From: Pisolithus tinctorius
Lineage: Eukaryota; Basidiomycota; Agaricomycetes; Boletales; Pisolithaceae
Direction: 5' to 3'
NCBI GenBank assembly: GCA_024663395.1
Contig: JANFAH010000031.1
Coordinates: forward strand, 620,001-684,000
DNA: 64,000 nucleotides
Position 1 is the stretch's first letter. Each line of letters begins with the position of its first letter. Made by a program: the position numbers and the translations under genes. Of this stretch, positions 1-64,000 are shown piece after piece. The notes under the pieces are model-generated. The model was not told where the DNA came from. It made no database searches and was given only the letters and a program-made list of their open reading frames with translations.

Positions 1-984
1 TGAATCTGAATCACCTGAGATTGACGCCTGAGAAGTACCAGCAATGAAATTGTGTATTGATCTTCTTGCCTGATGGCTATAGAGCACTTACGAGGTGATG
101 ATAGCGGCACAGGAGGAACGTATGGATGTTCTAGCTGCGAAAAGCATTTAGTTACGACAAGGTATGGAAAAGCCGCACGGAAGATGTACTGGATGTTCCA
201 GCGAAGGACCTGGCTGTAGTATGCTGGTAGTATGTATGAGAAATTGACTGGTGGCGGTGCCGTGGGAACCTCTCGAATGCGCAGTGACGGCGGCAACTGG
301 CTTCATAACGGTGTGTTCTCCCTGTCTTGTATCTTGCCTCCGCTTTTTGAGTCCAAATCCAACAGATACCACAGTCCGTCTGCCAAACAATTCTATTTGC
401 ATGAACTACTCGTATCCCCAGTTGTTTGTTGTATTTGCACGCGGTCCGAAGTACGCATGTCCATGATCGGCTCCATATCTGCCATGCAGCTCTTTCCTAA
501 TTGCGACTAAATCGTTTCTTGCAGCTTTGGGAATGGCCGAAGCGTCTGTCGTGTTTCATGATCAACACCCCAATTTTCCATCAATACTAGGCGCAAGATT
601 GGAATCAAGATGCCTATCGATTGTCTCTCGTGTTTGCTACACTGGTAACAACGCTAGCATTAGCAGGTCTTGCTACTTCAATTCTGTAACTACGTATCAA
701 CCAAAGGTGGCTCCAGGTTAGCCGACTGACAGTGAGATGGAATATGAAGGTGCCAGTACAAGTGCAAAAAACGCCCTTCAACTACGAGGGAAGAAGGTAT
801 ATGCCTATTTGCCATTGATCTTTGATCTTAGAGAGTTCAGACTAGTCTTTTTGATGGAAGGAGTACTAAATCCATTTAGAACCTGCCTTCATGGGCTGTG
901 CACACCAGCCAGGGCAACAAGCAACCCAGCAAGTAGAGTATATTAGTGGTGCGTGTTTGCCTCCAGATTCACATCCTCTCACCA
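1..984. other. Duplicated 5' flank of the 7TM gene array, no gene recognised
   Basis: No convincing coding exon is seen. Parts of this stretch recur upstream of the other array members. The segment around 512-720 (starting near a TTTCTTGCAGCTTTGGGAATGG motif) is matched at about 6600-6775. The segment at 830-915 (TTCAGACTAGTCTT, then TTCATGGGCTGTGCA) is matched at 4625-4710 and 6900-6980. It therefore belongs to the duplicated unit and probably contains the promoter and 5' leader of copy 1. The short open frames here are not conserved between units. Confidence 0.5.
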
Positions 985-2191
985 ATGTCCTCAGTGGCGG
1001 ATCCAGAAGCTATCATTAATGCGTTCGTCAAAACCATACGTCCGGCTTTCATTTCTACCGTGGTACATACTGCTTTCTCTGCCTCTTTGTTTACCCTCTT
1101 TGTTGTCCTTCTTGCACTCTCCACCAAGGAGTCTCGACGCCGTGTGGTGTTCCCACTGAATGTATTTGCTATCTGCATCGTCCTAACAATGGGCGTATTA
1201 CTTGGCTTCAGCGAAGGGAAGGTCACAGTAGGTCGGCTCTATTGGCTAACGCCAAATATCCCCCTTGCTGGACTCGCCTTCACCCTCTTCCCACCATTAC
1301 TATGCGACTCGATATTGTTAATTCGCCTCTTTGCACTGTATCCGCTTTCCAGTACACGCCCGGCCACTTTATTGAAGATCTTTGCATTCCCATTCTGCAT
1401 CAAATGTGCCCGAGTGGTAATTCTTGTGTGTTACTTGTCGATATTTAGGTCGATTATCCACTGATTCCATATGCAGACTCTTTTCTTTAACAAATATGTT
1501 GGTTCTGCGACGACTGCAGAAGGTCTTGCCCAGAGTGAAGACAGCACCTGGTTTCGTAACCCTTATATGGTCACAGAATGGACGATGCAAATAGTGGACA
1601 ACATGTGAGTTGATAAACTGGAAATGCTTCATTCAAAGTCTTAGCTGGTTCCTTTCTGAAAAGGTATTCTGTTACCCTCTTCCTTTATAACCTCCATGTC
1701 CGCACGATTTTGGTAAAACGCCGTGAGTAGGTTTTCCCGTATCTTTGCAGGTGGACTGAACAACACATATTTCCCATCATGCAGCAGGCGGAATGCCGGC
1801 CCGTATCCGCCAAATCTTTTACATTTCCGCCACCAATTTCGTCTTCCCTCTAATCTTCAACATTGTACTAATCATCTTCAACACAACTATTGTTCCTAGT
1901 GAAGAACTCTTACTCATCGGCTCGTTGCTGTGGTTGATCAACAACTACGTAACCGTCATTGGTGTACTGTGCGCAACGGTCTGGTTCTCCAGACCGGAGT
2001 GGGTTCGAACTCGCAGCAAGCCGTTATCTGATGACATGTTTCCACTCAAACCGGACTTGCGAAGGGTATATGACACTGGCAGGGAATGTGGGAGTGAAGG
2101 TGTAATGGTTGGTAAGAAGTTTGCCACACCTGACACGACAGACTTGGACGCCGGCCCTGCGGTGGAAGAGGATAAGTACTGTACAGTGTGA
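985..2191 (+). CDS. Seven-transmembrane protein, array copy 1 (intact, 4 exons)
   Basis: Exons 985-1425, 1477-1604, 1664-1722 and 1788-2191 give 343 aa in frame. Donors are GTGTGT, GTGAGT and GTGAGT; acceptors are GCAG, AAAG and CAG. For exon 4 a second AG three bases earlier would also work. The protein starts MSSVADPEAI. It has about seven hydrophobic segments: roughly residues 22-48, 58-80, 95-125, 130-150, one in exon 3, and two in exon 4 (around IFYISATNFVFPLIF and the segment after it). The tail is soluble. Conserved landmarks are ALSTKESRRR between the first two helices and FCIKCARVV at the end of exon 1. The start was chosen because MSSVxDPE or MSSVTG recurs in the paralogues. I do not recognise the family; it looks like a fungal 7TM receptor-like membrane protein but lacks obvious STE3 or rhodopsin signatures. 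Function unknown. Confidence 0.75.
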
Positions 2192-2869
2192 CCCCCAACC
2201 CTTCTGAAGTCAAAACCACATTAGGTTCTTTGTAACATACAGTGTACAAGAGATTGCTTGTGACTGGCGCACACAGGCAGCTGAGCTGGTCATCCTATCC
2301 CCAATTCGAGTAGATGCCCAAGTCGCTTTTTTCGTTTTATGCGGACACACCGAATTCCCGACATACTTATCGATCAAATGCGGTAGATGGACACCTGAAG
2401 GTGTGTTCGAAGGCCGTTTTATGGTCTGCCTAGGTCTCTCGGACCTAGAGACGTCAATCGCCTGCATCTTATTCAGCTGAATACATCGTTATTAATACTA
2501 CCACCCAGCCTCACCAAGCTCGTTCCGGCTGGAATGTTGAATGTTGCCAGTTCACGACAATTGCTATTTGGTTGGGGAGTCCAAAGGCCCACGGGGGATG
2601 CCTAGTTTCAGTGTCGTGCTGTAAGACTAACTCATCCCCTGGGTTTAGCTAGCTTGACATCGACGAAAAAGGAGCGTACTTGCACAACATGAGTCGCGGG
2701 GAGAATTTGCATACCTGACTGTGCTCTTCATTTCTGGAAGAAGAGCTGTCCCATCTTGCCAAGGTCATCCGTGTGTCTCCTTATCATTGACTGGAAACCA
2801 ACGTATCTGACACTGGACAGGGCAGCATGGGCACTTTCGAGAGACCCAGAGAGAAGGGCCAAAGCCTCG

Positions 2870-3645
2870 AGTGTATTTGAGGTTTCAGAGACAGATCTGA
2901 TATGTCACCTGTTGCATATCGGGAAATGTGTTTCTTTCAGTCCGCCTCCAAGGACACAGGAGAACATATTCACGGCATTTTGTCAAACTTGTGCGGACAT
3001 GGAGGATGTGAAGAAAAAGGCAGACGGAGTATCTCCCATAGAAAAGTCGAGTAAGCCTTCAGCGGATCATGGAGGATGGTAACTTCTAAGTTGCCCGTGG
3101 CTTGTATCGTCCATTCAGCGATCAGATATAACGTCAGGATAGTGAACCCACTGGCGGACTGTGACCTCACCGCATCTAAGATCAGTGTGCAACGGACATA
3201 AATGTCAACAAGGTAACACGTGAAAACTACCATACGGGAGGTGTGCCGCCGAGAGCATAGAGCAGCGAATCAGCAACATCGGGTCATGCAGTACTAGGGG
3301 GAGGGAAGAAAGGCGCATGCTGCGAGATAAAAATGGCTATCATCAGTGAATAAACGGGTCGACAATAGCCATCCCGACGGTTAAGTCATTCAACACCCCC
3401 GCCACAAGGAGGAGACAAATAGCAAACACATTCAGTTGGAATACCACGCTACGTCGAGACTCTTTGGTAGAAAGTGCAAAAAGGAATATAGAGGGTAAAC
3501 AGACGGGAGGAGAAAGCGGCATGCACATCAGAAAGGTTGAAAGATGGATGCGCGAAACCGGCGAACCCACCAACGATACGCAGCACCTGGACCCGCCACC
3601 GAGGATATCTGTGAGGTCCGATCTGCACCCGAACGTATAGATGCG
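2870..3645 (-). pseudogene. Inverted, decayed remnant of the 7TM gene
   Basis: On the minus strand, 3343-3573 encodes a piece clearly homologous to exon 1 of the neighbouring array (FALSTKESRRSVVFQLNVFA). The segment up to about 3640 contains a degraded ISSVAGP start region. Between 3240 and 2970 are remnants of exons 2-3 (AEWTIQA, then YSVCLFL and LHVRT). The part of exon 1 that encodes the third and fourth helices is deleted. Exon 4 begins near 2875 and then becomes unrecognisable. It lies head-to-head or tail-to-tail with copies that are all on the plus strand, so one duplication event was inverted. Confidence 0.65.
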
Positions 3646-4772
3646 CCAGTAATAAGTATGGTCTACTTACCTTATGAACTGGATGATCGATTGATCCCCT
3701 ACGTGGTTTGCACGGCCCATCATGGTCGACTCTAAAGCGTTAGTGCTTACTCCTTCCATTGCGAACACCTTGAAACCACAGAATTACGTATCGACCTTCT
3801 TTGCCTGATGGTCAACGGGCAATTCCCAGATGTGTTCCACCTCACAATCAGCCGGCCACCACGGGAGCTGCAGTTCGTTAATAAAATCTGCTGAGCTAGA
3901 ATCCATGTTAATGAAATCACTGCAATGAAAGCATGTTGCAATATTGGGGACCTTCTAACTCCAACTTTAGGCCTGGGAGACATGGGTCATCTGAATCTGC
4001 AAAAGAAAATGTAATCAAGAAAGAGCCATGCTGTTTGAATAGTTCTCAGCCGCTTGCAGTGTTCAAACGTTCACTCCTGCGCATACGACTTCGCTTTCCC
4101 TTGCAGTCGCTTATATAATCGTCGGATACAGAACCAGCTGGCACCAACTGGCCCGGGTTCCTTGCTGTTCATTGCTCCCCCGATTTTACTGCCGTTTTCC
4201 GAGTCTGAGTATAACGAATAATACCAAAGCCCGTCTACCAAACAATTCTTGTCGCATTCAGGCAGAAAATGGAAGGCAAGGACTGATCTGTAAGGGAACA
4301 CTACAGAGGCTCGTAAAATCTGGAATTGGCAGTTCACAATTATGGTCGTTGAGGAACAGCCCGTACTAGACACCAGTTAACATCGTTATTGACCAAGTTC
4401 CAGTGTTACTGGAGAACGACGCCCAGGTGCCCCATTGATCATAACTTGTGTTTATCAGGGTGTCGACAACGGCAGCTTAGCTGGTCTTGTTACTTGAATT
4501 TTCCAACGGCCAGTATGGAAAGTGCTCTGTAGCCATCAGGAAAGAAGATTGATAGGTAAGTACGTGATTTTGAATACGGATACTGTACCACCGCCATTGA
4601 TCTTGTATCTCAAACGATAAAGAATTCAGACTAGTCTTCTTGATGGAAGGAATATTAACTCTTTTTAGAACTTGTTTTCATGGGCTGTGCAAACCAGCCA
4701 GGCAACATTCAATCCATGGAGTCAAGTATATTAGTGGTGTGCGTGTGCATTTAAATTCTCCTCATCTCACAA
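3646..4772. other. Intergenic, upstream flank of array copy 2
   Basis: No gene recognised. From about 4130 onward the sequence resembles the upstream flank of copy 1 (232-400 and 830-915), so it is part of the duplicated unit. The last about 150 bases before 4773 are the likely promoter and leader of copy 2. Confidence 0.4.
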
Positions 4773-5974
4773 ATGTCCTCAGTGACAGATCCAGAAGCTG
4801 TCATCGACAAGTTTGTCAGCGACATGCGTCCAAATTTTGTCTCTTTCATGGCAAATACTGCTTTCTCTGCCTCCCTGTTTACCCTCTTCATCACCCTTCT
4901 TGCACTCTCCACCAAGGAGTCTCGACGCCGTCTGGTATTCCGGCTGAATGTATTTGCTATCTGTCTCGTCCTAACGATGGGCATATTGCTTGGCATCCAG
5001 TTTGGGAAGCCGATAGTCGATCCATTCAATCCACCGAAGACGAGTGTTATTACTGTCGTAGTTATCTTCGTTCTCTTCCCACCAATACTGTGCGACTCGA
5101 TATTGTTAACTCGCATCTTTGCACTCTATCCAATCTCCAGCACACCTCCGGCCACTCTACTGAAGATATTTATAATCCCCTTCTGTGTCAAATGTGCCCG
5201 GGTTGTAGTTATCGTGCGTTACCTCATTGATATTCAAGTCCACGCGTGGTGATTCTGCATACAGATTCTCTTCGTCGATGACTGTTCTAGGGGTATTGCA
5301 ATTGTGCCAGATCGTTTGTTTCGCAACCCTAACTTGATCGCTGAATGGACAATGCAAACAATGGATAACATGTCAGTTGGTACACCCTTGAGAATTCCAT
5401 CGAAAGCCTCAATTGTTTCTCTTTCACTAGGTATTCCGTTGGTCTCTTCCTTTACAACCTCCATGTCCGCACGGGTTCGATAAAACGCTGTGAGTATGTT
5501 CTCCTATACATGTCTTCGGAGGGGGATTGAACGACATGCATTTTCCGGTATACAGCAGGTGGAATGCCAGCCCGTGTCCGCTAAATCTTTTACATTTCCG
5601 CTGCCAATTTCGTCCTCTCTCTCATCTTCAACATTGTCTTAATAGTCCTCTTTGTCACAACTGCTCGACGCCTCGCCATGGACGCACTTCTATGGTACAT
5701 CAACAGCTACGTGACTGTCATGGGTGTATTGTGCGCCACGCTCTGGTTTTCGGGATCGGAGTGGGTTCAGACCCGCAGTCAACCGTTATCTGGCGATGTG
5801 TTCTCGTTCAAAACGAACTTGCGAACAGTACATGACAGGAAGTCTGAGAGTGAAATTGGAGCAGTGGACAAGTGGTCTTCCACACCTTGCACTGCAGACT
5901 TGGATGCTGGGCCTGCAACGCATTGCAAGCAACCCGCTACACTGGCGGAGGAAGAGAAGTACTGTACCATGTGA
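4773..5974 (+). pseudogene. Seven-transmembrane protein, array copy 2 (single nonsense codon)
   Basis: Exons 4773-5213 (441 nt, the same length as in copies 1 and 4), 5265-5371, 5431-5489 (59 nt, as in all copies) and 5559-5974. Exon 1 is fully open (MSSVTDPEAVIDKF) with the family landmarks ALSTKESRRR and FCVKCARVV. Exon 2 is 21 nt shorter than in copy 1, which keeps the frame. Its donor reads GTCAGT instead of GTGAGT. In exon 4 the codon at 5582-5584 is TAA where paralogues have CAA (Gln) in the RIRQIFYIS motif, a single C-to-T change. The rest of exon 4 is open to the TGA at 5972. It is therefore a recently inactivated copy or encodes a truncated product. Function unknown, as for copy 1. 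Confidence 0.7.
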
Positions 5975-7055
5975 TCCCCAACCCCGCTGAAGCCAAAACT
6001 GCCTTACAATTTTATCCTGTTATGTATTTTCACCGGTGTACTGCCATACAACACCTGTTGCAATGGTGGGTTACTATGTTTATTGGGTTCTCTATAACAT
6101 ACCGTGTATTAGAGAACGTTTATGACCAGTGCACATGGCAGAATTGAAGGTGTCGCCCCCCAATCAGCGTGGATACAAAGGCTGCTTTTTTCGTGTTGGA
6201 CCAGACGCCTCAGATTCCTGACAGATTTGTCGAACACGTGCAGCGGATGCGCACTTGACGGGTGTCCGAAGTTGCACTGTTATGCGTGCGGTCTTTCTTC
6301 CATGATCAGCAATGGGTGTATCCCGCTGCGCCAACACAGCTATGACACTCACTCTCGTCCTCTGGCCATTGGATTTAAACCATTTCGCCCAATCCTCGTC
6401 CCATTAGATTCTTGTGGGTCAGCACCTGATAATAGTCAAGTCATGCTCGAGGCATCAGTTCACTGTCGTAACCCTCACTAGAGCCGTTCGTGGTTGACTG
6501 ACTCGTATCTCTCGATCGTTTGAAGTACATGTTTTCACGTGCTGCGAGGCATGCATGCAGGCCGTGGTTAGTGGCCCTTTCTTATCTGATCGTAATTAAA
6601 TCATTTCTTGCAGCTTTGGGAATGGTCTGATTGCCCACCAATACTGGGTGCAAAGCTAAAGTCAGGATGCCCATCGTTCGAATCTCATTTTGTTACATTA
6701 ATAACGCTGGCTTCAGCAGGTCCTTGTTACTCCAATTCTGCAACCACGTATAAGCCAACAGTGGCTCTTAGCCGGCCTACTGACGGTGAGGTGGAACATG
6801 AGCGTGCGGCGGAGAAAATGCAACCGTGAGCCGGGAAGGTAAACGTAATTCTGCGGTTTCAAGGACCGATGCTACACGCATCGCCGATTTGATCTCGAAG
6901 GATTCAGACTGGTCTTCTCGATGGAAGGAGTACTTACTAGCCCTTTTTAGAACCCCCTTCATGGGTCGTGCAAACCATCCCGGCCAATATTCAAGTCCAT
7001 CGGGTAGAGTATGTTAGTAGTGCACGTACGCACTCACATTCACCTCACTTCACGG

Positions 7056-8223
7056 ATGTCCTCAGTGACAGATCCGCAAGTTGACATTGATGCATTCGTG
7101 GGCACCATACTCCTTCGTGGCAAATACTGCCTTCTCTGCCTCCCTGTTTACCCTCTTCATCATCCTTGCACTCTCTACCAAGGAGTCTCGACACTGTCTG
7201 GTATTCCGACTGAACGTACTTGCTATACATCAGGAAGCGAAAAAATGGTTTAAACGTGTTTAAACCCGTCACTGACTGGTCGTGACCGCGATTCCATCAT
7301 TTCCTATCCCTCTGATGTATGTCTGTCTTACCGATGGATGTATTGCTTGGCTTCCAGTTTGGGAAGATCATGCTCGATCCATTCAGTTGGCCGTCGCCGA
7401 CCAGTGTTACTGCTGTGTCCGTCTTCATCGTCTTTACACCGTTGCTGTGCCACTCGATATTGTTAACTCGCCTCTCTGCACTCTACCCCGTCTCCGGTAC
7501 ACGACTGGTTACTTTGTTGAAGTTGTTTGCATTCCTCTTCTGCGTCAAATGTGCGAGTGGTAGTTCTCGTGCATTACTTAGTCGATATTCAAGTCCATGC
7601 ATGGTGACTCGGTACGCAGGCTCTTATCGTCATCGGGGACACTGCGCTCAACCACAACCCTCACCTGGTTGCTGCATTCACGATGCAGATCGCAGACTCG
7701 ACCTCTGTGTCCGTATAAATTTGATGAACCGCTGTGGGCAGTATGTTTCCCCACACCTTGGCAGGCAGACTGAAACGAAGGGTATTTCTCGGCATGCAGA
7801 AGGCGCAATACCAGCCCATATCCACCGAATCTTTTACGTTTCCGCCACCAATTTCGTTTTACCCCTCATCTTCAACATAGCAATCCTTATCATGATTAAT
7901 GCTGCGAATATTCAGCTTGCCCTCGCCAACACGCTGCTATGGTTGACCGACAGCTACGTATCTGTCATTGGTGTATCATGCGCAACGCTCCGGTTTTCAG
8001 GATCGGAGTGGCTTAGGGCTCGCAATGAACCATTATCTAGTGACATGTTCTCACCCAAATCGAACTTGCACAGGATGCGTGACTGGAACCGTGGGGGTAA
8101 AAAAGGCAGTAGTTGGAAAGTGGTTTGCCACGCCTCAAATGGCAGACTTGGGACGCTGGGCCTGCAACGCATTGCAAGCAACCCACCATACTGGCGGGAG
8201 AGGATGAATACCACACGGTGTGA
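7056..8223 (+). pseudogene. Seven-transmembrane protein, array copy 3 (multiply broken)
   Basis: It starts MSSVTDPQVDIDAF at 7056. A deletion near 7105 shifts the frame before the first helix (SFVANTAFSASLFTLF continues in another frame). About 95 bases are inserted at 7226-7321 inside the second-helix coding region. Exons 2 and 3 are fused and shortened by a deletion: NPHLVAAFTMQIADS is still visible, followed by lost sequence. The exon-1 donor is decayed (GTGCAT). Exon 4 remains readable from about 7808 (HRIFYVSATNFVLPLIF) with a frameshift near the C terminus; the family stop context (EDEYHTV then TGA) is at 8221-8223. Confidence 0.75.
7226..7321. mobile_element. Short MITE-like insertion in copy 3
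   Basis: Compared with the other array members, about 95 extra bases interrupt the coding sequence here. The insert starts TACATCAG and ends CTGATGTA, an exact 8-bp inverted repeat, next to TA dinucleotides. It also contains a near-palindrome TTTAAACGTGTTTAAAC at 7249-7265. Size and termini fit a non-autonomous TIR element, but only one copy is visible in the window. Confidence 0.45.
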
Positions 8224-10093
8224 TCCCTAACCCCTCTGAAGTGAGAACCGCATTACAATTTCATCCTAGTTCTATTTTGTGTTCTTACCAGTGTACTCGC
8301 ATTACGACACTTCTTGAAATGGTGTGTTGCTTTGTATACTGGGCTCTCTGTAACACAACGTGTATAAGAGAATGCTCGTGACTGGCGTACATGAAAATCG
8401 ATGGTTGCTGAGCTCGTCACCCCCAATCAGGGCGGATGCAAACGCCGCTTGTTTCGTGTTGGGCCAGACGCCCCGAATTCCTGGCAGCAACAGGATGCTT
8501 GCTTGAAAGTCGACAGAAACGAGATATCGTACAAGAATTATCAAACACATGCAGCGAATGCGCACCTGACGGGGTGTCTGAAGTTGCACTGACCTGTATG
8601 CTGTGTTTCTATCCATGCTTAGCAATGTGTGGAGTTGTTGCGATACTCACCTGCACCTTCTAGCCAATCATAAACCGTTTGGTGCTCCACCCAATGTCTC
8701 GTAACTTAGAGCTGTCAGAGGTGGCTCGTTGAGCTGCGAGATCAGGCTGGGTGGAGATGACAAGGTAAAGCCAGACGAGATTACGCATTATCATTCACCC
8801 AACCCCAAAATGATGGGAATTGTTTTCTCTAGCATTTTAAAGGAACGTACCCACATAACGTGAGCAGGATCACCTGTGGCGTTTGATCTCGCAGACAGGG
8901 AAGACGCTCACGTCTACCTTTGCTAGATGGACATAGGGCATATACTTGTCTCTGGTAAAAGGAAGGAGTCCTATCCTTGCGCTTCACTTACTATACCCAA
9001 CTCACACCTACCTGTACATACGCCATGCTCCTCCATCGACATTCTTGTAAACACAGTCTGTACAGTGCCCACTTATGGTGAGGCGAAAACCAATTGTTAA
9101 GGTTCCCCTGGTCCGAGCAAGCTGCGGTCCACAAACGAGCGATGGAACCAGCGCTTGACGCCCACCATAACAGCCTTAAAGTATGCCTATGCCCGAGTCC
9201 TATCTGCCTGATATAAAGCTCGCCTGTGACCCCTGCGCCGTATTACCGACGCCGATATCTTAATACCAGTGAACACCGATGTTCGGGCTTTACATAGCTC
9301 CTCGGCGATCCTGGACAGCAATCAGTTGGTTTCTACAGCTGCTCAATGAGGTGGCAATCACAAGCTATTAATCCAGCATCAGCTCGTCCATATGCGAGGC
9401 TATCAATACCATGCGTACATGAGCCAAAACAATTTTTCCATCTCATTGTTAGCCTCCGAGTTCCACATATTCGCATTCCGCTTGGCGACACAGTGTACCC
9501 GGCTCCGGGAGTACCACGTCTTCCCGTAATATCCGTGTGCATTTTTTCGCTGTTTACCATGATGATGGTTCTAGGATTGAATTTGGAGTTTCATGAAGCA
9601 CGTAATACAGTGCAGATATCTTGTTCGGATACTGGTGCTTCCTTTGTACGCAACATCTGGTCTTGTAATGCTTCCGCCTCATATTGATGGTATCTTACCA
9701 TCAAGTCATTTTAATTTCATTGACGCGTTGTGCCCCAAAACCTTTTTAGCATTTTCCGCACAACTGCCTTGTAGCAACTCGAACTCAAGCAAGTCTCAGT
9801 TCTGCGACCATTAACATCCCATTGGCTTTGATTTTGGCCGACTAAGACGGGAACGGACAGCCCATGGCATGGTAAAGCACTCGCCAGCCATGGCCATCGG
9901 GAAAGAAGATCAATGTGTGTGACATCCTGTGGCCTTCGATACTGCCTCTCGCCGATGATCTTAGTCATTCAGCCGGTTTTCCACCTGCTATAACTCTTCC
10001 GCAGGTAACGTAATGACATCCAGCACATCAAGGGCAAGTATATCTTGGGTGAGGTACGCAAACAGGCGCCCTCCATCCGCCTCTGTCTCACAA
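8224..10093. other. 3' flank of copy 3 and long intergenic stretch
   Basis: 8224-8620 is homologous to the 3' flanks of copies 1 (2192-2470) and 2 (5975-6300), which marks the downstream end of the duplicated unit. From about 8700 to 10090 I see no gene, repeat or RNA that I can support. Confidence 0.45.
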
Positions 10094-11321
10094 ATGTCCT
10101 CGGTGACAGGTGCGGAATCCACCATCAATGCATTCGTCGAGGCCATACATCCAAGTTTCGACTACCTCCTCTCGTGCACTGCGTTCTCCGCGTGTCTGTT
10201 TACTCTCCTTGTGGTCCTTTTTGCCTTCTCCACGCACGAGTCTCGACGTCGCGCGGTATTCCGACTGAACGTGTTCGCTATCTGTCTCACCCTGACGCTG
10301 GGCATATTGACTGGCTTGTCCAATGGCAAGGCAATAACCGACCCATTTCATCAGGTGCCGAAAGGCGTCTACATTGCTACAGCTGCTTTCTCCCTCATCC
10401 CGCCGCTACTGTATGACTCGATACTGTTATCTCGACTCTTCGCACTTTATCCCGTCTCCACCACGCCTCGGGCCACCCTACTGAAAATATTCGCATTCCC
10501 ATTCTGCATCAAATGTGCTCGAGTGGTTGTTATCGTACGTTTTCTGCCAATATTTAGGTTCATTGCCTGTGATGCTTTATGCAGGCCCTTGGGCTCTCTG
10601 ATTTTGTTAGGTCCGGGATGAACACCAGCGAGCTCGTCCAGAATGAGCTTGCCACGTGGTTCCAAAATCCTAAACCAATTGCTGAATGGTCAATGCAAGT
10701 GGCAGATAACCTGTGAGTTGATATACTTCGAAGAGGTCTATTGAAGGACTTAATTCTTTCGTTCGGAAAGCTACTCCGTCAGCCTCTTCCTTTACAACCT
10801 GCATGTCCGTACATCACCAGTAAATAGAGGCAAGCACCCATCTTGCATCTTCATTGGCGGGCGAACTAAGCGACTCACGCGTTTCCCGACATATAGATAC
10901 AACCCGCCTAGCGGACCGTATCCGCCATATATTCTACATCTCCGTGGCCAATTTCGTCTTTCCTCTCATCTTCAACATCGCGCAGATCGTCTCTGTAGCG
11001 ACTGATCATTCCCCCACTACCGGCGCCGTGCTAGTGTTGATCAACAACTACGTTACCGTCATGGGTGTATTATGCGCTACACTGTGGTTCTCAGGAACGG
11101 AGCGGGTTCGAGCCCACAACCAAACATCAAGCAATGACATGTTCTTACTCAATGCAAGGCTGGGCAGGTTACATGGTGGTAGTGGGAAGAGTGGGGACGA
11201 AATTCTAGTAATCGGAGGGAGGTCTGTTATTCCTGACGTGACAGGCTCAAATGCTAGGCCAACGAAGGATTCCAATCAGCATACTACCCTAGTGCAGGAG
11301 GAGAATTATAATTTAGCGTGA
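10094..11321 (+). CDS. Seven-transmembrane protein, array copy 4 (intact, GC-AG intron)
   Basis: Exons 10094-10534 (441 nt), 10585-10712 (128 nt), 10771-10829 (59 nt) and 10897-11321 give 350 aa in frame. It starts MSSVTGAESTINAF. Landmarks are FSTHESRRRAVF, FCIKCARVV, YSVSLFLYNLHVRT and IRHIFYISVANFVFPLIF. Donors are GTACGT, GTGAGT and, for intron 3, GCAAGC, a non-canonical GC donor placed exactly where the paralogues have GTGAGT. About seven hydrophobic helices are followed by a polar tail of about 80 aa. It is more similar to copy 5 than to copies 1-3. Function not recognised. Confidence 0.75.
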
Positions 11322-12472
11322 ATCTATCACGCTCGCACAGCCCATCAGCGAATCCTACTCCGTTACAACTCGATCATACTACGTTTTCCTGTCCAGTAAT
11401 AGGCCACTCGCTGACGACAATTCCGGAAACGACGGGTTGCGACGATCTGACAGACTCTGTGTCTATGTGGTTATTTGTGACAGTGCGCGTGGGTTGCACT
11501 GATACATAGTCCCGAAGGTCGTCATCTCGAGTTTGTTTCTGGATCTGCAGAGGCGCGCATCCGACAGTATCAGAATACCTGTATCTTTTCCTGAGCACGT
11601 TGGAATCCACGCACCGATCGGATCCCTCAAACATTTTGACGCTCCACCAACCAATCTCGGGACTTATGCAGAGGGCCAGTGCTAGGTTAGTAGATATCGT
11701 TGCTTGTCAACTTCTGAGGCATGTCCGAGTTGCAAAAGCCTGTACCTCGCCAACTCGTTGATTAGAAGATCATCCCTGTCGAATGGGTCACAATATTGCG
11801 ATGTCACCTCGGTCTATTCCAAGCTAATTTTGGAATGAGCACGTTTCGTCCATGTCGATCATTTGTTCCTGAAAGCTCTCAAGTAACGGAACTATCTGTT
11901 ATGCCCGAAACTAGATCATCCTGCCTGATAGATCAGGACGTTTTGACGTGACGCCGCAAGCAGCGCTCTCAGATAGGGAGCAGATGCGTGCAATGCTGCG
12001 CCTTGAAAGCAAGTATCGTTCGCGGACATAGCCAAATAAAACCAAACTCATACTCGAACTGATACAACTCGGAGTTCATGCACACGGGCAACGCATCACG
12101 CTCTAATAGTGTGTTTCATGCACCCAGCATCTCGAGCTGATGAAACCCCTCCCCCTCTCATGAACGATGTCCCTCTCACCTCCCGATTGGGCCCCTATTT
12201 TTTTTCCAATGCGAACAAGTCTAAGTTCTATTGCTTCAACCTCGCGAGCACAAAGTATTAAGTCTAAATGGCTTGCGTTCTTGTCAATTGATTCTGATGT
12301 AACACACGCAAGCGGCGAGTAGCGAGAAATTCATATTTGTATCGTCATCGATACCACAACTGATCTCAGCGGTTTCGGCTCAGTCTTTTTTTATGGAAGG
12401 GGTATTGATGGTGTTTCCTATGGCAAGTATATCATACGTCCATGTATGCAGTCAGGCGCCTCCGTATCACAA
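11322..12472. other. Intergenic between array copies 4 and 5
   Basis: No gene, RNA or repeat recognised. The last about 100 bases (from about 12372) contain a TCAGTCTTTTTTTATGGAAGG motif resembling the TCAGACTAGTCTTTTTGATGG motif upstream of copy 1, so the proximal promoter appears conserved. Confidence 0.4.
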
Positions 12473-13694
12473 ATGCCCTCAGTAACAGGTACAGAGGCCG
12501 TAAACGCGTTCGTCGTCGCCATACGTCCGAGTTTCAACTATATCCTTGCAAGCACCGCGTTGTCTGCGTGTTTGTTTACTCTCCTTGTGGCCCTTTTCGT
12601 GTTCTCCACAAGGGAGTCTCGGCGCCGCGTGGTATTCCGACTGAATGTATTCGCTATCTGTCTCGCCCTGACACTGGGCACACTGATTGGACTAGCCTGT
12701 GGGAAGGTGATAATCGACCCATTCAATCATGCGTGGAAGCAGTACTATGTTGTTGCGGTCGCCTTTGCTCTCTGGTGTCCGTTACTTTACGACTCGATAT
12801 TGCTGACTCGGCTTGTTGTACTCTACCCCATCACCAGCACTCCTCTGGTCACACTGGTGAAGATATTTGCGTTCCCATTTTGTATCAAATGTGCCCGAGT
12901 GGTAGTCCTCGTGCGTTTCTTTGTCGTTGATCAGGTCCATTGCTGGTGACACATTATACAGACTCTTTTCCTCGACGGTTACATTAAGTCTGAAATTATC
13001 ACTAAGGGTCCTTTTGTCGAGGAGCAAGATGCTAGCTGGTATCGTAACCCTAAAATCGCCGCCGAATGGATAATACAGATGGCAGACAACCTGTGAGTTG
13101 GCGGCCCTCCGTGCGGTCCGCTGGGTAGCTCAGCTGTCACGTTTTCAAAAGATACACCGTCGGCCTCTTCCTTTACAAACTCCACGTCCGTACATCATTG
13201 ATACAAAAGGGTGAGTGCCGCCTCCGTGCTTCCTCGGAAACGAGCTAAATAACTTGCGTGTTTCCCGATATGCAGTCGGCGGCATATCAGAGCATATCCG
13301 CCAAATATTTTACATCTCCGTGGCGAATTTCGTTTTCCCTCTCCTTTTCAACATTGCACAAATCATCTTGATCATGACGGACAGACACCCCGCTGCCGGC
13401 ATAGTGATAGTTGTGATCAACAACTACATGGCTGTCATGGGTGTATTGTGCGCGACGCTGTGGTTCTCTGGATCAGAGTGGGTTCGCACTCACAGCCAAC
13501 CAACATCTGGTCGCGGGTTCTCGTGCAAGCCGAATTCGGAACATATGCGTGGCTCGCTTGGGGAGAGTGGGAGTCAAGTCCTAGTAATTGGGAAGAGTTT
13601 TAGTACGCTTGACGCGGCGAGTTTGGACGCTGGTCCAGCGAGGGATTCCAGGCAAGTCACTATCCCGGGCAGAAAGGACAACCACACGGGATGA
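12473..13694 (+). CDS. Seven-transmembrane protein, array copy 5 (intact, 4 exons)
   Basis: Exons 12473-12910 (438 nt), 12962-13092 (131 nt), 13152-13210 (59 nt) and 13276-13694 give 348 aa in frame. All donors are GTGCGT or GTGAGT; acceptors are ACAG, AAAG and GCAG. It starts MPSVTGTEAVNAF; an in-frame ATG further upstream (MQSGASVSQ) is disfavoured because paralogues begin at MSSV. Landmarks are FSTRESRRRVVF, FCIKCARVV, YTVGLFLYKLHVRT and IRQIFYISVANFVFPLLF. Hydrophobic segments are spaced as in copies 1 and 4. Unrecognised 7TM family, probably plasma-membrane; substrate or ligand unknown. Confidence 0.75.
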
Positions 13695-14039
13695 TTTTTA
13701 AACATACCGGCTACGCGTTTCCACCCCTTCAACATCGCGGCACGTTGCGATTCTAGCCCGAAATTTGTTTAACTGTCGGGATTCCGCACCTATAACCTAC
13801 TCCCATACCACACTTCCTGAGACACGACAGCTTCCCAGCAGTATATATGTACTTGTACCAGCCAAACCACTTCATGAATTTGTGTACTATGAGAAAGACC
13901 CAAATTTCATTTCAAAATCTGCAGCGGGATGTTATTGTTTGCCAATGTTTGCGTCGACTGTACAGTTTGGTTCAGCCACCCTCGCTCGCTGAGGACACTC
14001 GTCCATACTTGCACGAACGCCGTGAGCGACGAACCCAAA

Positions 14040-14928
14040 ATGTCTTCCGATCTCCAGTGGCTCCTTCTCCGCGTTAGTGAGCCTTAATGAATTGGTTTAT
14101 CAGCAGGTCCTGACAGAGGTCCCCAATCATGCAGAATTACAACTCTTTCATGGTAAAGAGGGGTCCTGAAGGAAAGACCTTCTCCACTGAGCACGTCCGT
14201 GATCTCCGCGTAGCTCTTTCGGTTATACATCTTACCAATGACTGGGCAGGGTAACCTCCGGAATCTCCACTCACACAAATTCTCTGGCCTTTCAAATGCC
14301 AAGGCAAGCCCCTTCACTACCATATCTCACGAGATGCTGAATGTTGTCTTCGTATAGACTATCGATATCAAGGACTCGGGTTCAGGCATCCAGATTACTA
14401 CCCGGAAGTCTAAAGTCTCCCCTCACGCTGTTCGCTCAGCTCGGACTACCCTGACGATCCGCAACCGGTCAGGACCCCGGCGCGCGTTCGGTGTCGTCGC
14501 CGGTCTTGCGAAGCGGGGATACCGCCCTGACTTGCGGACAGTGAGTCGTTACTCCATTCAATTCCATTGTTTTTCGTGTATACATCTTGTGGGATTCGCT
14601 TTATGGAACGAACGCACTCTCGTTAGAACCCGCTGGATACACCTATGATGGTGCTAAGGAAGGCCGGGCGTGGACATGTTTGCAAGATTAATATGGCTTA
14701 TCGTCACTATGCTTTTATCCTCCTTCAGAGCTTTACTGAAGGTGGCGCGAATGACGCTAACATTTTTTTAAATTACTCGATTACTGCCTGGGGAAGAACG
14801 CTCACTGACTCATCTCCCCCTGCTAGGCTGCACTTGCCCGCACTTCTGCTCTCATCGCCGCTCAAAACGAGAAGAAGCCTGCACTACCGAAGAAGCTCCG
14901 GGGCAGGAAGGCCACTGCACGATCTTAA
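14040..14928 (+). CDS. RPL28: 60S ribosomal protein L28 (eL28)
   Basis: Five exons: 14040-14072, 14135-14194, 14250-14303, 14358-14540 and 14827-14928, 143 aa. Recognised from MSSDLQWLLLR at the start, then NYNSFMVKRGPEGK, GNLRNLHSHKFSGLSNAK, ITTRKSKVSPHAVRSA, AKRGYRPDLR and a basic tail ending KKLRGRKATARS. This is the order and length expected for eL28, a component of the large cytosolic ribosomal subunit. Intron 3 has a GC donor (GCAAGC). Intron 2 uses an unusual GTCCGT donor. Intron 4 is long (286 nt), which is common in ribosomal protein genes. All phases agree and there are no frame breaks, so it is probably functional. Confidence 0.9.
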
Positions 14929-15124
14929 TCGCGTGTATTTCTAGTGTTCTGCATTGCTTGGTTATGCTTAGTCGTAACGGAGTGCTTTCCTTATTCTCGT
15001 ATCACGAGAATGTGATGATCTTTCAGGATATCAGTGTCGAAAGTACGCATACAGGTATGATCCTTGAGGCAGTCTGTAACATTATACGACTCGTACTGTC
15101 AGCGAAGACATCGCCCTTCCTAGC

Positions 15125-15600
15125 TCACACAATGAACCCTTTAGACATAGGTTGTCCAATTCTGCCGGCAGCTCCAAACCCATGCTTACTGGCCACACTA
15201 TCTCTGGTGGGCTGAATGGCGTCGAGTTTCTTGTTGGGGTTCTCCTTGAACTGTTTGTCGTCCCGCGCCCGGTGACCCTGCTTCTTTTGCTTCTTCGGAG
15301 CTTCATCCTCTTTCTGAGGTGTTCTGTCGGTCTCGTGAGCAGTTGGGCGAGGGTAGTCAGCATTCTCGGTTCCATTAGAATTCGGATTCGTGGAGTTTCC
15401 ACCACTGCAAGGTGATTAACCCAGACATCCATATGCCAAGCAACGCCATATCTCACTGGATGGTATGAGCCTTGTGTTTGTTACTGATAGAGAGGCGCCG
15501 ACCTCCGACTTTGACTGTTAAGATAGGGGTGTGAGCTGATACAACAGGGACGGCGGTGAGACGCACTCGCGGGGGGATGTTGCACGGGTATATCAGTCAT
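15125..15600 (-). CDS. Small basic protein of unknown function, two exons, one frame problem
   Basis: The minus-strand 3' exon (15404 to 15125) reads in frame from an acceptor TTGCAG to a TGA. It encodes a polar, basic tail containing KKQKKQGHRARDDKQF and ending GRIGQPMSKGFIV. A 52-nt intron (donor GTGAGA at 15456) links it to an upstream exon containing HTPILTVKVGGRRLSI. A candidate ATG at 15600-15598 (MTDIPVQHPP) is one nucleotide out of frame with that exon, across a run of six C residues. A TATA-like box lies about 50 bp upstream. I do not recognise the protein. The frame problem could be a real mutation, a missed mini-exon or an assembly error. Confidence 0.5.
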
Positions 15601-15648
15601 GGTAGATAACAAGAAGGGGCTGGCATTGGTTGGGGGGGCTCGCTATCG

Positions 15649-15656
15649 CTTTTATA
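15649..15656 (-). promoter_or_regulatory. TATA-box candidate for the 15.1-15.6 kb gene
   Basis: The minus strand reads GATATAAAAGCG here, about 50 bp upstream of the candidate ATG at 15600. Spacing and sequence fit a core promoter and support a real gene on the minus strand. Confidence 0.4.
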
Positions 15657-16099
15657 TCAAAGTCTGTTGCGCCCAGTTACAGTTTTGACGTGCACGTGAA
15701 CGGTCAGTTGACGTTTGACCTTTTCCGGAGTCATCGTCATTTATACAACCCACAAAAGCCGCAGGTCCGAGCGTTGCATGCGGAGTAGTATGCGCGACCC
15801 TACAGCTACCACGAAACTCGAGGGGAATGATGGGATTCCATTTAAAGTGGGTGGAAACCCAGCAACACCCTCCAGTCACCATCCTTCCCGTCGATCTCTG
15901 CATTTCCGGCCTTTATCTTACAGTCCATCCTCCTACAAGCGCACGACCATGGTGGGAGTGAACAAAGTGCATAAAGCGGCAACCAGGGACGTTGCCGACT
16001 TTGCCTTCAAGCCACCATGCCCACGTTGACTGCCCGTAGTCGGACGAAAACACAAAGGTGCTTGTACGCGGTAATCCCACCCTGCGATCTAATTCAATC

Positions 16100-17229
16100 A
16101 TGGCTCTGTTTGAGCAAGATGTTTATTCAAGTCTGCACTCTGACATCACACAAGTCGAATCATACGTTGTGCCTACGCAGCAAGAGAAGCACGAGACACA
16201 TGAGGTACATATATAACCCCCTCGCCGCCGTCCTGCGGAAGCGTCTCCGTGAATGTCAGGTAGAAATGTTTGGCAGCACTACCCAAGGTTCGGCACTCTA
16301 CAGCAGGTAGGTATAGCCTGTCGCTATCTGTTGGTCAACTCTGAGATGCCCGATTGCGGTACAGATGTTGCCCTTTCGATGCCAGAGAAGATAGATCGCA
16401 AGGTCTTGTTCCAAATAGCCTGAAAGTTAAACGAGGTAGGGTTCGTAGAGGCTACTCAAACTCAGGTGCGGAACATGTTCGTGTCCCGATTGCCAGTGTT
16501 CAAACAAAACCTGAATTTGGTGCGATACCCTTCGGCGTCCTTGTGATACTGGCGTATCACTTACACAGATTAGGATCACTGCGGGTCGACATTGTCGTTG
16601 ACAATACCGACGGCAGGAAAGTGGTCCCAGTCGTGCAAGAATATGCCCGCATTGAGACCACTGCTAATGACCGTCAAGGTCTTTCTCTCTCAGCACGGTC
16701 TGAATTCAGCTGCAACTGGGGGTTCCAGTAGCTATGTGCTTGCGTACATGATCATACATTTCATGCAGGTGCCGTTAATATTGATTTCCGGTGCATACTT
16801 TGTGCTAAATCGCGACTTCCTCTTAATGCAGGCCGATCCGTGTGGTCGCCCACAGTCGTGGATAGACGACCCGATAGGCAGTGAAAGTTTGGGTTATCTG
16901 CTACTAGATTTTATGGAGCATTATGGGTCCAAATTCCCGTATGAAACTCATTACTTACATTCGAGGCTGGGAAGCTCCTGCCGAAAGCGAATATACTATG
17001 GATATCGCAGAACTGCTACCGCCAACTTTGCGTGGAATGCCTCACAGCCGAAGGTAAGTTGCACAGAGCTCCTCAACTGTTTCATTACCTTACAAGTGTC
17101 GTAGAAGCCAATATAGTCAGGGCCTTGGACAAAGCCAAAGCCCTCAAAGCTGCGTTCTGGGGACTCACACGGCTTCGAAATCTGATGGAAGCAAGTCTGA
17201 AGACGGCTCCGGAGGAAAGTACGTCTTGA
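16100..17229 (+). pseudogene. Trf4/Cid14-like non-canonical poly(A) polymerase, decayed
   Basis: Scattered frames line up with the nucleotidyltransferase and PAP-associated domains of the Trf4/PAPD5 family. In order: start MALFEQDVYSSLHSDITQVE; nucleotide-binding helix turn VEMFGSTTQGSALYS; DVALSMPEKIDRKVLFQIA; VRVPI and TKPEFGAIPF; VDNTDGRKVVPVVQEY; RPLLMTVKVFLSQHGLNSAA followed by a GGSSSY turn; and LLLDFMEHYGSKFPYET. The 3' part contains QLCVECLTAEG. The frames are broken at several points: between HETHEV and YNPLAAV, before VRVPI, around 16580, and after 16960. There is also a TGA after FQIA where Arg is expected. A single intron (about 16768-16830, ending TGCAG) is plausible. Such enzymes oligoadenylate nuclear RNAs for exosome decay. 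The lesions argue for a pseudogene rather than a highly intronic gene. Confidence 0.6.
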
Positions 17230-17743
17230 GAAGGATCCTCAGCTCCAGCGGTATTAGCTATCTGGACAAAATCATAATAATCGCGTACGAGTTAAGTGTA
17301 TAGCTGAAACTGTGCAACCGGTGCAGGACTATGAACAGAGACTAGGCGTTCACGAACTAGTATCCAACAACCTAACCCTGAACACCAAGAGGTTCAAGAA
17401 GAGTGGGATGGGGGTAGCTAAACCACAGGTTGAATCGACCATGCGGTACACTATGGAGCGAGGGTTGGAAGAAATTGCTTCCTGGGGGAACCAGAAAGGG
17501 GGTCACTCCATGTGTTGAACAAGACTCTTACTTCCTTGTAATGCACATTCGATCTTCTTTTTTCGTTCGGTCTTTAAGTGCTTCCTACATTGCACGTCAA
17601 CCGACCTAACAATCCCAGTGATTCGCTATCGCAGAAGTAAACAAAAGTGAGGTCATGGAGTGTTTTGGCATATGTCCATAGCATGGAAGGACATCGTGAT
17701 GTAGGAAATGACATACAACCTGATATAAGTAATAGTGAAGCAT
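17230..17743. other. Intergenic, downstream of uS4 and of the poly(A) polymerase remnant
   Basis: An open frame at 17312-17518 is not recognised and is not supported by splice signals. I see nothing else that I can name. Confidence 0.3.
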
Positions 17744-18592
17744 TTACTCTTCCTCCTCCTCGTCTCCACCCTCTTCCCTCTTGGCTGCAGCGGCGGCGCG
17801 CTTGCGCTTGACGCGACCTGGACGTCCACCTCCGTATGGCGAGGTGAGAGCGAAGTCGATGTGTTTCTGTGAATCCAGACGGACCACAAACGATGGCACA
17901 TTGACGATTTGCTTTCCAACGCTGAGGGAGATGAGTACTTGACCCTTGACGTACAATTTACTGACTTACCGAATGTGGCGTTGCCTGATGAGCACACGGG
18001 CGTGGTGAATACTCTTTGCGAGGTTGGTCTTGAACACCTGAGTTTGCAGCCGACGCTCCAAGAAATCCTCGACCTTCAATGCCAACACGTAATCAAGCCG
18101 CATGCGAGTCTCGTCGAGGACACCAATCCGGACAAGACGACGGATGAGGGCATTACCCTCGAAAAGTCGCTTAGGGTCTTTGTCTTCGAGCTTGAGAAGC
18201 TCACGAGCAGCACGACGAATTTTCGAAAGGACGAGACCGATACGCCAGATTTCACGTTTGTTGCGAAGGCCGTACTCGCCAGCAAGCTAAATGAGCGAAG
18301 AAATAAACATCTTCAGCGCTTTTGTATCTCCCCAGATCATATGAGATTTACGGTACCTTGAGCTCAGCGTCGAGACGGGAAGACTCGAATGGTCGACGAG
18401 GGACCTTGTAGCTGGATAATTACCACAGAGAATAGCGAGACTCCATCAGCACCCAGAAACCCCCACACAGACTTCCGTATAAATCCCAAAAAGAACGAGA
18501 TGGCTCACGTTTTGTTATGATTCCGTGGTGCTCTACAAGCATATCAGATCCATCCTGCAACAAGCGGCATGAGCAGGACTGTACCTTGGCAT
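17744..18592 (-). CDS. RPS9: 40S ribosomal protein S9 (uS4)
   Basis: Minus-strand exons, 5' to 3': a tentative first exon 18592-18585 (ATGCCAAG), then 18411-18357, 18286-17970 and 17921-17744. The spliced product reads [35 protein letters not shown], an S4 RNA-binding region ([28 protein letters not shown]), [41 protein letters not shown] and [20 protein letters not shown]. It ends in a lysine/arginine then glutamate-rich tail. This matches uS4 closely over nearly full length. The first exon is a guess: it gives [11 protein letters not shown], a few residues shorter than usual, with a 173-nt intron. The rest is solid. It is divergently arranged with eL21. Confidence 0.88.
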
Positions 18593-18846
18593 TTTTCTTG
18601 AGGATAGACGTCGTCTTGACGGGATTCAGCTGTCCACGGTTGGGTAACCAAATTAGGTGGGACAACAGACGAGCAGCCACAACTGTACAGTTGCACTGAA
18701 GCCACTCGGAGATAACCGAGTCAACTCTTTGGCCTCAAGCTCAAGCCTGACATTCTCGACGTCGATACCGACACTAACGATGTAAGTATCATTTGTGGCC
18801 TTCGGTGGGGCCGCTTCGTTGATCAGACTTTGGAGCAGACATCAAG
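18593..18846. promoter_or_regulatory. Shared divergent promoter region of uS4/S9 and eL21
   Basis: About 255 bp separate the proposed start codons of two ribosomal protein genes transcribed away from each other. Co-regulation through a bidirectional promoter is an inference from the arrangement. A longish open frame on the minus strand here (about 18690-18835) is unrecognised. Confidence 0.5.
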
Positions 18847-19504
18847 ATGCCGCACTCGTTTGGTTACCGCGCGCGCACGCGCGACATGTTCAAGCGGGGC
18901 TTCAAGGGTAATAACTTGACGCTTCTCGTTTCGCAGGACCGACGCTGATACAAGTTGGCAACACTTAGACCATGGTCCGATTAAACTTTCGACCTACTTG
19001 GTCAACTATCGTGTCGGTGACATCGTGGACATCAAGGCTAACGCTGCACAACAAAAGGGTATGCCCCATAAGTACTACCATGGGTTCGTTCGTCTTAGCT
19101 GGTATTGTTTTCCCGTCCTATGCTGACTACTTGCGAATAGACGAACAGGCATTGTCTACAACGTCACCCCACATGCCGTCGGCGTGATCGTGTACAAGGT
19201 GGTGGGGAATCGCTACATCGAAAAGCGTGTTAACCTTCGGGTCGAGCACGTCAAGCACTCGAAGTGCCGACAAGAATTTCTGGATCGTGTGAAGCGGAAT
19301 CACGAGGCACACGTTGAAGCCAAGGAGAAGGGCGGTATGTGTCCGTTGTTTTAGTGTCTATCTTTTATAATTAATGCCGTTCTCCCAAAAGAACGTGTGT
19401 GCCTCAAGCGCATTCCCGCTGCCCCTCGTGAAGCACATGTCGTTTCGGTTGCCGACAACGCTCCACAAACGATGGCACCAGTAGCGTACGAAACTAAGAT
19501 TTAA
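18847..19504 (+). CDS. RPL21: 60S ribosomal protein L21 (eL21)
   Basis: Exons 18847-18907, 18969-19083, 19141-19334 and 19392-19504. All donors are GT (GTAATA, GTTCGT, GTATGT) and all acceptors are AG. The protein starts [20 protein letters not shown] and continues [56 protein letters not shown], then a basic region ([16 protein letters not shown]). It ends [15 protein letters not shown] and VAYETKI before TAA. These are diagnostic eL21 motifs in correct order and at full length, so it should be functional. It is a large-subunit ribosomal protein. Confidence 0.93.
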
Positions 19505-20677
19505 TCGCGCTGCGTGTATTTGTCTACTGTTCCCTCGTCTATGCTATCACTGCATATTGTTACTACCATGTGCCCATGCAATCATGACTCGACATGCTGC
19601 GCAAACACCGTTGTTCGTGCGATGGCGTGATTCTTGTCTAAGTCAGCGGACAGTCAGATAATTGATCCATCAAAACTAAATAACCTGGGAGATTGTTTTG
19701 ACTGCTTGAAATGATGAATTTTCAGGTATGCACATCCTCAAGGTAAGTTAGCTCCTAAGATAGCAAACAAAGGCTTATCCATGTGTCAAGTCAGTGAATA
19801 TATGAAGTACTTTCAATGAGGCTAAGTGTTGACCAAGTACCAACCCTTGACATATGGTGACTCAAGAACTGTCCAGATGTTTGCACTTTTTCAAAGATTG
19901 GTTTGTAATTCAGTCCATATTAATCCATAAGCCAAGAGAAAATAGGGGTAGATGGCCAGGGGCCACATGACCATGTATGCCAGTTTGGTTATGACCATGT
20001 GGCTTGATACTGCACAATGAATCCACTCTTTGCATGTTGCTACTGGTAGCTGTTAAGGGAATAATATAATTGCAAGTAGAGATTTGAAAGATAGAAGCAA
20101 GTGGGTGGAGGTGCGAAGTGCTGTAGGAAAAGAGAATAAATGGGAGAGTGAGGGGTAGGGTGAAATCTGAGGGGAGAGAGTAAGCAAAAAGGGGCTTCTA
20201 TAGCCTGGGCAAAAATCCTGATAGTCATCTGAAGGCTTCTATGGCTGTCTTGGTGCAGGGAACAACCTGCTCAAGCTCGTCTCTCGTCTTAGGGTAACTT
20301 GTCTATTTTTTTTTTAAGGAAAACTAACTATGCCAGTCACTAGGTAGTGCTGACTAAGCAACAAAAAAAGCGAAATTCTAAGAACAAGTAGCAGAGGGAT
20401 AGCTAGACCAAAATAAAGTAAAATCATCAAAATAAAACAATTCCCCCAGTAGGGAAATTACATTCCCTACAGCACCTCTTGGCTGTGGTGAGATAGGGAC
20501 CTGTGAGATGAGCATTAGCTGCATATCCTGGGTGTTAGGAGGGGTTTTTGCCCAATGTGACAGGCTGATGCTCAGCTCCCCAAGGTTAGGAAGGGCAAAG
20601 GTCTTGACTCACAAGTGATGTGGTTTCAGCATATGGGGGGCATTGTGATGCAGACAAATTCTGTGGCTGTCTCTGTG
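19505..20677. other. Intergenic boundary between housekeeping genes and transposon-rich DNA
   Basis: No gene recognised. Composition becomes more A/T-rich, with homopolymer runs such as at 20309-20321. Some features, such as a CCCCCAGTAGGGAAATTACA tract near 20443-20462, look like remnants of an LTR or other repeat, but I cannot place them in a family. Confidence 0.35.
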
Positions 20678-21130
20678 TGTTACATTTCACCCCTACTTTT
20701 CCTTTGTCACTGTACAGTTACCTTGTGTTTGATCCATTGGACCCTCTTTCCTTTTTGAGCTGTCTTCTCTCTGATCTGACAGCTCTCTATTTCCACCATT
20801 AGCATTACTTGCTCTCTACATGCTTAGGACATGTGTCGCCATTGCTCAACCAATAGCGTAGATACCTTGTTACATGTGGACACCTCATGGTCCACCTCCT
20901 TTGTAGTATTTAGCCTGCCAGCTCAAGTCCTGGAAACCCAGACTTGAGCTGCTCAATCATATGCAGTGTTCTCTCAGAACTTTGCCCTCAGTGTCCCTAA
21001 CCAGGACCACTCTTACCGGTGTTGCCTAAATCCTTCGTCATTTATGAAGGTTACTGCAGCTGTTGCTCAGTAGAAACCAATAGACTGCATCTGAGCTCTC
21101 CCTACATCTTGACTTCAGTCAAGCATAACA
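20678..21130 (+). repeat. LTR copy (B family), plus orientation
   Basis: It begins TGTTACATTTCACCCC and ends GTCAAGCATAACA. The reverse complement of 23028-23488 is closely similar over its whole length, with the same TG...CA termini (TGTTATG / CATAACA). Flanking five-base sequences (CTGTG and AAAGC) do not match, so this is not a simple solo LTR with a preserved target duplication. It lies in inverted orientation to the 3' LTR of element B. Confidence 0.65.
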
Positions 21131-21320
21131 AAAGCTCAAGTCTACCAGCCTTTGGCCAAATCGGTCACTGTTTAGTGCACCACCACAAACCCCTGAAACA
21201 ATTGACATTGGGCACCATTGTGACCCACTCATGAAGAATTGTCATCTGACAAAGAACAAGAGAGCACTGTCACAGACACCTCCTCTAACAAACCCGAACA
21301 ACTGGATAGAGGATACTGTG

Positions 21321-21544
21321 GTTTTTAGCCCATTGTGATCCATCTCCTCTTGAACTCTTGTGGGGGTGATGTGCAGTGCAGGATCACAAGTGTTGAGGTG
21401 CTTGAGCTTGAACTCTCCAACTCTGGCCACTGGTTTTTAGCCTGTTGTGATCCATCTCCTCTTGAACTCTTGTGGGGGTGATGTGTAGTGTGGGATCAAA
21501 AGCATCAAGGTGCTTGAGCTTGAACTCTCTGACTCTGGCCACTG
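21321..21544. repeat. 112-bp tandem duplication inside the recombinase ORF
   Basis: 21321-21432 and 21433-21544 are direct copies (both begin GTTTTTAGCC and end with CTCTGGCCACTG or a close variant). They differ at about ten positions, mostly C/T or A/G. Both translate on the minus strand to the same peptide region (ARVxEFKLKHL, ITPTRVQEEMDHN). Confidence 0.8.
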
Positions 21545-22349
21545 CGTAGAAGGTGGTGGTTAAGCATGTGAATAGGGCTATGTCCAGAGGGTTGTCTTTC
21601 AGCAGGAAATTGTGGACATCGCAGATCATCTGCACTGTGATTGGCTTGTGCAGGTTTTGCTTGGAGGAGGCAGGTGCGATCTTGGAGGCCCCTTTGAGCA
21701 TGGTTGCTATCTGGTCTTTGTGAAGTATCCACAGTAGTCCATTGAGGGTGTGCTGTGTGCACACACTGTAAACATAGCCTTGTATGGTCTTTCCCAAGTA
21801 TGACCTGGCCAAGGAGGAGATGAAAGTTGATAATAAATTTGTGTCTGCAGGTGCACACTCCTCTTCTGCGATGTTTCTGCTGTTGCAGAAAACATGGTAT
21901 GCAAGCAGACCCACTCTGTAAGATGCCCTGGTGCTCTCATTCCAACCTCTGAGCATGACCTCCTGTACTCTGTCCCTGAAGTCTGGTGGCATGTTTAGGG
22001 ATTGTACTATGTTGGGGTGTGGTTGCCATTGCTCTAGCCTATCCTTGGCTGGGCATGCTGGGTGAAGCTCTGATGGTCTTGGTGTCAGGTTCATTGGGTA
22101 TGGGAGTATGAATGTAGGTTTTGGGTGGGGGCCCAGTTGATGAGTGAGCATTGTAGTCAGGATGTTATTGAAGTCAATATTGGATTGGGAGGTCCCAGGT
22201 GCACCAGTTGTCGAAATTGAAAATGAGGTGTGCAATGGGAGTGGGATCTGGATGGGGGGTAGTGCAAGTTGGGCAGGGGGATAGATGCCCAGGATGGGCT
22301 GTCTGCTGGGTTGGATTTGCTTGGGATGTAGTCTGCGAAAACTCTGCAT
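21384..22349 (-). pseudogene. Tyrosine recombinase-like ORF of the DIRS-like fragment
   Basis: The readable 321-aa frame has a proline-rich N-terminal part. A segment from about residue 120 follows (STRASYRVGLLAYHVFCNSR, EECAPADTNLLSTFISSLA, GKTIQGYVYSVCTQHTLNG) typical of fungal tyrosine recombinase N-terminal helices. Then come PITVQMICDVHNFLLKDNP, LDIALFTCLTTTFYAVARV and REFKLKHL, where the first catalytic Arg is expected (AR-V-REF). The frame ends in the tandem duplication before any HxxR or catalytic Tyr, so it cannot be an active recombinase. The N terminus is joined out of frame to the RNase H region (LGIYPPA belongs after SNPADSPS in the other frame). Confidence 0.6.
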
Positions 22350-22984
22350 GGGGGAGAGGCAAGGAGAGCATGGATCCTCTGGAAGGTTTTGTTTGTAGGC
22401 CTGTTGTTGCTCCTACCTTTTCTCCAGTCCTTGATGACTCCTTCGTTGTCTCTGAATACCTGTAGAGGTTTGGGGGAGGGACTGATGGGGAGGAGGTAGC
22501 ATATGAGGAATTCGAAAGCAACACTCTTGGCCCAGCTGATGTCTCTCTCATCTCTCTTCCAATCTGGGTGTAGCTTCCAGGCCCTCCATCTCTCTCCAAT
22601 AGTGATTGCAAGGCCAACACTGGAGCTGGCATCTGAGAAGGCTCAAAGGTCAATGGCAGTATGGTGGATGGGAATGGGGATGGGGGGTGATGTTTGGAGA
22701 GCTGTTTGCCACCAAAGTAGTTTGCATTGCATGCTTTGTGGTTGCATGCAGGGCATGAAAGGCTTGTCACTGAAAATAGTTAGCATGGCTTGTAGTGATG
22801 TTAGGTAAGCGTTTCCTCCTGGTATCACTAGTGCTGCATGTGAGAGCTGACCATGGAGCTTCTGCACCTCTTCTAGATTGTGTGTCTTCTTATGAGACCA
22901 CTCATCTAAGGACACTATGTATTTATCTTTTTTGCTGTCAGTGAGCCCTACAGTCTTGTTTTCTAGATTCCAGATGAAACCCAT
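22335..22984 (-). pseudogene. RT/RNase H remnant of the DIRS-like fragment
   Basis: On the minus strand 22984-22643 reads MGFIWNLENKTVGLTDSKKD, then HNLEEVQKLHGQLSHAALVI, a motif found at the end of DIRS-type reverse transcriptase domains, and QAMLTIFSDKPFMPCMQP. After a frame change the RNase H-like part follows: WRAWKLHPDWKRDERDISWA, FRDNEGVIKDWRKGRSNNRP, and ADYIPSKSNPADSPS. At least two frame shifts are present. Recognition rests on these motifs only. Confidence 0.55.
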
Positions 22985-23027
22985 GAAGATTGGTGAATAT
23001 GAGAATGGTGTGTCCTTTGAGAGCTCC

Positions 23028-23488
23028 TGTTATGCTTGACTGAAGTCAAGGTGTAGGGAGAGCTCAAATGCAGTCTAAGGTTTCTACTGAGCTATGGCTG
23101 CAGTAACCTCTGTATATGACAGAGGATTTGGTCAATGCTGGTAAGAGTGATCCTGGTTAAGGATACTGAGTGCAAAGTTCTGAGGAATGCTGCATATAAT
23201 TGAGCAGCTCAAGTCTGGGTTTCCAGGACTTGAGCCAACAGTCTAAATACTACAGGAGAATGGACCATGAGGCATCCACATGTAAATGAGGTAACTATGC
23301 CATTGGTTGAACAACAATGACACATGTCCTAAGCATGTAACGAGTGAGTAATGCTAGTGGTGGAAATAGTGAGCTGTCAGATCAGAGAGAAGACAGCTTG
23401 AAAAGGAAATACTGTCCAATGGATCAAACACACAGTAAATGTACAGTGAACAAGGTGAAAAGAGAAAAGACAGGGGTGAAACATAACA
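23028..23488 (-). repeat. 3' LTR of element B
   Basis: On the minus strand it starts TGTTATGTTTCACCCC and ends TCAAGCATAACA, giving TG...CA termini. It follows a purine-rich tract (GCTTAGAAGGGGGG on the minus strand, 23491-23504), as expected for a polypurine tract before a 3' LTR. An inverted second copy lies at 20678-21130. Confidence 0.65.
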
Positions 23489-23525
23489 TTACCCCCCTTC
23501 TAAGCATTGAAGTCCCCAACTTCAA

Positions 23526-24440
23526 CTACTCTATGTAAGGTTCTCCAGTCATGTTGCTAATGGTGGAGTCATCGAAGTCAAAGTTATTATCATACAAATT
23601 GTCATCCTCGCTCCTGACAAGGGTATGATCATCCACCAAGGCGGGGGTGGCAATCCTGTCCTGTAAAGGACAACGAGGGCATAAAGAAAGGCACTGGGCT
23701 TGGGTATGCCCAGGACGAGTGGCGTGGCAAAGGGGACATTTGTAGAGTCCACAGTTGACACAAACATGGCCAAGATGGTGGCAGACATAACAAGTCTGGC
23801 AATAGTGGGGGTCAGATGGAGTAAGTGGCCTATCAAACTTGGTCATGGCATTCAGCACAGGGGAGGGAGGCAACTGTGTGAGGGTCTCGACAATGTTTAA
23901 CGTGTAGTTGAGTTCTGCACAAGAGATGCCAAAGGCAGTCTCAGGGTCTACTTCTGATGGGGAGTCGTGAGACTCACAGGGCTGAGGGTTTTGGCCTGAC
24001 AGGCAACAGGCATGGGGTCTATCAGCTCTTCTGAGAGAGTGAGACGAGTGGGAGGACAACGATGGTGACAATGCCAGAGGAGAGGAAGACATGGAAGAAA
24101 CCAGGGGAGAGGTTGTGGTCAAGGGTCTTCAAGACCCAGGAGGAGGGGGTGCGATCAGAGTCGGGTACTGATGGACATTGTAGATGAGGTCTGCACCTCC
24201 AAGAACATCAAAAAGTTTTAGAAGCAGGGGAACCTGCTGAGTGGCAACCTCATTCAGGATGGTATGTGCAGGGGAGAGAAGAGGGTTCTGGCGGTTGACG
24301 TAGTGGGAGAGTTCCTCAAGCTGAAGGGCTTGGGTGGTGGCATGGTACACAAGATCAAGGGGAGAGTTTTCATCCACCTCATGATAGATGGTGCTGACGA
24401 TGGCGGGGTCAGCGACGAAGAGGCAGTATGAGGCAATCAT
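23526..24440 (-). pseudogene. Element B accessory ORF with two zinc knuckles
   Basis: About 300 codons on the minus strand, downstream of the chromodomain and in a different frame from pol. A single in-frame TGA (around 24129) splits it. The first part is acidic and hydrophobic (SPLDLVYHATTQALQLEELS, EVATQQVPLLLKLFDVLGG). The second part is Ser-rich, then carries a CCHC knuckle C-x2-C-x4-H-x4-C (CYVCHHLGHVCVNC), a second C-x2-C-x6-H-x4-C (CPLCHATRPGHTQAQC) and a further CPRC. The acidic tail ends SNMTGEPYIE. Position after integrase and before the LTR is where extra or env-like ORFs sit. The content suggests nucleic-acid binding, not an envelope. I do not know a named family. Confidence 0.6.
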
Positions 24441-24565
24441 TTGGTCGCTGGCAGGTTGTCATTGTCGATGAGCAAAGGGGGTGTGGCAATGAGACAGTTC
24501 ACGGGGTAGGTGTAGTAATGAGGAGGCATTTCGAGAGTTATATTTCTGACAGTATGGGTGGAACA

Positions 24566-26034
24566 TCAAGTGGGTTGTTTCTGAAGGGAGAAGTCTTTGG
24601 GGAAGTGTTTCTTATAAGTGGAGAGCATATCATCCGCATGTTCCAGGTGTGCTTCCTTTTGCCACAAGTTTTCTGATGAAGGATAACCCTTCCATTTGAT
24701 TAAAAAGGCGTGGCTGCAGCCAGACCTTTTGTGGCCAACTATCGCCTCAACCTTGTATTCCTCTTCCTCATTGACAAGGTCAGGTGGTGGAGCTGGGAAG
24801 TTCGGTCCGTGAATGTTATTTTCGCAATAGGGTGACAAAAGGGAAGCATGGAAGATGTCATGGATCCTCCATTGTGCAGGAATCAAAAGGCAGTAGGTTA
24901 TCGGAGATAGGACGTCAGAGATAGTGAAGGGTCCTTCTCATTTTGGGGCAAGCTTCCTATTTTCATAGGAGCATTTCAAATTTTGTGCTTCTAGCCAGAC
25001 TTTATCACCTTTCTGGAAGGGGGTGAAGGGTTGTGACGAGTGGTCTTTCATTGTTTTTCAGGCTAGGTCATGTGCCACAAGGGCTTCTTCTCTAGCCTTT
25101 CGGAGTTCCTCAAGTCTAGACTTGGTGGTGGGAAGGTGGGTATCTGCGATAAGGGACGGAAGGGGTTTCAGTTCATAGCTGTACATGAGGTAGAATGGCG
25201 ATTGATGGGTGATGGAGTGTGGGTGGTGGTTGTGCACAAATTCTGCCATGGGAAGGTTGTTTACCCATGAGGTGGGGTCATTTTGGCAAAAGATGTGGAG
25301 ATAGGTTTCCACCTCTTGGTTTATGCATTCAGTTTCTCTGTCGGTCTGAGGGTGATATGCTGTCAACAGGGCAAGGGAGTATCCCAGAAGGGAAGCAAGT
25401 TCTTTCGTGAAAACAGAGGCGAATTGAGGCCTCGATCAGATATAATTTTGTCATACAACCCAAAGTGGGAGTAGACTTTCTTGAAAAAGAGTGCTGCAAT
25501 GTTGGCAGCAGATGCAGTTTTCTTAGTTGGTGTTAAAATTACCCCCTTTGTAAGCCCATGGTCTACCACAACCAAAAGGGAATCAAACCTGTTAGAGACA
25601 GGAAGGTCAGTAACCAGATTGCAAGAGATCTGTTGGAAGGGGCAAGTTGAGGTCGAGTGGATGGGCATTAGGGGTGGTGTTGTTGGGTGGGTGTTAACCT
25701 TATTTTGCTGGCATGTGGCACAGCCTTCAATGTATTTTCAGACAAAGGACGCAAGTCCAGGCCACCAGTACTTGGACAAGACGAGCTGTTGGGTTTTCAA
25801 GACACCAGGGTGTCCAGCAGAGGGGTGGTCATGATGGTTGGACACGATGGTTTGTCAGAGGATGGGGTTGTCAGGGATGTACACCCGGTCCTTGTAGAGT
25901 AGAACTCCACTTTCAAACTTCCAGTCAAAGAGATGTGACTTGAATGGAAGTGGCATGTCGACATTTTCTATGGCACGAAGTGCTGTCTGGACAACCGGGT
26001 CTTTCTCGGATGAGGACACAACCTTGTGAGTGAG
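24566..26034 (-). pseudogene. Element B pol, 3' half: integrase and chromodomain
   Basis: The minus-strand frame resumes after insertion A with THKVVSSSEKDPVVQTALRA. It runs through the integrase zinc region (around 25,800-25,700), the catalytic core ([20 protein letters not shown] with Asp, IISDRGLNS with the second Asp), and after a frameshift near 25363 TAYHPQTDRETECINQEVE with the Glu region. Then come the GPFTI-type C-terminal domain and a chromodomain (EYKVEAIVGHKRSGCSH then AFLIKWKGYPSSENLWQKE) at about 24760-24610. In-frame TGA codons near 25058 (HDLA/KTMKD) and near 24940 (LAPK/EGPF) stand where Arg is expected. Chromodomains direct integration to heterochromatin in this lineage. Confidence 0.75.
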
Positions 26035-26748
26035 TGTCATAACCGTGTGTTCGTCATAAGTCTTTGCTCACTCTGCAACCTGTTCCGCCGGTCGTCCACT
26101 CACTCCACACCAACTCCGCCCAACTTCTGTTGGTTGTGAACCATCTCTGCTCTGACTGCTGTCAGACTTGTGTTGCTCTCCTACCAGACCGAGTGGTCCA
26201 TTCTCTGAGGGGTCATGTGACTACCTTCGCAGTCAGGTACTCCGCAGCGCGCTCACCGCATGGTCCAGCGCCTGGACTGTTTCCTTTTCTGGATGTTCTG
26301 TGTTACCCGTTCATATGTCCTCTGTCTACCCTTCATTTGTCATCCAGGAAGTTTTACTTGAAAATTTATGAGTCTCCATATGTCAGTTCCGATTCCAATT
26401 ACTGTACCTCCGTAGCAGTATAAAAACATGTACTGTACTCCGCTGTTCTTCAGTACGAATATCAACTTAGTTCCTACTCCCTCTGATTCCGTCTTCTGTC
26501 TGTTGGAGTTATCTCTGACTCTCCGTCTGTACTCTCCCTCTGAAATACGAGGGCTGAGATCATGCAAGGGGGTAGTGCACGAGCTAAACCTGACGCCCTC
26601 ACTCCGTTCTGCCTTTGCTTTGGCGGTCTTTGTCTCTGCCGACACTCCGCTAGTTGGAGTTCTGTTCCTGTGTGTCGGACTTGCTTCTGGACCCTCCTCT
26701 GGACCTTGTTTAGTGTCGGAGTTGGTTGGAGTAGGCCCGGACTTGACA
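26035..26748 (+). repeat. Element A 5' LTR
   Basis: It starts TGTCATAACC and ends GGACTTGACA. A TATA-like box (GTATAAAAACATG) sits around 26418-26430 and a GAAATACGAGGGCTGAG motif near 26540-26556. Nearly all differences from the 3' LTR are CG-to-TG or CG-to-CA transitions, for example near 26041-26053. The five bases before it, GTGAG, are one copy of the target duplication. Confidence 0.9.
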
Positions 26749-26810
26749 GTATATTCGTACTCACACTTGTACGATCTCGTTTTCTGTCTTCCAAAAAAAC
26801 TTACACTGTT

Positions 26811-28070
26811 ATGAGAACTCAAGCTCAATCCCAGAGAGAGGTCGCTGAGAACCTCGCTGTAGTGCTAGCTAATCTGCGTCGACTCCTGTCCATCGTTGAA
26901 CAGTTCCAATCATTCTCTGCTTGACGCCGCTCTCACGCTGAGGGCGAAAGTGCTTTGCAAGCTGGTCGCTCCGACCTCCACCCAACAACCTTCCATACTC
27001 CGTCTCCTCATAACCGAGATGATGGACCTGACCCCGACCCTGATTATCCTGATGGTGATCCTGATGGCAGGGGCAGTGGTGACGGGGATGTCCCCGAAGA
27101 CCCGGCTGAGCCACCAGAGGATCCACTCGTAGCTCTTGCTAGAGCTGTCCATGCGCTTGCACGGTCTAGTTCGTGCACTGGGGACTCCACTCCGAAAACC
27201 AAGGTCCGTGAGCCTGACACCATTGATGGCTCCGACCCTAAGAAACTCCGCGAGTTCCTTGTTCAATGCGAGCTGAACTTCCAAGACCGCCCTCACGCAT
27301 TCCGCTCTGACAGGGCAAAGGTTACCTTTGCTCAATCTTATCTTAAGGGCATGGCCCTGGCTTGGTTCGAGCCAGACCTACTAAAACCTGACAACTATGA
27401 CCACCCACTCTGGATGGACAACTACCATGAGTTCTTGCAAGAGCTCACAACTAATTTTGGTCCGCATGATGCCATAGCGGATGCTGTCCAACAACTTGAG
27501 AACCTCACCATGAAGGATGGTTCTTGAATTACCAAATACGTCGTGGAGTTCAATCGCTGGGCTTCACAGGTCAAGGACTACAGTGTTGGTGCACTCCGCC
27601 ACCGCTTCTATAGTGGACTTCCAGACCACATCAAGGACGAGATCGCTCGTGTTGGAAAACCTTCTACCCTCGCACAACTCCACGAACTCGCTCAGACCAT
27701 TGATGTGTGCTACTGGGAGCGCAAAGCGGAGGTCTCGTGCACCACCAAGTCCGCCTCCGACAAGTCACAGTCTTCCAACTCCAACAATAAACCTAAGACG
27801 TCGTCCTCCTCCTCCGCTCCAAAGTCCAACACCAAGGGCAAGGGCAAACAGAAAGATCTGCCCAAGTCCGATATTGCCCATCTTCTGGGCAAGGATGGCA
27901 AACTCACCTCTGCTGAATGACAGCGCAGGATGAAAAACAACCTCTACCTCTTCTGTGGCAAGGCTGGCCACTCTGCTAAGGACTGTCCCAAGTCCACCTC
28001 TTGCGCAGCCAAAGCCCATGCAGCTGCGGCTGGAACTCCACCTGCAGAGCAGGCAGAGCCAAAAAATTAG
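26811..28070 (+). pseudogene. Element A gag
   Basis: One frame of 419 codons from ATG 26811 (MRTQAQSQREVAENLAVVLA) to TAG 28068-28070. It is broken by three in-frame TGA codons at 26922, 27525 and 27918. It contains an acidic DPDPD-rich linker and the capsid-like region (KVREPDTIDGSDPKKLREFL, QSYLKGMALAWFEPDLL, EFNRWASQVKDYSVGALRHR, FYSGLPDHIKDEIARVGKP). A Ser/Lys-rich stretch follows, then a zinc knuckle whose first Cys is Tyr (YLFCGKAGHSAKDC). The TGA positions are compatible with former CGA Arg codons, for example AE-stop-QRRMKNN. Confidence 0.85.
28061..28067 (+). promoter_or_regulatory. Candidate -1 ribosomal frameshift site A_AAA_AAT
   Basis: In the gag frame the sequence reads CCA AAA AAT TAG. 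The heptamer A AAA AAT directly precedes the gag stop, and the protease/RT frame is exactly -1 relative to gag. Slippage at this heptamer would place ribosomes in the pol frame (AAA AAA TTA). This fits a programmed Gag-Pol frameshift. A simple decay indel in an A-run is the alternative. Confidence 0.45.
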
Positions 28071-31000
28071 TCCACTCCTCCAGGGAGCTCACACAGCCTG
28101 GAGGAAGTGTTGATACCAACTGTGTGCAACCGGACATCCAACTCAACGTGTCTGCTCTTTCTAGTCCCAATTCTTTACTTCCGTCTGTAGCTCTTCTTGA
28201 CTATTCTGTTGATACTGTTCCTGCGTTGATCGATTCTGGCTCTTCTCATTGTTTCATAGACCCATCTATAATCAAAAAATATGCCATTCCTGTTTCCTCC
28301 ATCTCTCCACCAATTCCGCTCTGCTTGTTTGATGGTAGTACAAATGCTGTCATTTCCCAAGAAGTAGATCTTTCCCTCCGCCTTCCTTCTGGCAATGTCA
28401 ACTCCGTTTCATTTTATGTTACTCCGTTGGATTCTTCGTGTTTGCTGGTATTAGGACACAACTGGCTCACCCGCTTCAATCCATCGATTGACTGGGTACT
28501 GGGCAGTATATTGTTGTCATGACCATGACACCAGCGTAAGCCCCTAACACCTACTCCGCCCTCTTCCGACATGTTCCCGCGCTTCTCCGCCCTCCTCCGA
28601 CGTGTTCCCACGCTCCTCCGACCCTCCCGACACATCTCCACACCTCTCCGAGGTCCCCCATCCATGTTCTGACCAACTCCGCTCAACTCCGCCCTAAGGT
28701 TGGTCACATGGGCTGTCGGACTTGCGGCCCTGCATTCTAGATAGGGTTCCGCCCTCGTGTCGGTTTTCTCCATTCTTCCGCTCCTTTGGTATTTACCCTC
28801 TCTTCCTTGTTGTAGTAGTTTCCTTGTCTTAGTTAAGGTCCCCGTCATCCCTACCCTCTATCCCTTGTGTCAGAAGGACTCTAACCCACTATACACTTAT
28901 TGGTTTACATTCCGTACTGCACTGCCCTTGGCCTACATCGTATATAAGGCCACGTAGTACTCCGATGTAATCAGTACGAATATCGAATAAAGTCCCCACC
29001 TTCAACTCCCTCTCAGTCCCCTCCGGAGTTTCATCTCCACTTCCTCTGAGTCCGCTCCACCTCTGAAATACGAGGGCTGAGCTCGCGCAAGGGGGCAGCG
29101 CACTAGCTGAACCCAACGCCCTCTCATCCGACCTCCGACCTCTGACCTCTGGCTCCGACTCTGACCTCAGCCTCCGAAACTTCCCTTCATACCCCTCCAC
29201 TCACTGTTCGTCGAATATCTCGCCACCCAGTGGTTGGATTCGCTTCGGACTTTGACCACTGTACTCCGCAGCCCAACCCGCTCCAACTCCGCCCTAAGAA
29301 GGAGCCAGGGGTGTTGTCCGACTTTGACAATTGTTCAAACTATTGCTACAGGGAATGCTGACACCCCAGGTGCCTTCGTCATCTTCCACTGCGACCTCCG
29401 CTCTGGATCCGACACCCTCTGCTCCATTTGCAGCTCCGACTGCACCTCTGACAGACTCGCCGCACTCTGCTCTGCTCGTCTCACTCATCAATGCTGCTGC
29501 ATATGTCAGAGCCTGTGCTCTCCCTGGCTCTAGACAGTTCTGCTTACAGCTCTCCACTGATGATGTGAAGCTTCATGCATCCTCTGCTTCTTCTCTGCCT
29601 CCTGACCTCTCCTCGGTTCCTCCTGAGTATCATGAGTTTGCTGATGTCTTTAGTAAAGACAAGGCCACAGAACTTCTGCCACACCACTCGTTCAATCTCA
29701 AGATCGACCTCGAGGAAGGAGCCTCTCCGCCCATTGGCACGATCTACTCTCTTCCTCTGCCAGAGCTTGAAGCTCTCCGCACCTTCATTGACGAGCATCT
29801 TGGCTACAGCTTCATCAAACAGTCCACCTCCGCTCATGGTGCCCCTGTCCTCTTTGTGAAAAAGAAGGACAGCTCACTCTGCCTCTGCGTAGACTACCGA
29901 GGACTCAATAAAATCACGAAAAAAGACCGCTATCCGCTGCTGCTCATCTCCGACCTACTCGACTCTCCAAGCCACGCTAAAGTCTACACCAAGATCGATC
30001 TCTGCCATGCCTATCATCTGGTCCACATAGCAGATGGAGATGAATGGAAAATGGCTTTCCACACTCATTATGGTTCTTACGAGTGGTGGGTGATGCCATT
30101 CGGTCTGACTAACGCGCCTGCAGCTTTCCAGTGATTCGTCAATAGCATCTTTGCAGACATGCTTGATGTCTGCATCGTGGTATACCTCGACGACATCCTA
30201 ATCTATTTGCAGGACATGGAGTCGCATCGTGAACACATAAAAGAGGTACTCCACTGCCTTCGAAAGCATGGCCTTTATGCCAAGCTGGAGAAGTGCGAGT
30301 TTCACTCTGACTCCGTTGAGTACCTTGGTTATGTTCTTTCCCCCTCTGGTCTCACCATGTCCACTGAGAAGGTTCAGGCAGTCTGCGACTGGCCTGAGCC
30401 ATGGAAGGTGCGAGATATCCAGTCTTTCCTCGGCTTCACAAATTTCTACAGACAATTCATTAATAACTACTCCGACATCATCGTTCCGCTCACTCACCTC
30501 ACGCGAAAGGGTGCTCCTTGGAACTTTTCCGAGGAGTGCTGCTCCACTTTCCTCCGCCTGAAGGATGCCTTCAGCTCCACTCCTGTTCTCACTCACTGGG
30601 TTCCTGACGCTCCGCTTACAGTTGAAACCGACGCCTCTGACTATGCCATTGCTGGCATTCTGTCAATCACCTGCTCCGATGGTGAACTCCGCCCAGTCGC
30701 TTTCTACTCTCGCACCATGATTGCGCCAGAACTCAACTATGATACCCACGACAAGGAGCTGTTGGCTATCTTCGAGGCCTTCTGCCATTGGCAGCATTAC
30801 TTAGAAGGCTCCACCTTACCTGTCGACATGGTGATGGACCACAAAAACCTTGAGTACTTTTCCACCTCTAAGGTTCTCACTCGTCGACAGGCCCACTGGT
30901 CGGAGTACCTTTCCCAGTTCAACCTTTCCATCTGCTTCCGACCTGGCCACCTTGGAGCCAAACCCGATGCACTTACGTGATGTTGGGACATCTACCCAAA

Positions 31001-32606
31001 AGGGGGGGATAGGGACTACGTGCAGGTAAATCCTCACAATCTCCGCCCTATGTTTACACAGGAGCAACTCGCATTGTCCCTCCATACCACCACCCTCTTG
31101 GCACCTGTACTCCACGCCACCATGGTCTTCGATGTTGAGTGCTTGCACTCCGACATCATCTCTGCCCTACCCTCTGACCCTGTCTCCGCCAGCCATCTCC
31201 CAACTCCGACTAAGCCTCAGTGGTCCCTGGACTCCGACAGTCTACTCCACCTTGATGGTCATATCTTTGTCCCTGACATCGATGACCTCTGCCTTCGAGT
31301 GCTTCGGTTCAAGCATGATCATCCTCTAGCAGGCCATTTCAGGCAAAACCGCACCCTAGAACTCGTCCGCAGGGACTACATGTGGCCCAACCTCCACTCT
31401 GATGTGAAAGAATATGTCAGGTCTTGCACCGCCTGTGGACAGAGCAAAACTCTGTGCCACCGCCCTTATGGTCTACTGAAGCAACTCCCCATCCCAGAGA
31501 GACCTTGGAACTCCATCTCCATGGACTTCATTGAACACCTCCCCAACTCTGATGGCTACTCCGCCATACTCGTGGTAGTGGACCGCCTCTCAAAGCAAGC
31601 GGTGTTCATCCCCACCCACGACTCTGTCACCTCTGCCGAACTCGCTAAGCTCTTTCTTACCCATGTCTTCTCCAAGCATGGAGTTCCAGCTAATGTCACC
31701 TCTGACAGAGGTCCTGAGTTCGTCTCACACTTCTTCCGCTCTTTAGGAAAGGCCCTTGATATGCATCTTCACTTCACTTCGGGTTACCACCCAGAAGGCG
31801 ATGGCCAGACCGAGCGAATGAACCAGACCCTCGAACAGTACCTTCGTGTCTACTGTAACTACCAACAAGACAACTGGGCTGAGCTGTTACCTCTAGCAGA
31901 GTTCGCTTTCAACAACGCACCAAGTGTGACTACTGGAGTTTCTCCCTTCTTCACTAACAAGGGATACCATCCAAACTTGTCTGTGGTCCCTGACCAAGAC
32001 TTCACCTCTCCAAGGGCTCATGACTACGTCGTCGAGCTCTCTGCCCTTCATGACTTCCTCTGCTCCGAAATGTCCACCGCTCAACAGCGCTACCAGGGTC
32101 CAGCAGATGCTAAATGCATACCTCTGCCTGAGTTCAAGGTCGGAGAACAGGCCTACGTCAAAGCCAAGTACTTCCGCTCCACTCATCCTTCAGAAAAACT
32201 CTCCGAAAAGTACTTAGGTCTGTTCACCATCCTGGCCAGGCCAGGTACGCATTCTGTCACCCTTAAGCTCCCTGACTCTATGTGCTCGGTACATCTGGTC
32301 TTCCATGTCTCACAACTGGACGCCGCAGCGGCTAACCCTTTCCCAAACTGACAACAACCTCTGCCTCCGCCAGTGGATGTCGATGGTGACCTTGAGTACG
32401 AAGTATCAGAGATACTCGACTCTAAGGTGGACCGCTGTCACTGCCACTGACAACTCTTGTATCTAGTCCGCTGGGCTGGTTACGAGAACACCAACGAAGA
32501 AACCTCTTGGTTGCTTGCAACTGAGCTAGATCATGCTTCCGACATAGTATCTGCTTTCCATGAACGCTATCCACACAAACCTGGCCCATACCAACCTCCG
32601 CCATAA
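28068..32606 (+). pseudogene. Element A pol: protease, RT, RNase H, integrase, chromodomain
   Basis: Interrupted at 28515-29329 by a solo LTR; excising it with one ATTGT restores the frame (WVLGSIL joined to FKLLLQGM). Protease active site: [38 protein letters not shown] and catalytic VVYLDDILIY. RNase H: ETDASDYAIAGIL and THDKELLAIFEAF. Integrase: zinc region ending SCTACGQSK; core SMDFIEHLP, TSDRGPEFVSHFF and GYHPEGDGQTERMNQTLEQY (Asp, Asp, Glu). The chromodomain follows at about 32382-32590 (EYEVSEILDSK, LYLVRWAGYENTNEETSWL). In-frame TGA codons at 30132, 30978, 32349 and 32448 replace expected Arg codons; no other premature stop is present. True stop TAA at 32604. Confidence 0.88.
28515..29329 (+). 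repeat. Solo LTR (A-related family) inside element A
   Basis: It begins TGTCATGACC and ends GACTTTGACA, like the LTRs of A. It is flanked by a perfect target duplication ATTGT (28510-28514 and 29330-29334). It shares motifs with the A LTR (GTACGAATATC; CTCTGAAATACGAGGGCTGAG; CAAGGGGG then AGCTGAACC) but is longer (815 bp) and clearly diverged. No internal region remains, so it is a solo LTR left by LTR-LTR recombination of a second, related element. Confidence 0.88.
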
Positions 32607-32810
32607 TACTCTGCCTACATAAACCTCCTCCACAGGCCAACTCTGCCTCTTACTGAACTACCTTAAGTACTTTAGAATTTTCTCCGCTTATCTGTTTCAC
32701 TTCTCAGAGTCACAAACAAAATCACAAGTCTATCTCATAGTAATACAAAATATACAAACTAAAGACAAAAAAAAAAAAAAGAGAAAAAGAAAAAACAAAA
32801 CAAAACAACT

Positions 32811-34059
32811 CTACTCTTCCATCGCTTGCTCTCCGCCACCCTCCTGTTCTTCACCGCCTTCCTGCTCTCCTTCGACTTCTTCCTCGTTATCCCCCTCTGC
32901 ACCTTCATCCACTTCCTCTCGCTGGTCCTCTGCCACCTCTGACTGAGGCCTTTTCCAACCTCCTCCCATGCACTCGAGTTCAGCCAGTCTGGCTTCGTGC
33001 GCGTCTTCCCTCCTCCTCATCTCTGCCCACTCCGCCCACTCATGGTACAGCCCCCACTTGTTGGCTATCTGCTCCACGGCCTCTGCCATCCGCTCCACTG
33101 CCCTTGCCATCCTCTCGAAGGCTGTTGCAGCCTTCTCGTGTGCTGCTGCGTACCTCTCTGCAGCCTGCAGCTGCCACTCCCACTCCCACTCCGTCCACCA
33201 GGAGGAGACCCCTGCTCCTGAGGGTCCCTCGTGCGGTGTTGCTGGCTCCTCCTCGTCTTCTCCTCCTATCTCCCACTCGTCGTCTGCTTCTTCCGTCTCT
33301 GTCGCTCTCTCCTTTCCCTTCCCTTGCACCCTCTTCTTCTTCTCCCCTCGGGAACTTCCCATCCCTGCCCTCTTTCGCAGAGGTCCCACCACTGCCTCTT
33401 CCCGCGTCCAGCTGCACGTCTTTTTCTTGTTGTGACAGGGCATGCAGGCCCTGGTCTTGCCCTGCCCTGGCTCGCACTGGCCTGCTGTCAGACTCGCTAC
33501 GCAGCGAGTGCAAGGTGGCCTCCTGGTAGTGGTGACCACCACAGAGGTCCCAGGGACCCTCTGGGTGGTGTTGACATCATACACTGTGCCGCTTAGCCTG
33601 AAATGAAGGAAGGGTAAAATACAAGTCAACTCCGCCTGACTCGCAGTGCTTTGTCACTCACTTTTGTGTGGCCTCATCCCACCTGGCCTGAGCCTGCTCC
33701 TGGGAGGCCCTCTGCCTCTGCCTCTCGGCCTCCTCCGCCGCCACTTTCTGCTTCTGCCTCTCGGCCTCTTCCTCTGCCACCTTCTTCCTCTGAGCTTCCT
33801 CCTCTTCTCTCTGCCTCTGCTCCGCCTCCAGTCGTGCCTCCTCCACCTTTCGTCATCTGGCCTCCTCTCGTTTGGCCTTGCGCTCCCTCTCTTTCTGCTC
33901 CGCCTCCTCCCTCCAATGGGTCTTCTCCACGTTTTTCTCGTGCTTGGTGTCAGTTGAGTCATCAGTGAGGACGACCAATGCGTCATCCGTGACTTGTGAG
34001 TAGTCGTGGGGGTGGCCTGGGGTTGGTTAGGGGGTTGTGTTCTCGCGCTGGACGGACAT
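32811..34059 (-). pseudogene. Antisense gene of element A: coiled-coil plus Zn2Cys6-like cluster
   Basis: Minus strand, opposite to pol, between the chromodomain and the 3' LTR. Exon 1 is 34059-33662 (start MSVQRENTTP), followed by a 64-nt intron (GTGAGT...TTTCAG). Exon 2 is 33597-32811. Total 394 aa in frame if two premature stops are ignored: a TAA at about codon 11 and a TGA after EEAR. Residues about 60-132 form a highly charged coiled coil (EEARLEAEQRQREEEEAQ). Then comes C-x2-C-x8-C-x9-C-x2-C-x6-C (from PPCTRC to KKKTCSW), close to the fungal Zn2Cys6 spacing. An acidic/basic middle, a second helical region (ERMARAVERMAEAVEQI) and a Glu/Gly-rich tail follow. It could be a DNA-binding regulator encoded by the retrotransposon; function is unproven. 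Confidence 0.65.
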
Positions 34060-34252
34060 GATGATGGGAGGAAGGGACGAAGGTTCAGTACCCTAACACG
34101 CGTTTTTAAGCGGTACTTCGAACTCTGACGGAGCTCTGCCATGGCTAAAGCCATCATCCTCGAGGCATCAAAATAATTTCAAATGATCAACTCGTGTTGA
34201 TCTCATCCTGTACATGCGGCCTTCAGGGGTTCAGGCCCTAAGGGGGGGGCAC

Positions 34253-34966
34253 TGTCATAACCATGCATTCGTCATAAGTCTTTGCTCACTCCACAACCTT
34301 TTCTGCCAGTCGTCCGCTCACTCTGCACCAACTCCGCCCAACTTCTGTTGGTTGTGAACCATCTCCGCTCCGACTGCTGTCGGACTTGTGTTGCTCTCCT
34401 ACCAGACCGAGCGGTCCGTTCTCTGAGGGGTCATGTGACTACCTTCGCAGTCAGGTACTCCGCAGCGTGCTCACCGCATGGTCCAGCACCTGGACTGTTT
34501 CCTTTTCTGGATGTTCTGTGTTACCTGTTCATATGTCCTCTGTCTACCCTTCATTTGTCATCCAGGAAGTTTTACTTGAAAATTTATGAATCTCCGTATG
34601 TCAGTTCTGATTCCGATTACTGTACCTCCATAGCAGTATAAAAACATGTACTGTACTCCGCTGTTCTTCAGTACAAACATCAACTTAGTTCCTACTCCCT
34701 CTGATTCCGTCTTCTGTCTGTCGGAGTTATCTCTGACTCTCCGTCTGTACTCTCCCTCTGAAATACGAGGGCTGAGATCATGCAAGGGGGTAGTGCACGA
34801 GCTAAACCTGACGCCCTCACTCCGTTCCGCCTTTGCTTCAGCGGTCTTTGTCTCTGCCAACACTCCGCTAGTCGGAGTTCTGTTCCTGTGTGTCAGACTT
34901 GCTTCCAGACCCTCCTCTGGACCTTGTTTAGCGTCGGAGTTGGTCGGAGTAGGCCCAGACTTGACA
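34253..34966 (+). repeat. Element A 3' LTR
   Basis: It starts TGTCATAACC and ends AGACTTGACA, 714 bp like the 5' LTR. It is immediately preceded by a polypurine tract (AAGGGGGGGGCAC at about 34240-34252) and followed by the target duplication GTGAG at 34967-34971. Confidence 0.9.
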
Positions 34967-34971
34967 GTGAG

Positions 34972-36141
34972 GTTGGTATTGATGAGGCTAACAAACAAGG
35001 TTTGAGGGAGGAGGGTAACTCCTTTGTTGTCCTCATTGTCATCGGAGATATGGTCAGGTCATTGGGAGAGGGTGTCAGGTGCAGCCAGGTCTTTGCCTGG
35101 AATGTGTTCAAGCTGCAGATCAAAGTCTGCAAGGTCAAGGAGCCAATGGGCTTGTCGATGATTCAGGTTTTGTGGTGACTTGAAATAAGTCAAATTCTTG
35201 TGATTGGTGAAGACATTGACTGGGAATGGGGATCCATGAAGATAGTGTCTCCAGGATTTCAGTGCTCGGATGACACCTAGAAGTTCTCTATCATAGATGT
35301 CGTAGTTTCGTTCGGCAGGGTTAAACGACTGGGACAAATAGGCACAGGGTTGCCATTGTCCATTTGAGTCTTCCTGTAGGAGGATACCTCCTGTTGCATA
35401 TTTGGATGTGTCTGTTGTTATTGTGAATGGCTGAGAGACATTGGGCATTCATAGGGTCGGTTGTGCGATGAATGTTCTTTTTAGGAGTTCGAAGGCACTC
35501 TGACATTTCTTTGACCAGTCCCAACTGGTAGTTTTCTTGGTCAGGTTGATGAGAGGTCAGGCAATGTCAGAGTAGTAGGGGACGAATCTCCTGTAAAAAT
35601 TTGCAAATCCCAGGAAGGATTGTGCATCTTTGACCTTCTTTGGAACAGGCCATTCAGCGATTCCTTGAACCTTGACAGGGTCCATGGCAACAGTGTTTTC
35701 TTTAGTGATCATTCCAAGGTATTCCACCTCAGCAAGATCAAAGTGACATTTTTCTAGTTTCAGAGGGAGTGAAAGTTCCCTCATTCATTCAAGAACATGA
35801 CGAGTTCTTCTTTTGTGTTCTTCGGGGTCGTCGGAGAAGATGAGGAGGTCATCCATATAGACAACCAGCCAGCCTTCTGCGATCATGTCTTGGAAGGAGT
35901 CATTCATGAATTGCTGGAAGGTGGTGGGGGAGTTGCACAATCCAAAGAACATGACTGTTGGTTCGAAGAGTCCCTTGTGCATGATGAACGCAGCTTTCCA
36001 TTGGTCTCCTTCTTTGATACAGACGTTGTTATAGCCCAATCTTACATCCATCTTTGTGAAGATAGATGCTCCTTTCAACTTGTCGACAAGATCTGAGATG
36101 AGGGGAAGGGGGTATGTGTTGTGAGTCAAAGTGAGGTTCAG
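34972..36141 (-). pseudogene. Element B pol, 5' half: RT and RNase H
   Basis: One minus-strand frame split by three TGA codons (near 35785, 35557 and 35449). Each stands where Arg is expected: HVLE/MRELSL, SDIA/PLINLTKK, PTL/MPNVSQ. RT motifs are HNTYPLPLISDLVDKLKGA, FTKMDVRLGYNNV, GLCNSPTTFQQFMND and catalytic VVYMDDLLIFSDD. Then come the connection QSFLGFANFYRRFVPYYSD and RNase H TTDTSKYATGGILLQ and IYDRELLGVIRALKSW. The N-terminal side ends abruptly at the C insertion just before LNLTLTHNTYPL. The C-terminal side continues at 26034 beyond element A. Confidence 0.8.
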
Positions 36142-37030
36142 TGGCAGAAACCAACCAAAACCAACACAAAAGACAAAAAGAGTGAGTGGTGGTGTGCCTA
36201 TGCAGTACCTAGATGGTAGAACCTTCGATTTGGGTGGGTTTCTGCAAGCTATAACACTCAAAGATGAGTGCTGAGGATTGGGGATGCTCCTGATGAAGTA
36301 GGAGCAGGAATGCGATAGAATGTGATAGGGTAGACTGCTGTCAGCCTACAGAAGGATGGATGGCAACTTAATTTGATGTCCTGAGCTGCACTGAGCTCAG
36401 GGAGGACTTGGAGCAAAGTAGATTGATGATAGACGATAATAAGCGAAGTAGATGATAGCTGGACCCTTAATAAAGTCTCAACTATCGAAGCTGATGAATG
36501 ATTTACTGAGAGATGATAAAATGCAAGCAAGAGGGGCTCTCTGATGTCTTCTTTTCAGCTATCTAAGTACAGTGATTTATATACAGTACAGGGGCATTGC
36601 CTATGGAAAACAAGGTGCAAACACTTGGTAAGTGATTGGTAACTGATGAGTAAGGAATGTAAGCGATGGGTAATCATCTTAGAAAGCATTGGTAAGCATT
36701 GGTAAGGATAAGTAAGCCAAAAGGTGAAGAATCAGTAAGCAAGGTCAAAAGATTGGTAAGTATTGGCAATAGGTGAGTCAAAGACAGTCAGAATGTCAAA
36801 GTATGAGTCAAGTAATGTCAGGGACTGGGAAAGTGCACTGGAATCACATTAGGGGGAGGCTGTGCATGTCACATCTCAAAGAGATCTCCTTTGGGCCGAA
36901 GTGGGATGACAGAGAGGCAGCACTGATCTGATACTGATACAGTACATCCAAAAGCAGACAGGGTGAGTCAGATGTCAACAGGGGTCAAGCTTTGGGGGTC
37001 TGTGGGGTGACAGGAGCATAGGGGATTGCA
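36142..37030 (-). repeat. Element C 3' LTR
   Basis: On the minus strand it starts TGCAATCCCC and ends GGTTTCTGCCA, TG...CA. It is preceded by a polypurine tract (GGTTTGGGGGGGAAAGT, plus-strand 37031-37047). The low-coordinate end coincides with the break in element B's RT frame. It contains degenerate GGTAAG-rich short repeats around 36625-36770. Boundaries are inferred because the partner LTR is missing. Confidence 0.6.
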
Positions 37031-37074
37031 ACTTTCCCCCCCAAACCATCCTCTCAGTGAAGCAAATAAAAACT

Positions 37075-37737
37075 TCATGAATGAGGCTCTGATAGAAGAG
37101 AGGATGAAGGGGGAGTGTCTTCTGCTGTATCTTGCAATAAGGAGGCAAGATGTGCATCATACTCATCATGGATGCGATCAGGGAGAGTGGAGAACAGTAG
37201 ATTATACTGTAGCTGTCGCAATTTTGGGAGAATAATGGATGAGACTGGTATGAAGACGTTGCAGGGAGCAGGGAGGAAGGATCCATATGCTTCTTGGACT
37301 GGAGAGACTGAAATGACCACATAAGACCTTTCCAAGCGAATGACAGACCTGAGGTGACCAAAGAATGTCCTCCTAGAGGTCATACTGACAAAAAGAACAT
37401 GCTGTCCAAGCTGGATGGGCTGAGAGGGGGCAGACGAGGATGGGATGTACCAGGACACTTCAGGACAGAAGCTGGTAGGAACTCCTGTTAGATATATGTA
37501 GCCATGGTCCCTAGCAAAGGGGACAAGTGAAATGATTGATGTGGAGGCAGCCATATCAGAAGAATTAGCGAAATGAGTGTCTTTTGGAGGGAGTGCTGTA
37601 GAAACGTGTGGAGTGCACAAATCCTTTCCAATCTTGGAAGGTAGGATCACGTGGGTGGGCACTACAAGCGAGTGTGGGAATGGTTTCGGTATCTGCAGAA
37701 ATGGCAGAGATGTGTTGAAAACTGGAATGCCATACAT
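37075..37737 (-). CDS. Element C accessory ORF, 220 aa, unrecognised
   Basis: An uninterrupted frame downstream of integrase and before the polypurine tract, same strand as pol. It has a proline-rich N terminus, then VPTHVILPSKIGKDLCTPHV, a middle region of alternating hydrophobic residues (QLGQHVLFVSMTSRRTFFGH, LRSVIRLERSYVVISVSPVQ) and a C terminus with LPDRIHDEYDAHLASLLQDT. No signal peptide, transmembrane helix or cysteine motif is evident. It resembles no domain I can name. That it stays open while pol has stops is notable, but 220 codons could survive by chance. Confidence 0.45.
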   Translation of the reverse strand: MYGIPVFNTSLPFLQIPKPFPHSLVVPTHVILPSKIGKDLCTPHVSTALPPKDTHFANSSDMAASTSIISLVPFARDHGYIYLTGVPTSFCPEVSWYIPSSSAPSQPIQLGQHVLFVSMTSRRTFFGHLRSVIRLERSYVVISVSPVQEAYGSFLPAPCNVFIPVSSIILPKLRQLQYNLLFSTLPDRIHDEYDAHLASLLQDTAEDTPPSSSLLSEPHS

Positions 37738-38063
37738 GGGCGCTTAAGAATTTTGACCAGTGATTAACTTGCTCCCTTCTTTTTCTCTGGCATTGATGAA
37801 TCATTCTTGTGCAAGGGATGACTGCCAACATTTCTGGCTGTCCTTCTTCGCATGAGAGCTATGGTCTTCATCTCCATTCATCAGCTGTATCCATGTCCAC
37901 CTCACCAAACACCTTTGGTGTGTGACATCCACTGGCAAGAAGAAATGCAATTGTCCCCGATTGCGACCAATGCAGGGAACCCAGGGAAAACAGAAAAATC
38001 TGAATGGAATGAAGAAAAGAATGAGAGAGGATAAGGGTAAGAAGCTGAAAAAGAAAGGAGAAA

Positions 38064-41000
38064 TCATGAATAGTCATCTGAGTCATAGCTGTTTTCATTA
38101 TTGTGTTCTTGGTTTTCCTCATCTTCATCTTCATCATCATTTTCATCGTCATCATTGCTGTTACTTTCTTCTTCTTCCTGGCTATCTTTTTCCATAACTT
38201 CTGGTAAAGGAGTGTGTCGAGAATAATAGGGGATGAGTCGAAATGCTGCAATTCCTTGAGCAGAAATGGTGCCATCGAGTTCTTTAACAACATAGGATCC
38301 TCCCTTGGTGCAATGAACAACCTCATAGGGACCAAGGTAGCGTGGCTTTGATTTATGATCCAGTTCCTTCTCCACCTGAGTGTTGCGAACCAACACCAAG
38401 TCTCCTGGCTCATAAGCAGACTTCACCAATTGTAATGCATACCTCTTCTCAAACTGACCCTTGGAGCGCAAACGAGACCTCTGCAGAGTGGTGAAAGCGG
38501 CATTGATGTCCTCTTCTCTCTTCTCCAACTGACGAATGCAAAGTGCAAGGAGCTCTTGAGAAGTCATTCCAGACTGGAACCCTTCAATGAGATATGTAGA
38601 CTCAAAGAGATTGAAGGGTAAGGCAGGATCAAGGCCATGGAGCAGGAAGTAAGGGCTGAATCCAGTGGAGCGACAAGTAGTAACCTTGTCTGCGAAGAAG
38701 GCATGATGAACCTTGGAAGGCCAAATCGAAAGGTCTCCCTCACAAGCCTTGATGATAGCTTCTCTGATAACAAAGTGCCCACACTCTACAACTCCATTTG
38801 CTTTTGAATTATATGGGGAGATGTGAATCTGTGGAATGGAATAGTGCTTCATGAGTTTCTCAAAGGCACCCTTGACCTCACTGCCATTATCAGTGACAAC
38901 CTGTGCAATAACACCATAATGACAGAAGACCTCTTCCCAGAAGAACTTAGCCAGACTGTCTGCATTAGCATGTCGAAGAGCATGACCTTCTGCAGCAAGG
39001 GAAAGATCATCTCGAGCTGCAACAAGATAGCGATATCCATGAGCTTTGGGCATGAGCATGACATCGACATAAACCTTCATGAAGATTCTAGGGGAAGTGG
39101 AGATGGTGATGGGAACCTCTGCCTTACGAGTGCTTCGGATCTGGCATTCATGGCAGGAATGGACATGATGGGCAACATCTTGATAGAGCTGAGGCCAATA
39201 AAAGCACTGTCTGACAGTCTGAAAGACTCCAAAGACTCCATGATGACCAAGTTCTTCATGAGCATGGCTGAGGATCTGAGCACAGAGATCTGGGTCGAAG
39301 ATGACCTTAGTTGGAGGATGGGGACCTCAACATTTAAAGAGCTGGTCTCCATGAAGGAAGAACTGGAGGGATCTGCGAATGAAACACTTGTGAGCAGTGT
39401 TGGAAGGGAATGGTGGTAGCTCTGTGGTTCGAAGGAAGTGAAGGATTCTACGTAAAAGGACATCTTGAGATGTATCATTGGAAAGGAAGGATGGTAGGGT
39501 CATGACATCATATGGAAGGGGATGGGCATCTGTGAAAAGAATACTCTCCAACCACTCATCAGCTTCTTCTGCATCAGCTTTGCCTTCCTCATAGTCCTCT
39601 TCAGTGGGCTGTCGTCCAGAAAGTGCATCTGGGGCTTGATGTCATGTGGCAGGGACATGAACAAGCTTAAAGTTGAAGAGTAGGATACCCTCAATCCAGT
39701 GATTGATGGTCACATTAGGCTGAAGATCTGGATCATTGAGCATACCTTTGATGTACTTTGCATCAACCTCTACCCATAGATGACAAATGCCATAGAGATA
39801 TAGATGATAATGACAAAGCGCTCTGAAAAGACCATAGAGTTCAAGCTTAGGCTGACTGTAGCAAGATTCACATTCATTGATGGGAAGCGATCCATAGCAA
39901 GCAGGACGTTTGCGACCTTCATCATCATACTGAGACAGAATGAATCCAATGGTGACATTACTGGTATCAATGGAAAGAATGACTGGCAGGTCAGATGAGT
40001 AGTTGATGGGGTGAAGGGCAGGAGCAGACGAGATGGCAAGCTTCAAGGCATCAAACACATCTTGCTGGGCCTGACCCCAGATGAATGGAGCATTCTTGCG
40101 ATAGAGATCAACGAGTGGGCGAGCCAACTGTGAATAGTTTGCAATCCAGATGTGAACAGTACTGCAGAGACCTAGGAAAGAGTGGACATCCTTGGGAGTG
40201 GCAAGCATTGGCCAGTTGATGACCTTCTTCACCTTATTGTTATCAGGAGAGCGACCATGAGGATGGCATGCTTGGCCAAGAATGACAATGCAAGGCTGGC
40301 AGATCTGAGATTTTGTGCCAGAGAATGTTCCACCAGCATGAGCAAACCAATGCATTACTCTATGCACATCTACAGCATGTTCCCAAATGAAGTGACGGAT
40401 GCCAGGATTCTCAGGTAATGTTTTGGCATTACCATTGGCATCTTCATAACGAGTTATAGGACCCTTGATGGGCAGATCATCAGTGAAAATGTTTGCAACG
40501 TGAGGGATCTTGTCTTGCAAGATGAATGCTGTACAATTCTGAAATTCTGATGGTGAGTTGGTGTAGCCTTGAGGCATGGCAGTATGGCACAGTAAGCCAA
40601 GAGGCGTCATGAAGGATGTCAGATCTTGGCTATCAGGGTGGAGTTGTTGTGTGTCAAAACCTGAAAATAGATCAAAGACAGTGTAGCATTGTTGACTGGC
40701 AAACGGCTCCACAAAGTCATCCAATATCAGCGGAACACTGGCATCTTGAATGGTAACCTTATTTAGAGGCTGTAGATTGTGGATGATGCAGATCTTTCCA
40801 TTCTTCTTCATGACACAGAACCACTTGGAGCAATAGGATGACTGGGCCAGTTGGTAGAGTCCAGCAGTGATCTTCTCCCAAAGAAGCTGTATGACACGTT
40901 CTCTTATGCCAGGGGGAATTGGAATGTTATGGAACTCCCATGGTTCGTGTGGTAGGACAGGGATGATGTAAGGTGAAAAGTAGTTGGAGTGGAAGTTTCC

Positions 41001-41465
41001 TCTCTCAGATTCATCAAATGCCAAGGCATGTTCATTTAGCTTCATCATATGCAAAAAAAGTTTTTCCTCTTCTGGCCAGAGAAAGCCATTGGTGTTAACC
41101 TTCATGGAAGCCAAGCGCTCTTGAGTAAGCTTCTTCGTGGGAATGAAGGTTGGAGGGTGACAAGTAAGTGGTGTGAGTGATGTGAGGGGGTCTTCTGGAA
41201 ATTGACAATGGACTTGAGCGTCTTCTGGATAGACTCCTGGCACTGGTTTGACTTTATGGTCGATGTGCTTGTATGCTCTGTAAACCGACTGGCTTGTTTC
41301 ACAGTCTAAGACATCTGTATCTGTTACAAGTTTTTGTCTAAAGTGTAGTAAATCAAGAAAAATCAGATAAGGAATAGAAAAAGTGAAGCTGTTTTTCGGT
41401 TTTCTGAATAGAAGGCAGACTGGGTGTTTTCGAAAGATTAGATAATGAAGAAGAGGAAGAATCAA
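38064..41465 (-). pseudogene. Element C pol: RT, RNase H, integrase
   Basis: One minus-strand frame with two TGA codons (39642 and 39327; VPAT/HQAPDALSG and FKC/GPHPP), both at expected Arg codons. RT: IPIPPGIRERVIQLLWEKIT, YCSKWFCVMKKNGKICIIHN, MPQGYTNSPSEFQN. The catalytic motif reads IFTDDLPIKGP instead of YxDD. RNase H: LSIDTSNVTIGFILSQYDD and QPKLELYGLFRALCHYHLYL, with VEVDAKYIKGMLNDPDLQ. Integrase: zinc region HAHEELGHHGVFG ... CHECQIR; core MKVYVDVMLMPKAHGYRYLV, VVTDNGSEVKGAFEKLM, and PYNSKANGVVECGH with the Glu. C-terminal domain: VEKELDHKSKPRYLGPYEVV. It ends in a Glu/Asp-rich tail. Confidence 0.8.
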
Positions 41466-41632
41466 GATAAAAGGAGCTTTGGAACTTCGAAACTGAGGGA
41501 AGCATAGTAAGTGGTGTTACAGGAGTATAAAAGCGAAGAAATCTTTGTGAATTTAGGAGTTTAATGACTTCTCAGTCAAAGTGAGCAGCCAAAGAGTCAG
41601 TAATACTATAAGTACAAGAAGAAATGCACAAA

Positions 41633-42541
41633 TCAATTGCAAAAGATCTGAAGAAATAAATCATGGGTGGTAGGAGTAAGTGGACAAATACATTTGTTTG
41701 GATCACATGGTATCTCTGGTTCTTCCGAGCCACAAACATCCTGGATGGTGATATACTCCTGGCCTGAAGTTGAGCCTGGAGAGCTGGAGGCAGGAAAGTG
41801 ATCTGGATAGGAGATTGCTTTGAAGGGAAGAGGGTGTCCAGTAGCTGCGACGAAACCAATGGCTTTAGCAAGCATGTGGAGGCCAGATTCCTGTGGTGCA
41901 TTTGCATCTACCTCATCTTCATCACCTACTGTGACTGGAACTCCTGGAGTGTAAGATTCATCTGACAAGGTCAAACGAGAGGAAGAATGGTCCACTCTGG
42001 TTTTGTTGTCATCACCTGACTGATCCTCTACAGCATCCTGTAAATGAGCAACCCATCCAGTAAAAGTACAATGCATGACAACAGTGTTGTAAGGCACAGG
42101 CATCGCAATTGGCACCTCATTGACAACAGCATCAGGTACAGTGGAAAGAACTGCAGGAGGCGATGGAGTGGGCAGGAATGGGCTGGGCAGATGGAAGCGA
42201 GAGTTGACACCAGTGTTAAACATGTCTGAGGCGAGAGGAGAAAGTGTGGTGGGTATATCTGGGGATGGCTGGACTTCCTGACTGCTTTCTCGAACATTAG
42301 ACACAACTGACTCGCAGTATGAAGTATCAAAGATAGACAGCAAAGCCTCAGAGTCTGGAGTCGCAGTATCTTCGGAAAACAGGAGGGAAGTGTGATGGGA
42401 GGCTTCACTGGGCTCTTCCTGCGAGATAATGACGAGTTCTGGTGATGGAGGAGAGGGAGTTTGAGGTGGAGCAACAATGCCATTAGTTAATACAGGTGAA
42501 GCAGGTGGATCTAAGTCAGATGGTGGTTCCTGAGGCAGCAT
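41633..42541 (-). CDS. Element C upstream ORF (gag-like position), unrecognised
   Basis: A 302-aa open frame on the minus strand, just 5' of the RT frame and in another frame. It is rich in Pro, Ser and acidic residues (PPSDLDPPASP, PSPPSPELVIISQEEPSEAS, TLSDESYTPGVPVTVGDEDE). It carries one region that looks structured (ESGLHMLAKAIGFVAATGHP) and a Cys pair near the end (CDPNKCICPL). By position it would be gag or a gag-pol linker, but no capsid or zinc-knuckle motif is present. The upstream part of the element is removed by the D insertion. Confidence 0.4.
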   Translation of the reverse strand: MLPQEPPSDLDPPASPVLTNGIVAPPQTPSPPSPELVIISQEEPSEASHHTSLLFSEDTATPDSEALLSIFDTSYCESVVSNVRESSQEVQPSPDIPTTLSPLASDMFNTGVNSRFHLPSPFLPTPSPPAVLSTVPDAVVNEVPIAMPVPYNTVVMHCTFTGWVAHLQDAVEDQSGDDNKTRVDHSSSRLTLSDESYTPGVPVTVGDEDEVDANAPQESGLHMLAKAIGFVAATGHPLPFKAISYPDHFPASSSPGSTSGQEYITIQDVCGSEEPEIPCDPNKCICPLTPTTHDLFLQIFCN

Positions 42542-42955
42542 TTCACTCTGCTGAGCTGGAGATGACCCTGGGATGAAATGGGGATAGAACCAGACATAAG
42601 CAGACCCATCAACCTCATGATAATGGTCAACAGGGGCAGGAACCTGTCAGATCAAGCAAGTATGGAGCATCAGGAAGTCCTGGAAGTAGCTGCCTGATTC
42701 ATCAGTACCTCTTTCTCCAGCAAGAGCATGGTTTGAGTCAAGATAAAGGGGTGATAGATTGGGAGTGTGATGAGTAAGACTGGTGAGAAGGGCAACAAGT
42801 GACTGTCATTCTTCAGATCTGATCCTCTGGTGAATCCTGGCAACAACATGGTTATGCTCCAATCCACTCATCTCAGTGGACTCCAATTCTTGCAGAAGTT
42901 GATGCACAAACTCTGAAGGAAAGGGGCTTGAAAGAAGTGGAGAGGTATGAACCAG

Positions 42956-43240
42956 TGTAAGAACGTGTTTTCTGATGGCCGAGAACTCCGACTCCAGAAG
43001 AAGTAGGTTCCACTCAAGTCAGGTGACCCTGAAGGGGCTTTGCTCTGGATGCAGGGTAAGTACCTTAGACGAACAAAGAGGGAACTCACCTGAGAAAAAT
43101 ATATATCTTGTCCCTAGAGAAGAACCTTGGCAAGAAAGGGGAGCTGAAGTGTGTTCTCCCAAAGGCAAGAGCACAGAGTAAAAATGGTGGTAGCTAGTGT
43201 AGTCTAGTCCTCCCTGGTGTACCATAATTGTTAAGTGACA
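42956..43240 (-). repeat. D1 3' LTR
   Basis: On the minus strand it starts TGTCACTTAACA and ends CGTTCTTACA. The corresponding copy at 49804-50089 is closely similar. Most differences are CG versus TG or CA, and several sites read as two independent decays of one CpG (for example CCAG versus CTGG at 42997-43000). The LTR limits rest on TGT...ACA termini; homology continues beyond 43240 because both copies share the adjacent region, so a longer LTR is possible. Confidence 0.6.
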
Positions 43241-44941
43241 TGGCCTGCACTGTGACCACCTGCACGCTTAGTCAGCTTTCTATGTTTCGACACCAAGTCC
43301 TTTTTCAGCCACAACCCCTAAGCCCAAATCCTCCTCAACTCTCTCTTACATCCTTCACCCTCAAACCTTCCCTTCTACCCAACTGAAGCATGACTTCTCA
43401 TAGGGAAAAGGTTCGCGTTCCCTACAGCCAAGGGGGGGTTTAGATGCTGACTGTCCTCGGTCGTCCCCTTCCTTGCATAGATGTCCTTGGCTTCATACCC
43501 ATCCTCACTAGCTTCTCCTTCATACCCTTGCCCTCTGACTCTCCTAGCCTTTCCCTTGCTCGCTGTACTTCACATCACCTTCCACCCTGCACTCAACAAC
43601 TCCTTCCTCCATCATCACACCCCTTCAATCCCGAACCCACACTGCGCTCCTCGAACCTCTCCCTCACTCTCATCAATGTCCCTGAGACCCCTCTCGCAGC
43701 CAACTCTCCTGTACCTTCTCCATCACCTTGTGCCCTCGATTTTCCACACCTCCGAAGCCAACCTCTTAGCCTGGGTGACGATCATAGCACTTCGAACACA
43801 TGAACAAGTGGGTGATAAATCGAGTGCGGTGTGAGGTAGGAACGGCTTGTCGAAACGCAGCTGGCAGTAGAACTGCGATGGAGCATTTTCACAGCGCAGC
43901 AGCTGGGGATAGAGACCCTCTGTACCTATGACCCAGCTCAAAGATTATTTTATACCTGTAAACCCCCTATCAGTGACATATTCACAATCCTACGAGAGTG
44001 CATTGTGTGCTCTCGACTCCATTTCATCCTTAAGACAACATTAGTGGAAACAAAACCAAGAAAAACAAAAGCTTGGGTCCTCAGGAGACTCCTTCTACCC
44101 TATACTGCGTCCTTTCTATGGTACTCCGGCCCCCCCCCTTTCTCAGCTCCTGGACTTGTGCCTCACGTGCAGGAACGAATTTCGTGGCACATAATGATAC
44201 CAGCAGCCTTCAACTCGCATTTCTAATATCCCTGGCTCTTCATATGTACCTTCGAGAGCTTTCCATTCCCACTTTCTGCCTCTTCCAACGCTGAAAACAA
44301 AACACTTCGACATAGTTTATGTTCAAACTACAATAGAATACCTCACCTTGAACTTGTAGCCTCTCGATCCCACTTCGAAGATAGGTCTTCAACCTCAATG
44401 GGTACGAATACAAGCCCTCACTCGACCTCAGACATCTGCCCTCTGTCGATCCACTTTTTCTTGCGCCGAGATACCTGTCAGCGTGTCTACTCTGGCCAAG
44501 CTTCTCTTCAGTGTTGTTTCTACTTGGTTCGCATCCCTTCTCACTTGTTCCAGCTCTGCATACCTCTCCTGTAGCGACCCTTCCTAGCTGTGCAATAGCT
44601 CTGAGAACATTGTGTAGTCTAGCATTTCCTTCACAGCCTGTTGTTACCCTTTGCAGTTAGTTTGCTTGTTCGAATTCAGGCTGTCATCTTTCCTAGTGTA
44701 GAACATTAGTGAGCACCGTAACATGAAAGGAAAATAGACTAGAATGTGGCGAGAGTGCCATGGCTCTTTGAGTGCGCTGAGACCATAAGACTGCCACTGC
44801 ATCGAGTGAAGATTCCGATTTCCAGTGATAATCGATCCGTTTTGATGGACTTCCCACTGTTTCCCTCCTTCTTATCTAAGCTACCCTGCATGTTCCTTCC
44901 ACTTTTTCCTCCCTCATCTTTTCTTCCTCGCCCTCGCTCCC
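43241..44941. other. Non-coding region between D1 LTR and antisense gene
   Basis: It is repeated at 50090-51832 in D2 with many CpG-type transitions. Open frames here are not conserved between the two copies, so I do not call genes. A pyrimidine-rich stretch (44890-44940) directly precedes the antisense ATG and could be its promoter or leader, or the complement of a polypurine tract. Confidence 0.4.
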
Positions 44942-45620
44942 ATGTCGTCCAACCCTAACAACTTGCCTCCCAACGTTGGCATCCTGGCTGACGACCTTGC
45001 ACATGCCGCTTCCATCCTCCAGCTCCTGCTGGGATTGTTGCAGGGAGACACAGAGTCGAGAAACGCGCTGTTGGTGCATCTGGGGTTGGTGATGGTGCGT
45101 GGTCTTTTTCTTTTCCTTGACAGTTGTTCCATTGACACTACCCTGTCGCTACAGGGCCCATCACTGGCCCCTATGGCTCCCGAACCTCAAGTGGTCTCTT
45201 CTCCTGCACTACCGGTCAATGCTCCTCTCGCTGACATTGTCCAAGACAAACTGGCTCCCGTGACTACTGCTGCCCTGGTCGACCACACCCCTGCAGAGCC
45301 CACACCTGTGACTGTTGTTGTCCAGGAACCAGACCCCAGCCCTACTCTCAACCTCCCAACCTTCAACATGCTTCCAGATGCCCCATTGTCCATGTCCACT
45401 TCCACGTCCACCATCGCGCTGTCTCATACACCCTCTCCCTCGCTCCCGGGTCACTTGGACCCTCCATCCCCTCTTATGCCTACCGTCTCGCCTGACCATC
45501 CTGCCTCTGTCCCAGACGCTGCCACGCCTGCAGCTCCTACCATGCCCACCCACCAGACACTCAACATTTCTGAGTCTGGCCTTGAGTGTCTTCCTGCTGA
45601 CTCTCCATTGACTGGGGACC
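44942..45620 (+). pseudogene. Antisense gene of D1, 5' part only
   Basis: It starts MSSNPNNLPPNVGILADDLA, followed by HAASILQLLLGLLQGDTESR and, after an intron of about 60 nt (GTGCGT...CTACAG), a Pro/Ser/Thr-rich region. The frame then runs across the deletion junction (SPLTGDHWNLERWEH) into antisense pol sequence and stops. The homologous gene in D2 (51833-53240) continues to a cysteine cluster that is deleted here. Confidence 0.6.
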
Positions 45621-45631
45621 ATTGGAATCTT

Positions 45632-47472
45632 GAGAGGTGGGAACATATCTTCTCTGAACGTCCCTCTTTTGCTCGCATCCCAAGCGAAAGCCTTCTCATG
45701 GATTCGTACTAGCCACTTGACTAGTTTGAGTTCTTCGGGCCACAAAAATCCACCTGGGTCCCATTCGAACTTGTCTGCTCGCTCCTGTGTAAGTTGTTCC
45801 CCAGGTGTGAACTCTGGGGGTTTAACTGGTATCTGGGGGAGGCTAGCCAATGGGTCCCCCACTTCCCTCCTCTCGACTCTAAACTCTGCCGGCATCTCTG
45901 TCACCACTGGCCGAACCTTCTTCACCACAGGTTTGTACTTCATCACTTGCTTTATCCATTCCTCCTCGTCCTGTAGCTCAGTGGTCAGACTCTCCACCAA
46001 ATAAGATTCGAAACATAAACCCGAGGACTTGAAGTCCTCCTCTGTCATTGCAAACATCATCTTGTAACCTTTCGGTCTGGCCCCTGGGCATTCAATCTCT
46101 GTTTCTTCACTTCAACCTGCTCCCTCGATGCTCCTATCCTTTCCTCCTTCTTCTCATCCCTCATGAAAGGGTTCGTCTCTTCGATACTGTCCTGCGTCCT
46201 TGCAATAAACATCTTGCAATTCTATTTCTATACCTGCAGGAACAGTCAGTGCGTTGTTCATGCTCGATCTAAAAGAAACTCTATGGCCGGTCGCCTCTAT
46301 GTCTAATGTTGATTCTTGTTTTCTGTTTTCGGTTATATCTTGAAACTGTGAGTCAAAGTCTGAGATGTATGTACTTGCTTCATTCTTATATACCGCTATA
46401 GGCTGAGTGAGATATCCCAGCCTTACAGGGGTGGCCGATCCCATCGAAACATCTCCTCGCTGGCTATTCAAGTCCTGGATGAAGTCTAAAAACCCTCGTC
46501 CTGTGATCGACATTGTACCTGATGGGGTTTGCGCCCTATCCTCTGAATATACTCCCTCTGCAAGACCGCGTCCCTAAACTGAGGGAACTGGGCGAGGGAC
46601 CTTCTCGGTTGCAGTGAGATCTGGATCCTCTTTTCTGTCTCCAGATCCATAAACTCGAGCGTCTGTTGTCCGTTCCTATAGTCTTGTGTCCTAGCCCGAA
46701 TTGTGCATAGGAATGGCCTGCCCAGAAGGATGTCAAAGGGAGCCAACTTGACAACTTGAATTGGCACTCGCACTTCCACTGGACCAATCCTGAGCGAAGC
46801 ATCTCGCACCAGGCCCAGTGTTTCATCCTTCAACCGGTTCGTGGCTTCCATAATGATTTGGCTATCCCGCTCTATGGGGAGATGCAGAACTTCAGCAATT
46901 TCTTGTCACAGAGCCATTATCTGCAAACCACTGTTGAGAATCCCTTTGAGCTTGACCTTCCTGGACAGCTCAACCTCTACCATCGTAAGTGGCATCAAAT
47001 CCATCTGTGTGTACCTCTCATCTCCTATACCACACTCAAACGCCCTCATGTCAATTGACCATGGTGACCCTTCCAACATATCCGATGTGCCTGAGAAGGT
47101 TGCACCGAGTGCTACTCGCTTCATCATTGCTCTGTCCTTGAACTCTCTCTGAACATCTGGACTTATAGTGAGTAGATCCCTTCCTGGAATCATGATGGAC
47201 TGGTCCAAGTATTGGTTCAAAACCCTCATCGCTGCTGTAGGGTCTTCGAACAGACTCATATACCTATATCCTTTCCTTCCCACATCTTGATCTTCCGTGA
47301 CACGTGGCTGGGCCTTTGGCGCAGAGGTAGGTCCCTGTGTCCCGCCAGTACTTCTGTCTGGTTGCTTTCCTTTGTCCTTCGAACTTGCCTCGGGAGCATC
47401 CATCGAGTCCAACTGACTAGGTCCTGGCTGTTCTGCTGTTGGAGTTGCTGTTTGTCTCTCTTTCCCAGGCAC
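45632..47472 (-). pseudogene. D1 protease and start of RT
   Basis: Minus-strand frames 47472-46906, 46851-46486, 46513-46154 and 46060-45632 correspond to 58386-57397 and 57355-56540 in D2. The protease reads ILNSGLQIMAL and then TGA, where D2 has ILDSGSQIVALRQEI: the catalytic Asp is Asn, and the following Arg codon CGA is TGA. The RT N-terminal part (EFRVERREVGDPLASLPQIP, LTQERADKFEWDPGGFLWPE) keeps an Arg codon (CGA) that is TGA in D2. It ends at the deletion junction. Confidence 0.7.
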
Positions 47473-47556
47473 TGCTACCCCATCGAACTTCGGGGTCTTT
47501 CATTGCTGCTTATTCTCTTCCCTTCGAGCTGCTGCGAATGCCTGTTCTGTTTCTGC

Positions 47557-49125
47557 TCATTGTGCTTCGTACTCAGTCTCCGAGATGACCTCCTTGGCCA
47601 TATCCTCTCCATCTGAAACATACTCTTCAATCCTAGCTCTTTCGACATATTGGAAGGCATTGTGCGCCACTACGAACATATTCGTGTTTGTCAGAGGATC
47701 CTCTTCATGCTCGATCCAAATGATAGGCACTTGCTGTTCCTCTCTCCTCCTCCTGTCCCTTGCCATCCATTCATCTATCAACTGGTACATTGGCTCATCC
47801 ATTCTAGGGACGCGTGTGCCATCATTGAACTTTACCCTATCGTCTTCGACAACACACCTGCCAGCTGTGCAATATCTTTCTAACATGCGGCAAGTCCTCG
47901 TGCGGTGTCCTTGAAGGAAACAGAAAAAACAAATTATTTCTCAAGGCAGTTCACATGCTCCTTTGACAACGTTTCTGGCCAGTACAGGCGCTGCCCTTCT
48001 CTGGGCTTGTGCTTCTGCCCGAACCTGAGGCTGCCTCTGGACCAGTTCGCACACTATCCTCCCAGCTTCCTCTCCGGGCGATAACTGAATGACACCCCTC
48101 CTTGCAGCATGGCTTCTCATCATATGGTACCCATGCCTCAGCAACTCTTTTATTTCTTGTAGGACCTTATTCATAGGCCAGGGGTTGTCTGAATTGTGCA
48201 AACCATTTCTAAACTTCAAGTTCTCGAGCGTATCTTTCTGGAGTTCTGGGTCTAAGCCCTCCCAGAAGTAACTGTCATAGTCCTCCTGAGCGAGCTTGTA
48301 GCGTCTATTAAGATAGCCCACTATGGTCTCATACTGCTGAAGGTACTCTCCGAGGTCATCTTCCGTCGCTATAATCTTCCTGGACTGTGCTTGAACGAGA
48401 TCAACCAGGTCCACTTTAACGTATCTCTTCTCTCATTCTCCTGTGCCTGGGTACATGTTCACCAGTACTTCTACAAACTCATCCCATCTACCGGTCGTCT
48501 CTTCCATGAGCTGCATCCACAAGTTCGCTGTATCGTTGTCCAGGTACCATATAGCCCACCTCGGCCACTCATACTCGTCTGTACACCCTGCCTTCTTACA
48601 CAGGTGATGAATTTCTTCCAGGTAACAAACCAGGTCAGCTGTCTTCCCTGAAAACTTGGGTGCTTTGTCTGAAGACCTAGAGGGCATTTTCTCGAGCAGC
48701 TTGGGTTTTTCAGATGCCAGGGCACCTTGCCCGAGAAGCCTAAGGATATGCTGCCCTTCAGACAATTCTTCTGGCTGGGCCGTTCTTCTCCTCGGCTCCC
48801 ATGCTTCCATAGACAGGATTCTATACTTCGAGTGACGTTCCTTCTCGCACCTTTTCTCCTTGCGCCTGCAATACCTTCTTCTTTCCTCTTCTTCGCTCGA
48901 GTCGCTCGATGAACTGTCCATGGAGTAGGACCTCCTATGGTGTCTACTCCTTGACTTGTCCGATCTTCTATGTCTGTGGCGACGTGACTTTGACCTGTGC
49001 CTCATTCTATAACTCAACCTGGAAGTTGATTTGTACTTGTATCCATGTCTCGACCTCGACCTCAAGGATGACCTCTCCCTACGTCCTGACCTACATCTCG
49101 ACCTCACCCTTGTCCTCGACCTCAA
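47557..49125 (-). pseudogene. D1 gag with RS-rich N terminus and zinc knuckle
   Basis: A minus-strand frame from about 49125 (an Arg/Ser-rich segment resembling SR repeats, HRSKSRRHRHRRSDKSRSRH) runs through a capsid-like region (LVCYLEEIHHLCKKAGCTDE, TANLWMQLMEETTGRWDEF, YFWEGLDPELQKDTLENLKF). It continues to a zinc knuckle C-x2-C-x4-H-x4-C (CFFCFLQGHCTRTC) and an acidic tail. In-frame TGA at 48433 (GTGE/EKRY) where D2 has CGA, and another at 47941. A further upstream frame (49741-49343, MAARVAHKERHRRAKEVLRA) in a different frame probably belongs to the same protein or a leader ORF. Confidence 0.7.
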
Positions 49126-49803
49126 GGGCGACCTTTCTCTGTTTATTGACCTTTCTCTGGTCTGTCCTCAGTGGACTGCAGCTTTTGGATCGTTGACATA
49201 GATCCTGTCAGGTGGCTGCTCTGTCGCCCTTTCCTTTCCTTTATCCCAGTAGGTCATAAATGGTGGTAATTCCTCTTCTTTTTCTCTCTTAGGCTTTGCA
49301 AACTTCGACAAGCTTGCCAGTTGCTCGTCATCCCAGATTTCTTCATATGTACATGTCCTCTAAGCCGGTAGTGTTGACTTCTGCTCCTGTAAATGTAGGA
49401 ATGGAAAACAGGATGTCTTCGGGCTCCTCTATGAATGCTGTGAGGGGTAACTCCGTGAGCGGTGAAGGTGGTTCTTGTAAGAGCTTCGCTGTTTCTTCTG
49501 TCAAACCAAACGATGTTTCTGAGTTTGATCTGATGACCAGCGCTGGTGTTTGGTATTCTGTGGAGGTGGGTTCTCGTATCTGTTTCGGCTCTTCTGGTTC
49601 TGGGGATTCTGGAAGAGGAACTTCAGTGGGGAGCTTCTCAAGAGATGACTTAGCTAAATGGGGAGGCGTTGCTTTCTTCCTTGCTCTGAGCACCTCTTTC
49701 GCCCTCCTATGTCTCTCCTTGTGGGCAACCCTAGCTGCCATTCACCTGAGGTTGTACTTTGCTTCCTGAATGTCGGTTGAAGCCCCTTGCTGTGGGCTCC
49801 AAG

Positions 49804-50089
49804 TGTAAGAACATGTTTTCTGATGGCCAAGAACTCCAACTCTGGAAGAAGTAGGTTCTGCTTGAGTCAGGTCAACCCTGAAGGGGCTTCGCTCTGGATG
49901 TAGGGTAAGTACCTTAGATGAAGAACGAGGGAACTCACCCGAGAAAAATATATATCTTGTCCCTAGAGAAGAACCTTGGCAAGAAAGGGGAGCTGAAGTG
50001 TGTTCTCCCAAAGGCAAGAGCACAGAGTAAAAATGGTGGCAGCTAGTGTAGTCTAGTCCTCCCTGGTGTACCATAGTTGTTAAGTGATG
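49804..50089 (-). repeat. LTR shared by D1 (5') and D2 (3')
   Basis: A single LTR copy separates the two internal regions, in the same orientation as 42956-43240. The minus strand ends ATGTTCTTACA, followed by CT and TGGAGCCCACAGC, a plausible tRNA primer-binding site for D1. Its other end has decayed from TGACA to TGATG (50085-50089), so TG...CA is no longer intact. Confidence 0.6.
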
Positions 50090-51832
50090 TGGCCTGTGCT
50101 GTGACCACCTGCATGCTTAGTCAGCTCTCTATGTTTCGACACCAAGTCCTTTTTCAGCCACAACCCCTAAGCCCAAATCCTCCTCAACTCTCTCTTACAT
50201 CCTTCACCCTCAAACCTTCCCTTCGACCCAACCAAAGCACGACTTCTCATAGGGAAAAGGTTCGTGTTCCCTACATCCGAGGGTGGGTTTAGATGCCGAC
50301 TGTCCTTGGTTGTCCCCTTCCTCGCATAGACATCCTTGGCTTCGTACCCATCCTCACTAGCTTCTCCTTCATACCCTTGCCCTCTGACTCTCCTAGCCTT
50401 CCCCTCGCTCACTGTACTTCACATCACCTTCCACCCTGCACTCAACAACTCCTTCCTCCATCAACGCGCCCCTTCGATCCCACACCCACACTGCGCCCCT
50501 CAAACCTCTCCCTCACTCTCATCAACGTCCCCAAGACCCCTCACAGCCAACTCTCCTGTACCTTCTCCATCACCTTGCACCCTCAATTTTCCACACCTCT
50601 GAAGCCAACCTCTTAGCCCAGGTGACAATCATAGTGCTTCAAACATGCGAACAAGTGGGTGATAAATCGAGTGCGGTGCGAGGTAGGAACGGCTTGTCGA
50701 AACGCAGCTGGCAGTAGAACTGTGACAGAGCATTTTCACAGCACAGCAGCTGGGGATAGAGACCCTCTGTACCTATGACCCAGCTCAAAGATTATTTTAT
50801 ACCTGTAAACCCCCTATCAGTGACATATTCACAATCCTATGAGAGTGCATTGTGCACTCTCGACTCCATTTTGTCCTTAAGATGACATTAGTGGAAATGA
50901 AACCAAGAAAAACAACAGCTTGGGCCCTTGGGAGACTCCTTCTACCCTATACTGCGTCCTTTCTATGGTACTCTGGCCCCCCCCCCTTTCTCAGCTCCTG
51001 GACTTGCGCCTCGCACGCAGGAACAAATTTCGTGGCGCATAATGATACCAGTGGCCTTCAACTCGCGTTTCTAATATCCCCTCTTCGTATGTACCTTTGA
51101 GAGCTTTCCATTCCTGCTTTCCGCCTCTTCCAACACTGAAAACAAAACACTTTGACGTAGTTTATGTTCGAACTACAATAGAATACCTCACCTTGAACTT
51201 GTAGCCTCTCGATCCTGCTTCAAAGATAGGTCTTCGACCTCGACAGGTGCAAATATGAGCCCTCGCTCGACCTCGGACATTCGCCCTCTGTTGATCCACT
51301 TTTTTCTTGTGCCGAGATACCTGTTTCTCACCATAAAGTGCGTTCGAACTGAAATGGAAGGGTCACCTGTCAGCGTGTCTACCCCAGCCAAGCTTCTCTT
51401 CAGTGTTGTTTCTACTTGGTTTGTGTCCCTTCTCACCTGTTCCAGCTCTGCATACCTCTCCTGTAGTGACCCTTCCTAGCCGTGGAACAGCTCTGAGAAT
51501 GTTGTGTAGTCTAGCATTTCCTTCACAGCCTGTCATTACCCTTTGCAGTTAGTTTGCTTGTTCGAATTCAGGCTGTTGTCTTTCCTAGTGTAGAACATTA
51601 GTGATGCTGTAACACGAAAGGAAAATAGACTAGAATATGGCAAGAGTGCCATGGCTCTTTGAGTGCGCTGAGACTGTAAGACTGCCACTGCATCGAGCGA
51701 AGATTCCAATTTCTGGTGATAATCAATCCGTTTCAATCGACTTCCCACTGTTTCCCTCCTTCTTATCTAAGCTACCCTGCATGTTCCTTCCACTTTTTTC
51801 TCCCTCATCTTTTCTTCCTCACCCTCGCTCCC

Positions 51833-53240
51833 ATGTCGTCCAACCCCAACAACTCGCCTCCCAACATTGGTGTCCTGGCTGACAACCTTGCACGCACCGC
51901 CTCCATCCTCCAGCTCCTGCTGGGATCGTTGCAGGGAGACACAGAGTCAAGAAACGCATTGTTGGTGCATCTGGGGTCGTTGATGGTGCGTGGTCTTTTT
52001 CTTTTCCTTGACAGTCATTCCGTTGACACTACCCCATCGCTACAGGGCCCATCACCGGCTCCTACAGCTCCTGAACCTCAAGCTGCTTCCTCTCCTGCAC
52101 TACTGGTCGACGCTCCTCCTGCTGACATTGTCCAGGACGAACTGGCTCCCACAACTACTGCTGCCCTGGTCGACCATACCCCCACAGAGCCCTCACCTGC
52201 GACCGTCGTTGTCCAGGAACTGGATGCCAGCCCCACTCTTGACCTTCCCACCTTCAACACACTCCCTGATGCTCCATCATCCACGTCCACATCTATGTCT
52301 ACCATTGCGCCTTCTCGTACACCCTCTCCCTCGCTCCTGGGTCACTTGGACCCTCCTTCTCCCCTTACACCAACTGTCTCACCCAACCATCCAGTCTCTG
52401 CCCCAGACGCTGCCGTGCCTGTGGATCCTACCACGCCCACCTGCCAGACACTCAATGCTTCCGCATCTGGCCTTGACCGTCTTCCTGCCAACTCTCCATT
52501 GACTGGCCACATGTCTCTCGACCACCCTTTGGTGAGTCTTAACTTCCTTCGTTCTTCTCCATCCCAAAGTCGACTCTTCGAGATCCAGAATGCAGACTGT
52601 CTCGGGGAGTCCGGCCTCCAATGGCGAGTCTACCATCCCAATTGGCATATCGAGCTCATCGAATGTACTTCGAAGGATGGTGGTTTCCCCATCTACCCAC
52701 CCGTCCCCTGTGACCGTTGTCATGTCGCTTGAGCCATCTGCTCTGGAGCCTTGGGGCTCAAATTCATGTGTTGTCGTCAACTTCATTATACTTGCCCCTT
52801 ATACATGCATGTTGTCCACTCTCTTTTTGCTCTAAGGCATCTTGCTGACATTGCTCCAGAATGACTTGGCACAGTCCTGAGCCTGGGTCCAGGTGCTTTG
52901 CATGGGCTCTACTCCTCCTGCTCTCACCCCTCCTCGTTACCCTGCCAAGCCTGTAGTTGAGATCACCCAAAGGCCTGCTTGTGCCTTGAAATGTGCTCGT
53001 GTCAAGTCTCCATCTCCCAGTCTGACTCCTCCCCCTTCAACTTCTGGCACCTCCTCTTCTAACTTGGCACCAACCCCTTCGACTTCCAGTTCCCCTCCTT
53101 CGCTGCCTTCGCTTTCCAACACCAAGATGCTGGTTGTACTTCATGAAGCCCTTCGCGCTGCGACCGAAGTGTTAGACCAAGCCTCGAAAGGCCACGTTGT
53201 GTCCAAGAAGGCATTGGGCAAGAGGAAATTGCGCAATTAA
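51833..53240 (+). pseudogene. Antisense gene of D2 with cysteine cluster (Zn2Cys6-like)
   Basis: Exons 51833-51985, 52046-52531, 52589 to beyond 52732, and a last exon within about 52893-53240. Introns: GTGCGT...CTACAG (60 nt) and GTGAGT...ATCCAG (57 nt). The protein has a helical N terminus (TASILQLLLGSLQGDTESRN), a long Pro/Ser/Thr-rich linker, then WRVYHPNWHIELIECTSKDG. A cluster CDRC-x6-C-x9-CC-x6-C ending HYTC follows, interrupted by a TGA at 52730 where Arg (CGA) is expected. The last exon encodes a Ser/Pro-rich stretch and VVLHEALRAATEVLDQASKG before a basic end. The spacing resembles a fungal zinc cluster with one Cys misplaced. It is antisense to pol and sits before the 3' LTR, as in element A. 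Confidence 0.55.
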
Positions 53241-53355
53241 GTATCTTGCACTATCTCTTTTCTGGGCTTCAACAGCCCTGTTGTTGTACCTCATGTATAT
53301 CCCTGTCCAACACAGAATTGATCAGTGCTTTTTGAATCATTCAAAAGTCATGACT

Positions 53356-53375
53356 TATATATATATATATATATT
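53356..53375. repeat. (TA)n microsatellite
   Basis: About ten TA dinucleotides downstream of the antisense gene, between it and the end of D2 pol. Confidence 0.85.
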
Positions 53376-53741
53376 TTTGATCAGAATGTGCAAGTTGGGG
53401 TGCAAGTTGTGCTGAATTACGCTCGAATTCAAGCCGATAGTCGAAGTGCCTTGGTTGAACGAGCACACTAATATCTACAACTGGAGGTCTCAGATACTCT
53501 CACCTGACTCACTCTCTTTGATGGCCTCTTCTCGTAAGATGTCTTCAGCTTCGGGGATTGATTTGTCCTCTATTGATTCTTCTTTGAGCCTGCGCAGCTC
53601 TTCTTCACTTCAGTTCATGAGTTCTTCTACCACTATCAAGATTCGTTTCCTAGGATAATAAGGGAGTAAGCGAAAAGTGGCATATCGAAGTTGGGAAATC
53701 GAGCCGTCAAGCTCAGCTAATAGGTATGAACCCCCTTCAGT

Positions 53742-56700
53742 TCACCTGATGACTACCATGGGACCTAAGTATCTTGGCTTCATCTTGTGGTCGAGTTCCT
53801 TCTCGATCCTCACATTGCGAGCTAAGACTAGTGCTCCAGGTTCGAACTTGTAGCTTCGTATCGACCTTTTTACCCTCTGCTCGAACTCCTTTGCCGTCTG
53901 GCACCGTGCCTTGTATACTTGTTGATGAACCCGCTGTAAGTCTTCCTGTCTTCGCTGGAGCTGGTGGCACCTATACAATATCAGTTCTTCAGTCGAATAC
54001 TTATCCTTGTCCCAATTTGTCAGAAAGGTCGCTTCGGCAAAGTCAAACAGCAATCTTGGCTCGATCCCATGGACCATCTGATATGGCGAAAGTTTCGTCG
54101 ACTTTTGTGTTGTCACCCTTTTGGCCCAGAACACCGACGGTGTGTACGACAACCATTTGCCTATTTCACCTTCACAAGTCTTGACAAGACCCTCTCGAAC
54201 AGTCAGATGTCTTCTCTCGACAACTCCATTGGCTTGAGAATTGTATGCCAAAATCTTTATATGCCTGATATCATACTTCTTCGCGAGGTAGGCGAGGGCC
54301 TGTTTGAATGCAGAGCTGTTGTCTGTGACAATCTCCCCTACAGCACCCCACCTACACAAGATCTGTTTGAATATGAACCGTCCTAAGGTCTGTCCTGTCT
54401 CTGCACCCAGCATCTGCCACTCAGGATACAAAGTCAGAGAACACCTAGCTTGTACTATGTACTGGAACCCATTCAACTTCGGCATCACCATCGAATCCAT
54501 GTGTGCCTTGTAAAACAGAGGTTCGGGCATGGCTACGACAGGTGGGATATGGATCTTATCCATGCGTCGAATTTGACACTCGTGGCAGGTACAGAGGAAC
54601 CACCATATGTCTCGATCTAGCGACGTCCACCAAAAGCAGATCAGTAATCTCGACTTAGTGGGAAACACTCCCTTGTGGCCCAAATCGTCATGTGCTTGCT
54701 TCATCAACTCCAGGCATTTCTCGTATGCGGGTACTACTTGATGCTGTCCCCTCAGTTCCTGGTGCCACAGTTCTCTGTTCTTCAAGAAGAATCTCGCCAC
54801 ATATTTGATTAACACATTCAGATCTAAGTCCAACATTCCAGGCAGTCGCTGCTGATCTTCGAGGAATTTGTGAACTACCTCCAACCATTTGTCTTGCCGC
54901 TTCCCTTTTTCTGTCCTGGGGATTTCTATATCAGCGGTAGCATCCATCCCTGATGCTTGTGATAAAACCATCTGGTTCTTGGTCACTTCACTCGACCTCT
55001 CTGATCTCTGTTTTCCAATGTAGGGGATCCATCCTAGATTCGGTTCGACTACCTTTCGACTTTGAAAGAAAGCTTCTTCTCATTTGCCTCACTGAGGGTT
55101 GAGGAGTTTGACTGCGAATGATCCTACCTCGTCGATCCAATCTTCATAATCATCTTCTGGTTCCGGATCCTTGTTTGCTCGAGGTCTCCTCAATAACCCA
55201 TCCAGGCCTCTATGCTTCTCTGCCAGTACGTGTATCAGTTTGAACTTGAAGAGGAGTATACCAGCAATCCATCGATTGATGGTCGCATTCAGTTGCAGGT
55301 CGGGGTTATTGATCATACCCTTGATGTACTTGGCGTCGACTTCCACAGCTAAATCTTTAACTCCAAATATGTGGTTGCATATGTCCCGAAGCACGCAAAA
55401 TAGGCTGAACAACTCTAGCTTCACCTGACTATAACGACTTTCCCTTTCGTTGAACGCAATTGATCCAAACCTTGATGGATAATGCTTCGAATCTTCTCTG
55501 ATCTGTAAAAGCAGGTAGCCTACTGCCATGTGTGAGGTGTCAACAGCTAAAATGACTCTCCGTCCTGACTTGTAATCTATCGGTCTTAACACTGGTGAGT
55601 TGGCGAGCGCTTCTTTCAAGTCGTCCATCGCTGCTTCATGTACTTCATTGAATCTGAAGACTACTCCCTTCTTGGTCAACTCGATCAATGGTTTGCTCTT
55701 TTTGCATAGTCTCAGATGAAGATGCGACAGTAGCTGCAGAGGCCTAAAAAGCCTCGCACTTCTGTGACGTTCTTGCAGTAGGGCCAATCTCAAATCTTCT
55801 GTACCTTGGATTCGTCAGGTATTTGGCCTTTGTACGAAACCTTGTGTCCCACTATGGTGATAGATGGGACTGCCACTGCAAATTTCTTTGCAGAGATGGT
55901 AGCCCTGATATGTTTGAGGCGCTGTAGAACTCGATTAGTATTGACAAGGTGCTCCCACATGAACCTCCTGATCCCTGAATTCCCTTCAATCGTTTCATAC
56001 ATTCCGTCCTCTCTCATGTACCTCGTTCGTGGTCCTTTTACTGGTATGTCATCAATGAATGGCATGGTTACTTCTGGTGTTTCCTCCCTGAGAGTAAACA
56101 ACACATCCCCATGGAACACTTGTACTGCGTTCGTGTAGCCCATGGGGAGTTTGGTCAACCTGAACATGCCAATTGGCATTTGAAAGGTCGTAAGGTCATG
56201 ATAGTCTTCATTGATCACTCAGTGGTCATAACCGACCATAAGGTCGTACATGCCATATACCGCATGTCCTGCAAATTCCTCGGTGATACTGTCTACGTGT
56301 GGGGGAACTCCTGAATCCTGAATCGAGACTGCGTTGAGCGGCTGTAAGTCGTGGACCAGTCGCAGCGATTTCCCGTCCTTCTTCACTACGCAAAACCATC
56401 TCGATCGATAAGACAAAGTCGATGGTTCATAAACTCCTGCCGCAATCTTTTCCTTGATTATTTGCACAACGTCCCCATAGATCGCTGGTGGAATGGGTAT
56501 ATTCCGATACACCCATGGCTTGTGCAGGACTGTCAGAATCTTGAGAGGCAGGAACATATCTTCTCTGAATGTCCCTCTTTTGCTTGCGTCCCAAGTGAAA
56601 GCCTTCTCATGGATTCATACTAGCCACTTGACTAGTTTGAGTTCTTCAGGCCACAAAAATCCACTTGGGTCCCATTCGAACTTGTCTGCTCACTCCTGTG

Positions 56701-57355
56701 TAAGTTGTTCCCTGGGTGTGAACTCTGGGGGTTTAACTGGTATCTGGGGGAGGCTAGCCAATGGGTCCCCCACTTCCCTCCTCTCAACTCTAAACTCTGC
56801 CAGCGTCTCTGTTGCCACCGGCCGAACCTTCTTTGCCATGGGTTTGTACTTCATCACTTGCTTTGTCCATTCCTCCTCATCCTGTAGCTCGGTGGTCAGA
56901 CTCTCCACCAAATAAGATTCGAAACATAAACCCGAGGACTCGAAGTCCTCCTCTGTCATCATAAACATCATCTTGTAACCTTTCGGTCTGGCCCCTGGGC
57001 ATGCAATCTCTGTTTCTTTGCTTTGACCTTCTCCCTCGATGCTCCTATCCATTCCTCCTTCTTCACATCCCTTATGAAAGGGTTCGTCTCTTCGATACTG
57101 TCCTGCATCCTTGTGATAAACATCTTGCAATTCTACTTCTATACCTGTGGGAAAAGTCAGTGCATTGTTCATGCTCAATCTAAAAGAAACTCTATGGCCA
57201 GTCGCCTCTATGTCTAATGTCGATTCTTGGTTTCTGTTTTCAGTTATATCTTGAAACTGCGAGTCAAAGTCTGAGACGTATGTACTTGCTTCGTTCTTAT
57301 ATACCGCTATAGGCTGAGCGAGATATCCCAGCCTTACAGGGGTGGCCGATCCCAT
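53742..57355 (-). pseudogene. D2 pol: RT, RNase H, integrase
   Basis: RT: IPIPPAIYGDVVQIIKEKIA, YRSRWFCVVKKDGKSLRLVH, LPMGYTNAVQVFHGDV. The catalytic motif reads PFIDDIPVKGP rather than YxDD. RNase H: LAVDTSHMAVGYLLLQ and VKLELFSLFCVLRDICN, with VEVDAKYIKGMINNPDLQ. Integrase: zinc region HDDLGHKGVFP ... CTCHECQIRR; core AHMDSMVMPKLNGFQYIV, EIVTDNSSAFKQALAYL and NSQANGVVERRHLTVREGL (Asp, Asp, Glu); then VRIEKELDHKMKPRYLGP. TGA codons replace expected Arg codons at 56690 (LTQE/ADKF; CGA in D1), 56219, 55790 and near 55714 (RIFI/DYAK). There is one frameshift around 55,710-55,790. Confidence 0.8.
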
Positions 57356-57396
57356 CGAAATGTCTCCTCACTGGCTATTCGAGTCCTGGATGAAGT

Positions 57397-58386
57397 CTAA
57401 AAACCCTCGTCCTGCGATCGACATTGTACCTGATGGGGTTTGCGCCCTATCCTCTGAATATACTCCCTCTGCAAGACCATGTCCCTAAACTGAGGGAACT
57501 GGGCAAGGGACCTTCTTGGTTGTGGTGAGATCTGGATCCTCTTTTCTGTCTCTGGATCCGTAAACTCGAGCATCTGCTGTCCGTTCCTATAGTCTTGTGT
57601 CCTAGCCCGAATCATGCATAGGAATGGTCTGCCCAGAAGGATGTCAAAGGGAGCCAACTTGACAACTTGAATTGGCACTTGCACTTCCACTGGACCAATC
57701 CTGTGCGAAGCGTCTCGCACCAGGCCCAGTGTTTCATCCTTCGACTGGTTCACAGCTTCCATAATGATTTGGCTATCCCTCTCTATGGGGAGACACAGAA
57801 CTTCAGCAATTTCTTGTCGCAGAGCCACTATCTGCGAACCACTGTCAAGAATCCCTTCGAGCTTGACCTTCCCAGCCAGCTCAACCTCTACCATCATAAG
57901 TGGCATCGAATCCATCTGTGCATACCTCTCATCTCCTATACCGCACTCAAATGCCCTCACATCAATCGACTGCAGCGACCCTTCCAACATATCCAACGTG
58001 CCCAAGAAGGTTGCACTGAGTGCTACTCGCTTCGTCATTGCTCTGTCCTTGAACTCTCTCTGAACATCTGGACTTATAGTGAGTAGATCCCTTCCTGGAA
58101 TTGTGATGGACTGGTCCAAGTATTGGTTCAAAACCCTCATCGCTGCTGTAGGGTCTTCGAACAGACTTGTATACCTATATCCTTTCCTTCCCACATCTTG
58201 ATCTTCCGTGACACGCAGCTGGGCCTTTGGTGCAGAGGTAGGTCCCTGTGTCCTGCCGGTACTTCTGTCTGGTTGCTTTCCTTTGTCCTTCGAACTTGCC
58301 TCGGGAGCCTCTGTCGAGTCTGACTGACTAGGTCCTGGCTGTTCTGCTGTCAAGGTTGCTGTTTGTCTCTCTTTCCCAGGTACCAC
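57397..58386 (-). CDS. D2 protease-containing frame
   Basis: An uninterrupted 329-aa minus-strand frame. A Ser/Thr/Pro-rich N terminus is followed by YTSLFEDPTAAMRVLNQYLD and the aspartic protease region LEGILDSGSQIVALRQEIAE (active-site DSG). Then come APFDILLGRPFLCMIRARTQ, where an LGRPF motif is typical of retroviral-type proteases, and a basic C terminus. The protease is well preserved here, in contrast to D1 where Asp is Asn. It would be translated as part of a larger polyprotein. Confidence 0.7.
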   Translation of the reverse strand: MVPGKERQTATLTAEQPGPSQSDSTEAPEASSKDKGKQPDRSTGRTQGPTSAPKAQLRVTEDQDVGRKGYRYTSLFEDPTAAMRVLNQYLDQSITIPGRDLLTISPDVQREFKDRAMTKRVALSATFLGTLDMLEGSLQSIDVRAFECGIGDERYAQMDSMPLMMVEVELAGKVKLEGILDSGSQIVALRQEIAEVLCLPIERDSQIIMEAVNQSKDETLGLVRDASHRIGPVEVQVPIQVVKLAPFDILLGRPFLCMIRARTQDYRNGQQMLEFTDPETEKRIQISPQPRRSLAQFPQFRDMVLQREYIQRIGRKPHQVQCRSQDEGF

Positions 58387-58470
58387 TACCCCATCGAACT
58401 TCAGGGTCTTTCATTGCTGCTTATTCCCTTCCCTTCGAGCTGCTGTGAATGCCTGTTCCATTTCTGCTCG

Positions 58471-59422
58471 TCATGCTTTGTACTCAGTCTCCGAGATGAC
58501 CTCCTCGGCTGTATCCTCTCTGTCTGAAACATACTCTTCGATCCTAGCTCTTTCAATGTATTGGAAGGCATTGTGTGCCGCTACGAACATATTCGTGTTT
58601 GTTGGAGGATCTTCTTCGTGCTCGATCCAAATGATAGGCACTTGCTGTTCCTCTCTCCTCCTCCTGTCCCTTTCCATCCATTCGTCTATCAACTGGTACA
58701 TCGGCTCGTCCATTCTAGGGACATGTGTGCTGTCATTGAACTTTACCCTATCATCTTCGACGACACACCTGCCAGCCGTGTGATATCTTTCTAACATGCA
58801 GCAAGTCCTCGTGCAGTGTCCTTGAAGGAAACAGAAAAAACAAATTATTTCTTGATTCGACAATGTTTCTGGCCAGTACAGGCGCTGCCCTTCTCTGGGC
58901 TTGTGCTTCCGCCTGAACCTGAGGCTGCCTCTGGACCAGTTCGCGTGCTATCCTCCTGGCTTCCTCTCCGGGCGATAACTGAATGACACCCCTCCTCGCA
59001 GCATGGCTTCTCGTTGTATGGTACCCATGCCTCAGCAACTCTTTTATTTCTCGTAGGACCTTATTCATAGGCCAGGGGTCATCCAAATTGTGCAAACCAT
59101 TTCTAAACTTCAAGTTCTCGAGCATATCTTTCTGGAGTTCTGGGTCTAAGCCCTCCCAGAAGTAACCGTTGTAGTCCTCCTGAGTGAGCTTGTAGTGTCT
59201 ATTAAGATAGCCCACTATGGTCTCATACTGCCAAAGGTACTCTCTGAGGTCCTCTTCCGTCGCTATAATCTTCCTGGACTGCACTCGAACAAGATCAACC
59301 AGGTCCGCTTTAACATATCTCTTCTCTCGTTCTCCTGCACCTGGGTACATGTTTGCCAGTACTTCTACAAACTCATCCCATCTACCAGTCATCTCTTCCA
59401 TGAGCTGCATCCACAAGTTTGC
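58471..59422 (-). pseudogene. D2 gag, N-terminally replaced
   Basis: From 59422 the frame reads ANLWMQLMEEMTGRWDEFVE and continues ANMYPGAGEREKRYVKADLV (CGA Arg where D1 has TGA). It runs through YFWEGLDPELQKDMLENLKF to the region before the zinc knuckle. The knuckle CFFCFLQGHCTRTC and acidic tail are in the next frame (58863-58471). The SR-rich N terminus present in D1 is missing; it is replaced by Tc1 transposase sequence, giving an open chimeric frame of about 299 codons (58751-59650). Confidence 0.65.
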
Positions 59423-59969
59423 AATCTTGACTGTACCTTTGACCTCTCTGGAAATAAGCCCTTCACCCTTCTTTTTCCACACATACTCTTGTCCATCTGA
59501 CCCAATCCTGTTGATTTTGGTCTCATCTGACCATATAACTCTCTTCCAGTCCTCCACAGTCCAATGCTGATACTTAAGAGCAAAGGCTAACCTCTTCTTC
59601 TTGTGACCAGTAGAAAGCAATTGCTTTTTCTTCTTCACCACAGCCTTCAATGAGGCTTCTTTGAAAGGTATTTCTCACTGTCTGAGAAGAAACAGGACTA
59701 TCAACAATAGAGTTGATGAAATGAGTGGCTTGAACAGCATTTTTGGCCTTGCCAGTAAGGATTTGCTGAACAATAGCTCTCTTGTTGGTAGAGGAAAGCT
59801 TGGAAGGGCAACCACCATGAAGCCTAGACCTCTCTGGTTGGATTTCCTGAAGAACCTGGGATACTGTAGACCTCACTAGACCAGTCTGTGAGGCAATCTT
59901 CCTAGTGGACAGGCCAAGAGAGGCAAGAGAGATGATATTTTGTCTTTGAGAGGTGGAAATGGATTTCAT
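59423..59969 (-). pseudogene. Tc1-like transposase, N-terminal part
   Basis: It starts MKSISTSQRQNIISLASLGL with a helix-turn-helix (STRKIASQTGLVRSTVSQVL) and a second DNA-binding part (GGCPSKLSSTNKRAIVQQIL). A frameshift near 59,660 follows, then KKKKQLLSTGHKKKRLAFAL, DWKRVIWSDETKINRIGSDG (first catalytic Asp) and QEYVWKKKGEGLISREVKGT. It stops just before the usual GGG-SLMVWG segment, so the second Asp and the final Asp/Glu are missing. Not active. Confidence 0.8.
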
Positions 59970-60329
59970 GGTAATGATGAGAAAATGAGCAGAAGGTGGT
60001 TGGGTTTATATATGTTGGATCATACTCATTACATAAAGGTAACATAATAGAACCCTTGATGGATGTATGTAACAATATAACAGCATGCCAGGGTCAACAT
60101 ATATAGTCAAAACTTTAAGTCAAAAAACTGTCCACATGACATGTCATTTTCAAATGGCTGCTATTCTATCAATTCCTATCCAAATCACTTGATTCATGGA
60201 CCAATGGAAAGCCAAGAGTAAGTACCTTATTTCATACACTCATGGTTTAGGGCTATGGTTAGGGGTTATTGCATTTAGTCATAACTAATGTAAAACATAC
60301 AAACATGCAGACAGTTTTTTGAGCCACTG
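59423..60329 (-). mobile_element. Tc1/mariner DNA transposon, 5' part only
   Basis: On the minus strand it begins at a terminal motif CAGTGGCTCAAAAAACTGTC next to a TA dinucleotide (60330-60331). The transposase follows, and the element ends abruptly at the junction with D2 gag. The terminal motif and TA target are typical of Tc1/mariner elements. The distal terminal repeat and the second half of the catalytic domain are absent. Confidence 0.75.
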
Positions 60330-60752
60330 TATATACTACTACAGAGGTACAGTAACCAGAATTGGAACTGACATATGGAGACTTGTAAATTTTCAAGTAA
60401 AAACCTCCTGGATCAAATGAAGGGAAGACAGAGAACATACAATGGGTAACACAGAACAAACCAAAAAGGAAACAGTCTAGGTGCTGAACCATGAGGTGCA
60501 CATGCTGTGGAGTACCTGACTGCACACTGTCAGGGAGAAGTCCAAAGGCTGGACTGGCAAGGGTCACATGACCCTTTTGGAAAATGGTCCACACAGTCCA
60601 ATGGCAAGCTGGTACCAAGTCTGACAGCAGTCAGGGCAGAGAAGGCTTGTAAATGATAGAGGGCAGGTGGAGATGGTGTGGAGTGAATGGATGAACAGCA
60701 GAGCAGGGTGCAGAGTGAACAGAGACTTAGATTGAACACATGGTCATGAGAG
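60330..60752 (-). repeat. Old, truncated A-like LTR
   Basis: The reverse complement matches the A LTR in order: CATGTGTTC at its start; GACTGCTGTCAGACTTG; AGGGTCATGTGACCC; TGGACTGTTTCCTTTT; AAATTTACAAGTCTCCATAT; TTACTGTACCTCTGTAGTAG. It ends where the Tc1 element begins, at the position of the TATA box in A. It is far more diverged from A than A's two LTRs are from each other, so it is an old insertion. Confidence 0.65.
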
Positions 60753-61694
60753 ATGGTATGGTAGCCCAAGGCATTTGTCTTAGGGTTATCTCATCTCAAC
60801 CACAACCATCTCTCCTTCTCAACTCCATCCTCTGTCACTGCTTTCCTTCACCACCACTTCCAGCCTCCTTCCTTGTAAAGTCTACATATACTATGCTCTT
60901 GACTTTCACTAACTATTAACTTGATTCTCTCTATGTAGGTAATATGGTTATGGTAAGTTCATTTCTGTCATCTCCAAGTAGTGTCCACTGGTATATCTTT
61001 AATGCAATTTCATGTATTTAAATAGTCAAGAATTGATTGCATTTTGACTATTTGATATCTGGAAGTCTGTCTGGCTAATGGTCATTTTTGTTGATGTCAT
61101 TATGGGAGGGTTTGGAGAAGTGTGTACATTACTGCAGGTGTCTGGAGAAATATGTACACTACTGGGGGTGGTTGGAAAAGTATGCACAGATTCTAGTGTG
61201 TACTGTACATAGCTGTACAGAGATCCACAACTGGAACATCTGGACAGAGCCATCCCTGGCCTGCAGACTCTGTGGCTCTGTGGAGTTCTGTCCAGAACTG
61301 TAAAGAACAAAGGGGTTTGCTGATGGATGTCCAATATGTGTCTATGAAAGAGCAGATTGTTGACATCTGCACAAGGGACTATCACATGAGAAGCACAAAT
61401 GTTTTTTTTTTTTTTCCTTTCATAGGGGTGTATGCTGAGGGGGTGTGTTGAAGCATGTGCCACCTACCTTTGTTTGCCCAAAACATACACACTTATGGAA
61501 AAAACTTTTCACCTTGGTTGTTCATTTTTCCTTGGTCACACCTCAGTCACCTTGACTCAGAAGTTTGGACATCTCTCCTTGGAGTCATTTCACTCAAGCA
61601 CCCCCAAAGAACTATAATCTTGACCTTAATTATCAAATGAATCAATTGTTCATAGTAGAGAAGTAAAAGGATGTACATGGATAGCAAGTCAAGA
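60753..61694. other. Intergenic with a short 30-bp tandem repeat
   Basis: No gene called. A 145-codon minus-strand frame covers 61026-61463, but part of it is a tandem repeat: 61114-61143, 61144-61173 and a partial unit 61174-61196, each starting GGAGAA or GGAAAA. The translation repeats about 10 residues (SVHTFPTTPS, SVHISPDTCS, NVHTSPNPP). There is a T-run at 61402-61416. I see no splice or promoter evidence. Confidence 0.5.
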
Positions 61695-64000
61695 CTAATT
61701 CTCAATAGACTTGAAACATTGATACCATTTGGTGCCATGAGCCATTTGACTCATATCTAATTCTACACAGCACCCAATGGGGATGACTGCTGTGTTCCAC
61801 AGAGAGTAAAATGGCTCCCTGAGTGACACTGGTATCCACAGCAGCAACCTTCCATTGGGGCCCTTCAACCAGCCATCATTGTGAAGTTTCACAGGTTCAT
61901 TCCTGACACCAGCATGCTCATCCTGGAGACCATCAAGCAGCTGCTCAGCATCATGCAATGCATGAGAAGAGATGGATGAAAAACATATTGGGTACACTTA
62001 ATGGTTTTTGAGTATAATTGAGATACATGACACATGGGAAATGCTCACCTTTTGCAGGAGAAAACAAGGGACATACACTCATTGGATTGTTTGCAGGTAG
62101 TTCAAGTGGTTCTTGGATGAAAATCATTTCTTCCCAACTCTGAGTGTACTCAACCCCCACAATCTCATCACCTGAGCCTGAGACAATCCCCATCCCAGGA
62201 TGGGAGAATGCCATTGATCTGACATGATCTGTATGACCTCCCAGAGGGCTGTCAACCTGCAAACATCTCTCAGCATCCCAAATTCTCACAGTCTTGTCAT
62301 CTGACCCTGAGACAATCCTCTTCCCATCAGGGGAGAATGCCACTGATCTTACATAACGTATATGACCCTCCAGAGGGCTGCTAACCTGAACACCTCTCTC
62401 AGCATCCCAAACCCTCACAGTCTTGTCAGATGCACCCGAGACAATCCTCTTCCCATCAGGAGAGAATGCTACTGATCTGATATAATCTGTATGACCCTGC
62501 AGGGGGCTACCAACCTGCACACCTCTCTCAGCATCCCAAACCCTCACAGTGTTGTCAAGAGAGCCTGAGGCAATCCTCTTCCCATCAGGGGAGAATGCCA
62601 CTGGTCTGACATGGTCTGTATGACCTTTCAGAGGGCTGCCAACTTGGACACCTCCCTCAGCATCCCAAATCCTCACAGTCTTGTCATCTGACCCTGAGAC
62701 AATCCTCTTCCCATCAGGGGAGAATGCCACTGATCTGACAAAATCTGTATGACCCTGCAGAGAGCTACCAACCTGCACACCTGTCTCAGCATCCCAAATC
62801 CTCACAGTCTTGTCACAAGAGCCTGAGGCAATCCTCTTCCCATCAGGAGAAAATGCCACTGATGTGACATAGGCTGTATGACCCTGCAGAGGGCTACCCA
62901 CTTGCACACCTTCACCAGCATCCCAAACTCTCACAGTTGTGTCATCTGACCCTGAGACAATCCTCCCATCAGGAGAGAATGCCACTGATGTGACATAATC
63001 AGTGTGGCCCTTCAGAGGGCTTCCAATCTGCACACCTCTCTCAGCATCCCAAATCCTCACAGTCCTGTCATCTGACCCTGAAACAATCCTCTTTCCATCA
63101 GGGGAGAATGCCACTGATCTGACATAATCTGTATGACCTCCCAGAGGGCTGCCAACATGTACACCTCTCTCAGCATCCCAGACCCTCACTGTTTTGTCCT
63201 CTGAGCCTGAGACAATCCTCTGTCCATCAGGGGAGAATGCCACTGATCTGACATAATGTACATGGCCCTCCAGAGGGCTACCAACCTGCACACCTCTATT
63301 AGCATCCCAAACCCTCACAGTCTTGTCATCTGACCCTGAGACAATCCTCTTCCCATTAGGGGAGAATGCCACTAATCTGACATAATCTGTATGACCTTCT
63401 AGAGGGCTTCCAACCTGCACACCTCTCTCAGCATCCCAAACCCTCACAGTCTTGTCAGAAGAGCCTGACACGATCCTCTTTCCATCAGGGGAGAATGCCA
63501 CTGATCTGACATCATCTGTATGACCCTGCAGAGGGCCACCAACCTGCACACCTGTCTCAGCATCCCAAATCCTCACAGTCTTGTCAAAAGAGCCTGAGAC
63601 AATCCTCTTTCCATCAGGGGAAAATGCCACTGATCTGACATAATCTGCATGACCTTTCAGAGGGCTACCTGCCTGCACACCTCTCTCAGCATCCCAAACC
63701 CTCACAGTCTTGTCAAAAGAGCCTGAGACAATCCTCTTCCCATCAGGGGAGAATGCCACTGATGTGACATAATCTGTATGACCCTCCAAAGGGCTACCAG
63801 TCTGCACACCTCCCTCAGCATCCCAAACCCTCACTGTCATATCATCTGATCCTGAAGCAATCCTCCTCCCATCAGGGGAGAATGCCACTGATCTGACATA
63901 ATGTGTATGGCCCTTCAGTGGGCTGCCAACCTGTACACCTCTATCAGCATCCCAAACCCTCACAGTGTTGTCATTTGAGCCTGACACAATCCTCTTCCCA
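61695..64000 (-). CDS. WD40-repeat protein, 3' part (probable NACHT-WD40 type), runs off the window
   Basis: On the minus strand a frame open to the window edge encodes thirteen full 43-residue WD40 repeats (one of 42), one partial repeat at the edge and one degenerate last repeat. The consensus is GHTDYVRSVAFSPDGKR then IVSGSDDKTVRVWDAERGVQ then VGSPL. After the propeller comes TQSWEEMIFIQEPLELPANN, then a 52-nt intron (donor GTGAGC at 62048, acceptor ending 61997). The last exon (61996-61695) encodes HNDGWLKGPNGRLLLWIPVS and ELDMSQMAHGTKWYQC, a tail commonly found after WD40 arrays of basidiomycete NACHT/WD40 proteins. The near-identical repeats resemble HNWD-type allorecognition and defence receptors. 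The N-terminal domain, which would decide this, lies outside the window. Confidence 0.85.

Follow-up and report, generated by a model that had tools for sequence, protein, structure and literature searches.

An antisense gene with conserved spliceosomal intron signals in a chromodomain Gypsy retrotransposon family of Pisolithus tinctorius

Element A and its antisense gene

The window analysed here is a 64,000-nt stretch of DNA from Pisolithus tinctorius, part of contig 31 of the 92.5-Mb assembly that was searched for further copies. It contains element A, a chromodomain Ty3/Gypsy retrotransposon spanning 26035-34966 with LTRs of 714 bp, whose parts are as follows.

26030-26034, target-site duplication GTGAG (5 bp), 5′ side of element A
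26035-26748, + strand, 5′ LTR (TGTCAT...TTGACA), located by BLAST with the ends trimmed by eye (BLAST overran 2 bases)
26925-27527, + strand, gag fragment, DUF4939 / Ty3_capsid-like, frame broken in the window copy
27980-28510, + strand, protease part of pol (RVP_2)
28510-28514 and 29330-29334, ATTGT duplications around the solo LTR
28515-29329, + strand, solo LTR (TGTCAT...TTGACA) derived from a related element; in the window copy it interrupts pol
29337-30977, + strand, reverse transcriptase (RT) and RNase H part of pol
30981-32605, + strand, integrase (IN; H2C2, rve, SH3_Tf2-1) followed by the chromodomain region
34253-34966, + strand, 3′ LTR
34967-34971, target-site duplication GTGAG, 3′ side of element A

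The window copy is broken, and a longer gag with a CCHC knuckle was recognised by eye in better-kept copies (L027 and L028; L numbers denote other genomic copies of the element A family). The chromodomain (PF00385) scored 30.8 bits against a Pfam cut-off of 25.1 in copy L027 rather than in the window copy. The order RT-RNase H-IN, with the chromodomain after IN, is that of a chromovirus. Element A is like other fungal chromodomain Gypsy elements in having a gag CCHC knuckle (again by eye), protease, RT, RNase H, IN and chromodomain and in its 5-bp target duplication, but it is unlike them in carrying an extra antisense gene and a dispersed CTCCG motif.

Several other observations concern the element as a whole. 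The solo LTR and the element A LTR have a 71-bp stretch in common that is 84% identical. A second polypurine run, CCCAAAAGGGGGGGATAGGGACT, lies in pol at 30994-31018, and 19 of the 20 longer loci share its best 20-mers exactly; it is possibly a central polypurine tract, or possibly the product of coding constraint alone. The LTR palindrome ACTCCGCNNNTCGGAGT, with 2 mismatches, has 1745 sites in the genome compared with 447 for the reversed control. At L026 and L022 the element was matched in several displaced pieces, which suggests that the family has been rearranged or nested within itself. Neither an Rfam search of 13 kb nor a scan of the window for tRNAs gave a match.

The antisense gene lies between pol and the 3′ LTR and has two exons.

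33662-34059, − strand, exon 1, ATG at 34059, two in-frame stops in the window copy
34027-34029 and 33853-33855, the in-frame stops of exon 1 in the window copy, codons 11 and 69
33598-33661, − strand, intron, GTGAGT...AG, 64 nt in the window copy and 54-78 nt in others
32811-33597, − strand, exon 2, open in the window copy

A previous reading of the window, made from its letters alone (the sequence-only reading), had described a two-exon gene at 32811-34059, on the strand opposite to pol, with a 64-nt intron (GTGAGT...TTTCAG). We confirmed the ATG at 34059 on the − strand, the GTGAGT donor at 33661, the TTTCAG acceptor ending at 33598, the stop codon ending at 32811 (395 codons counting the stop) and the placement between pol and the 3′ LTR. 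The claim that the frame was consistent over 394 codons had to be corrected: exon 1 of the window copy contains the two in-frame stops listed above. We conclude that the window copy of the gene is dead and that the two-exon gene itself is real. Immediately past the antisense stop, the pol strand carries an A-rich stretch (32767-32806, T-rich on the gene strand) that is possibly an antisense 3′ end signal or a relic of the joining of the gene.

Copies of the gene and selection on its frame

A DNA search of the genome returned 394 candidate places and scored 40 of them, each at E≤2.5e-300; with exon 2 as the query of a protein search there were 503 candidates and 146 scored matches, each at E≤4.6e-120. 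Conserved words were also counted across the whole genome with up to 3 mismatches, yielding 343 sites for the chromodomain end, 308 for the gene and 394 for the polypurine tract (PPT), with no match to the reversed control. The spacing between chromodomain and PPT was measured on the first 100 matches of each word among the matches listed, all of which were exact. For 65 of the 100 listed chromodomain sites a listed PPT site lay at most 6 kb downstream; the distance was 1.5-2.0 kb in 56 of these pairs, shorter (893-1437 bp) in 6 and longer in 3, and the spacing of a gene-less copy (0.45-0.5 kb) was not found among the 65 pairs listed. These counts and distances are indirect evidence that the antisense gene is present in most family copies, in that they show the spacing and not the gene place by place. 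The gene and its flanks align in all 20 longer loci (two of which are duplicates of each other), and in these loci, as in the window, the gene is antisense and between pol and the 3′ LTR, which is the placement of an aORF-3R. In the longer copies examined, the gene, which we take to be an accessory gene belonging to the family, is shown to lie in antisense orientation between pol and the 3′ LTR.

The window and 38 further copies, together representing 39 of the 40 places scored in the DNA search, were aligned for the coding tests, and three rows were dropped as duplicates (L011, 100% identical to L012; L045, 100% to L046; and L036, 99.6% to L038), leaving 36 distinct copies. The donor GT is present in 36 of 36 copies, the acceptor AG in 35 and the ATG in 35, with one copy having no acceptor AG and one no ATG. 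By a loose pattern, 35 of the 36 introns contain a branch-like sequence, and no intron-less copy was found among the aligned copies. Spliced length is a multiple of three in 31 of 36 copies, compared with 19 of 36 for unspliced length, and 215 of the 216 Cys cells of a six-cysteine cluster are kept. Only 3 of 36 copies combine intact length with freedom from internal stops; in the length-intact rows (duplicates still included) 100 of 106 internal stops are TGA, an excess expected from CpG decay, of which TGA is a product. The proportion of indels that are multiples of three, computed over pairs of the 36 rows that are not independent, is 78% in exon 1, 88% in exon 2 and 91% in the exon 2 tail, as against 42% in the intron and 11% in the 5′ UTR. 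Among CpG-free columns in all 39 rows, 14% and 15% are variable at codon positions 1 and 2, 44% at position 3 and 53% in the intron. Together, this exon structure and substitution pattern are more than chance.

Because the copies are heavily CpG-decayed, CpG-type changes were omitted from the test of nonsynonymous against synonymous change (N/S), which counts all copy pairs, so that the counts are not independent. The CpG-corrected, normalised N/S in the gene frame was 0.175 (0.206 for exon 1 and 0.153 for exon 2), compared with 1.80 and 1.30 in the wrong frames and 0.50-0.87 for the intron read as codons. The sequence-only reading had staked its gene on a dN/dS away from 1 and on homologues that share the exon structure: the ratio across copies is about 0.17, not near 1, and the same structure recurs in the copies.

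The three pol-strand frames over exon 2 gave N/S values of 1.98, 0.271 and 1.89, and the low value was examined with a joint test of both overlapping frames. Changes silent in both frames occurred at 44.1 per 1000 opportunities and those silent in the antisense frame and changing the pol-strand frame at 34.3, whereas those changing the antisense frame and silent in the pol-strand frame occurred at 11.6 and those changing both at 10.6. The pol-strand value of 0.271 mirrors the antisense frame, with little or no constraint of its own, and what is constrained is the antisense protein rather than the pol-strand frame that overlaps it. We conclude that the spliceosomal intron signals are conserved and that the protein encoded on the antisense strand is under purifying selection.

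When the window was combined with the 19 distinct longer loci (20 copies), the antisense gene had an N/S of 0.156, about twice as relaxed as the other element genes (0.078 for gag in 13 copies, 0.074 for RT/RNase H in 17 and 0.094 for IN in 18); pol 29329-30131 read one base out of frame, at 1.345, behaves as a wrong-frame control. Mean non-CpG distance in 15 copies was 0.076 for the gene region with intron and flanks, 0.025 for IN and 0.027 for RT. In the same number of copies the gene-IN distance correlation was weak (Spearman 0.20; IN-RT 0.31), perhaps as a result of recombination among copies.

Encoded protein, candidate promoter and dispersed motif

The translated product would be about 390 aa long. 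Its features, in protein order, and those upstream of its ATG are listed here.

33662-33924, − strand, N-terminal charged long helix, residues ~46-133, assigned by composition
33414-33512, − strand, six-cysteine cluster C-x2-C-x8-C-x9-C-x2-C-x6-C, residues 162-194
33330-33374, − strand, basic patch like a bipartite nuclear localisation signal, residues 208-222
32961-33209, − strand, C-terminal long helix (Trp-rich), residues ~263-345, then an acidic tail
34102-34110, − strand, TATA-like CTTAAAAAC in the invariant block
34093-34252, no strand assigned, nearly invariant 160-bp block from the 3′ LTR to the antisense 5′ UTR, with the polypurine tract inside

AlphaFold2 predicted two long helices at high confidence, with the N-terminal helix at 35-109 in the relative P0002, and gave the Cys region low confidence (block-mean pLDDT ~29-59). 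The basic patch, identified by the bipartite nuclear-signal motif, is present in 29 of 31 in-frame copies, and a stop falls inside it in at least L009 and L014.

The cysteine spacing given by the sequence-only reading is correct, whereas membership in the fungal Zn2Cys6 family, to whose cluster it likened this spacing, is not borne out. Zn2Cys6 proteins of the Gal4 type have six Cys in two C-x2-C halves, with a coiled coil in the same protein; their spacing is C-x2-C-x6-C-x5-12-C-x2-C-x6-8-C, and the cluster folds around two zinc ions and recognises CGG half-sites. The antisense protein is like them (PF00172) in its second half, C-x2-C-x6-C with lysines, and in its coiled coil. It is unlike them in having the cluster mid-protein, in the first half, where the loop is x8 instead of x6 and departs from the family spacing, and in the lack of basic residues between Cys2 and Cys3. 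PF00172 was not matched in three spliced copies at E≤1 or in window exon 2 at E≤0.01. With no profile match and a different spacing, membership in the Zn2Cys6 transcription-factor family is not supported. Regulation through binding of DNA or RNA would still be the likeliest function of the protein.

No Pfam family was found above its cut-off in the three spliced copies or in window exon 2; matches to CarbopepD_reg_2 and GPR15L in one of the three spliced copies were far under the cut-offs. Searches of ncbifam and of solved structures gave chance-level matches only. In three protein searches based on shared 5-residue words, all matches (58 of 58, 32 of 32 and 57 of 57) were from P. tinctorius, and no homologue was found outside this species; distant relatives could be missed because the searches need such shared words, and one of them scored the 7991 candidates with the most words in common. 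The 60 protein models retrieved include 55 with a gene-like start, 42 with the same exon-junction pattern and 17 with the full cluster, and several database models omit stretches of the antisense gene.

The block at 34093-34252 stands out upstream of the ATG: 8 of its 125 non-CpG columns are variable in 35 copies, compared with 14 of 29 over the adjoining 36 bp toward and including the ATG. CTTAAA-type TATA-like boxes occur in 32 of the 35 copies. These sequence features make the block a candidate antisense promoter, and sense-strand functions may share its constraint, the polypurine tract being inside it.

Under an order-2 Markov model, no strand-specific 5-mer of the element body is more over-represented than CTCCG (73 seen and 25 expected in L027), which also ranks first in L028 and L016, the other two of three copies examined. 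Together with CGGAG it accounts for 23.1% of the L027 CpGs and 21.8% of those in the window element, compared with 2.9% in the rest of the window, and in L027 the pol strand is favoured by 116 to 15. At 18 LTR sites (each in at least 3 rows) the motif is intact or one CpG step off in 16-19 of 19 LTRs. In the L027 body, CTC before CG differs at 5.3%, compared with 9.5% for other pyrimidine-ended triplets and 11.9% for purine-ended ones; with L028 as reference the values are 5.9, 9.6 and 7.8. The corresponding values for the 3′ LTR are 7.9, 10.0 and 17.2 with L027 and 2.6, 10.4 and 13.0 with L028. The extra conservation of CTCCG is therefore modest and dependent on the reference. Everted CGG pairs are enriched in the 3′ LTR and not the 5′ LTR of the window element, and inverted pairs in neither.

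Three simple accounts of the motif were considered. Protection from CpG decay was rejected, with CG retention of 0.318 in CTCCG, 0.318 in other CCG and 0.362 in non-CCG contexts. An amino-acid effect is unlikely, as all three codon phases are used (phase 2 most commonly). The idea of a plain double-stranded transcription-factor site is weakened by the strand bias, which argues for recognition on single-stranded nucleic acid rather than at a classical double-stranded DNA site.

Differences between the two LTRs of a copy were compared in 13 rows (the window and 12 loci, of which L011 and L012 are duplicates). They are mostly CpG-type, with 0-5 non-CpG differences per ~715 bp in 12 of 13 rows and 37 in L020. 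A Gypsy expansion in P. tinctorius and LTR dates with a peak at 25-30 MY have been reported (PMC5689174). For the element A family, dates from raw LTR divergence are probably inflated, and because LTR divergence is dominated by CpG changes, the old ages published for Gypsy elements of P. tinctorius may have to be revised.

Possible functions of the antisense gene

The proposal that the element carries its own regulator is strongly supported in one part, a conserved antisense gene of its own, and unsupported in the other, a Zn2Cys6 transcription factor. Antisense accessory genes are known in plant LTR elements and in retroviruses, and a review describes their functions in retrotransposons as unknown (PMC7264820). 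The aORF-3R group includes Grande gene23, RIRE2 and Retand, with a TRP28 domain, and Boty in Botrytis and Sclerotinia (PMC11963269); in the main text of that paper the words 'intron' and 'zinc' do not occur. The likeness of the P. tinctorius gene to aORF-3R is one of position and antisense orientation, and the gene differs in being spliced (by its signals), in encoding a coiled coil with a Cys6 cluster and in residing in a basidiomycete chromodomain element. The antisense gene was not described in the titles and abstract beginnings of the papers listed, and we do not claim that it is absent from print.

Other parallels are HBZ of HTLV-1 and APH of HTLV-2, spliced antisense genes near the 3′ LTR that encode nuclear proteins (PMC3185765). 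The P. tinctorius gene is like them, as far as sequence tells, in being antisense near the 3′ LTR with conserved splice signals. Whereas HBZ contains a bZIP domain and begins within the 3′ LTR, the P. tinctorius gene has a Cys6 cluster and an ATG ~190 bp outside the LTR, and Pfam bZIP was not matched in the three spliced copies or window exon 2. HBZ is reported to inhibit activation of the LTR (PMC3185765), and by analogy the P. tinctorius protein might do likewise.

We lean towards the view that the gene encodes an HBZ-like accessory nuclear protein that acts in trans on its own element. Its transcription would start at a promoter of its own, within the conserved block next to the 3′ LTR, and the transcript would then be spliced and translated. 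The protein would dimerise via its two long helices and be carried into the nucleus by the basic patch, where the six-cysteine cluster, probably binding zinc, would contact nucleic acid. Acting in trans, the protein would most likely restrain or switch the expression driven by the 5′ LTR, or else packaging or integration; more speculatively, it might target the CTCCG motif with which the element is saturated.

An appreciable but smaller chance is given to a product that is a structural particle factor, functioning in assembly, nuclear import or integration targeting, and not a regulator of expression. The long helices, basic patch and acidic tail are what such a factor might have, and a review that considers accessory roles of plant antisense ORFs also brings up nuclear entry of the pre-integration complex (PMC7264820). 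However, gag already has a CCHC knuckle (by eye) and integrase a chromodomain, and a separate antisense promoter would uncouple the protein from gag-pol dosage.

It is rather unlikely that the antisense transcript, and not the protein, is what matters, pairing with gag-pol RNA and feeding silencing or attenuation. The retained splice signals do imply such a transcript, and it has been pointed out that the antisense transcripts of LTR elements might function as dsRNA (PMC7264820). Constraint nevertheless tracks codon positions and the six cysteines, and a pure RNA role would not hold indels to multiples of three, although both roles can coexist.

That the gene is a recently captured host transcription-factor gene riding as a passenger, as its intron and its likeness to a fungal Cys6 cluster might suggest, is very improbable given the failure of the three 5-residue-word searches to find a homologue outside P. 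tinctorius and an N/S of ~0.17, which shows that it is no neutral passenger. A chance open frame, or a mirror image, in GC-rich sequence, of an ORF on the pol strand, is hardly conceivable: a 261-aa pol-strand stop-to-stop frame does overlap exon 2 and one pol-strand frame is also low in N/S, but splice signals, frame and cysteines are kept across copies and the joint-frame test rules it out.

A more specific form of the accessory nuclear protein, which we regard as improbable yet worth stating, is a self-recognition system in which a nuclear or particle-associated Cys6 protein reads the strand-biased CTCCG(C/A), repeated ~130 times over the LTRs and body. If this were true, one trans-acting protein would mark every copy, its RNA or its cDNA, for regulation or packaging.

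The antisense gene shows a way for a retroelement to keep an intron: the genomic RNA does not carry the intron's signals, and splicing of this RNA therefore leaves the intron in place. With a family of a few hundred copies, measurable selection on a spliced gene and a dispersed motif, element A offers a tractable case in an ectomycorrhizal fungus.
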